A stretch of DNA of 64,000 nucleotides from Pleurocapsa minor GSE-CHR-MK 17-07R (GTDB lineage Bacteria > Chloroflexota > Anaerolineae > Aggregatilineales > Phototrophicaceae). Numbering within the stretch: position 1 is the stretch's first letter; every line of letters begins with the position of its first letter. The notes under the pieces were generated by a model. The model did no database searches, had not been told where the DNA came from, and was given only the letters and a program-made list of their open reading frames with translations. A program made the translations under genes and the position numbers. Positions 1 to 64,000 of this stretch are shown here, piece by piece. The stretch is from NCBI GenBank assembly GCA_019359125.1, contig JAHHHY010000009.1, forward strand, positions 124,001 through 188,000, in the 5' to 3' direction.

Positions 1-908
1 AGCGGCAGCACAAGCTGTTCCTTGTCGGCCGTCAGATATTGCAGCGTGGACTCGTTGGGCGGCGGAATCACGCTGTCTTCGGTGCCGTGGATGAAGACTG
101 TCGGCATCGGCAGCAGGCGAAACGTATCCAGCATCGAGCCAGCGTCAAAATTGGCGACCATGCCGGTCACGGCCGCCGGATCGCAGCGGGCCACTTCCAG
201 GCCGACCTTCTCGAAGTCCGGCTCGCCACGGCGAAAGCAGCGCGCCAGCAGCGGCTCCAGGCCGCCCGCGACCAGCTCTTTCAGCGGATTGATCGTCGGA
301 TAGACCGGCCTCGACGCAGGAATCTCGATCGGCACCGGCTTTGGGGCAGGTGCTGCCGGGGCGGGCGCGCCCGTGCCCGATACTTTCTGGCGCTGCACCA
401 TCGCTTCGGCCAGCATTTTGCGCATGCTGCTGCTGGGGCTCATGACCGTCGGCGCGTTGAAATCGCTGCTGGCGGGGGCGGGCACAGCCGGGCGTGCTTC
501 CAGGACACGGCGCGCAGGCACGCGGTGTTCCAGGTCGCCCGGGTCGAACAACGGCGCGCTGATGAGCACCAGGCGCGGGGCACGGTCCGGATAGCGGCGG
601 GCATACTCGGCCGCCACAATCGCGCCAAGGTCGTGGCCGACGAACGCGGCTTTGGCCAGGCCCATCTCGCGCATGAAGTCTTCCACCAGCGCGATCTGGT
701 GCTCCAGCGTATATTTATCGGGCTTCTTGGTGCTGTCGCCAAAGCCATACATATCGATGGCATACAGGCGAAAACTGGGCATCAGCGTGGTGAAGGTGGT
801 CATCCACGTGCGCCACGATCCCAGCATGCCGTGCAGCAAAATCACCGGGCGCCCACGGCCAACTGCTTCGTAATGGACCAGGTCCCCGTCAAACGTAATT
901 GCAGTCAT
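1..908 (-). CDS. alpha/beta hydrolase, C-terminus beyond the window
   Basis: The first 302 residues of an alpha/beta-fold hydrolase are visible; the rest lies beyond the left edge. The oxyanion loop HGMLG is near residue 27. The nucleophile elbow reads GHDLG near residue 96, so the nucleophile position is Asp, as in epoxide hydrolases and haloalkane dehalogenases, rather than the Ser of esterases. A Pro/Ala-rich insertion (about residues 145-195) sits in the cap region. A late HGTED segment fits the acid or post-strand-7 region; the catalytic His is not visible. The ATG at 906-908 begins a good family N-terminus (MTAITFDGDLVHYEA). It lies 27 bp downstream of the response regulator and is probably co-transcribed with it. 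Fold assignment is firm; the substrate is unknown. Confidence 0.8.
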   Translation of the reverse strand, partial: MTAITFDGDLVHYEAVGRGRPVILLHGMLGSWRTWMTTFTTLMPSFRLYAIDMYGFGDSTKKPDKYTLEHQIALVEDFMREMGLAKAAFVGHDLGAIVAAEYARRYPDRAPRLVLISAPLFDPGDLEHRVPARRVLEARPAVPAPASSDFNAPTVMSPSSSMRKMLAEAMVQRQKVSGTGAPAPAAPAPKPVPIEIPASRPVYPTINPLKELVAGGLEPLLARCFRRGEPDFEKVGLEVARCDPAAVTGMVANFDAGSMLDTFRLLPMPTVFIHGTEDSVIPPPNESTLQYLTADKEQLVLP

Positions 909-935
909 GGCTGTGCCACGCCTTTGCCGAACACA

Positions 936-1319
936 TCAGCCACCTTCAACCCCTGCTTCTTTCAGCAGCTCCGCCAGCCGACGCGTCAGGTCATCGGGCG
1001 AAAACGGCTTCAGGATATAGGCAGTCGCGCCGGCATCACGGCCCATGTCCACTTCTTCGTCCTGGCCTTTGGCGGTCAGAAAGACGACCGGCACTTCCTT
1101 GAACGGCTCCATGGCGCGAATAGCCTTGCAGGCCTCGTAGCCGGTCATTTTGGGCATGCGCACATCCATCATGATGAGGTGCGGATTGGCCTCGGTCACC
1201 TTCTGCACGGCTTCTTCGCCATTGGCCGCCAGCGTGACGGTGTGGCCGGCGAACATCAGCGTAAAGTTGATCAGCTCGCGGATGTCGCGTTCATCCTCTG
1301 CCACCAGAATACGCGCCAT
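936..1319 (-). CDS. single-domain response regulator (CheY-like receiver)
   Basis: This 127-residue protein is a bare receiver domain with no output domain. The acidic pair E8-D9, the phospho-acceptor D52 (MMDVRMPKMTG), T82 and K104 (ILKPF) are all in place, so it should be phosphorylatable. Its start codon directly abuts the stop of the giant histidine kinase, which makes that kinase its obvious donor. With no DNA-binding domain it probably acts through protein contact or as a phosphate sink. The role is inferred from gene order. Confidence 0.93.
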   Translation of the reverse strand: MARILVAEDERDIRELINFTLMFAGHTVTLAANGEEAVQKVTEANPHLIMMDVRMPKMTGYEACKAIRAMEPFKEVPVVFLTAKGQDEEVDMGRDAGATAYILKPFSPDDLTRRLAELLKEAGVEGG

Positions 1320-4300
1320 TTAGCTCTCCTGTGTTGTCATAGAAGGTTCCCCACGCGACGGAATCAGGCCGACGTCCGGGCCATCCACGGGAATGAGGAT
1401 GTAGAACGTCGAGCCTTTGCCGGGTTCGCTGTCAAACCACACTTCGCCGTGATGCAGGTCGACCATGTGCTTGACGATCGACAGGCCCAGGCCGGTCCCG
1501 GCGACATCCAGCACCAGCGCATGGGCATCATAGCGTTCAAAGCGATTCCAGATGCGCGACTTGAATTCCTCGGCGATGCCGATGCCATCGTCCTGCACGG
1601 TAATCAGCACGCCGGCGCGCGCGGCCTCATAGCGGGCGTCTATGCTCACGTGGCCGTTGGGATACGTATAGTTAAAGGCGTTGTCGATCACGTTGCTGAC
1701 AATCTGCATCATCTTCAGGCGGTCGGCATTGACCAGCGGCAGGTCGTCGGCAAAGGTGGTCGTCACGGTCAGGTGCTTGCGCTCGAACTCCACGCGCCCC
1801 TGATTGAACGAGACGGCCTGTTCCACCATCTCGCGCACATCCACCCTGGTCAGCACGAGTTGCTCGGAGCCGGCATCGATTTTAGAGATATTCAGCAGGT
1901 CGTTCACCAGCTCGGCCAGGCGATCGGCATTGCTCTTGATGGTTTGCAGGAAGCGCTCCTGATCGGGCGTGACGCTGCCGCCGCCGCCCATCAGCAGCAG
2001 GTCGGCATAGCCCTTGATGCTCGTCATTGGCGTGCGCAGCTCGTGCGACACGTTGGAGATGAATTCCGACTTCATGCGGTCGACTTCGACATCTTTGGTC
2101 ACATCGCGGAACAGCGACACGGTCCCCAGGAACTGGTCGCCGTTGAACACCGCCGAGGCGCGGATGTTGACGATGCGCCGCCCGATGTCCAGCCTGTCAG
2201 CCACGAAGTCTTCCACGAGGCGGCCAGCGGCAGCACGCGGCGGATTCAGCACGTAATTGGAGATGGCGCTCACCCAGGCGGACTGCGGCCCTTCGCTGAA
2301 TTCGGCCAGCGGATGGCCGATGACGGCGGCACGCGGCAGCTCCAGGATGCGCTCGGCGGCTGTGTTCATCAGGATGGCCACGCCGTCGGCATCGCACAGC
2401 AGCACGCCGTCCGCGATACCTTCCAGGATGGCGCTGTTCTTCTCGGCTTCTTCGCGTTCACTTTGCAGCATCGTCGCCATGCGGTCGCGCTCGATTTGCA
2501 GCTCGACGGTGCGCTCCTGCACGCGATCGTTCAGCTCGGCGGCGAAGTTCTGCACGCGATTGAGCAGGTTCGAGTTCTGGATCATGGCGCCCAGCTGCGC
2601 GCCAATCGTGGTCATGATGCGCTGGTCGTTCAGGCCGAACGGGCGCACCGGCTCGGTGTCGCGGGCGGCCAGCACGCCGGCCACCATATCGCCTGCGGCC
2701 AGCGGCACGCCGATATAGCGCGTGATGCCCAGCTCTCCCTCGGTGATACCCATGTTGCGGCGCACTTCGTCGGGGCGCGGGTTATCGCCACCCAGCATCA
2801 GCGGGCGGCGGTTGCGGATGACGTAGCTCACTTCGTCGTTGCTCAGCGGGCGCGACTCCATCACCATCTTCTTGCTGCCCACCAGATACAGCGGGAACGA
2901 GACCATGCCGCTGGCCGCATCATACAGCGCCAGATACAGCTCGTTGGCATTCGTCAGCAGAGGCACCTGTTCGCGGATGATTTCGATCATCTGGTTCAGG
3001 TCCATGGTGGACGAAATGGCGCGGCTGAGCTCGTTGATGATGAGCGACTGCGCCACCTGCGACGAGGTCTCCGTGCTCAGGCGGGCGTTCTCGATGGCGG
3101 CGGCCGCCTGTGATGCCAGCGCCTGGGCCATACGCATTTCGCGGTGGTCAAAGCGGCGCACGGGGGACTGTGTGTCGATCTGGATCATGCCGATCGCGCC
3201 GTCGCCCACGAACAGCGGCACCAGCATGCGGCAGGTGTCGCCCATCTGGCGCATTTCTTCCAGCTCACGGCGGTCGCCAGAGGTGGGATTGTCGATATCG
3301 ATCACCTGAATCTGGTTGTCGCGGATGGCGCGCGTCTTGCTGGGATACTGGAACAGGTCGATTTCGGTGCCAAACGGCATCACGCGTGAGTCATCGTCGA
3401 AGCGGTTGCCATCCAGCTGCACGATCAGGCGCTCGCCCACGTTGTCATACAGCATCAGCGCGCAATCATCCACGTTGAGCGCCTGCATCGTCAGGCGGAC
3501 GACGCTCTGGAAGACCTCGTTCAGGTCGAGCGTGGTGCTGGTGGCCTGAGCCGCTTCCAGCAGCGTCTCCAGCTCGCGGGTGCGCACCAGCGTCTGCTCC
3601 AGCAGGTTGGCATTCAGGATGGCGATGGCGGCCTGGCTGGCGATAATCACCGCCAGGTCGATCTTTTCAGGGTCAAACGTGTGCGGCCCGCCGAAGGCCA
3701 GCAGCTCAAATGCGCCGCTGCTCTGGCCGCCCACGCTCATCGGCAGCAGCAGGTACGACGAACAGCCGCGCTTGAGCAGCTCCAGCTCCAGCTCTGCATC
3801 TTCCAGATCATCGATGTCCTCCACGACCAGCACCTGCGGGCGTTTCCACACGCGCTGCATGATCGGGGATTTGTCGATGTCATAGATCAGGTCGGGCGGG
3901 GCATCGCCGCGCGGCATTTCGACCACGGCGCGGGCCTGGCTGGTGTCGCGGTCAAACAGGAATGCCTTGGCGTGCTCGATGCCCAGCGCACCAGCGATTT
4001 CGCGCAGCGAGATATCGAGGATATTCTCGACGTCCAGCGACTGCGCCAGCGCCATACTGACGCGGTTGAGCAGGCTGAGGCGCTGCGTGCGTGCGGCCGC
4101 TTCTTCGAACATGTCGGCATTGCTGAGGGCAATCGCCACCTGGTTGGCAAAGGCGACGGCGGCCTGCTCGGCCTGCTGATCGTAAAAGTCAGGCTGTGCG
4201 CTGGACAGCGTGATCATGCCCATCACCGCGCCGGAACGCACCAGCGGCACGCCCAGCCAGCTTTTCGTCAGGCTGGTGCCCAGCAGGCTGTCATTGGCAT

Positions 4301-7300
4301 TGACCGCCATGCTCAGCACGCGGCGGTTTTCCACCACGCGGCGCAGCTTCTTCGAGTCGTCAATCGGCACGCGCATCGGCTCGTTATCCGACAGGTCCAG
4401 CCCGCGCGCCGCCTCGATGACCAGGTCATCGCCCTCGCGGCGCCAGATCGTCATCGCATCGTAGCCGATGACGCGGTTGAGTTCTTCCAGCGCCAGATCG
4501 ATCACCTCGTTGCGCTGCAGGGCGGCGGTGATGCGGCTGGACACTTCCGTCAGCGCCTCCAGCTGGCTGCTGCGGGCGGCGATGTCGCGCTCAAGGCGGG
4601 CGCGCTCGGTCACGTCGTCCACCAGCACGACCGCGCCACGTGCGAAGTCATTCGAGAGCAGCGGATAGATGCTGTAATTCTGCACCAGCGCGCCGCCATT
4701 GATCATGATGCGTGCCGCGCCAATATCCTGCGGTTTGGCGTCGTCAATGACCGACTTGAACGGCGCACGCAGCACATCGGACAGCTGTGGCAGCACGTCA
4801 AACAGGTTGCGGCCGGTCACTTCGTCGGTAAAGCCGTAGCGGCGGCGCACAAAGTCATTGGCCGTCAGGATAGCGCCAGAGCGGTCGAGCACGATCAGGC
4901 CCTGCTGAATCGACTGGAAGACGGACTCGTTGAACAGGCGCAGATTGACGGCCTGATTGAACAGGCGGGCGTTCTGCGCGGCCACCGCGGTCAGGTTGGC
5001 GATGCGCCGGATCAGCGGGCGGAATTCCTCAAAGCCGAATGCATGGTCGAGTGTGCTGCCGATATGCATCGCGCCCAGCACGAAACCGCCGCTCACCATC
5101 GGCACGACCAGCGTGGTGCGCTCGCCCTCGGCCACCCACGAGCGCACGTCTTCAAATTCAGACGGGGCATCGTCGGCATACAAGACCAGGTCGGCACCCG
5201 ATGACAGCGTCTGGCCCATCGCCGTGTTATCCAGCGATGCGCGCCGGTCGCGCCCAACGACGATGCTGTTGTCGGAGGTCACCGACACGCGAATCAGGTC
5301 AAAGCCCTGCTGTTCGTTGTCCACCAGCGCCAGTGTCATGCGCTGGAAGGGCAGCAGGCGCAGCACGCCCTGCGCCACACCTTCCACGATCTGGTTCAGC
5401 TCCAGCGTGGAGGAAATGGCTTCCATCACCTCGTTCAGGCGGGCTTCCTGCTCGGCGCTGCGCAGCGAGGCCATGTACAGGCGATTGTTCTCGATGGTGC
5501 TGGCCGCCTGATGGGCGAAAATCTCCAGCACTTCGATCATGCTGCGGTCGGGGCGGCGGCCATCCGCCGGGCGATCGAGGCTCATCGCGCCCAGCACCGC
5601 GCCGGTGGCGCCGCGAATCGGCACGATCAACAGGTCGCCATCCTGCCAGTCGTCGCCGCTGGAGGGATGCAGCGTGCGCTGGCCGCTGTAGCTGGCGCTG
5701 AAGGTATCCAGCCCCTCGGCCATCCAGTAACGCAGTTTTTCAATCGGCAGGAAGAACGACTCGCTGATGCGGTAGGCATCTTTTTCGGCCAGCACTTCAA
5801 AGGCTTTCAGCCCGAAACGGCGCGCGCGCGTCTTTTCGAAGATGTCGAGCGGCAGGCCAGCCTGCGCCAGCCGCACAAACTGCGGATCGCCTTCGCTTGT
5901 GTCCAGCAGGGTCATGATGACGGCATCGTAGCCGCAGCTCTGCTGCACGCTGTAGGCAATCGCCTCCAGCATCGTGACCGGGTCGACGCTCGTTTGCAGC
6001 ATCTGGCCCAGCTCGAAAATCTGGTTGAGCTGTTCCACGCGGCGGCGCAGGCGGCTGCTGCGATCCTGGTTTTCCAGGTAGCGCAGGTTATTTCCATAGC
6101 CCAGGCTTGCCTTGCTGGCCAGCGTCATCAGGAAGGTGGCCGCGCGCTGGTCAAAGTAGTTTGGCTGATGGTGGTACAGGTGAAACACGCCGACGATCTG
6201 GTCTTCGTAGGTGAAGGCGGCGGCCAGGCCGCTGCGCGCATCACTGGCCGGGGCTTTCATCTCGCTGGCCGCGTAATCTGCCACGATGACGGCGTCGGTG
6301 CCTGCGCGAATAGCCGCCAGCTCGATATCGGCCAGTGGGGGGCCGGCCAGGCGGTCGCCAATGCGCTGCTGCAATTCCGGTACGCTGGGGTCGCGCCATT
6401 CGCTGGCCGGCTTCAGCAGGGCGAGGGTATTGCCATCGGCGTCAGTGGCGCGCACCGATTCCAGACGGGCCACGTCCAGCACGCGCATGAAATCGAGCGT
6501 CTGTGCCAGCTCGCTGCTGACGCGGCTGATGGCGTCCAGTTCCTGCAGGCGTCGGCTCAGGTTCTGGCCGGTCGTCTCGTAAATGCGGATGCGGTCGAGC
6601 GCGGCGGCCACCTGCACCGCGACGGGCATCAGTGAGCGCACATCGTCTTCGCCGAAGCCGCCGCGACGGCTGTTCATCACGCCCATTTCGCCCAGCGTCT
6701 GGTCGCCAACCACCAGCGGCACCATCATCGCCTGGCGAATGCCCATGCGCTCGGCCAGCTCACGATACGAGGGCAGCACACGGCGGTCGCCCAGCACATC
6801 ATTGCTCCAGAACGACTGGCGCGAAATGGCCACGCTGTGCTCGAAGCCTTTGCTGTAGATGTTCTGCTCGATCGGCTCGGCCAGGTCGACGCCATACAGG
6901 TAGCGCGGATACGTGACCAGCTTGCCGCTGGCCTGGTCCAGCACGTTGATAAAGACGGCCTCGGCATCCAGGAAGCGCGCGACCGTGCCCAGCACCGGCA
7001 GGAAGCTGTCCTCGGTGGACAGGATCGCCCCGGAAAGCTCGGCAATCTGGCGCAGGCTGTCGGCTTCTTCAGCGCGCCGCTGGGCCTCGATGAACAGGCG
7101 TGAATTTTCGATCAGGCTGGCCACCTGCGCCGCGAAGATGTACAGCAGGCGGGCATCTTTTTCGGTGAAGTCGGTGCCGTTCAGCTTATTGGCGGCCTGC
7201 ACCAGCCCGACGCGGCGGCCAGCCGTCTCCATGACGGCGATGACCAGCCGGGTGGTGCCGTTGGACACCGGCGGCACACGCAGACCGCTGCCCAGCACCA

Positions 7301-9065
7301 TGCGGTCGGTATCGGCGGAGTTCGTCAGCCAGGTATCTTCAGACGACCAGATGCGCCAGAACGGGCTTTCTTCATCCACCCTGATGCGGTAATCGGCCAC
7401 CTGCGCGTCCGTCTGGCCGTAGAAGGGCGGGCGGGCCACCAGCGCCTGCTCAGCCTCGTCAAACAGCAGGATGCCGCACGACTGCACGCCCAGCAGGCGC
7501 GCCATGCGTTCGTTGGCGCTGGCGAAAAATTCCTGTTCACGGGTGAAGGCGCCCAGCGCCTGCGTGATTTCCTGCACGCCCGACAGCTCGGTCTCGCGCT
7601 GCTGTTCCTGCTGGCCCAGCCGGATATCCTCCACCACCACCGAGACCTGCCCGGCCAGCAGCTTCAGGTTGGCGATGTCGCGCAGGCTGAAACCGCCCTG
7701 CGCGCGCTTGTTGTTCAGTTGCAGCATGCCGATGCGGCGGCTGCCCACGATCAGCGGCACCAGCGCGGTATTGGCCACGCCAGCGATATTCGCCAGCAGC
7801 GTCATGCCCAGCGCGTCCAGCGACGGCTCGTCGGTCAGGTCGTTGGTGTACCAGCTGTCTTCTTCATAAAACAGTTCGGCGCCACGGGTTCCCTCGCTGA
7901 CCGGGATGGTATACGTGCGCACGACTGCGTCAGGCAGGCCATAGTAGGGGGACTGCGGGATGAGCAGGCGGCGGCGCTCGTCATAAATCAGCACGCCGCA
8001 CATTTCCGCGCCGGTCAGCTTGGCCACGCGCTCGACTATTTCGCCGTAGGCTTCGGCGATCGTATCCGGTTGCAACGGGTCATACGACACCTGCTGCAGG
8101 CTGGCGACATCCTGCATGCGGCGTTGTTGTTCGGCATAGATTTCGGCGTTGTAGATGCTGGTCGCAATGGGTCGGGCGATGGCCTGCAGCAGCGCCAGGT
8201 CGGCATTGGCATAGCCGCCCACGCGGGTGGAGGCCAGCTCAAACGTCCCGATCAGGCGGTCACCCTGTAACAACGGCACGCCGATGAAGCTGCGGTAAGG
8301 CGAGTTTGCCAGTTTCGGACGCACGGCATCCGGCGCGCTGCCGTCATGCACCAGCACAGGCACGCGCAGTGCCGCGATCCAGCCGCTGATGCCTTCGTCG
8401 ATCGAATAGTGGCCGCCGCTCTCGGCCAGCTGAAGCACATAGGCGCTGTCGCCCACATACCCGCGCGGCGTCAGCGTCTCGGTCACGCTGTCCCACAGCG
8501 TGATTTCACCGGCATCGGCGGGCACATATTTGCGCACGATGGTCAGCAGGGCTTGCAGGCTTTGCTCGATGCCCAGCGAGACATTGACCGTCTCGCCAAT
8601 CTCGGCCACCACCTGCACGGCTTTGTTCAGGTCGAGCGTGTCGCTGCCCGCCATGCCGCGCGTCTCGCGCAGCATCACGACAGTGCGCGCGCCTTTGTCT
8701 CCGGGAATCTGGTTGGAAGTGGCCTCAATCCAGTGGCCGCCCACCTGAAAGGCGGCCTGGCCCGCGCCTGCGAACAGCTCCAGGAAGCTGTCGGACGGGG
8801 TGACCAGCGCGGCATAGCCCTCCAGGCTGAGATCGATGCCCACTGCACCAAACAGCCGGCGCGCCTGTTCATTGACGAACAGAATCTGCCCTGCCGCGCT
8901 GGCCACAATCATGGCGTCATTGGTGGAAGCGCCGAACAGGCCCAGCTCCTGCGCGTCGGACTCAAGCACGGGCAGGCCGCCGATGTCCTGGCGCTGGCGT
9001 ACCCACAGGAACAGCCAGACCAGAATCAGTATCCCGCCGATGATCAGAATGAGAGGCAGACCCAT
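1320..9065 (-). CDS. giant hybrid-sensing histidine kinase with about eleven GAF-like domains
   Basis: This 2581-residue sensor kinase opens with one membrane helix (residues 4-22) and a PAS-like domain (about 38-130). Seven successive GAF-like modules follow, starting near 146, 317, 490, 665, 840, 1008 and 1208. A second PAS-like domain is near 1375-1495, then four more GAF-like modules start near 1500, 1662, 1830 and 2000. A short coiled coil and a third PAS-like domain (about 2205-2320) lead to a HisKA domain whose phospho-His lies in SHELRTP near 2341. The HATPase domain has an N box (DNAFNY), DDGIGI and GTGLGLS. GAF boundaries were read from the repeated pattern of a helix, a VPL..G....G strand and a closing helix ending N.RL or similar. 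The kinase core looks intact. Response regulators flank it on both sides, suggesting one signalling cluster. Ligands cannot be told from sequence. Confidence 0.93.
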   Translation of the reverse strand: MGLPLILIIGGILILVWLFLWVRQRQDIGGLPVLESDAQELGLFGASTNDAMIVASAAGQILFVNEQARRLFGAVGIDLSLEGYAALVTPSDSFLELFAGAGQAAFQVGGHWIEATSNQIPGDKGARTVVMLRETRGMAGSDTLDLNKAVQVVAEIGETVNVSLGIEQSLQALLTIVRKYVPADAGEITLWDSVTETLTPRGYVGDSAYVLQLAESGGHYSIDEGISGWIAALRVPVLVHDGSAPDAVRPKLANSPYRSFIGVPLLQGDRLIGTFELASTRVGGYANADLALLQAIARPIATSIYNAEIYAEQQRRMQDVASLQQVSYDPLQPDTIAEAYGEIVERVAKLTGAEMCGVLIYDERRRLLIPQSPYYGLPDAVVRTYTIPVSEGTRGAELFYEEDSWYTNDLTDEPSLDALGMTLLANIAGVANTALVPLIVGSRRIGMLQLNNKRAQGGFSLRDIANLKLLAGQVSVVVEDIRLGQQEQQRETELSGVQEITQALGAFTREQEFFASANERMARLLGVQSCGILLFDEAEQALVARPPFYGQTDAQVADYRIRVDEESPFWRIWSSEDTWLTNSADTDRMVLGSGLRVPPVSNGTTRLVIAVMETAGRRVGLVQAANKLNGTDFTEKDARLLYIFAAQVASLIENSRLFIEAQRRAEEADSLRQIAELSGAILSTEDSFLPVLGTVARFLDAEAVFINVLDQASGKLVTYPRYLYGVDLAEPIEQNIYSKGFEHSVAISRQSFWSNDVLGDRRVLPSYRELAERMGIRQAMMVPLVVGDQTLGEMGVMNSRRGGFGEDDVRSLMPVAVQVAAALDRIRIYETTGQNLSRRLQELDAISRVSSELAQTLDFMRVLDVARLESVRATDADGNTLALLKPASEWRDPSVPELQQRIGDRLAGPPLADIELAAIRAGTDAVIVADYAASEMKAPASDARSGLAAAFTYEDQIVGVFHLYHHQPNYFDQRAATFLMTLASKASLGYGNNLRYLENQDRSSRLRRRVEQLNQIFELGQMLQTSVDPVTMLEAIAYSVQQSCGYDAVIMTLLDTSEGDPQFVRLAQAGLPLDIFEKTRARRFGLKAFEVLAEKDAYRISESFFLPIEKLRYWMAEGLDTFSASYSGQRTLHPSSGDDWQDGDLLIVPIRGATGAVLGAMSLDRPADGRRPDRSMIEVLEIFAHQAASTIENNRLYMASLRSAEQEARLNEVMEAISSTLELNQIVEGVAQGVLRLLPFQRMTLALVDNEQQGFDLIRVSVTSDNSIVVGRDRRASLDNTAMGQTLSSGADLVLYADDAPSEFEDVRSWVAEGERTTLVVPMVSGGFVLGAMHIGSTLDHAFGFEEFRPLIRRIANLTAVAAQNARLFNQAVNLRLFNESVFQSIQQGLIVLDRSGAILTANDFVRRRYGFTDEVTGRNLFDVLPQLSDVLRAPFKSVIDDAKPQDIGAARIMINGGALVQNYSIYPLLSNDFARGAVVLVDDVTERARLERDIAARSSQLEALTEVSSRITAALQRNEVIDLALEELNRVIGYDAMTIWRREGDDLVIEAARGLDLSDNEPMRVPIDDSKKLRRVVENRRVLSMAVNANDSLLGTSLTKSWLGVPLVRSGAVMGMITLSSAQPDFYDQQAEQAAVAFANQVAIALSNADMFEEAAARTQRLSLLNRVSMALAQSLDVENILDISLREIAGALGIEHAKAFLFDRDTSQARAVVEMPRGDAPPDLIYDIDKSPIMQRVWKRPQVLVVEDIDDLEDAELELELLKRGCSSYLLLPMSVGGQSSGAFELLAFGGPHTFDPEKIDLAVIIASQAAIAILNANLLEQTLVRTRELETLLEAAQATSTTLDLNEVFQSVVRLTMQALNVDDCALMLYDNVGERLIVQLDGNRFDDDSRVMPFGTEIDLFQYPSKTRAIRDNQIQVIDIDNPTSGDRRELEEMRQMGDTCRMLVPLFVGDGAIGMIQIDTQSPVRRFDHREMRMAQALASQAAAAIENARLSTETSSQVAQSLIINELSRAISSTMDLNQMIEIIREQVPLLTNANELYLALYDAASGMVSFPLYLVGSKKMVMESRPLSNDEVSYVIRNRRPLMLGGDNPRPDEVRRNMGITEGELGITRYIGVPLAAGDMVAGVLAARDTEPVRPFGLNDQRIMTTIGAQLGAMIQNSNLLNRVQNFAAELNDRVQERTVELQIERDRMATMLQSEREEAEKNSAILEGIADGVLLCDADGVAILMNTAAERILELPRAAVIGHPLAEFSEGPQSAWVSAISNYVLNPPRAAAGRLVEDFVADRLDIGRRIVNIRASAVFNGDQFLGTVSLFRDVTKDVEVDRMKSEFISNVSHELRTPMTSIKGYADLLLMGGGGSVTPDQERFLQTIKSNADRLAELVNDLLNISKIDAGSEQLVLTRVDVREMVEQAVSFNQGRVEFERKHLTVTTTFADDLPLVNADRLKMMQIVSNVIDNAFNYTYPNGHVSIDARYEAARAGVLITVQDDGIGIAEEFKSRIWNRFERYDAHALVLDVAGTGLGLSIVKHMVDLHHGEVWFDSEPGKGSTFYILIPVDGPDVGLIPSRGEPSMTTQES

Positions 9066-9130
9066 CGACCTAAGTTCCTATGTCACTCGTTTGTGCTGCA
9101 CTCAGACAGGCAAAATTGCCAGCCGTCAGG

Positions 9131-10063
9131 CTACCAGGATGTCAGAATGTTGCTGGCGCTGCTGTCCTGGCCGGAAATGCCGCGACGGCGATCTTCCACG
9201 GCCAGCTCGGTCACCTCGCGGATATCCGCGAAGGCCTGGATACGTGTGTTCACCATACCCACCGAAAGCGTCATCAGCGGCACCTGCTGCTCGCCATACG
9301 CGCCGTCGGGGATGTTGATATAACCACGCTCGCGGTCGATGAACGAATAATGCTGCTTCACTTCCTCGTCGAAGCGTTCGATCAGCGCCTGTTTCAGCGC
9401 GTCGGGGTCGTCGGCATGCGAGATATAGACGAAATTATCGCGGCCCGGATGCCCCGCGTAGTCGTCGTTGGTGCCGTGCTGGTCGATGATTTCGCCAATC
9501 AGCAGCGCCATGAAGCGGATGACCTCGTCCCCGGCGACGAAGCCGTAGACCTCGGTGAAGGCATCGAAATGGTTGATCTTCAGGTCCATGTACACCCACG
9601 GACGCGAGGAATGCATCAGCGAACGCAGATGGTCTTCGATCAGGCGGCCGGATGGCAGGTTCGACTTGCTGTCGATCTGCGTCTGGCGGGTGGCCGCCAG
9701 GATGGCGTTCTGCACGCGCAGTTTGAGTTCTTCAATGTCGAAGGGCTTGGTGATGTAGTCGTCTGCGCCCAGCTCCAGGCCCTGAATCTTGTCGCTGCGC
9801 TCGTCTTTCTGCGTCAGGAAGATCACCGGGATGTGGCTGGTGCGCGGGGTGGTGCGCAGCTCGCGGCAGACGTCATACCCGTTCATGTCGGGCAGCATGA
9901 TATCCAGCACGATCAGATTGGGAATCTGCTTGCGCGTGTAGGCCAGGGCATCCGCGCCGCGTGATGCCACCTGGACTTCAAAGCCCTGCCCGCCGAAATA
10001 GATGCGCAGCATGTTCGAGATGTCGAAATCGTCTTCTACGACGAGAATGCGCCCTTTGCTCAT
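9131..10063 (-). CDS. response regulator with degenerate GGDEF-like output domain
   Basis: The 310-residue protein has an N-terminal receiver (residues 5-120) with D11-D12, phospho-acceptor D54 (VLDIMLPDMNG), FLTQK and ITKPF motifs. After a linker comes a GGDEF-fold domain (about 140-300), recognisable from YMDLKINHFDAFTEVYGFVAGDE and the late LSVGMV strand. The signature loop reads GRDNF where an active cyclase has GG[DE]EF, so diguanylate cyclase activity is unlikely and a binding or regulatory role is more probable. It lies 65 bp upstream of the giant kinase in the same direction and should be the first gene of the signalling operon. Confidence 0.9.
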   Translation of the reverse strand: MSKGRILVVEDDFDISNMLRIYFGGQGFEVQVASRGADALAYTRKQIPNLIVLDIMLPDMNGYDVCRELRTTPRTSHIPVIFLTQKDERSDKIQGLELGADDYITKPFDIEELKLRVQNAILAATRQTQIDSKSNLPSGRLIEDHLRSLMHSSRPWVYMDLKINHFDAFTEVYGFVAGDEVIRFMALLIGEIIDQHGTNDDYAGHPGRDNFVYISHADDPDALKQALIERFDEEVKQHYSFIDRERGYINIPDGAYGEQQVPLMTLSVGMVNTRIQAFADIREVTELAVEDRRRGISGQDSSASNILTSW

Positions 10064-10579
10064 GGCCGCCGCTTTCAGTGTCCGCTACGCTGACAAGAAT
10101 AGTATCCCTAGTGTAACGGTGAAACAGCGCACGCGCCATAAACGTCAGCGTCAAGGCTCATGAAAAACTCCCCAAGGCGGAACCACCCGATGCGCGTCCC
10201 GGCCCGTGCAGCGGCATGCGCGTGGCCTGTCCGTACAGATGCTTTTCTGGATGCCATATCGGGCAACAGGACTAATACCCGTGCGAACAGAAGTATTACG
10301 CCGATGCATATGCGCGGTAATGATTCGGCCTGCGCGTTTAGGAGGAACTACCCGTTTTATCATGTATTTTGCACGATTTTAAACCTGTGAAGAATCCTTC
10401 ATACTATGTTCAGAATAGTGTGAAACGTGAGAAATGTAAATTTCACGCGTTTTTCACAAGCTTTTATAGACGAACGCAAAAGAATCCATTATCGTAATGA
10501 TTCCTGTCAGGCTATGGGCGCGCTTTCATCTTATTTTCCGCGCCATTCATTCCAGAACGCGAGGAAACGTCGTTTTATT
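10064..10579. promoter_or_regulatory. 516-bp divergent intergenic region with an imperfect inverted repeat
   Basis: This stretch separates the minus-strand signalling operon from the plus-strand gene at 10580, so it should hold promoters for both. An imperfect inverted repeat, TTCATACTAT at 10398-10407 against ATAGTGTGAA at 10415-10424, matches in 9 of 10 positions and could bind a dimeric regulator. Just downstream, GTGAAA and TTTCAC half-sites recur between 10420 and 10460. The region is more AT-rich than its neighbours. No convincing small gene was seen. Confidence 0.35.
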
Positions 10580-11005
10580 ATGGGCCAGGTCAAGGTATAT
10601 GAAGACTTAAGCGCGAAAATGGAGCACATCATCTGTATGGAGATTCGGGGTGATGTGCGCTGGGAAAACATTCTCCAGGCACGGGCGGATATCATCAGAT
10701 TCGTCAGCCAGGGCGCAGGACGCCGTTACGACCTCATTGTGAACCGTAATCATCATTCCGGTATGGATGCCGCCCTGGTGGCTGGCATGGGCAAAATGAC
10801 GACGACCGCCCTGCCGTGTGGCGGAGCGGTGGTGGTGGTGGGCGACCACTTCGTCGCCGTGTGGACGCATCAGCTCAATCGTCATTATCAGTTTCACCCG
10901 GTGCTGTATACGGTGCCCAGCATGTCGGCGGCCTATGATGTAATCCGGCTGTCGCGGGCGGAAAAGCCCATCCCGCCAGATTACTGCGCGCCCCGGCGCG
11001 GCTGA
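10580..11005 (+). CDS. small uncharacterised protein, possibly STAS/SpoIIAA-like
   Basis: The 141-residue product is not confidently recognised. It begins MGQVKVYEDLSAKMEHI. An upstream in-frame extension has poor coding character, and a GAGGA element sits 14 nt before the chosen ATG. The alternation of short strands and helices, and phrases such as ICMEIRGDVRW and RRYDLIVNRN, resemble SpoIIAA-like or STAS-fold proteins. The C-terminus (PSMSAAYDVI) looks like the final helix of that fold. There is no signal peptide or membrane helix. Its position opposite the signalling operon is compatible with a regulatory role, but that is inference. Confidence 0.6.
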   Translation: MGQVKVYEDLSAKMEHIICMEIRGDVRWENILQARADIIRFVSQGAGRRYDLIVNRNHHSGMDAALVAGMGKMTTTALPCGGAVVVVGDHFVAVWTHQLNRHYQFHPVLYTVPSMSAAYDVIRLSRAEKPIPPDYCAPRRG

Positions 11006-11113
11006 GCAGCGCGCGGCAGTCGCCACAGGCAGTCGCTTGCCAAACGGTCAGGAGAATGGTACAAGCCTTGCATGTATCAAGGCAGCACCGATGTGACCTG
11101 ACCAGGGGGCTTC

Positions 11114-12256
11114 ATGCCGCGCACACGTTTGTTCATCGCCAGCGGTATTTTTCACCCGGAGCCCGGCGGACCGGCGACGTATCTGCACGAGCTGCTGCCG
11201 CAGCTTCAGGTGCGCGGCTGGGACGTGCGCGCACTCACCTTCAGCGATACCCCCGACAATCAGGGCGAGCCTTATCCCGTGACGCGCATCGTGCGCACCA
11301 GCTACCCGGTGCGCATGGGCCGTTATGCAGCCGCCAGCCGCCCGCTGCTGCAATGGGCGAACCTGGTCTATGTGCATCAGCTTGGCCTGCCGCTGCTGGG
11401 CAAAAAGAGCGCGCCGCGCATCATCAAAATCGTGGGCGATATTGTGTGGGAGCGGGCGGTCCGGCGCGGCTGGATTTCGCCCCGCCAGGACATCGACGCC
11501 TTCCAGCACGGGCGCTATGGCGTGCGCGTCGGCTTTGACCGTGATCGCCTGAACAAGGAAGCGCGCACGTTTGACGGTGTGATTGTGCCCAGCGAATACC
11601 TCAAGCGGATGGTGGCCGGCTGGGGCGTGGATGAAGCGAAGATACGGGTGATTTACAACGCGCTGCCGGATGATATCGCCACGCCGGAAATCAGCCAGGC
11701 GGAAGCGCGCGCCCGCCTCGACCTGCCGGCTGACCAGCCGATCGTGCTCACGGTCGGGCGCATCCTGCCGTGGAAAGGTGTCGATCATCTGGTGGCGGCG
11801 CTGGCCCAGGTGCCGGATGTGCGCCTGGTGGTGGCGGGTGACGGGCCGGCGCTGGCCGACGCCCAGCGCGAAGCCGAGTCGGCTGGTGTGGCCGACCGGG
11901 TGACCTTCCTCGGCCGCGTGAGCCGCAAAGACATGCCGCTGTGGATGCGCGCTACCGACTACGTGGCGCTGTATTCCGGCTACGAGGGCCTGTCGCACAC
12001 GCTGCTGGAAAGCCTGCGTGCGGGCACGCCGGTCATCGCCAGCGACAAAGGCGGCAACCCGGAAGTGGTGCGCCACGGCGTGAATGGCCTGCTGGTGCCG
12101 TATGTCGACCGCGCCGCGCTGGCTGATACCCTGCGCCATGCTTTTCAGCCGGGTGTGCGCGATACGCTGGCGACCCGCGCTGAAACCGGCATGGAGCGTT
12201 TCTCGTTTGCCACGCTGGTGGAGCAGACGCACAGCACCCTGCAGGGCTTTCTGTAG
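11114..12256 (+). CDS. glycosyltransferase family 4 (GT-B fold)
   Basis: This 380-residue enzyme transfers sugar from a nucleotide-sugar donor, most likely onto a lipid-linked or exopolysaccharide acceptor at the cytoplasmic membrane face. The N-terminal domain has the GT4 opening (FHPEPGGPATYLHEL) with a glycine-rich acceptor loop. The C-terminal domain starts near VLTVGRILPWKGVDHLV. The family E-x7-E motif is present as EGLSHTLLE and is followed by GTPVIASDKGGNPEVV. Length and motifs match the family. There is no sugar-pathway operon around it, so the product glycan is unknown. Confidence 0.92.
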   Translation: MPRTRLFIASGIFHPEPGGPATYLHELLPQLQVRGWDVRALTFSDTPDNQGEPYPVTRIVRTSYPVRMGRYAAASRPLLQWANLVYVHQLGLPLLGKKSAPRIIKIVGDIVWERAVRRGWISPRQDIDAFQHGRYGVRVGFDRDRLNKEARTFDGVIVPSEYLKRMVAGWGVDEAKIRVIYNALPDDIATPEISQAEARARLDLPADQPIVLTVGRILPWKGVDHLVAALAQVPDVRLVVAGDGPALADAQREAESAGVADRVTFLGRVSRKDMPLWMRATDYVALYSGYEGLSHTLLESLRAGTPVIASDKGGNPEVVRHGVNGLLVPYVDRAALADTLRHAFQPGVRDTLATRAETGMERFSFATLVEQTHSTLQGFL

Positions 12257-12355
12257 CCAGCCGGAAACAAGGCGGATTCCCCCCCTCAAAACCTCCCTCC
12301 ATGGCGCCTGCACTACCCCTGACCTTTGGGATGCTGCCGGGCTGATAATGTAGGC

Positions 12356-12361
12356 TATAAT
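12356..12361 (+). promoter_or_regulatory. candidate -10 box (TATAAT)
   Basis: A perfect TATAAT lies 44 bp before the ATG at 12405. No good -35 element was found at the usual distance, so this is only a candidate promoter. Confidence 0.3.
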
Positions 12362-12404
12362 AAATACATTACATGCATCGATGCAGCGTTTTGGGAGGGT
12401 CGTT

Positions 12405-13826
12405 ATGAGAAATCGTCTGACAATATTCGTGGTAGTGGCCGCACTGCTGGGCCTGTTTGCCGTCGCGCTGCCCGCGCAGGCGCAGGGCTCCGTGTGGACG
12501 GGCCAGTATTACAACAATTCATTCCTGGCCGATCCGATCGCGGTCACGCAGCAGGACGCCAATATCGCCTTCAACTGGGGCCTGGGTTCCCCGGCCGCCG
12601 GCGTCGGCGTGGATAATTTCTCGGTGCGCTGGGCGACCGATGTCAGCCTGCAACCAGGCGTCTATCGCTTCTTCGCGCTGGCCGACGACAATATCCGCGT
12701 CACCTTTAACTACAACCAGACCATCATCGACACGTTTAACACCACGCAGATGGGCCAGACCCTGAGCGGTGACGTGCAGGTGACGCAGGCGGGCGTTTAT
12801 CACATCCAGGTCGACTACCGCGAGGTGACCGGCGATGCCTATGCCTACGTGACCTACGCCAATGCGGCGACGAATCCGCAGCCGAATTTCAATGTGCCGA
12901 CGTCCGGCCCGTCGCTGACTGGCTCGTGGACCTCGCAGTATTTCGCCAATCCGTCGCTCAGCGGCAGCCCGGCGGCCATCCTCAGCGAGAGCAGCCCGAA
13001 TCACAACTGGGGCACCGGCCAGCCTGTGCCCGCCGTCCCGGCCGATCAGTGGTCGGCGCGCTTCACCAGCGTGCAGACGCTCAATCCCGGCACCTACACC
13101 GCGTCGTTCAATGTCGATGACGGCTTCCGCTTCTATGTCAATGGCGTGCTGCTGCTCGACCGCTATTCGACGGCTGTCGGCCTGATTCATACCACGTCGT
13201 TCACCGTGTCTGGCGGGCCGAACACCTTCCAGATTGACTATGTGGAATACGGCGGAAACGGCTTCCTCGGCTTCACGCTGGCGCAGGGCACGGGCAGTGC
13301 TCCGCAGCCGACGACCGCTCCGCAGCAGCCGCCCACGGCCACCTATGGCAATATCACCGTGACGGCTTTCCGCCTGAACGTGCGCACTGAACCGAGCGCG
13401 ACGGCCAGCGTCATCACGCGCATCAACCGCTTCGAGCAGTACCCGATCACGGGACGCAGCGCCGACGGCCGCTGGTTCCAGATTTACATCACCAACCAGT
13501 TTGGCTGGGTGAGCGGCGGCTGGGTGAACGTGCCCAATGCCTCGGCTGTGCCCGTCGTGGGTGGTGGCCAGACGGTGCAGCCGCCGGCCAACACCGGCCT
13601 GGTCGTCACCGCGACGCCTTATTCCGTCGTGATTCGTTCCGGCCCGGGCACGCAGTTTGGCCGCCTGGCCACCATGCCCGCTGGCGCGACCGCGCAGGTG
13701 CTGGGCCGCAATGCCAGCGCCACCTGGTGGCAGATCAGCTATAATGGCATCACTGGCTGGTCGTCGGCGGAATTTGCCCGCCTGCAGGCCGGTGCTGATC
13801 CGAATACGATTGCTGTGACGGGGTAA
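12405..13826 (+). CDS. secreted protein with two PA14-like and two SH3b domains
   Basis: The 473-residue product has a classic signal peptide (MRNRLTIFVVVAALLGLFAV to about residue 27, cleavage after AQA). The start was chosen because GGGAGGG lies just upstream; an earlier in-frame ATG at 12381 would only add eight residues. Two related PA14-like beta-sandwich domains follow, opening WTGQYYNNSF and WTSQYFANPS, both with a P.D.FSVRW- or P.DQWSARF-like strand and a DD.[IF]R.. loop typical of carbohydrate-binding PA14. Two bacterial SH3 domains close the protein (LNVRTEPSA and VVIRSGPGTQ). It probably acts outside the cell on the wall or on glycans. Ligand unknown. Confidence 0.85.
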   Translation: MRNRLTIFVVVAALLGLFAVALPAQAQGSVWTGQYYNNSFLADPIAVTQQDANIAFNWGLGSPAAGVGVDNFSVRWATDVSLQPGVYRFFALADDNIRVTFNYNQTIIDTFNTTQMGQTLSGDVQVTQAGVYHIQVDYREVTGDAYAYVTYANAATNPQPNFNVPTSGPSLTGSWTSQYFANPSLSGSPAAILSESSPNHNWGTGQPVPAVPADQWSARFTSVQTLNPGTYTASFNVDDGFRFYVNGVLLLDRYSTAVGLIHTTSFTVSGGPNTFQIDYVEYGGNGFLGFTLAQGTGSAPQPTTAPQQPPTATYGNITVTAFRLNVRTEPSATASVITRINRFEQYPITGRSADGRWFQIYITNQFGWVSGGWVNVPNASAVPVVGGGQTVQPPANTGLVVTATPYSVVIRSGPGTQFGRLATMPAGATAQVLGRNASATWWQISYNGITGWSSAEFARLQAGADPNTIAVTG

Positions 13827-13830
13827 TGCC

Positions 13831-13935
13831 ATGGATGTCGCTCCTCAGGAAGGGTGCCTGACGGCACTGATGCGTCTGTTTATGCCCGCCGCGTTTGTGC
13901 TGGCGACGGGCATGCTGCTGGCGGTAGTGCTGTGA
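13831..13935 (+). CDS. possible 34-residue membrane peptide
   Basis: A short reading frame begins four bases after the preceding stop and encodes a single hydrophobic helix (FMPAAFVLATGMLLAVVL). Its TGA overlaps a GTG that is in frame with the next gene, a GTGA arrangement typical of translational coupling. There is no clear Shine-Dalgarno sequence, and the frame is short enough to be chance. Confidence 0.35.
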   Translation: MDVAPQEGCLTALMRLFMPAAFVLATGMLLAVVL

Positions 13936-13973
13936 AAGCGCCTGTCCGGGAACGCGGCGAACGCGGCGCTCTG

Positions 13974-14471
13974 ATGCGCCTGTCCGTGCTGGCTGTCCTG
14001 CTGCTGGTCGCCGTGCTGGGAATGTTCAGCATGGTGGTGTCCGCGCAAGACAGCCCGACGCCGCAGCCGACCTCGCCGTTTGACCTGAACCTGCCGCCGA
14101 CGATTGCGCCGCTGGCGACCGGCACCGCGCCGCCCAGCCTGACCGGCGTGAACGGCTATGCGGTCAACGGGCCGGTCTCGATCCGCAGCGGCCCGGGGCT
14201 GGGTTACCCGATCATCGGCGTGCTGGGGATTGGCCGTTCGATCGACATCATCGGCTACAACGGCTATGACCTGAATCGCCCGTGCACGGTCAATTTTGCG
14301 GGCGACCTGGATATGTGGGTGCTGGTGACGTATCGCGGCGGCGAGGCCTGGATGGCTCGCTGTGCCCTGCGCATCACCGGCGCGCGCAATATGCCGTTCC
14401 TGCTGCGCAATGACCCACCCGCAGGCGCACCCGTCCCGACCGGCTATCGCACCCCCACACCGGGCGCATAA
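13974..14471 (+). CDS. secreted SH3b-domain protein
   Basis: From the ATG at 13974 the product has 165 residues. It starts with a signal peptide (MRLSVLAVLLLVAVLGMF, cleavage after VSA) and a Pro/Thr-rich linker. A single bacterial SH3-like domain follows, with the hallmark VSIRSGPGLGYPIIGVL. The C-terminus is a Pro/Thr tail. An in-frame GTG at 13932 overlaps the upstream stop and would add 14 charged residues; I prefer the ATG because it gives a normal signal peptide. It follows another secreted SH3b protein and probably shares its transcript. Likely an extracellular wall-associated protein. Confidence 0.75.
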   Translation: MRLSVLAVLLLVAVLGMFSMVVSAQDSPTPQPTSPFDLNLPPTIAPLATGTAPPSLTGVNGYAVNGPVSIRSGPGLGYPIIGVLGIGRSIDIIGYNGYDLNRPCTVNFAGDLDMWVLVTYRGGEAWMARCALRITGARNMPFLLRNDPPAGAPVPTGYRTPTPGA

Positions 14472-14494
14472 CCCGGCTGATTCACCCATAACAA

Positions 14495-14527
14495 AAAGAG
14501 GCCATGATTTCGCATCATGGCCTCTTT
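14495..14527. terminator. bidirectional intrinsic terminator
   Basis: A perfect 14-bp stem (AAAGAGGCCATGAT, 14495-14508, with its complement at 14514-14527) closes a 5-nt loop, with A and T tracts on both sides. It lies between the convergent genes ending at 14471 and 14557 and can serve both. Confidence 0.85.
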
Positions 14528-14556
14528 GTTTGCCTGGTTTGCCGCGCTGGACTGCC

Positions 14557-15660
14557 TCAGGCCAGCGTTTCGCGGGCGATCTGGCGGCCGTCCGGCGTCA
14601 GCGCCAGCAGCCGCCCGCTGGCCACGTCCAGCCAGCCGCGCTGCCTTGCCCGCTGCACGATCTGTTCGGCATAGGCGGGCGACCAGTTCAGGTGCTGATT
14701 GACGGTCGCCAGCGCCAGTTCGTCGCCCTCGTTCGGCTGTCCCTCGTGGTTCAGCACATGGATGACCAGCAGGCGGGCGGCAAATTCCCACTGCTGGCGT
14801 CGGCGGCGCAGCATCCCGGCCAGCAGACCGCGCTGTGGGGCGAAGATCAGCACGAGCGCGAAGATCACGCCCAGCACGGTGACCATCATGCCGGAAATGC
14901 TGGTATCGATGGCCAGCGCCGCATAGTAGCCGATCACGCAGCCCAGCACGCCGATGACCAGCGACAGGCCGATCATGACTGACAGGCGCTCGGTCAGCAG
15001 ATAGGCGGCCGCCGCCGGCACGATCATGAAACCGACCAGCAGTACCGCGCCTACGGCGTCGAAAGCGCCCACGGCCGTCACGCTGACGAGCGTCATCAGC
15101 GCGAAGGTCAGGCCGCCCGACCAGAAGCCCAGCGACGAGGCCAGCGCGCTGTCGAACGTGACCAGCTTCAGCTCTTTGTAGAACACACCTACGAAGGCCA
15201 GGTTGACCAGCGCGATGGCGCCGGTAATCACCAGCCCGCGCGCGACTTCCCCGCCCAGGAAAGGAATCGTATCGAAGGGCGCCCAGATGACCTCGCCCAC
15301 CAGCGCCGTGTCGATGTCGATGTGCACGTTGCTGAGGAAGCGCGAGATGATGATCACGCCGATGCTGAACAGCGCCGGAAAGACCATGCCGATGGCGGCG
15401 TCTTCACGCACGAGGCCGGTTTTGAACAGCATCTCGGTCAGCACGACGGTCAGGATGCCGATGGCGCTGGCGGCCAGGATCATCGGCAGGCTGTCGAGCG
15501 TGTTAAAGAGCAGGAAGCCGATCACGATGCCGAACAGGATGGAATGGCTGATGGCGTCGGTCATCAGCGACATGCGGCGCAGCAGCAGGAACGGCCCCAG
15601 CAGGGCGCCGCTGACGGCCACCAGCGAGCAGATCAGGATAATGGTGAGGGCAGAGTCCAT
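14557..15660 (-). CDS. metal ABC transporter permease with C-terminal winged-helix-like extension
   Basis: The 367-residue product belongs to the ABC-3 permease family that imports Mn2+, Zn2+ or Fe2+. The start at 15660 is set by a strong GGAGGAG nine bases upstream; the longer frame overlaps the neighbour. About eight or nine hydrophobic helices fill residues 5-280, including the family segment LLRRMSLMTDAISHS. After the last helix come about 85 soluble residues (from MLRRRRQQWEF) with a helix-helix-turn-helix look and the closing phrase LLALTPDGRQIARE, resembling winged-helix DNA-binding or DtxR-like domains. That extension is not part of the minimal permease. It is the second permease of the operon, 4 bp after the first. 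Confidence 0.9.
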   Translation of the reverse strand: MDSALTIILICSLVAVSGALLGPFLLLRRMSLMTDAISHSILFGIVIGFLLFNTLDSLPMILAASAIGILTVVLTEMLFKTGLVREDAAIGMVFPALFSIGVIIISRFLSNVHIDIDTALVGEVIWAPFDTIPFLGGEVARGLVITGAIALVNLAFVGVFYKELKLVTFDSALASSLGFWSGGLTFALMTLVSVTAVGAFDAVGAVLLVGFMIVPAAAAYLLTERLSVMIGLSLVIGVLGCVIGYYAALAIDTSISGMMVTVLGVIFALVLIFAPQRGLLAGMLRRRRQQWEFAARLLVIHVLNHEGQPNEGDELALATVNQHLNWSPAYAEQIVQRARQRGWLDVASGRLLALTPDGRQIARETLA

Positions 15661-15664
15661 GAGA

Positions 15665-16615
15665 TTAGTCTCCTCCGGAGACGGGTTCGATGTCGGGGAC
15701 GGCCAGGGTGTGATGCTGAATCGCGCTGCGTGTGCGGCTGGTGCGCACCAGCGTCCAGACGAGTCCACGGGCGCTGCCGAAGGCCAGCGAGAACAGCGTG
15801 ATCAGCGTGAGCGCAATCACGATCGTCGGGCCGGTGGGCACGCGCTGCGCGCTGGCGCTGATGACCGCGCCCAGTGCCCCGCTGACCGCGCCGATGCCCG
15901 CGGCAATCACAATCATGTGGCTCAGCTTGTTGGTCCACTGGCGGGCGGCGGCGGCCGGGGCCGTCAGCATGGCGCTCATCAGCACCACGCCGACGGTCTG
16001 CAGTCCGATCACGATTGAGATGACGATCAGCGTGGTCAGCAGGATGTCGATGCGGCGGAAGCTGAATCCTATCGTGCGCAGGTATTCGGGGTTGAAGGCC
16101 AGCAGCTTGAATTCCTTGAAGAAGGCGACCACCAGCCCCAGCGAGATGGCCGAGAGCAGCACCATCGTCTCGACGTCGCTTTGCAGCATCGACGAGGCGC
16201 GTCCGAACAGGTACTTGTCGAGGCCGGCCTGCCCCGCGCCCGCGCTCGATTGCAGCAGGCTGAGGATCACATAGCCGAAGCCGAAGAAGCTGACCAGCAC
16301 CACGCCCATGGCGGCATCTTCCTTGATGCGCGTCGACCGGGTGATGACCGTAATGATGATCGCGCCAATCCAGGCCGCCGCCGCCGCGCCCATCAGCAGC
16401 ACGAACGGGGATTTGTTTTCGCCCGCCAGCAGGAAGGCGATGCAGATGCCCGGCAGCGCGGCATGCGAGAGCGCGTCGCCCAGCATGCTCTGCCGCCGCA
16501 GCAGCGCGAAGCAGCCCAGAACGCCGCTGGTGATGCCCAGAATGACCGACCCCAGCACCACCGTGCGCAGCGTGTAGTCCAGGAAAATGTCTCGTATCAG
16601 GGTACCGATGTCCAT
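15665..16615 (-). CDS. metal ABC transporter permease (ABC-3 family)
   Basis: This 316-residue integral membrane protein shares the family segment LLRRQSMLGDALSHAALPG and the later TVGVVLMSAMLTAPAAAA helix. About eight to nine hydrophobic segments are visible. It pairs with the following permease, probably forming a heterodimeric channel, as in Mn/Zn importers with two permease genes. It lies 31 bp downstream of the ATPase gene and 4 bp upstream of its partner. The operon order is binding protein, ATPase, permease, permease. Confidence 0.93.
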   Translation of the reverse strand: MDIGTLIRDIFLDYTLRTVVLGSVILGITSGVLGCFALLRRQSMLGDALSHAALPGICIAFLLAGENKSPFVLLMGAAAAAWIGAIIITVITRSTRIKEDAAMGVVLVSFFGFGYVILSLLQSSAGAGQAGLDKYLFGRASSMLQSDVETMVLLSAISLGLVVAFFKEFKLLAFNPEYLRTIGFSFRRIDILLTTLIVISIVIGLQTVGVVLMSAMLTAPAAAARQWTNKLSHMIVIAAGIGAVSGALGAVISASAQRVPTGPTIVIALTLITLFSLAFGSARGLVWTLVRTSRTRSAIQHHTLAVPDIEPVSGGD

Positions 16616-16646
16616 CGTGTGTTTACCTTCATGCGTGCCGCATGTC

Positions 16647-17405
16647 TCAGGGTTTCAGGAAAGCGATCTTGCTGGCCACGCGCGGGCCATAGGCCTGGCG
16701 CAGATTATCGGCGGTGAAGGTGGTGTTCATAGGCCCGGCGGCAATTAATTGCACATTCAGGATGGCCACGCTGTCGAAGTATTCAGACACCGTCTCCAGG
16801 TCGTGATGCACCACGACGAGCGTCTTACCCTGCGACTGAAGCTCGCGCATCAGGGTGAGGATGGCGTGTTCGGTGGTGGCGTCCACGCCCACGAACGGCT
16901 CGTCCATCAGGTAAATATCGGCGTTTTGCAGCAGCGCCCGCGCCAGAAACACGCGCTGCTGCTGGCCGCCGGAAAGCTGGCTGATCTGCCGGTCGGCGAA
17001 GCTGGCCATGCCGACTTTGCCCAGGCATTCCATCGCGGCATCGCGGTCGCTTTTAGTCGGGCGGCGCACCCAGCCCAGGCGGCCATAGCTGCCCATCAGC
17101 ACCACGTCCAGCGCGTCGGTGGGGAAATCCCAGTCGACGGTGCCGCGCTGGGGCACATAGGCCACCAGCCTGCGCTGCTCCTGGTACGGCTTCCCGTAGA
17201 CGCGGATGGTGCCAGATGCTGGCTTCAGCAGGCCGAGGATCGCCTTGATGAGCGTGCTCTTGCCGGCGCCGTTGGGCCCGACGACAGCCATCAGGCTGCC
17301 GCGGGGCACGGCCAGGTCAATGTCCCACAGGACGGGTTTCTCGCGGTAGGCCAGCGTCAGGTCATTGACGCTGATGGCTGCGGTTGTGTCTACAGATGCG
17401 GTCAT
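16647..17405 (-). CDS. metal ABC transporter ATP-binding protein
   Basis: The 252-residue ATPase powers the metal importer from the cytoplasmic side. Walker A is GPNGAGKST (about residues 43-51), the Q loop is in [10 protein letters not shown], the signature is LSGGQQQRV, Walker B is [12 protein letters not shown] and the switch His is in VVVHHD. The sequence [13 protein letters not shown] is typical of Mn/Zn transporter ATPases. It starts 19 bp after the binding-protein gene. Confidence 0.95.
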
Positions 17406-17424
17406 GAGGTCTGTCTGCTTTCGT

Positions 17425-18444
17425 TTACTGGCGCGGCAGTGCAGCGCGCGCGATGACGTCGGAATAATTCGCCAGCAGCTCTGGCAGCGCGGGCATGCTG
17501 CCGCCCAGCGCGGTGGTGATGGTGGCCACGTTGTGGATGACCATGCCGATGTAGGTGCCTTCGTTGGTGCCCGCGTCGCCCATCGCGTCGCTGAACAGCT
17601 CCTGCGGGATATTCACGTCCCACCCGCGCGACTGGGCGGCTTCCTGCACAGCCTGCAATGTGCGTGCCGGCACCGACGATTCAATGAAAATGGCCGGAAT
17701 CTCGCGCTCGACAATCAGGCTGACCAGGTTTTGCACGTCCTGCACGCCGGCTTCAGCTTCGGTGCTGATGCCTTGCAGGCCAGTCACTTCGATATTATAG
17801 CGGCGGCCAAAGTAGTTGAAGGCGTCGTGCGCGGTGATCATCAGCCGCTGTGATTCAGGAATTGTGCTTACGGCCTCGCTGACATAGGCATCCAGCGCGG
17901 CCAGCTTTTCCAGGTAGGCCGCCGCATTGGCCGCGTAATCCTGGGCGTTGGCCGGGTCCAGCTCGGTCAGCGCGGCGGCCACCGTCTGCGCGCCGATCGA
18001 CCACAGGCTGACGTCAAACCACACGTGCGGGTCGGGATAGTTGGTGGCCGCGTCCAGCATCAGCAAGCGGTCTTCAGGGATATCGCCCGTCATAGTGATG
18101 ACGGGCACGCTTTCATCGAGCCGGTCGAAAATTTCGCCCATCCGGCCTTCCAGCAGCAAACCGCCACGGAAAACGATGTCAGCATTCTGCAGCGTCTGGA
18201 TATCCTGGGCGGTCGCGCGGTAGAGGTGCGGGTCCACGCCGGGGCCCATCAGCGTGGTGACGGCGATATTCTCACCGCCGATATTGGCGATCACATCACC
18301 AATCATGCCGACGGTGGTCACTGCGTTCAGGCCGGTATCAGAAACGAGCGATTGTGAAGCATCGGGTGCGCAGGCGGCCAGCGCAAACAGCGCGATGCCG
18401 GCGGCGGCGGAAAGGAATCGGGGGGTGCGTGATGTTTTGTTCAT
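17425..18444 (-). CDS. metal ABC transporter substrate-binding lipoprotein (Mn/Zn type)
   Basis: The 339-residue product is a cluster A-I metal-binding protein. A lipobox LAAC puts the lipid-anchored Cys at position 25. Metal ligands expected for the family are visible as H73 (GVDPHLY), H140 (DPHVW) and H206 (ITAHDAF), with an acidic ligand expected in the C-terminal lobe. The His-rich loop common in zinc-specific members is absent, which favours manganese or iron. It is the first gene of the importer operon, and a perfect palindrome of DtxR/MntR style lies 45-62 bp upstream of its ATG. Confidence 0.93.
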
Positions 18445-18488
18445 GGATTACAGCCTCGTCATTAAGATTTGTTGCAGAATAAGCTAAA

Positions 18489-18506
18489 TTTTAGACGAGT
18501 CTAAAA
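18489..18506. promoter_or_regulatory. predicted DtxR/MntR-type operator of the metal importer
   Basis: The sequence TTTTAGAC-GA-GTCTAAAA is a perfect 8-bp inverted repeat with a 2-bp centre, 45 bp upstream of the binding-protein start. AT-flanked TTAGAC/GTCTAA palindromes of this layout are characteristic of metal-sensing DtxR-family repressors. No regulator gene lies adjacent. The assignment is by motif and position only. Confidence 0.65.
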
Positions 18507-18644
18507 ATTTGTCAAGGGGTATGCATAAGTCCACGCCCTGTTCCCGTGTGCGGCGCGATGATCAATGGTGATAGGCGTAAATGGAGGGAAAAGCGCCGGG
18601 GCAAGTGTGGCCTCACTCATGCGCTTTACATGAACGATAGTTTG

Positions 18645-18701
18645 AACCGCCAAGACGCCAAGATTTGGCGGATAGAAGCGTTCCTTGGCGTCTTGGCGGT
18701 T
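18645..18701. repeat. long perfect inverted repeat (18-bp arms)
   Basis: The arm AACCGCCAAGACGCCAAG (18645-18662) is repeated exactly in inverse orientation at 18684-18701, with a 21-base loop. It lies downstream of the DMT exporter gene and upstream of the metal operon. It has no T tract on the minus strand, so it is not a standard terminator. Arms of this GCCAAG type occur as dispersed intergenic repeats in many environmental bacterial genomes. Confidence 0.75.
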
Positions 18702-18765
18702 AATCAATCTTTTTTTGCCGTCTAAAGGCAAGCCAGGCGGCAAGTCTCGACTCGAACTGGCGGCG

Positions 18766-19740
18766 CTAGACCTTGATGATGACGCCGTCCACGGCTGACG
18801 TGGGCGCTGGCTGTTCAGCGGGCTTGCGCGCTGTGGACCGGCTGGCGCGCGTCAGGATGACGACCGCCGCGATGATGATCGCGCCGGCCAGCAGCGTGCG
18901 CGTGGTGAGCTGTTCGCCGCGGAAAATCCAGCCGAGGATGACGGCCACCACCGGGTTGACGTAGGCGTAGGTGGTCACCAGCGCGGGATTGGCCACGCGC
19001 ATCAGCCACGTGAAGGCGGTGAAGGCGATGATCGAGGCGAAGATGGCCAGGTAGATCATGGCGAACACCGAGCGGAACGAGATGGCCGAGATATCCATGC
19101 TGAACAGGCTGCCATTGGCCACCGAGAGCGCCATTTGCAGCAGGCCGCCGCAGAAAAGCTGGATGCCGGTCGACATGAGCGGGTTGGCAGGCATATCGGC
19201 ATTGCGCGCATACAGCGACCCCAGCGCCCAGAACAGCGCGGCCACGATCACGATCACCGCGCCCAGCAGCTCGCTGGAGCCGCCAGACAGCGCGCCGTTC
19301 AGGTTGACCAGCAGGCCGATGCCCAGCGTGCCCAGGGCCAGCCCGATCAGCGTGCCGCTGTTGGGGCGGGTGCGGTCCTGCAGCGAGGTCAGGATGACGA
19401 TCCACATCGGGGTGGTGCCGATCAGCAGGGCGCTGACGCCGGTGGGCACGCCCATCGAGGTGGCCAGCACGATCAGCCCGTTATTGGCCAGAAACAGCAG
19501 CCCGCCCGCGATGAAGCCAGAGCGCCACTGGCGGCGCGTCGGCATGGGGCTGCCCACCCGCAGCGCCCACACCATCAGCACCGCGCCCGCCAGCACGAAG
19601 CGCGTGCCGGTCATGACGGTGGGCGGGATGGTCTCGATGGCGAAGCTGATGCCGATGTAGCTGGAGCCCCACACGATATATACGATCAGGAAGGCAAGAA
19701 TCAGCAACCAGCGGCTTGGCGGGGTCCGGGTGATGGACAT
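18766..19740 (-). CDS. DMT-superfamily (EamA) transporter
   Basis: This 324-residue protein contains two EamA repeats with about ten membrane helices. The hallmark N-terminal phrase IVWGSSYIGISFAIETIPP and the late TYAYVNPVVAVILGWIFRGEQLT place it in the YedA-like branch of drug/metabolite exporters. A short soluble C-terminal tail follows residue 295. It stands alone between two long intergenic stretches. Substrate cannot be predicted; amino acids or related metabolites are common for the family. Confidence 0.93.
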   Translation of the reverse strand: MSITRTPPSRWLLILAFLIVYIVWGSSYIGISFAIETIPPTVMTGTRFVLAGAVLMVWALRVGSPMPTRRQWRSGFIAGGLLFLANNGLIVLATSMGVPTGVSALLIGTTPMWIVILTSLQDRTRPNSGTLIGLALGTLGIGLLVNLNGALSGGSSELLGAVIVIVAALFWALGSLYARNADMPANPLMSTGIQLFCGGLLQMALSVANGSLFSMDISAISFRSVFAMIYLAIFASIIAFTAFTWLMRVANPALVTTYAYVNPVVAVILGWIFRGEQLTTRTLLAGAIIIAAVVILTRASRSTARKPAEQPAPTSAVDGVIIKV

Positions 19741-19857
19741 AGACGATCAACTTTCCACACAGGGGACGTGCGTATATCGGGTCAGGCTATGATGAACAGC
19801 CTTCAGTGTATGCCTGACCTTAAGATTGGTGTTAAGTCCATGTCATGCCAGCGGGAT

Positions 19858-21066
19858 TCAGCCGCGCACGGGGCGATATTTCAGGATGGCCTCGCGCAAT
19901 TCCTGCGCGGACTTCTGTGGCTCGACCGTGCTGAACACGATCGGCTTGGCCACATTCAGCGAACCTGTGGCGGGCACCGTGCTTTCATACAGCAGCGGAA
20001 TAATGGGCTTGTTCTGGTTGCGGAAATCGCGGTAGACCGTCTTCAGCACCGGATTAATCATGCTGTGCGGCGAGACCACCAGCACCATGATCGGGCACTC
20101 GCGCTTGGCCTGGTTCATGGCGGCGCGCCAGGCATCGGTGTCGTTGGCCAGATACTGGTCCACCCACACCTTGAAGCCAAAATCGTTCAGCGACATCATC
20201 AGCGGCGCGGCCACTTTTTGCCAGTCATAACGGTCATAGACCAGGAAGATATGGTCACGCAGGATGCCACTTTCCAGGCCGGTGCCCAGGATGCGCGTCA
20301 CGTTGCCCGCCCCGCGAGAGGCGATCAGCGTTTGTTCACGCACGGGGGTCAGCACGACGGGTTTGTGCGCGCCGGTGTCGTCCTCGCCCGGCCCATCGCT
20401 GATTTCCGCGCCCTGGCGAATGTACTGAAGCTGCACCATCGTGCCCAGGCGCAGCGCGTCGTGATGCGCCAGCAGGGTGGGCTGGGTCAGCGGCAGATCG
20501 TTGAGCATGGTGCCGTTGGTGCTGCCCATGTCTTCCACGCTGTAACCGCGTTTTTCGCGGCGCAGGCGCAGATGATAGCGGCTCACTTCGGGGTCGGGCA
20601 GCGAGATATCGCTGGTGGCCTCGCGCCCCACCGTGATGATGATATCGTCCAGCGGGAAAATTTTGCCCAGGCCGGGGCCTTTGGTCACCGTGACGTAATG
20701 GCGCGACGGGGCATCCGCATCCGCTTTGGGCTCGGTGTCGTCTTTGCTTTTCTGCTGCAGGATGGGCAGATTGATGCGCTCGTATTCCAGCGTGATGCTG
20801 TCGCCCAGCTCGATCAGTGCGCCGGGGCGCAGCGGACGGGTGCCGCCTACAGCGCGCTGCCCGTTGACGAACGTACCGTTGCTGGAGCCCAGGTCATGCA
20901 CATCAAAATCATCACCGTTGCGCACCAGGCGGCAGTGCTCGCGGCTGACTTCGTTGTCGCGGATGATAATCGTGTTTTTGCTGCCACGGCCGATGGTAAT
21001 TTCGTCGCGTTCGAGGTCGTAGATGGCTCCCGGTGTGGGGCCGCGGCGCATAATCAGGCGCAGCAT
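19858..21066 (-). CDS. FHA-FHA-TIR domain protein
   Basis: From the ATG at 21066 the product has 402 residues; a GTG at 21105 would add 13. Two FHA phosphothreonine-binding domains open it. The first has GRG (26-28), SREH (41-44) and GSSNGT (60-65); the second has VGRE, SRYH and GSTNGT (about 148-190). After an acidic linker comes a TIR-like domain (about 274-395) starting DHIFLVYDRYDW with the box FKVWVDQYLAND. The usual catalytic Glu after the SP-hydrophobic segment is not evident: the region reads NPVLKTVYRDF. It may therefore be a scaffold rather than an NADase. The FHA domains imply control by a Ser/Thr kinase. Standalone gene. Confidence 0.88.
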   Translation of the reverse strand: MLRLIMRRGPTPGAIYDLERDEITIGRGSKNTIIIRDNEVSREHCRLVRNGDDFDVHDLGSSNGTFVNGQRAVGGTRPLRPGALIELGDSITLEYERINLPILQQKSKDDTEPKADADAPSRHYVTVTKGPGLGKIFPLDDIIITVGREATSDISLPDPEVSRYHLRLRREKRGYSVEDMGSTNGTMLNDLPLTQPTLLAHHDALRLGTMVQLQYIRQGAEISDGPGEDDTGAHKPVVLTPVREQTLIASRGAGNVTRILGTGLESGILRDHIFLVYDRYDWQKVAAPLMMSLNDFGFKVWVDQYLANDTDAWRAAMNQAKRECPIMVLVVSPHSMINPVLKTVYRDFRNQNKPIIPLLYESTVPATGSLNVAKPIVFSTVEPQKSAQELREAILKYRPVRG

Positions 21067-21351
21067 GGCGATAACTACTCGTTTCTTTAGCTTGCGTGCC
21101 GGCACACGGTGCGCTCCGGCGGATAATGTACAGTATAAGACAGGCTTTTGCGCTGAACTGTATGAACTTGTTTACATTATCTTCATAAAGATTTCTGCGA
21201 AAGCAGGTAATGTAATAAAACCAGGCGGTTTAGCACCATCTTATGGCGGTCAACACTAGCGCGCAATCCCTAACGCAGCATGAGAAACAGGACCTTTTTC
21301 CTACTCGCCGCGACGCGCCGGACGCAAATATTTCACCTATATGAAAGTCGG
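21067..21351. promoter_or_regulatory. upstream region of the FHA-TIR gene
   Basis: No gene is supported here. On the minus strand a TATACT box (21132-21137) lies about 65 bp before the FHA-TIR start and is a candidate -10. No matching -35 was found. The rest shows nothing recognisable. Confidence 0.3.
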
Positions 21352-21384
21352 AAATAAAAGCGCCGGGCGATTCGGCCCGGCGCT
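21352..21384 (-). terminator. intrinsic terminator of the kinase/regulator operon
   Basis: A perfect 10-bp stem, AGCGCCGGGC at 21359-21368 with its complement at 21375-21384 and a 6-nt loop, is followed on the minus strand by TTTATTTC. It lies 30 bp after the stop of the receiver protein at 21415. Confidence 0.85.
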
Positions 21385-21414
21385 GAAACTTCTGGATCCT
21401 GTTAACAAACAGCT

Positions 21415-22074
21415 CTATTCGCTGGCTTTGGGCGTGGCGGCATTGATCAGCACCTGCTTGTCCGGCAGGGTGGCATCGGGCGGCAGGGCGGGTTTGTCCG
21501 GCGCAGTGGGTGCATCGGCGGGCGGCTCCGGCGTGCTGGCCTTTGGCTGCGGGGAGAGGCTCTTGCTTTTGTCTTTGGCGCGCGCGGACTTCTCGCGGCT
21601 GGAGGCGCCTTCGATGCGCTCCATCAGCGGGGCCGCTGCTGCTGTGACCGGGATGGCTGCCGCCGGATTGGTCTCCGGCGCGACCGGCGCGTAGGCGTGC
21701 TGCGGGCTGGCCTTCACGATGACTTCGTATTTCTGCACCAGCTCCACCAGCTCGGCCACCGGCAGCGGCTTCGACATATAGCCATCGCAACCGGCTGCCA
21801 GGCATTTTTCGCGGTCGCCCACCATCGCATAGGCTGTCACCGCGACGATGGGCGTGCGCACGCCATCGGCGCGCAGCCTGCGCACCACCTCCAGGCCCGT
21901 CATCGCCCCGGCAAGCTGCAGGTCCATCAGGACCAGGTCAGGATTATCCGTCTTGAAATTGGCGAGTGCCTTCTCGCCTTCGGTGTAATTGACGACCTCG
22001 TGTCCCCCCATGCGGGCGACGCGCTGCAGCAAAGAAATGTTGGCTGGATTATCTTCCACATAAAGGATGCGCAT
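21415..22074 (-). CDS. response regulator receiver with long disordered Ala/Pro/Lys tail
   Basis: Residues 1-120 form a DivK-like receiver with E7-D8, phospho-acceptor D51 (LVLMDLQLAG), AVTAYAM and MSKPLP. The remaining 100 residues are low complexity, rich in Ala, Pro, Lys and Ser, with no recognisable output domain. It starts 2 bp after the stop of the histidine kinase, so the two are co-translated partners. An adaptor or phosphorelay role is likely. Confidence 0.92.
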   Translation of the reverse strand: MRILYVEDNPANISLLQRVARMGGHEVVNYTEGEKALANFKTDNPDLVLMDLQLAGAMTGLEVVRRLRADGVRTPIVAVTAYAMVGDREKCLAAGCDGYMSKPLPVAELVELVQKYEVIVKASPQHAYAPVAPETNPAAAIPVTAAAAPLMERIEGASSREKSARAKDKSKSLSPQPKASTPEPPADAPTAPDKPALPPDATLPDKQVLINAATPKASE

Positions 22075-22076
22075 TT

Positions 22077-23567
<1,491 letters not shown>

Positions 23568-23807
23568 AAGTGACTTCGCCTTTACTGCCGTATTGACCAA
23601 GAAAGTCTTTAAACAAAACCCGGATATTCCTAATTTAGGGGTCGAAATACGGATATTACCATTGAGAATTGTCGCTATTTCCATGAAGAATGCCACATTT
23701 TCCATGGATTTTTCACATCTTCGGGCAAAACCGAAACTTTTGGGGCTTTTGCCAGACTGTATGATGATGGATGCAGTGCACAGTGCCGTTTTATGCCAGG
23801 ACACACG
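23568..23807. promoter_or_regulatory. divergent promoter region with a repeated CGGATATT
   Basis: This AT-richer 240 bp lies between the histidine kinase and the divergent ECF sigma gene. CGGATATT occurs twice, at 23621-23628 and 23650-23657, 29 bp apart (about three helical turns), each followed by a short AT-rich stretch. This spacing suits a dimeric or cooperative regulator. No promoter box was pinned down. Confidence 0.35.
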
Positions 23808-24377
23808 ATGATCGTCATCGTTCTGCCCGATATTCCCATCGAGAATGAACTGCTGGATCGCGCACGCCAGGGTGACCAACTGGCCCGTCGCACGATTTAC
23901 GAGCAGTATTTTCCGCCGGTGTACAACTTCATCCGTTTGCGTATCAATGACCGCCAGACCGCCGAGGACATTGCCGCGGACGTATTTCTGGATTTTTTCC
24001 GCGCGCTGGGCGGCAAACGCGCGCCTTCGGGCAGCCTGCGCGGCTGGCTGTTTCGCGTCGCGCGCCATAAAGTCATCGACCAGTATGGGGCCAATCAGCG
24101 CCTGACCACGCCGATCGATGAGTGGCATCCCGATGCGCCGGAAAATATGCCTGATGTCCAGTTTATGCGCGCCAGCCGCACAGAGCGTATCCGCGAGGCG
24201 ATGCGCCTGCTGAAGCCAGAGCAGCAGGAAGTGCTGCTGCTGCGTTTTGCCCAGAACCTGAGCCTGGAGGAGACGGCTGACCTGATGGACCGCAGTGTCA
24301 GCGCGGTCAAATCGCTCCAGTTTCGTGCCGCTGATAACCTGCGTCAATTGCTGAACGACCTTGAGAGAGAGGCGTAG
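23808..24377 (+). CDS. ECF RNA polymerase sigma factor
   Basis: The 189-residue protein has sigma region 2 (IYEQYFPPVYNFIRLRINDRQTAEDIAADVFLDFF, about residues 32-66) and region 4 (LLKPEQQEVLLLRFAQNLSLEETADLMDRSVSAVKSL). The start at 23808 is preferred over the ATG at 23793 because AGGA lies six bases before it. The downstream membrane protein starts 10 bp after its stop and is its likely anti-sigma partner. The N-terminal segment is longer than minimal ECF proteins. Confidence 0.93.
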   Translation: MIVIVLPDIPIENELLDRARQGDQLARRTIYEQYFPPVYNFIRLRINDRQTAEDIAADVFLDFFRALGGKRAPSGSLRGWLFRVARHKVIDQYGANQRLTTPIDEWHPDAPENMPDVQFMRASRTERIREAMRLLKPEQQEVLLLRFAQNLSLEETADLMDRSVSAVKSLQFRAADNLRQLLNDLEREA

Positions 24378-24387
24378 AGGGTGCGCA

Positions 24388-25107
24388 ATGGCTTCCAATG
24401 AACGCCTGACAGACATCTTCAATGACTGCATCAACCGGCTGGCGCAGGGCGAATCGCTGGCGGACTGCCTGCGCGCCTATCCGGAGGAGGCCAGCCTGCT
24501 GCGCCCGATGCTGGAGGCCGGTATGCGCTCGCGCGAGCTGCTGCCCCCGGCGGTGGAAGTGCGCGCCGAAAGCGCGGCCGTGTGGCAGAAAATCACGCAG
24601 ACGATGGATCTGGCCCCTGTGCGCCCGGCCCGCCGCATGCCGGTCAGCCGGATACTGGCGCTGGCGGCGATGCTGGCGCTGGCTGTCGTGACGGCGGCCT
24701 GGTTCCTGCTTGACCGTCAGCAGCAGCAGATGCTGGCCAACATGCAGGCCACGCAGACGGCCGAAATGGCGCTTACGCAGTCGGTGACGGCCACCTTCAC
24801 GCCAACGGCCACCCCCACCGAGACGCCCAGCGCCACGCCTACGCAGACGGTGACGCCCTCAGCGACACCCACACCGACCGTCAGCCCCACGCCGACACTC
24901 TTCCTGGTGCAGCCGCCCACGCGCACGCCCCAGCCCATCAGCGCGCCCACGGCCGACAACAGCGGTTCGGGCAGCAGTAACAGCGGCAGCAGCGGCAACA
25001 GCGGCAGCAGCGGGTCGGGCAGCAGCGGGGATGACAGCCCTGATGACGATAGTCCCGATGATGATTCCGATGATGGCCCGGATGACGATGGGGGTGATGA
25101 TGATTAG
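24388..25107 (+). CDS. membrane-anchored anti-sigma-like protein with acidic C-terminal tail
   Basis: The 239-residue protein has a cytoplasmic N-terminal region (1-80) with a helical motif common beside Chloroflexota ECF genes (CINRLAQGESLADCLRAYPEE). One membrane helix lies near residues 90-110 (ILALAAMLALAVVTAAWFLL). The outside part is a long Thr/Pro linker, a Ser/Gly-rich stretch and a tail made almost only of Asp, Pro, Gly and Ser. There is no ZAS zinc motif. GAGGG just upstream supports the start. Linkage to the sigma gene argues for an anti-sigma or sensor role; the Asp tail might bind cations, which is speculation. Confidence 0.75.
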   Translation: MASNERLTDIFNDCINRLAQGESLADCLRAYPEEASLLRPMLEAGMRSRELLPPAVEVRAESAAVWQKITQTMDLAPVRPARRMPVSRILALAAMLALAVVTAAWFLLDRQQQQMLANMQATQTAEMALTQSVTATFTPTATPTETPSATPTQTVTPSATPTPTVSPTPTLFLVQPPTRTPQPISAPTADNSGSGSSNSGSSGNSGSSGSGSSGDDSPDDDSPDDDSDDGPDDDGGDDD

Positions 25108-25236
25108 GCCATAATCGGCCAGTTCACCCATACTAGGTGACCCCTGTGCGCCCATGCCGGCACCCCTTCTTTCGCGTAGACTGCACTATATGCGAATTAA
25201 ACCGGATTATCGGTTTGTATAATGGGGGAAAACAAC

Positions 25237-25530
25237 ATGGGTGATTTCATCAATACGCTGATCGCTTCGCCATTCATCTGCCTCGGCTGGATCATCGTGG
25301 GCATCATCGCCGGTTCACTGGCGCGCCGCCTGCTGGGAAACAGCAATCGTCCGCTGCTGGAAGACCTGATTCTGGGCCTGATTGGTGCGTTCCTCGGTGG
25401 TCTGCTGGCCAGCCTGCTGGGCATCGGTCGTCCTGACGGCGGCATCACTCTGGTGATTGTCAACCTGGCGATTGCGGTCGTTGGCGCGATTGTGGTGCTG
25501 GTTGTGGTGCGCGCACTGCGCCGGGCATAA
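25237..25530 (+). CDS. GlsB/YeaQ/YmgE-family small membrane protein
   Basis: The 97-residue protein has three hydrophobic helices with conserved glycines (GWIIVGIIAGSLARRLLG and LGLIGAFLGGLL), typical of the so-called transglycosylase-associated family. GGGGGA lies seven bases before the ATG at 25237, better than the earlier in-frame ATG at 25222. A TATAAT at 25218-25223 is close to the start and would give a very short leader. Members are often stress-induced; the molecular role is not established. Confidence 0.88.
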   Translation: MGDFINTLIASPFICLGWIIVGIIAGSLARRLLGNSNRPLLEDLILGLIGAFLGGLLASLLGIGRPDGGITLVIVNLAIAVVGAIVVLVVVRALRRA

Positions 25531-25545
25531 CGCCTCTGCTTATCT

Positions 25546-26115
25546 TTACTGGCCCGTGATGTGCGTGAAGCGCTCGCGGGCCGCCACACGAGACCGTGCT
25601 GGCGCATCCTCTGCCGGGTAACCGACATGCAGGACGCCCACCACGGTCTCGTCGTTTTCCAGCCTGGCCAGCGCACGCAGACGCGGGTCGTCTTTCCATG
25701 TTTTCCACACCGCGCCCAGCCCGGCCTCGTGGGCCAGCAGCAGAAAATTCTGAATCAGCGCGCTGGTGGCCGCATAGTCTTCCTCGCGCACATCCGGCTT
25801 TGGGCTGTTGCGCATGGCGATAATCAGGAACGAGGGCACGCCGCCCAGCTTTTTCACCATGCCGTCGCCGGCCAGATTCTGGCTGTGCTCGTCCTGCGCC
25901 GGAGAGCTTTCCACGGCCATGCGTCGGCGCGTCTCGATATACAGGGCGCGTGCCTCGTCGGTGAGCAGGATGAAGCGCCACGGCTCGGTATTGCGATGGT
26001 TGGGCGCCCACACCGCCGTATCCAGCAGGGCGATGATGTCGTCCGGCGGCACCTGGCGCGTGCGGTCGAAGGTGTTCACGCTGAAACGCGTGCGAATCAT
26101 GTCAGACAGGGTCAT
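25546..26115 (-). CDS. nitroreductase-family FMN oxidoreductase
   Basis: This 189-residue protein has the nitroreductase layout: an early RFSVNTFD segment for FMN phosphate, WAPNHRNTEPWRF, a mid helix (SALIQNFLLLAHEAGLGAVW) and the C-terminal VVGVLHVGYPAE near the flavin. The length fits the compact YdjA-like branch. It would reduce nitro compounds or quinones with NAD(P)H. It is convergent with the GlsB-like gene, with only 15 bp between the stops. Confidence 0.92.
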   Translation of the reverse strand: MTLSDMIRTRFSVNTFDRTRQVPPDDIIALLDTAVWAPNHRNTEPWRFILLTDEARALYIETRRRMAVESSPAQDEHSQNLAGDGMVKKLGGVPSFLIIAMRNSPKPDVREEDYAATSALIQNFLLLAHEAGLGAVWKTWKDDPRLRALARLENDETVVGVLHVGYPAEDAPARSRVAARERFTHITGQ

Positions 26116-26232
26116 GCAGGTATCTCCACGGGTAAACCATACACATCAGAGTAACGGGCTTCATTGTATCTTTCGATTGACTGTTATACTGTGAATCATA
26201 GTGTTCATCTTTAACAAAGCGACCCCGGCCTT

Positions 26233-27561
26233 ATGTATCGTTACATTTTTGAAGACACCCGTCATGTGCCGCCTTTCAACCAGCCCGCCAGCCTGCTGAC
26301 GGTGGGCACGGTGCCGCTCAAGCTGCATCAGGAGGCGCTGTTCACCTCGTATTTCCGGCAGGACCTGTCGCTGGGCAACAGCTTCCCGTATAACGAGCGC
26401 GCCCGCCTGAAGACCGTCACCGGCCAGTCGGTTGTATACAGCGACAACCTGTGGTTCGACCGCGAATTCCTTGAATACTTCATGTCGCGGGCGCAGAAGA
26501 TGGGCCAGCCCTGCCGCGCAGCCTTCCCTGCCGACGATCCGTGCTTCAAGGCCTACACGCTGCCGCTGGCCACCAATTTCGAGCGCAGCGTCGACAGCGC
26601 CGGGCGGCCGATCTTCCTGGTGGACCTGTGGTACTTCCCGGATGGCTACTCCGACAACATCGTGCCGGTCGTCGTGCCCAGCGATGCGGTGGAGATGGGC
26701 TTCTACAGCGTGCCCGACTTCATGACGATGGAACAGGGCAACCTGACGCATTACGGGCCGGCGCGCGCGGTCGTCAGCATCGAGAGCTGGGTGCATGTGT
26801 ATTTCGCGGCCATCATCTGCTCGAATTTCGGGCGTGGCAGCCGCTTTGACCAGTATGTGCGCACGCATAATTTCTACAGCCTGAAGCTGCTGTGGAAGTC
26901 GATCATCGAACAGCGCCAGCTGCTCAGCTCGTCTGAAGTGGTGCGCGTGGGCAAAAATACCAGCATTCACCCGACGGCGGTCATCACCGGGCCGGCCAGC
27001 ATCGGCGACAACTGCACGATTGGGCCGGGCGTGTTTCTGGACAACTGCACCATCGGCGATAACGTCACTATCGACGACGGCTGCCAGCTCATGATGAGCA
27101 CGCTGGGTAACAACTGCTTCCTGCCCTTCCGCGCCTCGCTGTACCTGACGGCCGTCATGGAAAATACCATCATCGCGCAGAATACCTGCCTGCAAATGTG
27201 CGTGATCGGGCGCAACAGCTTTGTGGGCGCGGGCAGCACCTTCACCGACTTCAACCTGGTGGAGCAGAAGCCGATTCGTGCGGCCAATATCCACGGCGAG
27301 CTGATGGATGTGGGGCAGGTGGTGCTGGGCAGCGCGGTGGGGCATAACTGCCGCATCGGGTCTGGCATGGTCATGTTTCCGGGTCGCATGATCGAGAGCG
27401 ACGTGGTGCTGTTTGCCTCGCCACAGCGCCGCGTCATTAGCCGCAATATCGGCTTCGACGAAAGCGATCATCACCTGCTGACGGGCAGCACCGCGCACGT
27501 GCGCCATTATCCCCGGCCGAACGAAGGCGTCAGCGAACAGGAAAGCTGGGATCGCTGGTGA
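26233..27561 (+). CDS. left-handed beta-helix (hexapeptide repeat) protein, function unknown
   Basis: The 442-residue protein has an N-terminal domain of about 240 residues that I do not recognise (starts MYRYIFEDTRHVPPFNQPAS). It is followed by hexapeptide repeats (about residues 240-410) such as IGDNCTIGPGVFLDNCTIGD and IGRNSFVGAGS, the pattern of a left-handed beta-helix. The arrangement recalls sugar nucleotidyltransferase-acyltransferase fusions, but no GxG nucleotide loop or GT-A signature is visible at the N-terminus. A Ser/Gly-poor C-terminal tail closes it. It stands alone. A trimeric acyltransferase or carbonic-anhydrase-like role is possible; I do not assign one. Confidence 0.8.
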   Translation: MYRYIFEDTRHVPPFNQPASLLTVGTVPLKLHQEALFTSYFRQDLSLGNSFPYNERARLKTVTGQSVVYSDNLWFDREFLEYFMSRAQKMGQPCRAAFPADDPCFKAYTLPLATNFERSVDSAGRPIFLVDLWYFPDGYSDNIVPVVVPSDAVEMGFYSVPDFMTMEQGNLTHYGPARAVVSIESWVHVYFAAIICSNFGRGSRFDQYVRTHNFYSLKLLWKSIIEQRQLLSSSEVVRVGKNTSIHPTAVITGPASIGDNCTIGPGVFLDNCTIGDNVTIDDGCQLMMSTLGNNCFLPFRASLYLTAVMENTIIAQNTCLQMCVIGRNSFVGAGSTFTDFNLVEQKPIRAANIHGELMDVGQVVLGSAVGHNCRIGSGMVMFPGRMIESDVVLFASPQRRVISRNIGFDESDHHLLTGSTAHVRHYPRPNEGVSEQESWDRW

Positions 27562-27566
27562 CGACG

Positions 27567-27588
27567 GCGGGGACAAAAAAGTTCCCGC
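27567..27588 (+). terminator. weak stem-loop after the beta-helix gene
   Basis: GCGGGGAC and GTTCCCGC (one G-U pair) flank an A6 loop, five bases after the stop at 27561. There is no strong T tract, so termination efficiency is uncertain. Confidence 0.35.
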
Positions 27589-27705
27589 TTTCAGCCTGCG
27601 CTTCTCCGCCTGTTTTCGGTCTTAAGACTGAGTACGGCAGCGTGCTTTCAGGGCACAATAGAATTCTCAGAGGTGTATCAGACCAGCACAAGCAGGAACC
27701 CTACA

Positions 27706-28377
27706 ATGTCCGACATAATCCCCGCCAGCACTGACTCGTCGCCTATTCGTGTACTGATTGTCGATGATCATGCCGTCGTGCGGCAGGGACTGAAAATGTT
27801 CCTGGGCATGGACAGCAGCTTTGAAATCGTGGGTGAAGGCGTTAATGGTGAACAGGCGGTCGAGCTGGTTAACCGGCTGATGCCCGATGTCGTGCTGATG
27901 GACCTGCTGATGCCGGCCATGGACGGCGTGACCGCCATTGGCATCATCAAGCAGCAGCACCCGGATGTCGAGCTGATCGCGCTGACCAGCGTGCTGGAAG
28001 ACAATGCGGTCATCAGCGCGGTGCGCGCAGGCGCCATCGGCTATCTGCTGAAAGACACCGAGCTGCCCGAGCTGGTGCGCGCCATCAAGGCTGCCGCCGC
28101 CGGACAGGTCCAGCTTTCCCCGAAGGCCGCCGCCCGCCTGATGCGCGAGGTGCGTTCGCCTGATTCCCCCGAAAAACTGACCGACCGCGAGATGGATGTG
28201 CTGCGTCTGGTGGCGCAGGGGCTGTCGAACAAAGAGATCGCCCTCAGCCTGGATGTGGGCATCAAGACGGTCAAGACCCACGTGAGCAATATTCTGGCCA
28301 AGCTGGGCATCGCCAGCCGCACGCAGGCCGCGTTATATGCGGCGCGCATCGGCCTGGTGGAGATGCCGCGCGAGTAG
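27706..28377 (+). CDS. NarL/LuxR-family DNA-binding response regulator
   Basis: The 223-residue regulator has a receiver domain with D20-D21-H22, phospho-acceptor D66 (VVLMDLLMPAMDG), LTSV and LLKDTE. A GerE/LuxR-type HTH covers about 155-215 (LTDREMDVLRLVAQGLSNKEIA then TVKTHVSNILAKLGI). AGGAA eight bases upstream supports the ATG at 27706. No kinase gene is adjacent, so it is an orphan in this window. Confidence 0.95.
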   Translation: MSDIIPASTDSSPIRVLIVDDHAVVRQGLKMFLGMDSSFEIVGEGVNGEQAVELVNRLMPDVVLMDLLMPAMDGVTAIGIIKQQHPDVELIALTSVLEDNAVISAVRAGAIGYLLKDTELPELVRAIKAAAAGQVQLSPKAAARLMREVRSPDSPEKLTDREMDVLRLVAQGLSNKEIALSLDVGIKTVKTHVSNILAKLGIASRTQAALYAARIGLVEMPRE

Positions 28378-28397
28378 GGACAACGCCTGCGTTGTCC
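28378..28397 (+). terminator. hairpin directly after the NarL-type regulator
   Basis: GGACAACGC and GCGTTGTCC form a perfect 9-bp stem with a CT centre (the last stem pairs open in RNA to make a loop), immediately after the TAG. It lacks a T tract. Confidence 0.45.
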
Positions 28398-28465
28398 GGG
28401 ACCGTCGCCCGATTGGATTTTCCCGTCACATATAAGAGCGGACGAGGCAGGCCTGCCCATGGGCT

Positions 28466-28682
28466 TCAATTTACGGAATAAGGACCGACAGCAGACACGT
28501 TGGGAAGCGTATTTCTCTTCCTTGCGCCGCCTGGGGTTCAAAACCCCAGGCTACGAGAAGCCAAGTCCCTAAAGGGACTGAAAAGCAGGACCTGGGGTAT
28601 ACGGTCAGTGAGGCAACCATAAGTAGTCCCTTCAGGGACTTGTCGGTTGCTAGCCCTGGGATTTGAACCCAGGGCGGCGCTA
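28466..28682. repeat. dispersed palindromic repeat element, copy 1
   Basis: About 215 bp with clear sequence similarity to 48031-48246. Shared parts in order are a TCAATTTA..GG leader, ACACGTTGGGAAG, a hairpin around GGTTCAAAACC, the palindrome AGTCCCTAAAGGGACT (28564-28579), a GAAAAGCAGG spacer, AGTCCCTTCAGGGACT (28625-28640), and a final hairpin around GATTTGAACC ending GGGCGGC. The outer parts are inverted copies of each other, so the whole folds back on itself. An extra flanking inverted repeat (CCCATGGGCTTCAATTTA near 28458 with its counterpart near 28700-28714) is seen only at this copy. No coding capacity. It looks like a MITE- or REP-like element. Confidence 0.8.
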
Positions 28683-28762
28683 GAGCGACTGATTGGCTTA
28701 AATTGATGCGCATGGGCGGACACACATGTCCGGCCGTCTGTGCTGCAAATGGCATAACACAT

Positions 28763-28797
28763 CCCGTCTCCATGATCCTCAGGGCCATCGAGACGGG
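28763..28797 (-). terminator. hairpin after the DUF4340-like gene
   Basis: CCCGTCTC (28763-28770) pairs with GAGACGGG (28790-28797), 20 bp beyond the stop of the ABC operon's last gene. The T tract is weak. Probable terminator. Confidence 0.45.
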
Positions 28798-28816
28798 CAT
28801 CAACGTTGACATTACA

Positions 28817-29683
28817 CTACGGGGTTTCGGTCGCTTCGGGGGTGGCTTCAGCAGTCGCTTCTGCCTCAGCAGTCGCTTCCATTTCGGCGGGCGCGGCTTC
28901 GGTTGCCTCAGGCGTGGCTTCAGCAGTCGCTTCCGGCGTGGACATCAGCGACTCCAGCACGAGCGTCGGCTCTGGTGTGGGGTCAGATGCCAGCGTCGGC
29001 GTCAGCAGCGCCACAAAGCTGTCGACGACAGCGCGCGGCAGCGTGCTGATCGACTGCGTACCCGACAGGGTGACCAGCGGTGCGGCCAGTTCCAGCGTCG
29101 CTTCGGCGGTGGCCTCTGCTTCGGCAGTGGCTTCGGCATCCGGCGTGGACTCGGCATCCGGGGTCGCTTCGGCGGTCGGGACGGGCGGCAGATCGGCCAG
29201 CGTGGCCTCAGCCGTTGTCACATAATAGCGCGCGCTGTTGAAGTTCATGCCGCCGACATGCAGCACATACACCACATCATCAGCCGTCACAAACACGCTG
29301 TAGGCCGGGGTCTCCAGGCCAAACTGCGACGGCGTGTCGCTTTCAAAAGTGTCATTGGCATCCAGGCCGGCAAAGTCTTCGATGCCATCGATGACGGGCT
29401 GCTGGTTCAGGCGGACCGTCGGGTCGCTGGCCAGCTCCCACAGCGCGCTGTCGGCCTTGTCATAGGCGACGGTGGCGCCGGTCACATTGTCGCGCACCTG
29501 GATGCGCTGAATGTCACCCGTGCGGGTTTCGATGGCGGCAAACAGCGGCCCGCCGGTGACGGGCGCGGGGGTCGGGGTGGCTTCACCCGGCGCACTGGCC
29601 TGCTGATTATTGAGCACCAGCGCGCCCAGGATGACCAGCGCCAGCACACCAATCAGGATGAGGGTGTTACGGTTGAGACGCAT
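28817..29683 (-). CDS. DUF4340-like membrane-anchored protein with Ala/Thr/Glu-repeat tail
   Basis: The 288-residue protein starts with one membrane helix (residues 8-26) as an anchor. The folded part (about 45-165) resembles DUF4340 proteins: paired short repeats of a strand, a 'W' position (ALWEL) and a closing FGLETP segment. The rest is a low-complexity tail of ATPEATAEA-type repeats broken by a short helical segment (PRAVVDSFVALL). DUF4340 genes commonly sit beside GldG-like genes in ABC-2 operons, as here. A hairpin separates it from the GldG-like gene. Function within the exporter is not established. Confidence 0.75.
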   Translation of the reverse strand: MRLNRNTLILIGVLALVILGALVLNNQQASAPGEATPTPAPVTGGPLFAAIETRTGDIQRIQVRDNVTGATVAYDKADSALWELASDPTVRLNQQPVIDGIEDFAGLDANDTFESDTPSQFGLETPAYSVFVTADDVVYVLHVGGMNFNSARYYVTTAEATLADLPPVPTAEATPDAESTPDAEATAEAEATAEATLELAAPLVTLSGTQSISTLPRAVVDSFVALLTPTLASDPTPEPTLVLESLMSTPEATAEATPEATEAAPAEMEATAEAEATAEATPEATETP

Positions 29684-29731
29684 AAGGCATGCTCCTGATT
29701 CAGGGTTGTAAACGCAATTGTATGCATAACC

Positions 29732-29766
29732 GGCGGGCAGGCCCGATGTAATACGGCCTGCCCGCC
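29732..29766 (-). terminator. strong hairpin between GldG-like and DUF4340-like genes
   Basis: GGCGGGCAGGCC (29732-29743) and its exact complement (29755-29766) form a 12-bp GC-rich stem with an 11-base loop. There is no T tract, so it could attenuate transcription or protect the upstream message end instead of terminating fully. Confidence 0.55.
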
Positions 29767-29776
29767 TGCTTCACGG

Positions 29777-31483
29777 TCAGTTCTTCAGGCGCTGGCGGCC
29801 ATTCCACCACACCAGCACGCCGATCAGCAGGATGCCGAAGGGCAGCACGATGGTCGTCAGGAAGCTGATATTGCGCAGCGTCTGTTCCTCGGCAAACAGC
29901 GGCACGTCCTGCGGGCGCTGCTGCTGCGGAATGGTGATTTCGCTGACGAAATTGTTGAAGTCGGTCGCCCACACCACGCTGTTGAACGCCACGGTGAAGT
30001 TGTCCACGTTGAGCTGGGCGAATTCGTCCAGGCCAACGGTCGCGCTGCTGATGAGCACCACGCGCGCACCGGTAGTGGTATTTTCGGCCTGCGCCGCCAG
30101 CACGAACGGCCCGGTGGGGTCGGATTCCTGCTGCTGGATGGCCGCGCTCACTTCGTCGGGCGTGCCGCTGAAGAAGCGATTCAGATCATCGATAGTATAG
30201 GCCGATTCGCTGGAGCGGCTGAGCGCGAGCGTCTGCACGCCGGCCGGGGCCGTCTCGGCGATGGTGATCGGGTTCGGCAGCTGGAACAGCAGCAGGCCCT
30301 GGCCGCGCTGGATGTTCGACGTGGTGATATACGCCTGCGTATCCAGGTTATTCGAGATCGGCAGCTCCGGCGACTGGTACGCCTGTACCGGATCGAGCAT
30401 GACAGCGGGCGTGAAGCTGATGCCGAAGTTTTCACTCAGGTAGGCGTTCAGGTTTTCGCTGGTCGCCAGCGACGTGCGTTCTTCGCCGGTCAGGTTGGAG
30501 CCGGCATAGATGATCAGGTCGCCGCCGTTGTCCAGATAGTTGGTCAGGATTTCAAATTCCTGATCGCTCAGCGGGGCAGAGCCGCCCGGAATAATCATGA
30601 CCTCGCCGTCCAGATTCGGGTCGTTGAGCTGGGTTTCGCCGCCGGGGGTGGTCAGCTCGGCCAGCGAGTCCTGCACCACGTTCCAGTCAAAGCGGTCGGC
30701 CAGGCCGGTCTGAAGCAGGGTCATGCTGTCGGCAAAGCCATCGCGCACGTTCAGGAAGTAGGCCGCGAACTGGCCGTTGGCGGCCACGCGCAGCACCGCA
30801 TTGGTCAGGTCTTCCTGAATCGCCGCGCTGACGAGCACGGCATTCTCGACATCAAACGAGCCATCGTCATTCACGCTGACCACGGCGATCTGGCCGGGCG
30901 CATCAATGGCGTAGGTCTGCGCCTGGCTGGGATTGCGGTCGGGGTCGATGAATTCGTAATTGATCTTCTGGCCGGATACCGCACGATAGTCGTCAAACAG
31001 CGCGGTCACTCGGTCGCGCGAGCCGCCCATGTTCTGCGTGTAGAAGGCGAACATCTGCACATTCGGCAGGGTGGGGTCGGCGGCATAGGCACCGATGGCC
31101 TGGCGCGATTCTTCCGTCAGCGAATAGCTGCTGCGCTGGGTCAGGTCAAGGCGGATGCCCTGGTTGCGCACGATGATATACACCACCGAGAGCGCCACGA
31201 TCAGCAGCACGGTCACAATCAGGCTGGTGCCGCCGAAGCGCACGGTGCGGCCGGTGACGATGCTTTTGGCCTGGTCGGGCGCGATCAGCACCCACGCCAG
31301 CAGCGCCAGCACGCCAAAGGCCAGGCCGCCGTAGCCGACGATGCCGAACGTTGGCTGGGTGAAGGCCACAATCAGCGCGACGATGAAGCCCAGCACCGAC
31401 AGGCCGATGAGCACCACAGGGGGAATGAACGGGTCTTGTACGCCTTCGTTTTCGGGCTGCGGCGTATTGTTATACTGAGCCAT
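29777..31483 (-). CDS. GldG-like auxiliary protein of an ABC-2 exporter
   Basis: The 568-residue protein has three N-terminal membrane helices (about residues 22-105), a large extracytoplasmic region and one C-terminal helix (about 540-560, FLTTIVLPFGILLIGVLVWW). The soluble region opens IRLDLTQRSSYSLTEESRQAI, a hallmark of GldG-like proteins. A later segment (GEVMIIPGGSAPLSDQEFEILTNYL then GGDLIIYAG) matches their GATase-like domain. It lies 3 bp downstream of the permease. In Bacteroidota the homologue serves gliding; here only a general envelope export role is likely. Confidence 0.88.
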   Translation of the reverse strand: MAQYNNTPQPENEGVQDPFIPPVVLIGLSVLGFIVALIVAFTQPTFGIVGYGGLAFGVLALLAWVLIAPDQAKSIVTGRTVRFGGTSLIVTVLLIVALSVVYIIVRNQGIRLDLTQRSSYSLTEESRQAIGAYAADPTLPNVQMFAFYTQNMGGSRDRVTALFDDYRAVSGQKINYEFIDPDRNPSQAQTYAIDAPGQIAVVSVNDDGSFDVENAVLVSAAIQEDLTNAVLRVAANGQFAAYFLNVRDGFADSMTLLQTGLADRFDWNVVQDSLAELTTPGGETQLNDPNLDGEVMIIPGGSAPLSDQEFEILTNYLDNGGDLIIYAGSNLTGEERTSLATSENLNAYLSENFGISFTPAVMLDPVQAYQSPELPISNNLDTQAYITTSNIQRGQGLLLFQLPNPITIAETAPAGVQTLALSRSSESAYTIDDLNRFFSGTPDEVSAAIQQQESDPTGPFVLAAQAENTTTGARVVLISSATVGLDEFAQLNVDNFTVAFNSVVWATDFNNFVSEITIPQQQRPQDVPLFAEEQTLRNISFLTTIVLPFGILLIGVLVWWNGRQRLKN

Positions 31484-31486
31484 GAA

Positions 31487-32278
31487 TTACGACCTCCAGC
31501 GGCGAATTTCAACGATACGCGTGGTGATGAACAGCGCCGCGATGATCAGGAAGACGAAATAGAGCACGTCTTCCAGGCGTAGGATGCCCTGCGACATCGT
31601 GGCGTCATAGTGCGCCGACAGGCCCAGCTCGCGGACGATTTCCGCGATGGCGGGGAACTGCGTGCTGATGGCGGACGCGGCGGTGTTGGCCAGATACAGC
31701 ACCAGGATGGTGGCCGAGCCGAGGAAGGCAGACACGATCTGGTCTTCGCTGAGCGCCGAGAAAATCATGGTGATGGCCAGCACCGCGCCGCCGTACAGCC
31801 AGCCGCCGACGTAAGCGCCCACCGCAGCACCCCAGTCTGGCGTGCCCACGGTATTCAGCAGTACGGCAAACACCAGCGAAATCACCAGCAGGATGGTGTA
31901 GTAGGCCCACACCGCCAGAAACTTGCCAATGATGAACTGCGATTCGCTCATCGGCATCGTCATCAGCACTTCCAGCGTGCCTTCGCGGTTTTCCTCAGCG
32001 ATCAGGCGCATGGTCAGCAGCGGCGCGATGAGGAACATCAGGAAGGTGATGATGCTGGGGATGAGCGTGGCGTCGGCCGGAAGCTGGCCATTCACCTGCG
32101 ACAGGTAGCCATTGAAGTAGAAGCCGAGGAAGATGAACAGCGCGAACGCCACACCGTAGGCGATGGGCGAGCGGAAATACTGGCGCAGCTCGCGCTTGAA
32201 AACCGCGAACCACGGGGCCGATGCGCCCAGCTCGACGGCGCGCGGCGCAGATGTCGTCTCGATCGGGGTTGCACTCAT
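31487..32278 (-). CDS. ABC-2 type permease (GldF/NosY-like)
   Basis: The 263-residue protein has six hydrophobic helices. The N-terminal phrase FKRELRQYFRSPIAYGVAFALF and the LIAEENREGTLEVLMTMPMS loop are typical of GldF/NosY-type permeases. Its ATG overlaps the stop of the ATPase gene by four bases, showing translational coupling. It forms the membrane channel of the ABC system with its neighbours. Confidence 0.92.
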   Translation of the reverse strand: MSATPIETTSAPRAVELGASAPWFAVFKRELRQYFRSPIAYGVAFALFIFLGFYFNGYLSQVNGQLPADATLIPSIITFLMFLIAPLLTMRLIAEENREGTLEVLMTMPMSESQFIIGKFLAVWAYYTILLVISLVFAVLLNTVGTPDWGAAVGAYVGGWLYGGAVLAITMIFSALSEDQIVSAFLGSATILVLYLANTAASAISTQFPAIAEIVRELGLSAHYDATMSQGILRLEDVLYFVFLIIAALFITTRIVEIRRWRS

Positions 32279-33240
32279 TCAGTCACCTCTGCGGATTCTT
32301 CATGCGCTGCTTCGGCGGGGGCTACTGCCACGGCCTGCCGCGTCAGTTCGAGGAAGATTTCTTCAAGATTGACGGCCACCGGGCGCAGCTCGGTCAGGCT
32401 GATGCCGGCGCTGACCACGGCCGCGGCAATCGCCGGGCGCGGATCGACCGACAGGCTGGCGGGCGTGGCGATCACGCCGTCCTGCGCGATTTCCACCGCG
32501 CTGACGCCCTCCGCCTGGCGCACAATAGGCAGCAGCGCTTCAACCGGGGCATTGGCGCGCACGAGCACGCGGCCGCCGCGTTCCAGGTCACCGCGCAGCA
32601 CGGTCGGCGCGCCCTGCGCCACGATATTGCCGCCGTTGATGATGACCAGGTTGTCGCACACCTGCTCGGCCTCGCTGAGGATGTGCGTGCTGAACAGCAC
32701 GGTGTGCTTCTGGCCCAGTTCGCGCACCAGGTCGCGCAGCTCGAGCACCTGAATCGGGTCGAGGCCAATCGTGGGCTCGTCCAGAATCAGCACGGCCGGG
32801 TCGTGCACCAGCGTGCTGGCCAGCCCGACGCGCTGCTTCATGCCTTTCGACAGCGTGCGAATCTGGCTGTCGGCGCGCTTCGCCAGGCCGACGCGTTCCA
32901 GCACGTCCATGGCGCGGTCACGGCGATGCTTCACGCCGCGAATCTCGGCGATATACATCAGGTAGCCCAGCGCGGTCATGTCGCGATACAGCGGCACGCT
33001 TTCAGGCAGATAACCGACCTGCTGGCGCACCTTGATGCTCTCGTTGAAGATATCAAAACCGGCCACGCGTGCGGTGCCGCTGGTGGGCGGCAGATAGCCT
33101 GTCAGCATGCGCATAGTGGTGGTCTTGCCGGCGCCGTTCGGCCCCAGAAAGCCTGTCACGCCCCGTGATGCCTGAAAAGAAATACCATTGACTGCGGTAA
33201 ATCCGCCATAGCGTTTCGTTAAGTGCTCAACCTCTATCAT
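32275..33240 (-). CDS. ABC transporter ATP-binding protein (ABC-2/GldA-like)
   Basis: The 321-residue ATPase has Walker A GPNGAGKTT (about residues 34-42), Q loop GYLPES, signature LSKGMKQRV, Walker B VLILDEPTIGLD and the switch His in FSTHIL. The C-terminal 100 residues are an added regulatory domain found in gliding/NosF-type ATPases. It is the first gene of the operon ATPase, permease, GldG-like, DUF4340-like. Confidence 0.95.
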   Translation of the reverse strand: MIEVEHLTKRYGGFTAVNGISFQASRGVTGFLGPNGAGKTTTMRMLTGYLPPTSGTARVAGFDIFNESIKVRQQVGYLPESVPLYRDMTALGYLMYIAEIRGVKHRRDRAMDVLERVGLAKRADSQIRTLSKGMKQRVGLASTLVHDPAVLILDEPTIGLDPIQVLELRDLVRELGQKHTVLFSTHILSEAEQVCDNLVIINGGNIVAQGAPTVLRGDLERGGRVLVRANAPVEALLPIVRQAEGVSAVEIAQDGVIATPASLSVDPRPAIAAAVVSAGISLTELRPVAVNLEEIFLELTRQAVAVAPAEAAHEESAEVTE

Positions 33241-33401
33241 TCATTGCCTGCCTTTCGCAGACCCCTGCAACCGACAAATTTTCAGCCGTTCATTATAGTC
33301 TTTACGAGCACATGAACAGAGGGAGTTTACACAGGTTTTACAAACACAAAACGAGCCTTTTACATCCTGCCGGGCGGCTGGCGAGGCGGGTTAAGGGGAT
33401 A

Positions 33402-34457
33402 CTATGCCTGTCCCAGCCAGGCGACAGCACGCTGGGCGACTTCGTCGGGGCTCATGCCGTCGCGCGCCCAGTTCCAGCCGGTATCCTCGCCGGACGAGAC
33501 GCCGCGGGTGCTCACGCGGGCGGGCTTCCACAGGGCGATGCCGTTGGGCGTGAAGGGCGCGTAACGGGCGGGGTCAGTCGGGCCCATCAGCATGACAGTG
33601 CGCCCGCCGGCCGCGGCAGCCAGATGGGTCAGGCCGGTGTCGTTGCCGATATAGCCTTTTGCGCCAGCCGCCAGCGCCGCGATCTGCCCGAACGACAGCG
33701 TCCCGGCGAAGACAGGGGCTGGCTGGCGCAGGTGTCCGTTGACGATGCTGGCCAGCGGGGCGTCGTCGCGCCCGCACACGATCACGAGCTGGGCGCGCAT
33801 CTGGTCGGCCATGAGCTGGGCGGCATGGGCCAGCCGGTCGGGCGGATAACGCTTGGCGTCAAACGTCATACCGGGGTTGCGCCCGCCCGCCGGATTGATG
33901 ACCAGGTAGCGCGCCGCGATGTCATGGTCGCCCAGCAGCGCATGCACCGACGCGCGGTCGGCATCGGCGACCGGCACGTTGGCCACGCAGCCATCGGTGC
34001 GGAGACCCAGCGCACGGGCCACATCGAGGTAAATTTCGGCCTCGTGGCGCGGCACATCGGGCACGATTTTCGCCTTCACGGTGTAGCCGAAGCCGCGACC
34101 GGCGCTGTCCAGCCCGGCGCGCACGCGCACGCCCGACAGCAGGGCCGACGCGCTCATCTTGGGCGAGCGCACCAGCGACACCAGCAGGTCGTAATGACCA
34201 GTGCGAATCCCCCGCGCAAAGTGGACGATGCCCGCCGGGCTGTGGGCAGGCGACGCTCCCGGCCCGACATCCCACAAACGGTCGATGTGCGGATGCCCGA
34301 TCAGCGCGGCGCGTGACCAGCTGCCCACCGCCCAGGTGATATGCGCGGCCGGGTAAGCGCGACGCAGCGCCGACAGCGTGGCCGTCGCCAGCACGACATC
34401 GCCGATGCAGCACGGCTGAATCAGCAGGATACGATTTGGAGTGGGGTGCACGGTCAT
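33402..34457 (-). CDS. glycosyltransferase family 9 (heptosyltransferase-like)
   Basis: The 351-residue protein has the GT9 opening RILLIQPCCIGDVVLATATLSALRRAYP, the mid segment YLVINPAGGRNPGMTFDAKRYPPDRLA and the donor-site phrase GYIGNDTGLTHLAAAAGGRTVMLMGPTDP. The family adds heptose or other sugars to envelope glycolipids. Classical LPS is not expected in Chloroflexota, so the substrate is probably another surface glycan. It is transcribed divergently from the GNAT genes, 66 bp apart. Confidence 0.92.
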   Translation of the reverse strand: MTVHPTPNRILLIQPCCIGDVVLATATLSALRRAYPAAHITWAVGSWSRAALIGHPHIDRLWDVGPGASPAHSPAGIVHFARGIRTGHYDLLVSLVRSPKMSASALLSGVRVRAGLDSAGRGFGYTVKAKIVPDVPRHEAEIYLDVARALGLRTDGCVANVPVADADRASVHALLGDHDIAARYLVINPAGGRNPGMTFDAKRYPPDRLAHAAQLMADQMRAQLVIVCGRDDAPLASIVNGHLRQPAPVFAGTLSFGQIAALAAGAKGYIGNDTGLTHLAAAAGGRTVMLMGPTDPARYAPFTPNGIALWKPARVSTRGVSSGEDTGWNWARDGMSPDEVAQRAVAWLGQA

Positions 34458-34523
34458 CCTTCACACTGTCAGGCGAAACAGGCATACTGTAACTATAGCA
34501 AACCTTGTCTGGGAAAGTGCCTT

Positions 34524-35114
34524 ATGACTGACCTGTCCGCGCTGTTCGATCCGTTTCCTGTGCTGACCACCGAACGCCTCATTCTGCGCCAGATGACCAT
34601 GGCCGATGTCCCGGCCATCCAGGTGCTGATCTCTGACCCGCGCGTGATGCGCTATATGGGCAAAGACCCGACCGATGATATTCAGGCGAGCGTGGAGAAG
34701 GTTGAGCGGAATCAGCGGAATTTCAAGGCGCTCACCGAAATCCGCTGGGCGCTTACGCTTAAAGCCGACAGCGATAGCTTATTCCTGGGGGATGTCAGCC
34801 TGCATCACATCAATACTTATGACAGCCACGCGGAGCTGGGGTATGCGCTGGGACACGATCACTGGGGCAAGGGCCTGATGAACGAGGCGATTCAGGCGGT
34901 GCTGGGGTTCGGCTTCGGGCCGCTGGGCATGCATCGCATCGAGGCCAATATCGACATCGAGAATGCACGCTCCAAAGCCGTGCTGGAGCGCAATGGCTTC
35001 CAGTATGACGGCAGCCTGCGCGAGCGTTTCCGGGTGGTGAATGGCTATGCGGACGAGCATTATTTCTCGATCCTGCAGCGGGAATGGCAGGCGCGCCAGT
35101 CAGCTTCCGGCTAA
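34524..35114 (+). CDS. GNAT acetyltransferase, tandem copy 1 (RimJ/RimL-like)
   Basis: The 196-residue enzyme has the RimJ/RimL-type opening VLTTERLILRQMTMADVPAI, a central ELGYALGHDHWGKGLMNEAIQAV with the acetyl-CoA pyrophosphate loop, and the C-terminal IEANIDIENARSKAVLERNGF. It would acetylate an N-terminal or small-molecule amine using acetyl-CoA. The gene and its 64-bp leader are repeated exactly one period (669 bp) downstream. Confidence 0.93.
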   Translation: MTDLSALFDPFPVLTTERLILRQMTMADVPAIQVLISDPRVMRYMGKDPTDDIQASVEKVERNQRNFKALTEIRWALTLKADSDSLFLGDVSLHHINTYDSHAELGYALGHDHWGKGLMNEAIQAVLGFGFGPLGMHRIEANIDIENARSKAVLERNGFQYDGSLRERFRVVNGYADEHYFSILQREWQARQSASG

Positions 35115-35192
35115 GGCGTAGCGAGTCTTTCACACTGTCAGGCGAAACAGGCATACTGTAACGATCACAAACCTTGCCTGGGAAAGTGCCCA

Positions 35193-35783
35193 ATGACTGA
35201 CCTGGCCTCAGTATTCAATCCATTTCCTGTGCTGACCACAGAACGACTAATCCTGCGCCAGTTGGCGCTGGCCGATGCCCCGGCCATGCAGATACTGATT
35301 GCTGACCCGCGCGTGATGCAGTATATGGGTCGACTGCCGACCGATGACCGACAGGCAACCCTGGATCGTATCGAGATGCATCTGGACGGCTTCCGGCAGC
35401 TTCTGGAAATTCGCTGGGCCATCACGCTTAAAGCGGCCAATGACGACCGCTTCATCGGCGATGTCAGCCTGCATTACATCGATACCTATCACAGCCACGT
35501 TGAAATTGGCTACTCACTGAACCACGATTACTGGGGCAAGGGACTGGCGAGTGAGGCCATTCAGGCGGTGCTGGGTTTTGGTTTCGAAAAGATGGGCATG
35601 TATCGCATCGAGGCCAATATCGCGATTGAGAATACGCGCTCTAAAGCCGTGCTGGAACGCAATGGCTTCCAGTATGATGGCCGACTGCGCAAGCGTTTCC
35701 GGGATGTGCATGGCTTTGACGATGAGCACTATTTCTCGATCCTGCTGCCCGAATGGCAGGAACGCCAGGCTGCTTCCGGCTAG
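35193..35783 (+). CDS. GNAT acetyltransferase, tandem copy 2 (RimJ/RimL-like)
   Basis: This 196-residue paralogue of the gene just upstream keeps the acetyl-CoA loop (EIGYSLNHDYWGKGLASEAIQAV) and the NTRSKAVLERNGFQYDG end. The region about residues 50-70 has diverged most (LPTDDRQATLDRIEMHLDGF against DPTDDIQASVEKVERNQRNF), which could alter substrate choice. Its leader duplicates that of copy 1, so both genes may have their own promoter and similar regulation. Confidence 0.93.
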   Translation: MTDLASVFNPFPVLTTERLILRQLALADAPAMQILIADPRVMQYMGRLPTDDRQATLDRIEMHLDGFRQLLEIRWAITLKAANDDRFIGDVSLHYIDTYHSHVEIGYSLNHDYWGKGLASEAIQAVLGFGFEKMGMYRIEANIAIENTRSKAVLERNGFQYDGRLRKRFRDVHGFDDEHYFSILLPEWQERQAASG

Positions 35784-35910
35784 GGTCAGTGTGAGTGTGT
35801 AAAGTGGGCTCCGCAGGGTGTGAGAGCTGAGTAGGTACACGGTGCTGGAATGTGAACAGCATGACCCATACATGTCATCGATGAGGACCGCAATTGAATT
35901 GGTGACATGC

Positions 35911-35945
35911 GAGAGAGACTGCGCAGGAACGGCGCAGTCTCTCTC
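35911..35945 (-). terminator. 14-bp perfect hairpin after the secreted propeller-like gene
   Basis: GAGAGAGACTGCGC (35911-35924) pairs exactly with 35932-35945 around a 7-base loop, 17 bp beyond the stop at 35963. No T tract follows. It may serve both convergent genes. Confidence 0.6.
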
Positions 35946-35962
35946 GGTCACATGTCGAACCC

Positions 35963-37156
35963 TCAGCCAATCGAGTCGGGCGGATAATCTTCGCCCAACT
36001 GCCAAACTGGTGTGCCCCATTGCAAGCCCGCGATTCTAAAGTCGGGCGGAAGGGCAAGCTGTTCGGAATGCTGATCGCGCCACAGCATGAGGTTGCCATC
36101 CTGAATATATGCAGCAGCCTGCCCCGACGGCGAAAGGACGATATTTTCGAGCGAACGCAGATCATCCGTTCCTAGGTAATCATCCCACGTCAGCACGGAA
36201 GCTCCATCCGCCGTTTGAAGTTGAAACAGACTTTCCACTGGATCGGTAAACCTATGATAAAAGCTCCACATGAAACGCAGCGAGCTTTGCGAGTTGGTGG
36301 CACTCACCAGCGCAATCCGTCTGGTAATCCAGTCGACTTCCCCCGTTTCCCAATCGACATAATAGAATTCCCCGTTGCCAAGCACGGGCACAATCAGCGC
36401 GGTATGCGGGCGCTGATCCTGTTCGTCGGGAAGCCACCACGGACCCAGGAACGGAAACCAGAAGTCCGAAAAGTCGTCATTCTCTGGCATACGCAGTGTT
36501 TGCAGTAATCCATCGTGTGGATCATAGCGCCTGAAGGTATCGACAAAATCTACAGGGTTATTGGTGAAAACGACAATCCCGCCAATCCCCCACGAGAAGA
36601 AAGCGGGCAGTCCATTAGCGCTCAGATTCATGAAGGGCAGCGCATCATCAAGAATCCGTGTCTCATCGCGATCCAGATCATAGACCAGCAGGCGAGCGCC
36701 GCCCTGGGCGGGGTAATCCTGCTCTGTCCAGGCGAATGCGCGCCCGTCCGGCGCCCATACCGGCGTTGACCGCACAATGCCACGGTTGATGGATCCATCG
36801 CCCGTCGTGGCAATGGCGTCTGGCTGAACGGCTATTTCACGTTCCGAACCGTCAGCCAGGTTGAGCAGGTGAATTTCCAGCGAGAGGGGATCGATTATCT
36901 CCGCTTGCGGCTCAGAAGAAGGATTTATCACGACTTTCGCGACGTATTCGCCAGTGGGAGATACGGTAGCAGAAGCGAAATCCCCAGTTGGGAGCAGTTC
37001 CCATACGCCGTCATCATAACGATAAAACTGTTCGGTTTCGCCCATCCCGTAGATGATCAGGGGATTTTCCACAGTCGAAGGCTGCGCCATGCCGGGTTTC
37101 ACAGCACCGAATACGAACATGATCCACAAAAGCAGGACGGGGACTTTATTGATCAC
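35963..37156 (-). CDS. secreted beta-propeller-like protein of unknown function
   Basis: The 397-residue product has a signal peptide (about residues 1-24, cleavage after GMA). The mature part has several short repeats of the TolB/WD-like kind, including SPTGEYVAKV, VWAPDGRAFAWTE and LSPSGQAAAYIQDGNLMLW, spaced as in beta-propeller blades. No catalytic motif is evident. Base composition is less GC-rich than the flanking genes, a possible sign of recent acquisition. Probably an extracytoplasmic binding or scaffold protein. Confidence 0.7.
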   Translation of the reverse strand: MINKVPVLLLWIMFVFGAVKPGMAQPSTVENPLIIYGMGETEQFYRYDDGVWELLPTGDFASATVSPTGEYVAKVVINPSSEPQAEIIDPLSLEIHLLNLADGSEREIAVQPDAIATTGDGSINRGIVRSTPVWAPDGRAFAWTEQDYPAQGGARLLVYDLDRDETRILDDALPFMNLSANGLPAFFSWGIGGIVVFTNNPVDFVDTFRRYDPHDGLLQTLRMPENDDFSDFWFPFLGPWWLPDEQDQRPHTALIVPVLGNGEFYYVDWETGEVDWITRRIALVSATNSQSSLRFMWSFYHRFTDPVESLFQLQTADGASVLTWDDYLGTDDLRSLENIVLSPSGQAAAYIQDGNLMLWRDQHSEQLALPPDFRIAGLQWGTPVWQLGEDYPPDSIG

Positions 37157-37554
37157 GTTTTCAACCCACTCAGGCTATATACAACGATGATTGCGTCTAA
37201 CTGTGCGTTTGTTTAAGACGATAACCTTCAATCCCCTCAGCTTAACACAGTTTTCCGTCCTGAATCTGCTGTCTGGATTATCCACACGCCGTGTAGAACC
37301 CGCTTCATGCAGCACTATGTGGCGAAACAAAACCAGGCTGGCCCACTCATACACCTGACGCTTGGGTAGTTTGTCAGGAAACAAGCCACTTTGAGCGAAA
37401 ACGGAATTCCTGACCCTTTGAAGCCGAGCCCCTTGTGTGCAGGGCAGGCGCAGGGTATGAGGCGTGTTTGTAATTTTGCGCCTCGGTATAATTCCTGTTA
37501 TCCTGACTGCTCAACCTGCTGGTCGATGGGGCTATCCTGAGGCATTTGGAAACG
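37157..37554. other. 398-bp intergenic region, no gene seen
   Basis: Divergent spacer between the propeller-like gene and the SH3b lipoprotein. A TATAAT at 37487-37492 lies about 65 bp before the lipoprotein ATG and is a candidate -10 without an obvious -35. Nothing else is recognised. Confidence 0.4.
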
Positions 37555-38763
37555 ATGATGCGCAACCACAGACGTTCCGGAATCCGCCGCCTGCTGCCGC
37601 TGGCCGCTGTCGCATTTGTGCTGGCCGCCTGTGGCGCGCCATCCAGCGAGCCGCTGCCCCCGACCGCGACGCTGGCGCCGATCGTCAGCATGACGCCGCG
37701 CTTCACCGCCACGCCGATTCCGACGCGCACCGCGCTGCCCACGCAGACGTTCACGCCATCGACTACGTTCACGCAGGCGCCGCCCACCAATACGTTTACG
37801 CCATCGCCGACCGCTCCGATTACCGGCAGCGTGTTTTCCGTCAATGATGTGAATCTGCGCGAGGGGCCGGGCGTCACCTTCCCGCTGATCGACGCGCTGC
37901 GCCCCGGCACCGGCTTCATCGTCGTCGCCACCGATACGGCCGGCAACTGGTTCAATATTCGCCTCGACAATGGCGACGAAGGCTGGATTTCCGGCGACCT
38001 GGTGCGCCTGGAGCCGACGCAGACGCCGATCCCCAGCGCGACGCCCTCGCCTGACCTGACACAAATGGCGCAGGGCACGCCGCTGCCCACCAGCGTGCTG
38101 GGCGGCCAGCCGGTCACGCCCACGCCGCCAGCGTTCCTGGCGACAGCGGCTGTGGAACCGGGTGAGGCCTCGCCCACCGGCGTGCGCCTGCCCGATATGC
38201 TCAGCATCGACCAGACGGCCACCGCGCTGGCGGGCGGTTCGTCTGGCTCATCGCTGCCGGTGACGCCCTTTGCCAGCGGTGAAGCGGGCACGCGCCCGGC
38301 CGGCGGCCCCACAGGCGGCCCGTTTGCAGGCGCGACGCCCACGGTGGGCGCGCCGATTGGCAATTCCACGCCCACGGATGGCGTCGATGTGCTGGCCTAC
38401 TGCGACAATCCCATTTTCGGTGTGCCTGCCCCTAACAGCCTGACAGCCGGATCCGCCATCGACGTGTTCTGGGTGTGGATCGCGGCGACGCAGCAGCAGA
38501 TTAATGACCATAATGCGGCCGCTAATTATGATGTGCGGCTGGACGGCGTGCGCCTGTCGGTCAGCGCACGTCCGGCGCCGCGCCAGCAGGCGGACGGCAG
38601 CTGGGCGCAATATTACTATGCGCGCTCGCAGCCGCTGGCCCGTGGACCGCACACGATCACCTACAGCGTGACCTGGTCGAGCGCCATTTTTGACGGCACC
38701 AATACCTACGGCCCTGGTGGCATCGCCTCCGAGACCGGCACCTGTACCTTTACCGTGCGCTGA
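37555..38763 (+). CDS. SH3b-domain lipoprotein
   Basis: The 402-residue protein has a twin-basic signal sequence and a lipobox ending LAAC (LAAVAFVLAAC), so it is membrane-anchored outside. A long Thr/Pro linker is followed by one bacterial SH3 domain with VNLREGPGVTFPLI and GWISGDLVRL. A second Pro/Ala/Thr-rich stretch leads to a C-terminal domain of about 125 residues (from VDVLAYCDNPIFG) that is not recognised but has paired Cys at each end, perhaps a disulfide. The ATG pair at 37555/37558 is chosen over the TTG at 37546. It is followed 11 bp later by coaX. Confidence 0.8.
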   Translation: MMRNHRRSGIRRLLPLAAVAFVLAACGAPSSEPLPPTATLAPIVSMTPRFTATPIPTRTALPTQTFTPSTTFTQAPPTNTFTPSPTAPITGSVFSVNDVNLREGPGVTFPLIDALRPGTGFIVVATDTAGNWFNIRLDNGDEGWISGDLVRLEPTQTPIPSATPSPDLTQMAQGTPLPTSVLGGQPVTPTPPAFLATAAVEPGEASPTGVRLPDMLSIDQTATALAGGSSGSSLPVTPFASGEAGTRPAGGPTGGPFAGATPTVGAPIGNSTPTDGVDVLAYCDNPIFGVPAPNSLTAGSAIDVFWVWIAATQQQINDHNAAANYDVRLDGVRLSVSARPAPRQQADGSWAQYYYARSQPLARGPHTITYSVTWSSAIFDGTNTYGPGGIASETGTCTFTVR

Positions 38764-38774
38764 GAGAAACCAGC

Positions 38775-39560
38775 ATGAACCTGCTCGCTATCGATGTCGG
38801 CAATACCAATATCACACTGGGTTTGCTGCAGGATGGGCAGTGGGTGGCCACCTGGCGGGCGCGCACCATCTCCGAAAAGATGCCCGACGAGTATGCGGTG
38901 CTGGTGCGCAACTTCCTGCGCAACCGCGACCTGGACTACGAGGACATCGGCGCCGTTGCGATCAGCAGCGTGGTGCCTCCGCTGACCAGCGCGTTTGTCG
39001 AGCTGACGCGCCAGTATCTGGAAATCGACCCGCTGGTGGTCTCGCATACCAGCAACCTGGGCATCCGCATCGCCATCGACCAGCCGCAGCAGGCCGGCGC
39101 CGACCGCCTGGTGAATGCCGCGGCGGTGGTGAAGCTGTACGCGAAAAACGCGATCGTGATCGACTTTGGCACGGCGACCACGTTTGATATCGTCAGCGCC
39201 GACGGGGCGTATCACGGCGGCGCGATTGCCCCCGGCATCGGCCTGGCGCATGACGCGCTGGTGGTACGCGCGGCCCGCCTGCACAAGGTCGACCTGGTCC
39301 CTCCGCCCGATCCCATCGGACGCAATACCATCCACGCCATGCAAAGCGGCCTGTTCTGGGGCTATGTCGCGCTGGTGGAGGGGATGGTGGCGAGGCTGAA
39401 AGCCAGCATGATCGCGCAGGGCATCGGTGAGCCGATTATTGTGATCGCCACTGGCGGGCTGGCCCCGCTGTTTGAGGAGCATGCGGCGGCCATCGACGAG
39501 ATTGCGCCCAATCTCACGCTGGACGGCCTGCGCATCCTGTACGAGCTGAGCCTGTCATAA
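38775..39560 (+). CDS. coaX: type III pantothenate kinase
   Basis: The 261-residue enzyme phosphorylates pantothenate, the first step of coenzyme A synthesis. CoaX motifs are present: DVGNTN (residues 7-12) for phosphate binding, GADRLVNAAA, and DFGTATTFD near residue 131. The length is standard for the type III enzyme, which is insensitive to CoA feedback and needs a monovalent cation. It starts 11 bp after the SH3b lipoprotein gene and may be transcribed with it. Confidence 0.96.
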   Translation: MNLLAIDVGNTNITLGLLQDGQWVATWRARTISEKMPDEYAVLVRNFLRNRDLDYEDIGAVAISSVVPPLTSAFVELTRQYLEIDPLVVSHTSNLGIRIAIDQPQQAGADRLVNAAAVVKLYAKNAIVIDFGTATTFDIVSADGAYHGGAIAPGIGLAHDALVVRAARLHKVDLVPPPDPIGRNTIHAMQSGLFWGYVALVEGMVARLKASMIAQGIGEPIIVIATGGLAPLFEEHAAAIDEIAPNLTLDGLRILYELSLS

Positions 39561-39710
39561 CACCTGAACTCTGTGACCCTGGATAAAATTCCCCCGCTTA
39601 ACCTATAGCCAAGTGGGTCATTTATGCTTTAATCTACTGTGAAATATCAATTCGATATCTCACCAATGCCGCCGCGCTTTGCGGCAGCGTGTCCGGGGGG
39701 ACAACATCTC

Positions 39711-41276
39711 ATGAGTACGACACCTGAAAAGCCGCCAGTCACGACACCTTCTTCGGTGGCGGCGGCAGCGGCGTCCAAGAAGCAGCCCGCGGGCACGCAG
39801 TCGGCGCGGGCCCAGCAGTCTGAAGTGCGTCGGCGTGCCGCCCTGGAACGCGACGAGGATTATCAGCCGCAGTGGGACCGCCTGACACGCCTGATGGTGT
39901 CGGTCGGGCTGGTAGTGGCTTTGGTCTATATGCTCACGCTGATCAGCCCGATCCTGCAAATGATCATCGTGGCGCTGCTGATTGCGTTCGTGATGTTCTT
40001 TTTTGCCCGCGCGGTGATGAGCCGCACGCGCCTGCCGTGGGCCGCTAGCGTGGTGGTGGTCTATCTGGTGCTGCTGATCGGCATTTTTGGCGGCATCGGC
40101 GGTCTGGTGCCGCCGATCGTGCAGGGCATCAACTCTGCCTCTGACGGGTTGCAGGATCTGTATGGCCAATTGCGCGAGACGCTGAACGATTATGAAGCTG
40201 AAGACGGCATGGTCGCCGTGCTGGGCACGACGATCGATCTGAATCCGTTCATCCTGCAGATTCGCCAGTTTGTACTCGGCGCTTCGGACCCTGATGGGGT
40301 GACGACCGCCGCCGTGATTGAAATTACGCCGGAACCCGAAGGGCAAACCGACACGACGACGACCGTCGTCACGGAAACCACCGTCACGCAAACCCCCGCC
40401 ACAGGCAACAGCAGCAGTGTCAATCCGCTGCAGGGGCTGGACCTGCAAAGCATCCTGGGGCAGGTGACGAACCTGTTTGGCACGCTGACGGGCGCGCTGG
40501 GCAGCGTGACCTCCTTTGTGGGCAGCCTGTTGTTAGCAGTGTTTATCAGCTTCCTGCTGATGCTCGATCTGCCGCGCACCAACCGCTCGATTGCCGACTG
40601 GATTCCCTCGAATTATCACCGCGAGGCCACCGTGCTGATCGACAGAATCGAGAAGATCTGGGTCGGGTTCCTGCGCGGGCAGGTGATTATCGGCGTCATC
40701 ATCGGCGTGGTCACTTTCATCCAGCTCACGGTGATGGGCGTGCAGAGCGCGCTGCTGCTGTCGATCATCGTCGCGCTGATTTCGCTGATTCCCACCATCG
40801 GTGGCATCATCGCGCTGGTGCCGCTGTTCCTGGTGCCGCTGCTGCAAGGGTCGAGCGTGTTTCTGGATATGCCCAACGGCACATTCGCGCTGATTGTCGT
40901 CGGCGTGAACCTGGTGATTTCGCAGGTCGTGTGGAACGCTATCGCGCCGAAGATTCTGGGCGATGCGCTCAATCTGCCGGTGGTGGTCATCATCGTCGGC
41001 GTGTTTGTGGGCACGGCTGTGGGCGGGGCACTGGGCGCGTTCCTGGTGGCGCCGATCATGAGCACGCTGTGGCTGTTCGTGAATTATCTGGTGCGCAAGA
41101 TTGCTCAGAAGGATCCGTTCCCCGGCGAAATGCCGGAGCGCCAGCTGGGCCGGGCGGAATTTGCCGAGACGCACGAGGAAGAGGAAGACGATTCGCGCAT
41201 GGGCGTGCCGCATCCGGCGCCGACGATCCCGCCTGTGCCCGGCGCGACTTCGGCAGGCATCGGCGAGCTGAAATAA
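39711..41276 (+). CDS. AI-2E family transporter-like membrane protein
   Basis: The 521-residue protein belongs to the PF01594 family (YhhT/TqsA-like). Paired N-terminal helices, a long extramembrane stretch with an inserted Thr-rich segment (QTDTTTTVVTETTVTQTP, about residues 228-245), and the conserved C-terminal block (LIPTIGGIIALVPLF, NAIAPKILGDALNLPVVVIIVGVFVG) are visible. The start at 39711 follows GGGGGG at ten bases. The N- and C-terminal tails are Pro/Ala-rich. Members export autoinducer-2 or exchange Na+/H+; which applies here is unknown. Confidence 0.9.
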   Translation: MSTTPEKPPVTTPSSVAAAAASKKQPAGTQSARAQQSEVRRRAALERDEDYQPQWDRLTRLMVSVGLVVALVYMLTLISPILQMIIVALLIAFVMFFFARAVMSRTRLPWAASVVVVYLVLLIGIFGGIGGLVPPIVQGINSASDGLQDLYGQLRETLNDYEAEDGMVAVLGTTIDLNPFILQIRQFVLGASDPDGVTTAAVIEITPEPEGQTDTTTTVVTETTVTQTPATGNSSSVNPLQGLDLQSILGQVTNLFGTLTGALGSVTSFVGSLLLAVFISFLLMLDLPRTNRSIADWIPSNYHREATVLIDRIEKIWVGFLRGQVIIGVIIGVVTFIQLTVMGVQSALLLSIIVALISLIPTIGGIIALVPLFLVPLLQGSSVFLDMPNGTFALIVVGVNLVISQVVWNAIAPKILGDALNLPVVVIIVGVFVGTAVGGALGAFLVAPIMSTLWLFVNYLVRKIAQKDPFPGEMPERQLGRAEFAETHEEEEDDSRMGVPHPAPTIPPVPGATSAGIGELK

Positions 41277-41301
41277 GTCCGGCGCACGCAACTGTGCAAA
41301 G

Positions 41302-41336
41302 AAAAAGGAGCCCTCCAACCTGAGGGCTCCTTTTTT
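41302..41336 (+). terminator. intrinsic terminator of the AI-2E gene
   Basis: GGAGCCCTC and GAGGGCTCC form a 9-bp stem, extended by A5 and T6 tracts, around CAACCT. The T tract follows on the plus strand. It can also act on the convergent gene. A near-identical hairpin occurs at 42594-42629. Confidence 0.9.
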
Positions 41337-41345
41337 GTTGTGCCT

Positions 41346-42527
41346 TTATTGTCCGGGGATAGCAGAGCAGGCGCTAACCTCATGAAAGATGACGTCGGAA
41401 CGCACATAGCCTTCGCCGACAAAGAACCAGTCAAAGCCTGCTGAATCGGTCACGACTTCTGTCGCAATCAGGGTTTCTGAGTCTTCGATAGTGCGTACGA
41501 GCGCGGCGTTCGTACTAGGTTCTTCACGAAGTCGGATGCCTGCCTCAGCAAACAATGGACATACAAAGATGCGGCCTGGCTGCATTGTGTCCAGCACCTC
41601 ATAAACTGGATCGATATCGGAGTCGATTTCCTCACTGGTTATGACTCCGAAGTAAGCACCATTATTCGGCGTAATGACGCTAACAAATCCTCGGTAGTAC
41701 CTGCCGGAAGAATCGAGCGTCCCGGGCTGGACCGGATCAAATGCGGCGTCAAATCCAGCGATCTGGATATCCTGATATTCTGCGCGATTCAAAGGCTCAA
41801 CATCCCGGTAGTTTCCGTCATAAATGAACGCCAGAAAATCTACAGGGTTATCCAGCCCGGTGATACCGCCATAACCAGGCCATAATGAGACTCTCAGATT
41901 GAGACTCCCCTTGAAGACAGAGAATTCTGCAAACGCATCATTGATATCGGAAATGATGCCCCAGTCGTCGCCAATAGAAAAACTGGTACCATCCAAAAAC
42001 ACGAACTGGCCATCCTGCTGGATGTTGATGATCGCCTGTCGCAAATCATCAACATCGGCTTCTTCTAGATTTCCTTCTTCCTTGCTGACGATATGTCCCA
42101 CAGCAAGGAATTCACTGGCCAGCCTTTTTACAAAAATGGTTCGCTGATATTCTCCGGCACTGATAAGTTGATTGAAGGTGTAACTGAGAAGCTGCTGACC
42201 GTCGATTTCGGTCTCAACAATCAACTCAGGATCATATTCTCGTGTGTCATAGACATCAGTCACAAACCATTCAAAAATCCCTGCGGAATCCTGCTCATAA
42301 ATTTCGAACCGCTGCTGATCCAGTATGTCATACTTACGAATTCTGATGGTTGAATTATCAGTCTCAAAAAAATAACCCAGACCATCATTGGATACAACAT
42401 CCCAATCTCGTGGAACTTCGGTGACAAGGCTTCCTGCAATGCGAACAGTCTCCAGATTATCCTGTGCAACGAGTGGTGTGGAAACACTAAGAAAACTAAC
42501 TGCAAGAATAGCGATCAGGGCTTTCAT
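41346..42527 (-). CDS. secreted protein with C-terminal SH3b-like domain, function unknown
   Basis: The 393-residue product has a signal peptide (residues 1-22, cleavage after VAQ). The body contains two related halves: each begins with a strand pair followed by W(D/G)(V/I)(V/I)S, as in VPRDWDVVSN and IGDDWGIISD, suggesting an internal duplication. The C-terminal 70 residues resemble a bacterial SH3 domain (AGIRLREEPSTNAALVRTI). Base composition is visibly lower in GC than its neighbours. It is bracketed by two almost identical terminators, which hints at insertion as a cassette. Confidence 0.72.
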   Translation of the reverse strand: MKALIAILAVSFLSVSTPLVAQDNLETVRIAGSLVTEVPRDWDVVSNDGLGYFFETDNSTIRIRKYDILDQQRFEIYEQDSAGIFEWFVTDVYDTREYDPELIVETEIDGQQLLSYTFNQLISAGEYQRTIFVKRLASEFLAVGHIVSKEEGNLEEADVDDLRQAIINIQQDGQFVFLDGTSFSIGDDWGIISDINDAFAEFSVFKGSLNLRVSLWPGYGGITGLDNPVDFLAFIYDGNYRDVEPLNRAEYQDIQIAGFDAAFDPVQPGTLDSSGRYYRGFVSVITPNNGAYFGVITSEEIDSDIDPVYEVLDTMQPGRIFVCPLFAEAGIRLREEPSTNAALVRTIEDSETLIATEVVTDSAGFDWFFVGEGYVRSDVIFHEVSACSAIPGQ

Positions 42528-42593
42528 TAATCATCCTGTGGGTTATAACATGATCATTATCAGATAGAGTAAGCCATTTCCTGATAATCAACA

Positions 42594-42629
42594 AAAAAAG
42601 GAGCCCTCCAACCGGAGGGCTCCTTTTTC
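42594..42629 (-). terminator. intrinsic terminator between clpC and the secreted protein gene
   Basis: The same GGAGCCCTC...GAGGGCTCC hairpin as at 41302-41336, with loop CAACCG and A/T tracts on both sides. It lies 22 bp beyond the clpC stop at 42651 and its minus-strand T tract suits that gene. Confidence 0.88.
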
Positions 42630-42650
42630 TTTTGGGTTTGTCTCGTTCGC

Positions 42651-45170
<2,520 letters not shown>

Positions 45171-45464
45171 GCTGGTCTTCCCTTCACTATCGGCGGCCTC
45201 AGCCTGCACCGATTGCAGACCCCCGCCGACTGGACTGTTTTGACGCGGTATAAAAATAGAGTATGACCCTATCGTGATTATAACATACCCCTTTCATGGA
45301 CAAGGGGGTACGGCCTAAATCTTTCGTGAACAAGTTGTTTGAAAAGTGAAAGAATGCATGTGCCGCGAAAGACGCTGACCGGATAGCTTCACAGACGAGG
45401 GATTCCATGGATAGTTTACTGGCAGGATGCGCGATTGCGTCCTGTACATCCGGTTAGGATGAAT

Positions 45465-45710
45465 GGCTTGGCATGCCAAGCCTCATTGGCACCAGGTTAA
45501 GGAATTCTCGCCAAGGATTGAGTCGGATTTTGGTCTTCCAGGGCGGACACATAGGTCCGCCCCTACGCGGAGTCGCTCGGATTTAAAGAAAAAACTCGCG
45601 ATTGCAACTGTTTGTCCGCGAGGAATGTAGGGGCGGACCTGCGTGTCCGCCCGGCAAATAGGAGAAGAACCGTCTTAACTTGGTGCCAATGGGGCTTGGC
45701 ATGCCAAGCC
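45465..45710. repeat. nested inverted-repeat element, MITE-like
   Basis: Outer arms of 37 bp (45465-45501 and 45674-45710) match in inverse orientation at 35 of 37 positions, and each carries the internal palindrome GGCTTGGCATGCCAAGCC. Inside are second inverted arms of 26 bp (45541-45566 and 45627-45652; 24 of 26 match) containing GGGCGGACAC and GGTCCGCCCCTAC. No coding capacity is present. The structure could be one folded element or one repeat inserted in another. It occupies the long spacer between clpC and the LysM gene. Confidence 0.82.
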
Positions 45711-45776
45711 CCTACGGAGACATGCGGCCCCTGACCAAGGGTGGTACTTACGTTGGAGATTCCCGTATTTCGGTGA

Positions 45777-45796
45777 GGCGGACACCGGTGTCCGCC
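45777..45796. repeat. perfect 20-bp palindrome related to the nearby repeat
   Basis: GGCGGACACC-GGTGTCCGCC is a perfect palindrome ending 9 bp before the LysM gene stop. Its GCGGACAC/GTGTCCGC halves match the inner arms of the element at 45541-45652. Outer GTGAGGC (45773-45779) and GCCTCAC (45803-45809) extend the fold. It may double as the LysM gene terminator. Confidence 0.6.
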
Positions 45797-45805
45797 CCGT
45801 TGGCC

Positions 45806-46837
45806 TCACGGCACCGAATACACCCACAGCGGATTGGTGATCGCCGTGCCGAACGAGGCCGCGCCAAAGCCCGCGCCGTCGGCCATGATCTGTGCGCCGG
45901 ACAGTCCGGCGGGGACGGTCCAGGCGATGCTGGCGCCGTCGGCCAGATTCAGGTCGGTGCCCAGGTCGAGGCGCGCGCCTTCAGGCGTAATCAGGAAGAA
46001 GGTCGCGTTGATGAGCTGGCTGGCCGGGGCATCGTACCAGGTCAAGGTGATCGTCTCGCCGATGCGCAGGATGAAATTGCCCGCGTCGGCGCTGATGAAG
46101 TTGCTCATCGTCACCGTGCCCACGGTCAGCACGTCCTGCGAGCCGCTGTTAGAGCACGCGGCCGTCAGCACCACGTCCTGACTGCGCACCCATCCGGTCG
46201 CAAAGGGCAGGATGACTTCTATATATCCGTCGCGGGTCGAGAGTGTATACGCCCAGCTGCCCAGATAGCCCATGAAGAACCCGGCGGGATTGGGCCGGTC
46301 GGTCAACGCGACGCTGCCGACCGCGCCCTGCATCAGCACTGCACAGCGATCCGGCGCGGGCGTGCCCTCGTTATAGTAGACCGGCACGGGCGTGTGCGGG
46401 AACGGTGTCGGCGGGACACCCGTCGGCGGCACGGTGGTCGGTGGCGGCAGCGTCACGGACAGTGCGGGAAGGCGCAGCGTCGCCCCGACCAGGATCATGT
46501 TTGTGACCGCGATGCAGTTGCCCGCTGCCAGCGCCGCCGTGGTGATGCCTGCGCGCTGGGCCAGGCGAGAGAGCGTGTCGCCGGAGCGAATGGTGTACAC
46601 CGGCCAGTCCTGGCGCACCACGCACGCGCCGCTGGTTGTCGGCGGGGCGGTGGGCGGAATTGGCGTGGCGGAGGCGGTGAGTGTCTGTGTGGCCGCGCCC
46701 GTTGTCGCGGTGATGATCCACGGCGTTTGCGTGGGCAGCACGGGCAGCAGCACCTGGCTGAGCTGGCAGGCCGAGACGACGACCGCCGCGCACAGGCTGA
46801 AGGCGAGTAAGGTCAAACGTGTGAAGACTGGGAACAT
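45806..46837 (-). CDS. LysM-domain lipoprotein
   Basis: The 343-residue product has a lipobox VSAC (VVVSACQLS), fixing the start at 46837, where AAAGGAAAG lies just upstream; the longer frame has no sensible N-terminus. After a Thr/Pro linker comes one LysM domain (YTIRSGDTLSRLAQRAGI then ILVGATLRLP), which binds peptidoglycan-like glycans. A second Pro-rich linker leads to a C-terminal half with an SH3b-like section (GWVRSQDVVL) and a final beta-rich domain. Probably a wall-associated surface protein. Confidence 0.82.
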   Translation of the reverse strand: MFPVFTRLTLLAFSLCAAVVVSACQLSQVLLPVLPTQTPWIITATTGAATQTLTASATPIPPTAPPTTSGACVVRQDWPVYTIRSGDTLSRLAQRAGITTAALAAGNCIAVTNMILVGATLRLPALSVTLPPPTTVPPTGVPPTPFPHTPVPVYYNEGTPAPDRCAVLMQGAVGSVALTDRPNPAGFFMGYLGSWAYTLSTRDGYIEVILPFATGWVRSQDVVLTAACSNSGSQDVLTVGTVTMSNFISADAGNFILRIGETITLTWYDAPASQLINATFFLITPEGARLDLGTDLNLADGASIAWTVPAGLSGAQIMADGAGFGAASFGTAITNPLWVYSVP

Positions 46838-46943
46838 GCAGCTTTCCTTTGGTGGCGGAAGGATATGTTCCCAGTAAACCATACATTTGCTGAAGCCACC
46901 TCCACCTAAAGGCGTAGAGGAGGCCGTGCTTTCGGCGGGCAGG

Positions 46944-47906
46944 CTAACGCAGCACGCTGTAGAGCGCCTCTTTCCAGCGGGCGATGTCAATTTCCCAGCA
47001 TACGCGCACATTGGGCTCGCGCTCGCTCAGCGGACGCCAGACGGCCTGGTTGCGCTCATCCACGCTGACGCCATAGCGGTCGACGACGGTCATGCCACGG
47101 GTGAGCTCGCTCTGCGTCTCGACATCGACGCGATGCATGCTGCTGCGCGTGCAAATCGTCGGGTCCAGCGCGACCGACATCGCCACCGGGTCGGCCAGCC
47201 CCAGGCCAGGGTCGCCGCTTTGCTTGTGCGAGGCTTCCAGCGCGCGCCGGTTGCAGTCCATCGCAAATTCGGCCAGCGGCGTGCCGAATGACCGCACCAT
47301 CGCGATTTCGTCCAGCAGAATGTTGGCCTCGCGCATGCACAGTTCCCAACCCACCATCTCAATCGGCAGGCCAGACAGGAAGACGATACGCGCAGCTTCA
47401 GGGTCCACCCATACATTGTATTCAGCGGCCGGGGTGACGTTGCCGGCGGTGCAGGCGGCGCCGCCCATCACCACACAGCGGCCGACTTTTTCGACAATGT
47501 CCGGCGCTTTGCTCACGGCCAGCGCGACATTCGTCAGCGGGCCCAGCGTGACCAGCGTGATGCCAGGATTGGCGCGGATGGTGTCGATCAGCGCATCGAC
47601 GGCGTGTTTCTGTTCCGGGGCGCGCTTCGGCGGCGGATAATTCATGTCGCCCAGTCCATCGTACCCATGGAACCAGGTCGCGGTTTCCATCATGCGCACC
47701 AGCGGCTTGTCGGCCCCGATGTAGACGGGCACGTCCGCGCCGCATAATTCCAGCGTGTACAGGGCATTGCGCGCGCCCTGCTGAACCGGGACGTTGCCGG
47801 CCACCAGCGTGACCGCTTTCACATCCACGTCCGGCCAGCGCAGGGCCATGATCAGCGCGACGGCATCGTCGCTGGCGGTGTCGGTATCAATGATGAACGC
47901 GCGCAT
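46944..47906 (-). CDS. inosine/uridine-preferring nucleoside hydrolase family protein
   Basis: The 320-residue enzyme splits the N-glycosidic bond of ribonucleosides. The Ca2+-binding DTDTASDDAVAL motif is at residues 7-18, and family phrases TLVAGNVPVQQGARNAL and TLGPLTNVALA follow. The C-terminal catalytic-site equivalents are in MHRVDVE. AGGAGA eight bases before the ATG at 47906 supports the start. The LysM gene follows 106 bp downstream. Exact nucleoside preference cannot be judged. Confidence 0.93.
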   Translation of the reverse strand: MRAFIIDTDTASDDAVALIMALRWPDVDVKAVTLVAGNVPVQQGARNALYTLELCGADVPVYIGADKPLVRMMETATWFHGYDGLGDMNYPPPKRAPEQKHAVDALIDTIRANPGITLVTLGPLTNVALAVSKAPDIVEKVGRCVVMGGAACTAGNVTPAAEYNVWVDPEAARIVFLSGLPIEMVGWELCMREANILLDEIAMVRSFGTPLAEFAMDCNRRALEASHKQSGDPGLGLADPVAMSVALDPTICTRSSMHRVDVETQSELTRGMTVVDRYGVSVDERNQAVWRPLSEREPNVRVCWEIDIARWKEALYSVLR

Positions 47907-47995
47907 GGGGGTGTCTCCTGGATGAGGATTGTGACGCCAAATGTCGGCAATCATAACCATTTGTGGGCCGGGCTGGCGAGAATAGGGTGCGGGCC

Positions 47996-48026
47996 AAAAA
48001 AAGAGCGACCTGTTGAATCGCTCTTT
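47996..48026 (-). terminator. intrinsic terminator downstream of pfkA and the repeat
   Basis: AAAGAGCGA (48000-48008) pairs with TCGCTCTTT (48018-48026) around nine bases, with a continued T run on the minus strand. It lies beyond the repeat element at 48031 and would end transcripts from pfkA before they enter the nucleoside hydrolase gene. Confidence 0.75.
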
Positions 48027-48030
48027 GAGC

Positions 48031-48246
48031 TCAATTTAAGGATTAGTGACCGACGCCACACACGTTGGGAAGCCCGTTTCTCGTGTTTCTGCCGCCTGAG
48101 GTTCAAAACCTCAGGCTACAAAAAGCCTAAGTCCCTGAAGGGACTGAAAAGCAGGGCCTTGGGGTGCACATTCAACGCAGCAACCATGTATAGTCCCTTC
48201 AGGGACTTGGTCGGTGGGTAGCCCCGGGTTTTGAACCCGGGGCGGC
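48031..48246. repeat. dispersed palindromic repeat element, copy 2
   Basis: Same organisation as 28466-28682. End hairpins are CCTGAGGTT/AACCTCAGG (48095-48116) and CCCCGGGTT/AACCCGGGG (about 48222-48242), and the two central palindromes AGTCCCTGAAGGGACT (48130-48145) and AGTCCCTTCAGGGACT (48192-48207) are exact inverted copies. The end hairpins differ from copy 1 in compensating ways (TGAGG/CCTCA against TGGGG/CCCCA), so pairing is conserved while sequence changes. Confidence 0.82.
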
Positions 48247-48305
48247 ATGCGGGGACGTACACGCAGGTTGGTTACACTGCGTGAGGCTGTGGATCGGCCG
48301 CCGCT

Positions 48306-49274
48306 TCAGCGCGAGAGGAAGCGCGCCATCTCGAAATAGCTCTCGCTGATCGGGCGGAGCTGGCTGACGGCTTCTTCCAGCGGAATCAGGTCCATCTTGC
48401 GCCCGTTCAGGCCGACCATCTTGCCGCTTTCGCCTTCCAGCAGCACCTGCACGGCTTTGACGCCCATGCGCGTGGCCAGCAGGCGGTCGAAGGCGGTTGG
48501 GCTGCCGCCGCGCTGAATATGACCGAGGATGGTCACGCGCACTTCAAAGCCGACATTCGTCTGCTTGTCCAGAAATTCCTGCAATTCGGTCGCCTTATAG
48601 GGTGCGCCCTCGGCCAGCACGGCGATAGCGTGCGACTTGCCGCGCACGTAGGCGTCTTCCAGTGCCTGGGCGATTTCCTGCATGGTGAACGGCTTCTCTG
48701 GCGTGACCACGATTTCCGCGCCGCCCAGGATGCTGGCCATCAGCGCCAGATAGCCGCAGTTGCGCCCCATGACCTCGATGACGAAGGCGCGCTGATGCGA
48801 CGAGGCCGTATCGCGCAGGCGGTCGAGCGAGTCGAGGATGATATTGAGCGCGCTGTCCACGCCAATGGCCATGTCAGTGCCGAAGATATCGTTGTCGATG
48901 CTGCCGGGGATGCCGATGACCTTGATGCCCATTTTATGCAGGGCCAGCGCGCCGGTCAGGCTGCCGTTGCCACCGATCACAATCAGGCCTTCGATCTGAT
49001 GCTCGTTCAGGCGGCGCAGGCCTTTTTTCTGGCCGGCCGGCGTCTTGAATTCTTCGTTGCGCGCAGTTTGCAGGATGGTGCCGCCGCGCTGCAGGATGCC
49101 GCTGACCTCGACGCTGGTGAGCAGCTCAAAATCGCCCGCCATCAGACCGGCATAGGCCTGGCGTATCCCGTAGGTTTCCACGCCGTGTTCAAGGGCAGTG
49201 CGCACAACTGCGCGTATGGCCGCATTCATGCCGGGCGAGTCGCCGCCGCTGGTCATCACCGCGATGCGTTTCAT
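48306..49274 (-). CDS. pfkA: 6-phosphofructokinase
   Basis: The 322-residue glycolytic enzyme phosphorylates fructose 6-phosphate. The ATP-site opening MTSGGDSPGMNAAIRA, catalytic GSIDNDIFGTD, MGRNCGYLAL and LGHIQRGGSPTAFDR are present. The metal/nucleotide loop reads GGNGS instead of the usual GGDGS, with Gly rather than Asp after it, so ATP is still the expected donor over pyrophosphate. PGSIDND replaces the commoner PGTIDND. Standalone gene; the repeat element lies just downstream. Confidence 0.95.
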   Translation of the reverse strand: MKRIAVMTSGGDSPGMNAAIRAVVRTALEHGVETYGIRQAYAGLMAGDFELLTSVEVSGILQRGGTILQTARNEEFKTPAGQKKGLRRLNEHQIEGLIVIGGNGSLTGALALHKMGIKVIGIPGSIDNDIFGTDMAIGVDSALNIILDSLDRLRDTASSHQRAFVIEVMGRNCGYLALMASILGGAEIVVTPEKPFTMQEIAQALEDAYVRGKSHAIAVLAEGAPYKATELQEFLDKQTNVGFEVRVTILGHIQRGGSPTAFDRLLATRMGVKAVQVLLEGESGKMVGLNGRKMDLIPLEEAVSQLRPISESYFEMARFLSR

Positions 49275-49586
49275 GTTCGTCTTTCCTGACGTTCGATTGC
49301 TTGCCGGGAGTGATTCTAGCGATAAATCGCCGGGATGCCAGTATTCACATGAGGGTTAATATTCGGCATTGGTCCATATTTTATCCCTGAATGACCGCTG
49401 CATCGGCGCAAAAGTTAACCTGGGTTGTGATCGGGCATAACGCCACACAAACATCAGGTGCACAACCCGCGTAACCACGGATTCACCTGGGCATCGTGCG
49501 ACGTGTGACCGCTATTGTAGATATTCGCCCCCAAATCCCCGACAATGACCTGTATCGTCTACCTACACACAAAGGTGTTGTGCTTT
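49275..49586. promoter_or_regulatory. 312-bp divergent region between pfkA and the iron importer
   Basis: Both flanking genes start here. GGGTTGTG near 49422 and CACAACCC near 49461 form separated inverted 8-bp arms. No Fur-type or DtxR-type box was recognised, although the downstream operon handles iron. No gene is supported. Confidence 0.35.
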
Positions 49587-50618
49587 ATGCGTAAGTTATT
49601 CCTGGCAGCTTCCGCGGCGCTTGGCGTCGTGCTTCTCAGTGGTGCGGCCGTCATGGCGCAGGATACGCCACAGGTGGTCAACGTCTATTCGTCGCGTCAC
49701 TATGGCGCGATGGAAGATGCGTTTGTGCGCTTCACGGAAGAAACCGGCATCGAAGTGCGTCTGTCGTCTGGATCTGCCCAGTCGATTTTGGAGCGCCTGC
49801 GCGCTGAAGGCTCGCAGACGGTGGCCGATGTGTACTTCACCATCGACGCCGGTGGCCTAGACCTGGCCGCTAGCGAGGGCCTGCTCCAGCCGATTGAAAG
49901 CGAGATTCTGACGGAAGCGATTCCGGCTGACCTGCGCGACCCGGACAACCTGTGGTTCGCTGTCAGCCAGCGTATGCGCACCATCATGTATAATCCCGAA
50001 ACGGTCGATCCGTCGGAGCTGAGCACGTACGCCGCGCTGGCCGATGAAGAATGGGCTGGCCGCCTGTGCCTGCGCCCCGGCACGCACATCTACACGATTT
50101 CGCTGATCGGCAGCCTGATCGCCAACCTGGGCGCTGAAGAAGCCGAGCGCGTCGTGGCCGGCTGGGTGGCGAATCAGCCGCAGTATATCGACAGCGACAC
50201 GCGCATTCTGGAGACGATTGCCGCGGGTGGCTGCGATGTCGGCCTGACCAATCACTATTATCTGGCCCGCCTGCTGGACACCGATCCGGAATTCCCGGTG
50301 CGCGCCTTCTGGGCCAACCAGGGTGAAGGCGAAACCGGCGTGTTCCGCAATGTTGGCGGCGTGGGCCTGACGGCTGCTGCAATCAACCGCGACAATGCTA
50401 TCCGCCTGATTGAATGGATGGCGACCGATGGCCAGGCCGCCGACCTGACGGGCGTGCCCGGTGGAAACTACGAGTTCCCCACGGCGGTGGATGCCCCGGT
50501 GAACGAAATTATCGCCGGCTTTGGCGAATTCACCATCGACCCGCTGCCGCTGACCGAATATGGTGAGCTGCAGATTCAGGCGGTTGAGCTGATCGAGCGC
50601 GTGGGCTACGGCTCGTAA
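49587..50618 (+). CDS. ferric-iron ABC transporter substrate-binding protein
   Basis: The 343-residue product has a signal peptide (about residues 1-25, cleavage after VMA) and belongs to the FbpA/FutA family. The mature part opens VVNVYSSRHYGAMEDAF, and the paired tyrosines of the iron site occur in LTNHYYLARLL, with a further Tyr in the N-terminal lobe (SSRHY). The start follows AAGGTG. It lies 159 bp upstream of the permease gene and delivers Fe3+ to it. Confidence 0.92.
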   Translation: MRKLFLAASAALGVVLLSGAAVMAQDTPQVVNVYSSRHYGAMEDAFVRFTEETGIEVRLSSGSAQSILERLRAEGSQTVADVYFTIDAGGLDLAASEGLLQPIESEILTEAIPADLRDPDNLWFAVSQRMRTIMYNPETVDPSELSTYAALADEEWAGRLCLRPGTHIYTISLIGSLIANLGAEEAERVVAGWVANQPQYIDSDTRILETIAAGGCDVGLTNHYYLARLLDTDPEFPVRAFWANQGEGETGVFRNVGGVGLTAAAINRDNAIRLIEWMATDGQAADLTGVPGGNYEFPTAVDAPVNEIIAGFGEFTIDPLPLTEYGELQIQAVELIERVGYGS

Positions 50619-50644
50619 GCTCTCGCTTTCTAAAATGAAAACAT

Positions 50645-50675
50645 ACAGGGCACATGAGATTCTCGTGTGTCCTGT
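50645..50675 (+). promoter_or_regulatory. hairpin in the binding-protein/permease spacer
   Basis: ACAGGGCACATGAGA and TCTCGTGTGTCCTGT pair with a few G-U wobbles. A hairpin just after the binding-protein gene is common in importer operons, where it stabilises that part of the message and lowers downstream expression. No T tract follows. Confidence 0.5.
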
Positions 50676-50777
50676 GGGCATGTCCTCTGGCCGGATGGCG
50701 TGCCCTCATGTATCGTAAACGGCCAGACTGTATTGTCCTGTGAGGGTCCTCTGGCACTTCCGAATATCCGCACCATC

Positions 50778-52409
50778 ATGAGCGAGTCCAGCCCCGTGTC
50801 GCGTCAGCGCGTACGGGGTGTTCCCGTTATTCTGCTGCTGGTCGCGTTCATCATCGCGCTGCCGCTGTTCGTGCTGCTGGCCGAGCTGCTCACGCCGCAG
50901 GTCGATTTCTGGCAGCAGATCATCAGCACCACGCTGCCGCGCATGATCGGCAATACGCTGCTGCTGATGGGCGGCGTGGCGGCGCTGGCAGGCACGCTGG
51001 GCATTGGCCTGGCGTGGCTGGTCACGATGTATGCCTTCCCGCTGCGGCGCATATTCGAGCGCGCGCTGCTGCTGCCGCTGGCGATTCCGTCGTTTGTGAT
51101 GGGCTTCGTGTTCATGGCCACGTTTGACTTCGCCGGGCCGGTGCAGACCTTCTGGCGCGAGACGTTTGGCCGGGGGGCGTATTTTCCTGATATCCGCAGC
51201 GGGGGCGGCGCGATCATCGTGCTCTCGCTGGTGCTGTATCCCTACGTGTACCTGCTGGCGCGGGCTGCCTTCCGCGAGCAGGGCGCGCGCACCATCGAGG
51301 CCGCCCGTGTGATGGGCGTCAGCCGCATCGGCGCCTTCTTCCGCGTCGCCCTGCCGATGGCGCGGCCGAATCTGGCGGCGGGCATCTCGCTGGCAATGAT
51401 GGAGGCGATGACCGATTTCGGCACGGTGCGCTTCTTCAATTTTCACACCCTCAGCGAGGGCATCGTGCGCACCTGGGAAGGCCGCATGGACCGCGCCGCC
51501 GCCAGCGAGCTGGCCGCGCTGCTGCTGCTGTTTGCCATCCTGGTGATTTCGCTGGAGCGCTGGCTGCGCCGCGGCGCCAGCTATTCGCAGACCGGCGGCG
51601 GCGCTGAATTTGTCATCCACCGGCATAAGCTGGCGGGCTGGAAAAAGTGGCTGGCGACCGGCATCTGTTCGGCGGTGCTGGGCGTGGCCTTCATCCTGCC
51701 GGTGACGCAGCTGGTTGGCTGGCTGTTTGCTGAAATCAATGAGACTGCGCTTGGCTCGTGGACGACGGTGTACTGGCAGTATGTGGGCAATACCGCCGGG
51801 CTGGCGGGTATCTCGGCAGTCGTCGCGGTGACGGCGGCCGTGCTGATGGTGTTTGCGGCGCGCCGCTTCACGTCGCCCTGGGCGCGGCGGCTGGTGCGCC
51901 TGAGCACGCTGGGCTATGCCATGCCGGGTGCGGTGGTGGCTGCTGGCGTGCTGCTCACGCTCTCGCCGATTGACCATGCCATCAACGATGCGCTGGGCGG
52001 CAATGTCGGCCTGATCCTGACCGGCTCGCTGGTGGGGCTGGTGTATGCCTACACGGTGCGCTTCATGAGCGTGTCGTACAGCAGCATCGAATCGAGCGCG
52101 GAGAAGATCAAGCCCAGCCTGGAGCAGGCCGCCCGGCTGATGGGCGCGTCGTCGTGGCGCATCCTGCTGCGCATCCGCCTGCCGCTGATTATCAACGGGC
52201 TGGCGGCCGGGCTGATGCTCGTGTTTGTGGATGTGATGAAAGAGCTGCCGGCCACGCTGCTGCTGCGTCCGTTTGGCATGGACACGCTGGCCATCTGGAC
52301 GTATATGCTGGCGGCTGAAAGCTTCTGGCAGGCCGCGGCCGTCCCGGCGCTGACGATCGTCGCCGTAGGATTGATTCCTGTTGCTTTACTGATGAGGTTA
52401 GGACGATGA
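50778..52409 (+). CDS. ferric-iron ABC transporter permease (FbpB-like, fused two-domain)
   Basis: The 543-residue protein has two six-helix permease halves, each with the EAA-type loop (EAARVMGVSRIGAFFRVALP and EQAARLMGASSWRILLRIRLP). It belongs to the FbpB/ThiP family and forms the channel. The ATG at 50778 begins a normal N-terminus (MSESSPVSRQRV); the longer open frame upstream is unlikely coding. Its stop overlaps the ATPase start by four bases. Confidence 0.93.
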   Translation: MSESSPVSRQRVRGVPVILLLVAFIIALPLFVLLAELLTPQVDFWQQIISTTLPRMIGNTLLLMGGVAALAGTLGIGLAWLVTMYAFPLRRIFERALLLPLAIPSFVMGFVFMATFDFAGPVQTFWRETFGRGAYFPDIRSGGGAIIVLSLVLYPYVYLLARAAFREQGARTIEAARVMGVSRIGAFFRVALPMARPNLAAGISLAMMEAMTDFGTVRFFNFHTLSEGIVRTWEGRMDRAAASELAALLLLFAILVISLERWLRRGASYSQTGGGAEFVIHRHKLAGWKKWLATGICSAVLGVAFILPVTQLVGWLFAEINETALGSWTTVYWQYVGNTAGLAGISAVVAVTAAVLMVFAARRFTSPWARRLVRLSTLGYAMPGAVVAAGVLLTLSPIDHAINDALGGNVGLILTGSLVGLVYAYTVRFMSVSYSSIESSAEKIKPSLEQAARLMGASSWRILLRIRLPLIINGLAAGLMLVFVDVMKELPATLLLRPFGMDTLAIWTYMLAAESFWQAAAVPALTIVAVGLIPVALLMRLGR

Positions 52410-53455
52410 CGCAAGCCCCCGCCGTAGAACTGCGCGGCGTGACCAAGTCTTTTGGCGAAAATACGGCCGCTGTCCGCGAGATTTCGCTGACGCTGAACGC
52501 CGGGGAAATTCTGGTGCTGCTGGGTGCCAGCGGCTGTGGCAAATCGACCACGCTGCGCCTGATCGCCGGGCTGGAGACGCCAGACAGCGGCGAAATCTGG
52601 CTGGATGGACACATGGTCGCCGGGAAGAATACCTGGCTGCCCCCCGAAAAGCGCAAGGTCGGCATGGTGTTTCAGGACTACGCGCTGTTTCCGCACCTGA
52701 CCGCGGCGCAGAACATCGCCTTTCCGCTGCACGGCCTGCCGCGCGACGAGCGCCGCGCCCGTGTGACAGACCTGCTGGAGCGTACCGGCCTGGGCAGGCT
52801 GGCTGAGCGTTTCCCGCATCAGCTTTCCGGCGGCGAACAGCAGCGCGTGGCGGTGGCCCGGGCGCTGGCCTCGCAGCCGACGGTGCTGCTGCTGGACGAG
52901 CCGTTCAGCAATCTGGACGCGGTGCTGCGCCGCGAACTGCGCGACGACATCACGCGCACGCTGCGTTCGGCCGGGGCCGCGTCGATGATCGTCACGCATG
53001 ACCGCGAGGAAGCCCTGGTGCTGGCCGACCGCGTCGCCATCATCGAGCGCGGGCAGATCATGCAGGTCGATACCCCGCGCGCGATTTACCAGCAGCCGAC
53101 CAGCAAAGATGTCGCGCTGTTCATGGGTGAGGCCAATTTCATCCCGGCGACTGCCTCCGGCCGCGATGCCGAAACGCCGCTGGGCCGGGTGCCGCTGTAT
53201 CAGCCGATGCAGGGCAGCGTCTCGGTGATGGTGCGCCCGGAAATGCTGTATATTTTCCCTGCCAGCGCAGGTTCCGGCCACGGACATGACGGCATCGTCA
53301 GCGATATCCAGTATTTTGGCCACGACCAGATTGTGCATATCAATCTGGCCAATGGCATCCACCTGAATGCGCGCACCTGGCCGCGTGCCGACCTGAAGGT
53401 GAATACGCCCGTCAGTGTGCAGATTCAGGGCATGGCGACCGCCTTCAAGGCCTGA
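52406..53455 (+). CDS. ferric-iron ABC transporter ATP-binding protein (FbpC-like)
   Basis: The 349-residue ATPase has Walker A GASGCGKST, signature LSGGEQQRV, Walker B VLLLDEPFSNLD and switch His in IVTHDREEAL. The C-terminal 110 residues form the TOBE-type regulatory domain (from FMGEANFIPA). It is coupled to the permease by an ATGA overlap, completing the iron importer. Confidence 0.94.
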   Translation: MTQAPAVELRGVTKSFGENTAAVREISLTLNAGEILVLLGASGCGKSTTLRLIAGLETPDSGEIWLDGHMVAGKNTWLPPEKRKVGMVFQDYALFPHLTAAQNIAFPLHGLPRDERRARVTDLLERTGLGRLAERFPHQLSGGEQQRVAVARALASQPTVLLLDEPFSNLDAVLRRELRDDITRTLRSAGAASMIVTHDREEALVLADRVAIIERGQIMQVDTPRAIYQQPTSKDVALFMGEANFIPATASGRDAETPLGRVPLYQPMQGSVSVMVRPEMLYIFPASAGSGHGHDGIVSDIQYFGHDQIVHINLANGIHLNARTWPRADLKVNTPVSVQIQGMATAFKA

Positions 53456-53551
53456 GGGCGTACGGGCGGCATTGCCAAAGCGTAGGCTATACCTCGGCGC
53501 CCAAGCCGTTATAATGATGCCCGTCATACCGATAGATCGGCAGGGCTGCAC

Positions 53552-55018
53552 ATGCGTTTACCGGGCTGGATGTTCTTCATCGTGATCGTCTTTATGGTGC
53601 TGGCTACCGCTGTGTGCGGGGTCGGCGCGTTTAACTTTGGCTACCGCTTTGCGGTGGACCTGGGCAGCAGCGGGGTGCAGGTCGCCGGGGGCGGCTCGTC
53701 GTTTGAGGACTTCCTGAACGCGCAGCCGACGGCCACCGTCACGGCATCGCCCGCGCCGCCCACCAGCACGCCCGAACCCGGCGTCACCTTCACGCCGGAG
53801 CCGACGCTGACGCCCACCCTGTCTGGCCCCACGCCGACGATTGACCCGCTGGCCGCCTATACCTGGGATGACCCGCGCCGCCTGAATGTGCTGCTGCTGG
53901 GCATGGACCAGCGCCGCGGCGAAGAAGGCACTTTCCGCACTGACACCATTATGATCGTCAGCATCGACCCGGTCCGCCAGACGATCGGCATGCTGTCGGT
54001 CCCGCGTGACCTGTGGGTCGATATCCCCGGCTTCCTGCCCAACCGCATCAATACAGCGAATGCCCAGGGTGACGGCGGCGGTTATCCCGGCGGCGGGCCT
54101 GCGCTGGTCGCTGATACGGTCGAGCAGACGTTTGGCATCAGCATCGACCGCTACCTGCGCGTCAATTTCGACGTGTTCACCACCGTCGTCAACCTGATTG
54201 CGCCCAACGGCGTGGAAGTCTGCCCGACGGAAATCATCGACGATCCCGATTATCCCGACGCGGGCTATGGCACCATTCCTGTGCGTTTTGACGCCGGATG
54301 CCAGCGGCTGGATGCCACGCGCCTGCTGCAATATGCGCGCACCCGCGCCACCCAGGGCGGCGACTTTGACCGCGCGGCCCGCCAGCAGGAAGTCATCAAG
54401 GCGCTGCGTGATGAAGTGTTGAGCGCCGGCGGCATCTCCAATTTCATCGGCCAGGTGCCCGCATTATGGGATGAGCTGACCGGCTCGTTTGTGACCAACT
54501 TCACGCTGGACGAGCTGTTCCGCCTCGCCAGCCTGCTGACCGAAATCCCGCGCGAGAATATCACCAGCGGCGTGGTCAACAACCTGTATGTCAATCTGGC
54601 GACGACCGCCCAGGGCGACCAGGTGCTGACCCCGCGCTATGACGCGATTCGTTTCCTGATGGATCAGGTGTTTAATCCGCAGCCGGACATGACGCTGGCC
54701 GACCTGCGCCAGCGCGCCGAGGCCGAGGGTGCCTCGATTGTGGTGTATAACAACACCGACACTGTCGGGCTGGCCGGGCAAACGCGCGACTGGCTGCAGG
54801 CGCAGGGCGTGGTCATCACCAGCGTGGGCAATGTGCCGCAGATTACCAACACGACCACGGTCATCCGTGACTACAGCGGCAAGCTGTGGACAGCGCGCTA
54901 TCTGGCGGCGCTGATGGGCCTGCCTGCCGAGAGCATCCAGACGGCCACCGATGGCCTGACGAGCGAAGATATCATGATCGTCGCCGGCACGGATATGCCC
55001 TCGATTCTGGCGCGATAA
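53552..55018 (+). CDS. LytR-CpsA-Psr family protein
   Basis: The 488-residue protein has one N-terminal membrane helix (residues 6-28), a Pro/Thr linker (about 60-105) and an LCP domain with LLLGMDQR, TDTIMIVSID, SVPRDLWVDIPG and the late LLQYARTRATQGGDFDRAARQQEVI. A LytR C-terminal domain closes it (IVVYNNTDTVGLAGQTRDWL). LCP proteins transfer glycopolymers from lipid carriers to the cell wall on the outer membrane face. It starts 96 bp after the iron operon and may have its own promoter. Confidence 0.94.
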   Translation: MRLPGWMFFIVIVFMVLATAVCGVGAFNFGYRFAVDLGSSGVQVAGGGSSFEDFLNAQPTATVTASPAPPTSTPEPGVTFTPEPTLTPTLSGPTPTIDPLAAYTWDDPRRLNVLLLGMDQRRGEEGTFRTDTIMIVSIDPVRQTIGMLSVPRDLWVDIPGFLPNRINTANAQGDGGGYPGGGPALVADTVEQTFGISIDRYLRVNFDVFTTVVNLIAPNGVEVCPTEIIDDPDYPDAGYGTIPVRFDAGCQRLDATRLLQYARTRATQGGDFDRAARQQEVIKALRDEVLSAGGISNFIGQVPALWDELTGSFVTNFTLDELFRLASLLTEIPRENITSGVVNNLYVNLATTAQGDQVLTPRYDAIRFLMDQVFNPQPDMTLADLRQRAEAEGASIVVYNNTDTVGLAGQTRDWLQAQGVVITSVGNVPQITNTTTVIRDYSGKLWTARYLAALMGLPAESIQTATDGLTSEDIMIVAGTDMPSILAR

Positions 55019-55110
55019 CAGAAAACTCACCTGTTTCTTCTGTAAGGCACCGGAACCCCGGTGCCTCTGCATGCTATGCTCTCGTGTATTCCTTCTGGAG
55101 GCTAATCGTA

Positions 55111-55713
55111 ATGGCGATTGATTTTTCCCCCGTACACCGCAAAGAAACCGTGATTGGCACATACGCGCGCCAGTTCAGCGTGAACGATATGCGCGTGGCC
55201 ACCGATGACAGCATCAATACCCTGCTCGATATCGTGGGCGATGCCACCGATGCTGAAATTGTTTTTCTGCCGTTTGACCCCGACGCGAACGATCCGTATG
55301 CCAAGCCGGGTGAAGAAAAGATCGGCTGGTCGCTGGGTCATCTGGTGGCCCATGTGACTGCCACCAGCGAGGAAACCGCCGCGATTGCGTCGATCCTGGC
55401 GCGCGGCGTGCCCTACGGCAAGGAACCGCGCCTGCGCTACGAGACGCCGTGGCAGGATATCACCACCCGTGACCAGGCCGTGCAGCGCCTGGAAGAAAGC
55501 CGCCGTATGCGCCACGCGTATCTGGCCGCGTTCCCCGATGTGCCGCACCTCGAGAACGAGCGCGAGCTGCCGGAAACCCTGATACAGCACTGGGGCAATA
55601 TGAACGCACAGGGCCAGTTCCTGCTGGGTCTGGTGCATGAGACCGAGCATCACGCGCAGTTCCGCGAGGTCAAGCGGCAGGCCCGCGAGGCATCGCTGGC
55701 CGAGAAGGTCTAG
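55111..55713 (+). CDS. DinB/YfiT-like metal-dependent protein
   Basis: The 200-residue protein has the four-helix DinB fold signatures: an early helix, WSLGHLVAHVTATSEE with His residues, and the C-terminal LGLVHETEHHAQFREV with an H-x3-HH pattern for metal binding. GGAGG ten bases before the ATG at 55111 fixes the start. Members include thiol-dependent S-transferases and many of unknown role. Standalone. Confidence 0.85.
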   Translation: MAIDFSPVHRKETVIGTYARQFSVNDMRVATDDSINTLLDIVGDATDAEIVFLPFDPDANDPYAKPGEEKIGWSLGHLVAHVTATSEETAAIASILARGVPYGKEPRLRYETPWQDITTRDQAVQRLEESRRMRHAYLAAFPDVPHLENERELPETLIQHWGNMNAQGQFLLGLVHETEHHAQFREVKRQAREASLAEKV

Positions 55714-55750
55714 CCTGCCCGGCTGCTATTCCCCACATCACCCAAAATAA

Positions 55751-55799
55751 CCTCATCCCACGGCCGGTTTTGCCTGCGCAGCAGCGCCCTGGGATGAGG
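55751..55799 (+). terminator. stem-loop after the DinB-like gene
   Basis: CCTCATCCCA (55751-55760) and TGGGATGAGG (55790-55799) form a 10-bp stem with a large internal region that can pair further. Weak T tract. Probable terminator. Confidence 0.5.
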
Positions 55800-55852
55800 C
55801 TTGCGTCCCTGCCCGCAAAACCACGCCATATAGCGCATCCCATTCAACCTCA

Positions 55853-55872
55853 ACCCTGTGTACGATAAGGGT
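55853..55872. promoter_or_regulatory. candidate operator upstream of the copper ATPase
   Basis: ACCCT and AGGGT half-sites are separated by ten bases just before the coding region, similar in style to copper-sensing operators with CCC/GGG arms. Only five bases per arm match, so this is weak. Confidence 0.25.
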
Positions 55873-55910
55873 ATATGAGCGCATCTGAATTATCAGGATG
55901 TGGAGGCATG

Positions 55911-58484
55911 ATGACAGACGCAGTAAATATCCCAAATATCCCAACCAATCTTCGGATTGAACTGCCCATCACGGGCATGACCTGTGCCAGCTGCGTGCGT
56001 AACGTGGAGCGTGCGCTGACGAAGACCGAGGGCGTGCAGGAAGCATCGGTCAACCTGGCCACTGAACGCGCCAGCATCGCCTTTGACCCGGCCACGACCA
56101 CCGTGCCGCAGTTGATCGAGCGCGTGGAAAACGCGGGCTACGGCGTGGCCATTTCCACGCTGGAGCTGCCGATCACGGGCATGACGTGCGCGAGCTGCGT
56201 GCGTAACGTGGAGCGCGCGATCAGCAAACAGGCGGGCGTGCTGGATGTCACGGTCAACCTGGCCACCGAGAAGGCGACCGTTCGCCTGCTGCCGAATGCG
56301 ATTCGCCGCGCCGACGTGGTGAAGGCGGTCGAAAATGCCGGCTATGGCGTGCTCGACCTGTCTGGCGCGGAAGCCCCGGCCGACGCCGAGCGTGAGGCGC
56401 GCAAGGCTGAAATAGATCGCCAGCGCCGCCTGGTGCTGATTGGCGCAGGCTTCACGGTGCCGCTGTTTGTCCTCAGCATGGCGCGGGACCTGTACATGGC
56501 GTCATTTGCCGGCACCGATATGAGTATGCATATCATGAGCGGGGCGATGGCAGGCCCGACAGCCGCGCTGAACTGGCTGCTGTGGTCTGGCTGGCCGTTC
56601 GTGTTCTTCCTGCTGGCCACGCCGGTGCAGTTCATCGTCGGGCGGCAGTATATGGTGGGCGCGTGGAAAGCCGCCCGCAACGGCACTACAGGCATGGATA
56701 CGCTGATTGCGATTGGTTCGCTGGCCGCCTACCTGTACAGCATCGTCGTGCTGCTGGGGGTGATCTTCAACGTCGCTGAGGTGGGCGCGCATGTCTACTT
56801 CGAGACCTCGGCCGTCATCCTCACGCTGATTACGCTGGGCAAGCTGCTGGAGGCGCGTGCCAAAGGCCACACCAGCGATGCTATCCGCAAGCTGATGGGC
56901 CTGACGCCGCGCACGGCCACGCTGCTGCGCGATGGCCAGGAACAGGAAATCGCGATTGAAGACGTGATGCAGGGCGATGTCGTGCTGGTGCGCCCCGGCG
57001 AACGTATTCCGGTGGACGGCGTCGTGCTGGACGGCGCGTCGTCGGTGGACGAGTCGATGCTGACCGGCGAAAGCCTGCCCGTGAGCAAGAGCGCGGGCAG
57101 CGAAGTCATCGGCGCGACGGTCAACAAGCAGGGGCGACTGGTGGTACAGGCCGTGCGCGTGGGCGCCGAAACCGCCCTCGCCCAGATTATCCGGCTGGTG
57201 GAACAGGCGCAGGGTTCCAAGGCGCCCATCCAGCGCGTCGCTGACCAGGTGTCGGCGGTCTTCGTGCCGATTGTGCTGGGGCTGGCCGCGCTGACCTTCG
57301 TCGGCTGGCTGCTGATCGGTCAGGTGGGATTCACGGCGGCGCTGGTGAATGCGGTGGCCGTGCTGGTGATCGCCTGCCCGTGCGCGCTCGGACTGGCCAC
57401 GCCAACGGCCATCATGGTCGGCACGGGTCGTGGCGCAGAAATGGGCGTGCTGTTCAGGAACAGCGCGGCGCTGGAGAGCGCCAAACGCGTGCAGGTGGTG
57501 GCTATGGACAAGACGGGCACGATTACGCGTGGCGAGCCGTCCGTGACCGATGTGGTCGCGCTCAATACCTGGGCCGAGGCGGATTTGCTGCGGCTGGTGG
57601 GCACCGCCGAGCGCGGCAGCGAGCATCCGCTGGGCCAGGCGGTCGTCAGGGCTGCGCAGGAACGTGGCGTGTCGCTGGGCCAGCCGACCGACTTCTCGGC
57701 TGAATCTGGCCGGGGCATCCGCGCCGTAGTGGAAGGCCGCACGGTGGTCATCGGCAGCCCGCGCTATATCAGCGAACAGGGGCATGATCTCGCCACGGTG
57801 AACGCGCAGATTACATCCTTGCAGGAACGGGCGCGCACGGTCGTGCTGGCGGTGGTCGATGATACGCTGGTCGGTCTGCTGGGCATCGCGGACACGGTGA
57901 AGGAAGGGTCACGCGAGGCTGTGCAGGCGCTGCGCGCGGCTGGCCTGGAAGTGGTCATGGTGACCGGCGATAACGAACGCACGGCGCAGGCGATCGCCCG
58001 TGAAGTGGGTATCGAGCGTGTGCTGGCGGATGTGCTGCCCGCGCAAAAGGTGGACGCGGTCAAGCGTCTTCAGGGCGAGGGCAAACGTGTAGCGATGATT
58101 GGCGATGGCATCAATGACGCTCCGGCACTGGCTCAGGCCGACGTGGGCATCGCCATCGGCACCGGCACGGACATTGCTATGGAAGCGAGCGACGTCACGC
58201 TGGTCAGCGGTGACCTGCGGGCGGCGGTGCGCGCCATCCAGCTCAGCCGCGCCACCATGCGCACGATTTACCAGAACCTGTTCTGGGCGTTCATCTACAA
58301 CATCATCCTGATTCCGGTGGCGATGGCCGGCGCGCTCATCCCGATGCTGGCAGCCGGGGCAATGGCTTTCTCGTCCATCTTCGTCGTCACCAACTCGCTG
58401 CGGCTGCGGGGCACGAAAATGGAAAAGGCAGCGACTACGCCCGCTCCGGCGCTGCGATCCAACCCTTCCGGCGCTGGGGATTAG
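55911..58484 (+). CDS. copA: copper-exporting P1B-type ATPase
   Basis: The 857-residue pump has two N-terminal metal-binding HMA domains, both with GMTCASC (near residues 21 and 89). Eight membrane helices surround the actuator domain with TGES, the metal-transport motif CPC ([13 protein letters not shown]), the phosphorylation loop DKTGTIT, the SEHPLGQA His-Pro motif and GDGINDAP. All catalytic elements are intact, so Cu+ export is expected. GGAGG at 55902-55906 favours the ATG at 55908 or 55911; an earlier ATG at 55875 would add 12 residues. No CopZ chaperone or CsoR gene is adjacent. Confidence 0.95.
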
Positions 58485-58489
58485 CCAGC

Positions 58490-58545
58490 CAGAAGACCAA
58501 ACGAGGGAGTTTGCGGAATACGCTGCTCCCTCGTTTGGTCTTCTG
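58490..58545 (+). terminator. 20-bp perfect hairpin after copA
   Basis: The 20-base arm at 58490-58509 (CAGAAGACC...AGGGAG) is exactly complementary to 58526-58545, with a 16-base loop. It lies 5 bp after the copA stop. Without a T tract it may act as a strong pause or message-end structure. The rest of 58546-58794 shows nothing recognisable. Confidence 0.65.
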
Positions 58546-58794
58546 AGGAAAGGACGAACCTGTGAGCGAAATCCCCGCTGCAATCACGAGCTGCATGAAC
58601 GATATCCTGTAGTCGAGCCACTTGGTTCCACATCTGCGATGCGGGGCCTGCCTGGGCGGAGACCCGCGCTGTACGATCGCGGCGTCGGCGGTTGTGCGAG
58701 GAATTAGGGGGATAGGGAAAGGTTAGGGATGCGTTGAAGTCAGAAAAGAACCCCATACACTGAGGTCAGGTTCAGTGCACAGGAGGGTTTGAAC

Positions 58795-59328
58795 ATGAAC
58801 GCAGTTCGCTTCGTCAAACAGGGTGTGCTTCTGCTGGTGTGCGCTTTTGCACTTACAACAGCCTCGTTTATCGCTGCGCAGGATGCGGCACCAGAGATGC
58901 AGCCAGGCGTGATGTCTGTGGAAGACGCCGAGCGTTTTGCGGACCGCTTCGATGAAGTCTTCAATATCCCGGATCTGGATGTCCTTGACGAGATTTTCTC
59001 GCAGGATTATGTCGGTCATCTGCCATTTGCGCCTGAGCTCGATCTTCAGGGGCTGAAGGATTACATCGATACATTCCGCGCTGGCGTCCCTGACATGGTT
59101 CAGGAAACACATCAGGTCATCATCGGCGAGCACGAGCTTGTCGTTCGTGTGACCTACACGGGGACGCACACGGGCACGCTCTTTGGGGTTCCGGCAACCG
59201 GCAATCCGATTGTCATGGAAGGCATTGGCATCCTTCGCTTTGATGATGACGGTCTTGTCGTGGAAAACTGGGCTGTGCTGGACATGGGCGGCGTGTTTGC
59301 ACAAATCGGTATCTTCCCGCCCGCTTAG
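58795..59328 (+). CDS. secreted SnoaL-like (NTF2-fold) protein, copy 1
   Basis: The 177-residue product has a signal peptide (about residues 1-29, cleavage after IAA). The mature domain is SnoaL/NTF2-like: FADRFDEVFNIPDLDVLDEIFSQDYVGHLP, then a helix (LKDYIDTFRAGVPD), beta strands and a closing WAVLDMGGVFAQIG. AGGAGG eight bases upstream is an ideal ribosome site. The domain is common in small-molecule isomerase-like or binding proteins; nothing shows a specific substrate. A related gene follows 641 bp later. Confidence 0.85.
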   Translation: MNAVRFVKQGVLLLVCAFALTTASFIAAQDAAPEMQPGVMSVEDAERFADRFDEVFNIPDLDVLDEIFSQDYVGHLPFAPELDLQGLKDYIDTFRAGVPDMVQETHQVIIGEHELVVRVTYTGTHTGTLFGVPATGNPIVMEGIGILRFDDDGLVVENWAVLDMGGVFAQIGIFPPA

Positions 59329-59435
59329 TCGTGTCTGGTTCTCGACGAAAACCACTAATTACATTCACCTGTAAACAAGCGGCACTTTTGTCCCCATCCA
59401 CTGAAGTCAGGTTCAGTGCACAGGAGAGTTTGAAC

Positions 59436-59975
59436 ATGAACGCAGTTCGTTTTGTCAAACAGGGTGTGCTTCTGCTGGTGTGCGTCTTTGCACTGGCAGG
59501 GGCCTCGTTAATCGCGGCGCAGGATGCAGCGACCGATGTCAGCGCAGAGGAAGAATCTCTGCGTAATGTGTCCATTCAGAACGCGCTGGCGTTAACGGCG
59601 GGAGACCTCGATGCGGTGATCGAAACGCTCGCTGAAAATTATGTCGTCCACTCGCCGCTCGGTGATCTGGATCGGGAGGGCTTCCGGGCATTTGTCCAGG
59701 CGGTAACTGCGTCTCTCAGTGACTTTACAGTGACGACAGATGCGTCAATTGTGGAAGGAACGACGGTGGCGGGACGCTCGACATGGGCGGGCGTCTTCGA
59801 TGGCGAGCCGTTTGCATCACCCTTCGGGCTTCTGGAACCTACCGGCCAGCCTGTGACGGTTATCGTGCATACCTATTTTCGCTTCGATGAGGAGGGTCTC
59901 ATCGTCGAGGAATGGACAATGACTGATCTGCTGGGCTTCTTCACACAGCTTGGCGCATTCCCTGCTCCTGCCTAG
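59436..59975 (+). CDS. secreted SnoaL-like (NTF2-fold) protein, copy 2
   Basis: The 179-residue paralogue has nearly the same leader, ribosome site and signal peptide as copy 1 (MNAVRFVKQGVLLLVC). The mature domain keeps the NTF2-like plan (IQNALALTAGDLDAVIETLAENYVVHSP and a closing EEWTMTDLLGFFTQLG) but is much more divergent. Probably a functional specialisation after duplication. Confidence 0.85.
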   Translation: MNAVRFVKQGVLLLVCVFALAGASLIAAQDAATDVSAEEESLRNVSIQNALALTAGDLDAVIETLAENYVVHSPLGDLDREGFRAFVQAVTASLSDFTVTTDASIVEGTTVAGRSTWAGVFDGEPFASPFGLLEPTGQPVTVIVHTYFRFDEEGLIVEEWTMTDLLGFFTQLGAFPAPA

Positions 59976-59992
59976 CTAGTTTACTAATCCAG

Positions 59993-60033
59993 GTTCTTAA
60001 AGCAGAGGCGCGATGCACCTCTGCTTTAAGAAC
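59993..60033 (+). terminator. 16-bp hairpin after the SnoaL-like pair
   Basis: GTTCTTAAAGCAGAGG (59993-60008) and its exact complement (60018-60033) enclose nine bases. It ends the SnoaL-like unit before the kinase gene at 60073. The T tract is weak. Confidence 0.7.
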
Positions 60034-60072
60034 TTATAGTATGCTCTAATAAGATTACTGTGGGGGGACACC

Positions 60073-63000
60073 ATGCACGCACCGTTGAAGCAACTTCAGG
60101 GCTACGAACTGCGCGAACGGATCGGCACGGGCGGATTTGGTGCGGTTTACAGAGCATACCAGACGACCATCGGGCGTGACGTCGCGATCAAAGTCATCCT
60201 TCCGGATCGCGCTAATCAACCAGATTTCATCCGCCGTTTTGAAAGTGAAGCCCAGTTGATTGCGCGGCTGGAACATCCCCACATCGTGCCGCTGCATGAC
60301 TATTGGCGTGACCCTGAAGGGGCTTACCTGGTGATGCGCTGGTTGCGTGGCGGCAGTCTGCGTGATGCCCTTGAAAAGGGCGCGTTTGAGCCGCGCGCGG
60401 CGGTGCTTCTGCTCGATCAGGTCGCCGAAGCGCTCGCGTTTGCTCATCGCGCGCAGGTGATCCACCGCGACATCAAACCGGGCAACATCCTGCTTGATGA
60501 AGACGGCAACGCTTATCTCAGCGACTTTGGCATTGCCAAAGACCTGAATTTGCCCACCAGTCAGACCGAGTCCAACGTCATTCTCGGCTCAATGGACTAT
60601 ATTTCCCCGGAGCAGGCACGCAGTGAACCCGTTACCGCGCGAACCGACATGTATAGTCTGGGGGTCACCCTTTACGAGATCATCACAGGGCAACACCCGT
60701 TTCCCAATGTCACTTCGATCGAGCGCTTATATAAACACATCAATGACCCACTGCCACAGATTACCACGCTGAATCCCGATATTCAGTCAGCCGTCAATCA
60801 GGTCATCCAGAAAGCGACCGCCAAGAACCCGGATCACCGCTACGCCGACGTGCTGGAATTTGCTGCTGATTTCCGTGAGGCGGTCGGACTCAACCGGTCG
60901 CCGACCTCGCCAGTGGAGGTGCTGACGCTGCGCGAACAGGAAATTCTCGCGTTGATCATCGCCGGACTGGCCAACAAAGAAATCGCGCAGAAGCTCACCC
61001 TGACCGTTGGGACGGTCAAATGGCACGTCAACCAGATTTACAGCAAGCTGGGCGTGCGCAGCCGTGTTCAGGCGATCGTCCGCGCCCGCGAACTCAGCCT
61101 GATCGCCAAACCGGGTGAAGAACAGCCGACGGTCGTCCTGCGCACGGATGAGTTTCACCCCACGAACCCCTATAAAGGACTGCTGCCGTTTCAATCGGCG
61201 GATAATCAGGATTACTTTGGACGCGAAAAACTGACTGCAAAGCTGATCAGGCGTTTGGCCGAAAGCGGAGACTACTCCCGTTTTCTCGCCATTGTCGGTC
61301 CAAGCGGAAGCGGGAAATCCAGCCTGGTGAAGGCAGGGGTGATTCCAGCATTGTGGCGCGGCGAACTGCCCGGATCGGAGCGCTGGTTCGTCGTCGAAAT
61401 GGTGCCGGGGGCGCATCCGCTGGATGAACTGGAAGTGGCGCTCACCCGTGTCGCTGCCAATCAAACGGGCAATCTGAACGAACAGTTAAAGCGTGACTCA
61501 CGCGGGTTGGTGCGGGTAGCAGGCTTAATTCTGCCCAACGATGGCACAGAACTGGTCCTGATGATCGACCAGTTTGAAGAAGCATTTACCCTGGTGAGCG
61601 ATGAAGCAGAGCGCATGCAGTTTCTCGATCTGCTGTATACCGCGGTCACGGAACCCCGCACCCGCGTGCGCGTCATCATCACACTGCGCGCCGATTTCTA
61701 CGACCGACCGCTGCATTACACGCAGTTCGGTGAACTGGTGCGCTCGCGCCTGGAAACGATTATGCCGCTGTCGGCAGAAGAACTCGAACGCGCCATCACA
61801 CAGCCTGCCATGCGCGTGGGGGTCACGTTTGAGCCGGGGTTGGTCTCCACCATCATCGGTGATATCAATTATCAGCCGGGGCCCCTGCCGCTGCTGCAAT
61901 ATGCGCTGACCGAACTGTTTGAAGCGCGAAAGGGACGCACCCTCACACGGGAAGCGTATCAGGGGCTTGGCGGCACCATCGGGGCGCTGACCAAACGTGC
62001 GGAAGCGGTTTATCTGGGTCTCTCTGGCGCCGAACAGGCACTCGCGCGTCAGATTTTTCTGCGTCTCGTCACGCTGGGCGAAGGCACCGAAGATACGCGG
62101 CGGCGCGTCCTGCGCTCTGAATTGAAAGCGCTGACGGACGACAGCGACCAGCTCGATGAAATTCTGGAAACCTTCGCCGCTTATCGCCTGTTCGCGCTGG
62201 ATACTGATGTCGGGACGCGCTCTCCCACCGTAGAGATTGCGCATGAGGCGCTGCTGCGTGAATGGGAACGGCTGCGCAACTGGCTGAATGAAACCCGTGA
62301 CGACATTAAAGTCCAGCGACAGCTTGCGCTGATGACGGACGAATGGCGCAGTGCCAATCAGGATGCCAGTTTCCTCGCCCATGGCGTGCGCCTGGCGCAG
62401 TTCGAAGCCTGGTCAGAAACCAGCCGCCTTGCCCTGAACACGCATGAGCGCGCTTTTCTGTCTGCCAGCCTTGCACATCGAACCCGGGAAGCTGAGCTCG
62501 AAACAGAACGGCAAACGCGCGAACGTCAACTGGAACGCCGGTCGCAGACCTTTCTGCGCGGGTTAGTCGCTGTGCTGGCGCTGGCAGGGATCATCGCCGC
62601 GGTGCTGGCCATCAATGCCAGCAGTAGCGCGGCTGAAGCACAACGCGAACGCGATGCGGCACAGGTGGCTCGCGCGACCAGCGAGGCCAATTTCGCCCGC
62701 GCCGAACAGCAGCGGCTGTACTTAAGCGCAAACGAGGCGATAGATCGCGGAGCAGGCGGAAACATTGGGTTGGCGCTGGCATTGCGCAGCCTGCAATATG
62801 GCTACAGCCCCGGCGCGGAAGCCGCGATTATGCGCGCCAGCCGAGCGGGAACGACTATGCTGGAATTGACGGGCTTTGGTTTCGACATCTATGGCGTGCG
62901 TTATTCGCCTGATGGCTCGATTATCGCTGCGTCCAGTGAAGGAGGCACCCGCATCTATGACGCGGAAAGCGGCACGGAATTACAGTTTTTGCCTGAAGAT

Positions 63001-64000
63001 ACTGCGATCGTGTGGACAATTGACTTTGCACCTGACGGCGGGACCCTGGTGACCCTCGCCAATTCGGGGACTGCACGCGTCTACGACACCGCGACATGGC
63101 AGGAAACCCATGCTTTCGAGATTGAACTGAATGTCTGGTTCGCCGATTTCTCGTATGATGGCACGCGGCTGGTGATCGGCGGCGACAGCTTTATTGACGT
63201 GAGGGACACGGCGACATGGGAACGCGTAGCACAATATGAGCGGCCGATAGACGAGGATACCCGCCTTCTCAGTGTGCTGTTTGGCGCGACAAATGTCGAA
63301 CGCTTCATCATGCGCCAGAATAACCGTATTGTGATTCGAGATGCATCGAACGGTGACCTGCTGTGCACTCCGCTTGATGCTGATGTACCAGACGATACCT
63401 ATACCTGGTGGTCTGAACGTGATCCGGTGTTCATGGTCGCCCCGGCGGACCCGATTGACGGCGCGTACCGCGGATACATTTATAACTACGAGACGTGTTC
63501 CCTGCTCACAACAGTCAGTGAACCTGATTACCGCATCTGGTACGGTGAATACGATCCCGTCAATGATCGTATGGTGACGATCAACTCCAACAGGGAGGTG
63601 GCGCAGTGGCAGATGTCCACCGGATATGAACTGGCGCGTTTCAGCGTACCCACCAACAGTTATGATCTCGATCTCTCACCTGATGGCACGCGCCTTGCCC
63701 TTGCCGATATTCCAGTTGCGCGCGTGATCAATCTGACATTTCCGGCGCAGCCTGAGTTCATCACGACCGAGCTGGCCAATACACATTTTCCGCGGTTTGC
63801 GCCCGATGGTGAAAGCATCTACATCGGCGCGTTTGGCGACGCCGGGCGTTATACGCTGGAGCCGGGCGCCCCCGCCATTCAACTGTATGAGCAGGCCATT
63901 CGCGCCTTTTCGGTCTCCACAGATGGGCGCTATCTTGGGGCAGCGCTTGAACTAACGAACACCGATGAGCATCCGCTGTTGTGGATCGACGCCAGCACAG
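60073..64000 (+). CDS. Ser/Thr kinase - LuxR HTH - STAND NTPase - WD40-like fusion, C-terminus beyond the window
   Basis: At least 1309 residues are visible. Residues 11-270 are an intact Hanks-type kinase: GTGGFG loop, K40 (VAIK), E59, HRDIKPGN with D133 and N138, and DFG at 151-153. A LuxR/GerE HTH follows directly (about 283-343, LTLREQEILALIIAGLANKEIA and TVKWHVNQIYSKLGV). A STAND-type NTPase comes next: it opens NPYKGLLPFQSADNQDYFGRE, has Walker A GPSGSGKSS (409-417) and Walker B LVLMIDQFEEA, as in nSTAND1-like ATPases. A coiled region and one membrane helix (about 828-848) lead to propeller-like repeats (YSPDGSIIAASSEGGTRIYD, LSPDGTRLALAD). GGGGGG five bases upstream supports the start. 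A DNA-binding domain in a membrane protein is unusual. Confidence 0.93.
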   Translation, partial: MHAPLKQLQGYELRERIGTGGFGAVYRAYQTTIGRDVAIKVILPDRANQPDFIRRFESEAQLIARLEHPHIVPLHDYWRDPEGAYLVMRWLRGGSLRDALEKGAFEPRAAVLLLDQVAEALAFAHRAQVIHRDIKPGNILLDEDGNAYLSDFGIAKDLNLPTSQTESNVILGSMDYISPEQARSEPVTARTDMYSLGVTLYEIITGQHPFPNVTSIERLYKHINDPLPQITTLNPDIQSAVNQVIQKATAKNPDHRYADVLEFAADFREAVGLNRSPTSPVEVLTLREQEILALIIAGLANKEIAQKLTLTVGTVKWHVNQIYSKLGVRSRVQAIVRARELSLIAKPGEEQPTVVLRTDEFHPTNPYKGLLPFQSADNQDYFGREKLTAKLIRRLAESGDYSRFLAIVGPSGSGKSSLVKAGVIPALWRGELPGSERWFVVEMVPGAHPLDELEVALTRVAANQTGNLNEQLKRDSRGLVRVAGLILPNDGTELVLMIDQFEEAFTLVSDEAERMQFLDLLYTAVTEPRTRVRVIITLRADFYDRPLHYTQFGELVRSRLETIMPLSAEELERAITQPAMRVGVTFEPGLVSTIIGDINYQPGPLPLLQYALTELFEARKGRTLTREAYQGLGGTIGALTKRAEAVYLGLSGAEQALARQIFLRLVTLGEGTEDTRRRVLRSELKALTDDSDQLDEILETFAAYRLFALDTDVGTRSPTVEIAHEALLREWERLRNWLNETRDDIKVQRQLALMTDEWRSANQDASFLAHGVRLAQFEAWSETSRLALNTHERAFLSASLAHRTREAELETERQTRERQLERRSQTFLRGLVAVLALAGIIAAVLAINASSSAAEAQRERDAAQVARATSEANFARAEQQRLYLSANEAIDRGAGGNIGLALALRSLQYGYSPGAEAAIMRASRAGTTMLELTGFGFDIYGVRYSPDGSIIAASSEGGTRIYDAESGTELQFLPEDTAIVWTIDFAPDGGTLVTLANSGTARVYDTATWQETHAFEIELNVWFADFSYDGTRLVIGGDSFIDVRDTATWERVAQYERPIDEDTRLLSVLFGATNVERFIMRQNNRIVIRDASNGDLLCTPLDADVPDDTYTWWSERDPVFMVAPADPIDGAYRGYIYNYETCSLLTTVSEPDYRIWYGEYDPVNDRMVTINSNREVAQWQMSTGYELARFSVPTNSYDLDLSPDGTRLALADIPVARVINLTFPAQPEFITTELANTHFPRFAPDGESIYIGAFGDAGRYTLEPGAPAIQLYEQAIRAFSVSTDGRYLGAALELTNTDEHPLLWIDAST

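Follow-up and report, generated by a model that had tools for sequence, protein, structure and literature searches.

Bacterial TIR domains have mostly been studied as NAD+-cleaving immune effectors, and most of the studied ones act in defence. A different kind of signalling module, the GarA/OdhI switch, consists of an FHA domain with a phosphothreonine in an adjacent flexible segment. Published work reports that the AbTir mutants E208A and S140A have inhibited (lost or reduced) NADase activity (PMC11374754), that the scaffold TIR domains of MyD88 and MAL signal via assembly and not via NAD+ cleavage (PMC8635717), and that Rv1747 is an ABC transporter with two FHA domains (PMC5549992). The available text of two eLife papers lists FHA and TIR among the effector domains of conflict systems and describes no FHA-TIR fusion within that text. 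We found no FHA-TIR fusion protein in the literature searched, most subscription journals lying outside that search.

Here we compare these systems with a protein encoded in the window, by which we mean the whole stretch of 64,000 nucleotides that was analysed. The protein has the TIR fold in common with the TIR NADases (AbTir, SPARTA TIR-APAZ and, as a fold relative, the SARM1 TIR), but the orthologs in its family are nearly all without the catalytic Glu and the strand-A Ser, and FHA domains are attached. As in GarA and OdhI, its FHA domains adjoin a flexible linker with a possible phosphothreonine, which would make a putative cis switch; unlike GarA and OdhI, it has two FHA domains plus a TIR. 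In contrast to MyD88 and MAL, the protein is bacterial and FHA-coupled, and its assembly is predicted. The FHA and ABC parts that Rv1747 combines are here separate genes that are only neighbours, and the ABC type is GldAFG-like. The neighbouring operon resembles the gliding-associated GldA/GldF/GldG genes, with all three products scoring below the NCBIfam equivalog cut-offs (GldA 280 bits against 402.6, GldF 115.3 against 288.5, GldG 29.9 against 389.85). Our preferred reading, which we hold with moderate confidence, is that the protein is a conserved, vertically inherited, phosphothreonine-gated intracellular adaptor with a non-enzymatic TIR.

Architecture and fold of the FHA-FHA-TIR protein

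The gene and its parts were placed as follows.

19858..21066, minus strand: FHA-FHA-TIR gene, 402 aa counted from the ATG, in a frame that reaches a GTG at 21105
20803..21000, minus strand: FHA domain 1, residues 36-101, with phosphothreonine-site residues R40, S54, H57 and N76 (Pfam PF00498 and conservation)
20434..20688, minus strand: FHA domain 2, residues 140-224, with R161, S175, H178 and N197 (Pfam)
20254..20415, minus strand: variable linker, residues 231-284, in which a Thr (T259) recurs
19930..20250, minus strand: TIR_2 domain, residues 286-392 (Pfam and fold match)
20239..20241, minus strand: codon of Val289, at the position of AbTir Ser140 (profile alignment)
20035..20037, minus strand: codon of Val357, at the position of the catalytic Glu, AbTir E208 (profile alignment to 7uwg, 8g83 and 7uxr)

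As listed with its GTG start, the open reading frame spans 19858-21105 on the minus strand (415 aa), and the ATG at 21066 is codon 14 of that frame. Because homolog matches in an order-wide protein search begin mostly at residues 5 to 17, often at 13-14, the ATG is likely the start codon of the gene.

The initial annotation had described two complete FHA domains fused to a TIR-like domain, and this architecture proved to be real. Pfam gave the domain order FHA, FHA, linker, TIR, matching FHA in two stretches (1.6e-38) and TIR_2 above its curated cut-off (3.5e-11, 44.1 bits against 28), and GR, SRxH and GS[ST]NGT are present in each FHA domain. The arrangement is common to 54 orthologs and is thus not due to chance. 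With NCBIfam, the OdhI model matched the FHA part at 111.1, below its cut-off of 200. The FhaB/FipA model (NF049868, 158 positions) reached a whole-protein score of 136.4 bits against a cut-off of 125, to which two stretches of the double-FHA sequence contribute; these stretches lie in the FHA part and not in the TIR, and probably represent one match per FHA domain.

The TIR-like character of the C-terminal domain was borne out both by profile and by predicted fold. When a profile of the 54 family TIR domains was compared with the PDB, TIR proteins were matched, with AbTir first at an E-value of 1e-5 and MyD88 chains also among the matches. A TIR-only AlphaFold2 model built from two sequences had a mean pLDDT of 75.3 and aligned with TIR structures at Z values as high as 14.9. 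In the full-length two-sequence model the FHA part was poor (mean pLDDT 42.4) and the TIR part matched TIR structures at Z up to 14.7; the alignments to TIR structures cover about 120-130 residues. The 50 entries listed for each comparison (full-length and TIR-only models) are TIR-domain proteins by title, some being entries that we take to be such. A SEFIR domain had been considered in place of a TIR, and with Pfam TIR_2 was above its cut-off and no SEFIR model was matched at E up to 1. Five TIR columns, Y290, W295, W314, Q317 and W326, are invariant in the 54 orthologs.

Catalytic positions of the TIR domain

From the sequence it had been proposed that the usual TIR Glu is absent and that Lys or Thr takes its place. 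The first proposal agrees with our alignments and the second does not: in profile alignments to 7uwg, 8g83 (AbTir) and 7uxr, by which, and not by superposition, the position was placed, the WxxxE Glu falls on the column of Val357, with Lys355 and Thr356 as its neighbours. The strand-A Ser of AbTir (S140) aligns with Val289, and so the window protein has Val at both of the tested TIR NADase positions.

The same two positions are degenerate across the 54 orthologs, an alignment in which contig starts cut L106 and L107 short and the very divergent L094 has a gap adjoining position 357. The Glu column holds Ala in 26, Ser in 7, Gln in 4, Glu in 4, Asn in 3, with the last 10 orthologs divided among seven further residues; the Ser column holds Ala in 29, Thr in 11, Val in 8, Leu in 3, Ser in 2 and Ile in 1. 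Glu is therefore found in 4/54 orthologs, the Ser of AbTir-S140 in 2/54, and both together in none, all four Glu-bearing orthologs having Ala at the Ser position. These few Glu-keeping proteins could be active. By conservation, the Glu column comes 90th among the 116 TIR columns, and on the full-length tree position 357 changed at least 4 times between Glu and not-Glu and at least 22 times among all states. Judged by profile, the protein belongs to the TIR fold and the FHA family and not to the TIR NADases, because both residues that define the latter were tested and neither is present.

TIR domains retrieved for comparison differ from the orthologs at these positions. All nine of the relatives fetched (response regulator-GAF-TIR, response regulator-TIR, TIR-WD40, phage-sheath-TIR and others) carry both Ser and Glu, and the motif around the Glu is otherwise nearly intact, reading RYVRLEYRYF in the nearest relatives versus RYVRLAYRYF in orthologs. 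On a TIR-domain tree a single branch separated the orthologs from the other TIRs tested (SH-aLRT 96), and seven Glu-bearing relatives made up the nearest group (SH-aLRT 88; root uncertain). L173, L174, L175, L178 and L179 are the closest TIR relatives; all have Ser and Glu, and they are of the response regulator-GAF-TIR, response regulator-TIR and TIR-WD40 types (by Pfam for all but L174).

In two relatives of one genus, L176:1553-3403 and L177:1559-3382, a Phage tail sheath domain (PF04984) is joined to a C-terminal TIR in which Ser and Glu are intact; we found no such fusion in the literature searched.

The window's own genome holds 11 other TIR_2 matches, of which four, all with Glu, were taken into the TIR-domain tree and the residue count of relatives. 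Glu is present in nine of the 11 and both residues in seven; L135 and L137 lack both, and two more lack the Ser. Because L135 and L137 have neither residue, degenerate TIRs are not unique to the FHA-FHA-TIR ortholog family. L135 lies with L131 in a 567-aa frame with two TIR domains (G000:C12:12802-14322), one with Ser and Glu and the other with neither.

We asked whether the TIR might still be an enzyme, either through another residue or by contributing one half of a composite site shared with a TIR partner that is active. Glu336, present in 52/54 orthologs and in 2/7 of the nearest group, would be a replacement residue, and the nine Glu-keeping TIR domains of the same genome would be potential partners. 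However, E336 would lie where helix B ends and strand C follows, at the far pole of the fold from the usual active site, and on this position we disfavour it as a relocated catalytic Glu. The many state changes at position 357 likewise hardly suggest that a catalytic role was retained, and we regard an enzymatic TIR as quite unlikely.

A second alternative is that the TIR is a ligand sensor whose pocket still binds NAD+ or a derivative of ADP-ribose but does not cleave it, with the FHA pair relaying the signal. Consistent with this, D316, at the position of AbTir D167, is Asp in 47 and Glu in 6 of 54 orthologs, position 364, aligned with AbTir R215, is Arg in 41/54, and Y290, W314, Q317 and W326 do not vary. 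However, the Glu-bearing nearest group also conserves D316 and these four residues, which may be structural. Arg364 occurs in 0/9 relatives, and the window protein has Gln there, so that the equivalence of Arg364 to AbTir R215 is doubtful. We consider a ligand sensor unlikely, with slightly more in its favour than an enzyme.

The reading of the protein as a scaffold and not an NADase, raised in the initial annotation, is strengthened by the sequence evidence, since both NADase residues have degenerated in nearly all orthologs while the TIR is under purifying selection (see below); the scaffold role is a predicted one.

Descent, selection and predicted phosphothreonine reading

Among the matches listed from 154 genomes of the order, those spanning FHA, FHA and TIR occur only in the window's own family, which belongs to the Chloroflexota, and those from the order's other families cover FHA1 alone. 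We extracted 55 open reading frames from 55 genomes and dropped L096 (G090), which has FHA only, leaving 54 orthologs with a TIR in 54/98 family genomes and 21/24 genera; left out of the count were an incomplete match in G062, lying at the edge of a contig, and L124 (G149), a stand-alone TIR of another family that keeps Ser and Glu by eye. The gene was not found in 44/98 genomes of the family, and in genus g22 it was present in 1/34. No genome had a second full-length copy among the matches listed in the order search (154 genomes). At the G090 locus (L096:4218-6112), two adjacent double-FHA genes are found, neither with a TIR.

Outside the family, the TIR profile matched best at 6e-22 in a class sample (396 genomes), where the family orthologs listed scored 1e-37 or better, and at 3.7e-24 in a phylum sample (400 genomes). 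Five such TIR proteins that come from outside the order all have Ser and Glu by eye.

On the gene tree, genus labels required 20 changes, the minimum possible for 21 genera, and all seven genera with two or more members each formed one side of a branch. Because the labels need the fewest changes and the multi-member genera stay together, we infer that the tree is consistent with vertical descent and fits it better than a mobile defence gene.

Pairwise dN/dS of the TIR (NG86) was 0.01-0.33 in 13/13 close pairs, which were hand-picked as close; some dS values among them are high (up to 2.3) and hence imprecise. The highest value came from the window protein and L070, which are 67% identical. These figures bear on the idea of a decaying fusion whose TIR part has no present function, for which one could cite the loss of the catalytic residues and the double-FHA proteins without a TIR at the G090 locus. 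However, with dN/dS low and TIR columns invariant family-wide, we disfavour decay and assign it almost no weight. Judged by the five invariant columns and the low dN/dS, the TIR is under purifying selection and is not decaying.

The phosphothreonine sites of the FHA domains are conserved to different degrees. In FHA2, R161, S175, H178 and N197 are each invariant (54/54 orthologs). In FHA1, R40 is found in 37/54 (2 gaps) and N76 in 34/54 (1 gap), and in one clade (16 rows, of which 15 have letters at these columns) the FHA1 Arg and Asn were lost together. The site residues are intact in both FHA domains of the window protein. In genus g3 (e.g. L073-L076, L079 and L080), R40 of FHA1 is replaced by Ser or Gly and N76 by Arg, with FHA2 intact.

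Many orthologs have a motif like [KR]xT[ST]xxLGTGL in the linker. We compared linker motifs with shuffles that preserve composition but not relatedness. [DE]T occurred in 42/54 linkers (shuffle mean 30.8, maximum 40), [KR].?T[ST] in 36/54 (mean 13.2, maximum 23) and LGTG in 29/54 (mean 0.2), whereas [KR].T, in 41/54 (mean 30.3, maximum 41), was not above chance. The best Thr column has Thr in 43 or 46 of 54 orthologs, depending on the alignment, which is uncertain in the linker. The linker Thr residues are candidate phosphosites, a lead to which these counts lend weak support.

A kinase fusion near 60 kb had been suggested as a source of the phosphorylation. This frame, at 60073-64000 and running off the window's end, encodes a Pkinase-LuxR-nSTAND1-WD40 protein. 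As a specific partner it is not supported, and we rejected it as unspecific, it being one of 26 Pkinase matches in the genome. A cluster of kinase-like neighbours (by eye) appeared in 5/55 loci at scattered positions and strands, which we estimate to be about what chance would give for 26 kinases in 4.85 Mb.

Gene neighbourhood and proposed function

In many relatives a same-strand operon lies upstream, encoding an ABC ATPase, an ABC-2 permease, a GldG-like protein and a DUF4340 protein, with domains checked on the window copies. The relevant genes in the window are these.

28817..29683, minus strand: DUF4340 protein, 7.6 kb upstream of the FHA-FHA-TIR gene
29777..31483, minus strand: GldG-like ABC_transp_aux protein
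31487..32278, minus strand: ABC-2 permease, GldF-like
32275..33240, minus strand: ABC ATPase, GldA-like
21415..22074, minus strand: response regulator, immediately upstream in the window; local, not recurrent
22077..24434, minus strand: histidine kinase frame, true start probably internal

DUF4340 lay within 700 bases upstream in 18/43 loci (those with at least 1.5 kb upstream), GldG within 3.5 kb upstream in 14/36 (at least 4.5 kb), and a GAF-(PAS)-HisKA-HATPase kinase within 3 kb downstream in 26/46 (at least 2.5 kb), counts that are not independent of the neighbour profiles, which were built from the same loci, and whose denominators exclude L096 (44, 37 and 47 with it). The GAF kinase stood at position +1 or +2 in 29/55 loci. 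Conversely, 25/43 loci were without an adjacent DUF4340 and 20/46 without a nearby GAF kinase.

In L070, DUF4340 is 267 bases from the FHA-FHA-TIR gene. The window's genome has one DUF4340 above cut-off, the copy listed above, and its best match to the recurrent GAF kinase (G000:C16:110572-111282, 321 bits) sits outside the window, 33 kb from the gene on the same contig. The histidine kinase and response regulator in the window were rejected as the recurrent partner, the kinase (C16:146158-146880) scoring 131 bits against 321. With DUF4340 7.6 kb off and the best GAF kinase 33 kb off, the window is a loosened version of the recurrent neighbourhood.

We also considered that the protein is an anti-phage or abortive-infection TIR effector, degenerate by happenstance. 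A DNA-methyltransferase-like gene (by eye) lies directly downstream in 6/55 loci (L071, L082, L092, L102, L120 and L123), followed by the GAF kinase in five of those six, and such a gene would suit a defence role. However, the commonest neighbours are the transporter operon and the histidine kinase, the gene tree is consistent with vertical descent across 21 genera, and the best PADLOC match of the window protein, among seven window proteins scanned, was partial (68 residues, E 0.007). We consider a defence effector very unlikely.

Returning to the phosphothreonine-gated adaptor, we propose the following mechanism. FHA2, and in most lineages also FHA1, would read phosphothreonine from a Ser/Thr kinase. 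The TIR keeps its fold and probably a homotypic assembly surface, and would have ceased to hydrolyse NAD+. Its assembly would be governed by phosphothreonine binding, whether to a partner in trans or to the Thr-bearing linker in cis. Kinase signals would in this way be passed to the Gld-like ABC transporter with DUF4340 and to the GAF histidine kinase. A more specific version, in which the protein is a housekeeping bacterial MyD88-type TIR, an FHA-gated assembly module controlling the Gld-like ABC transporter with the GAF histidine kinase within one Chloroflexota family, is one that we put forward tentatively and consider possible rather than probable.

The four Glu-keeping orthologs and the Glu-bearing relatives in the window's bacterial family are ready-made controls. 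If our reading of the adaptor is true, scaffold-type TIR signalling would also have arisen in bacteria outside defence, and it would there be tied to Ser/Thr phosphorylation.
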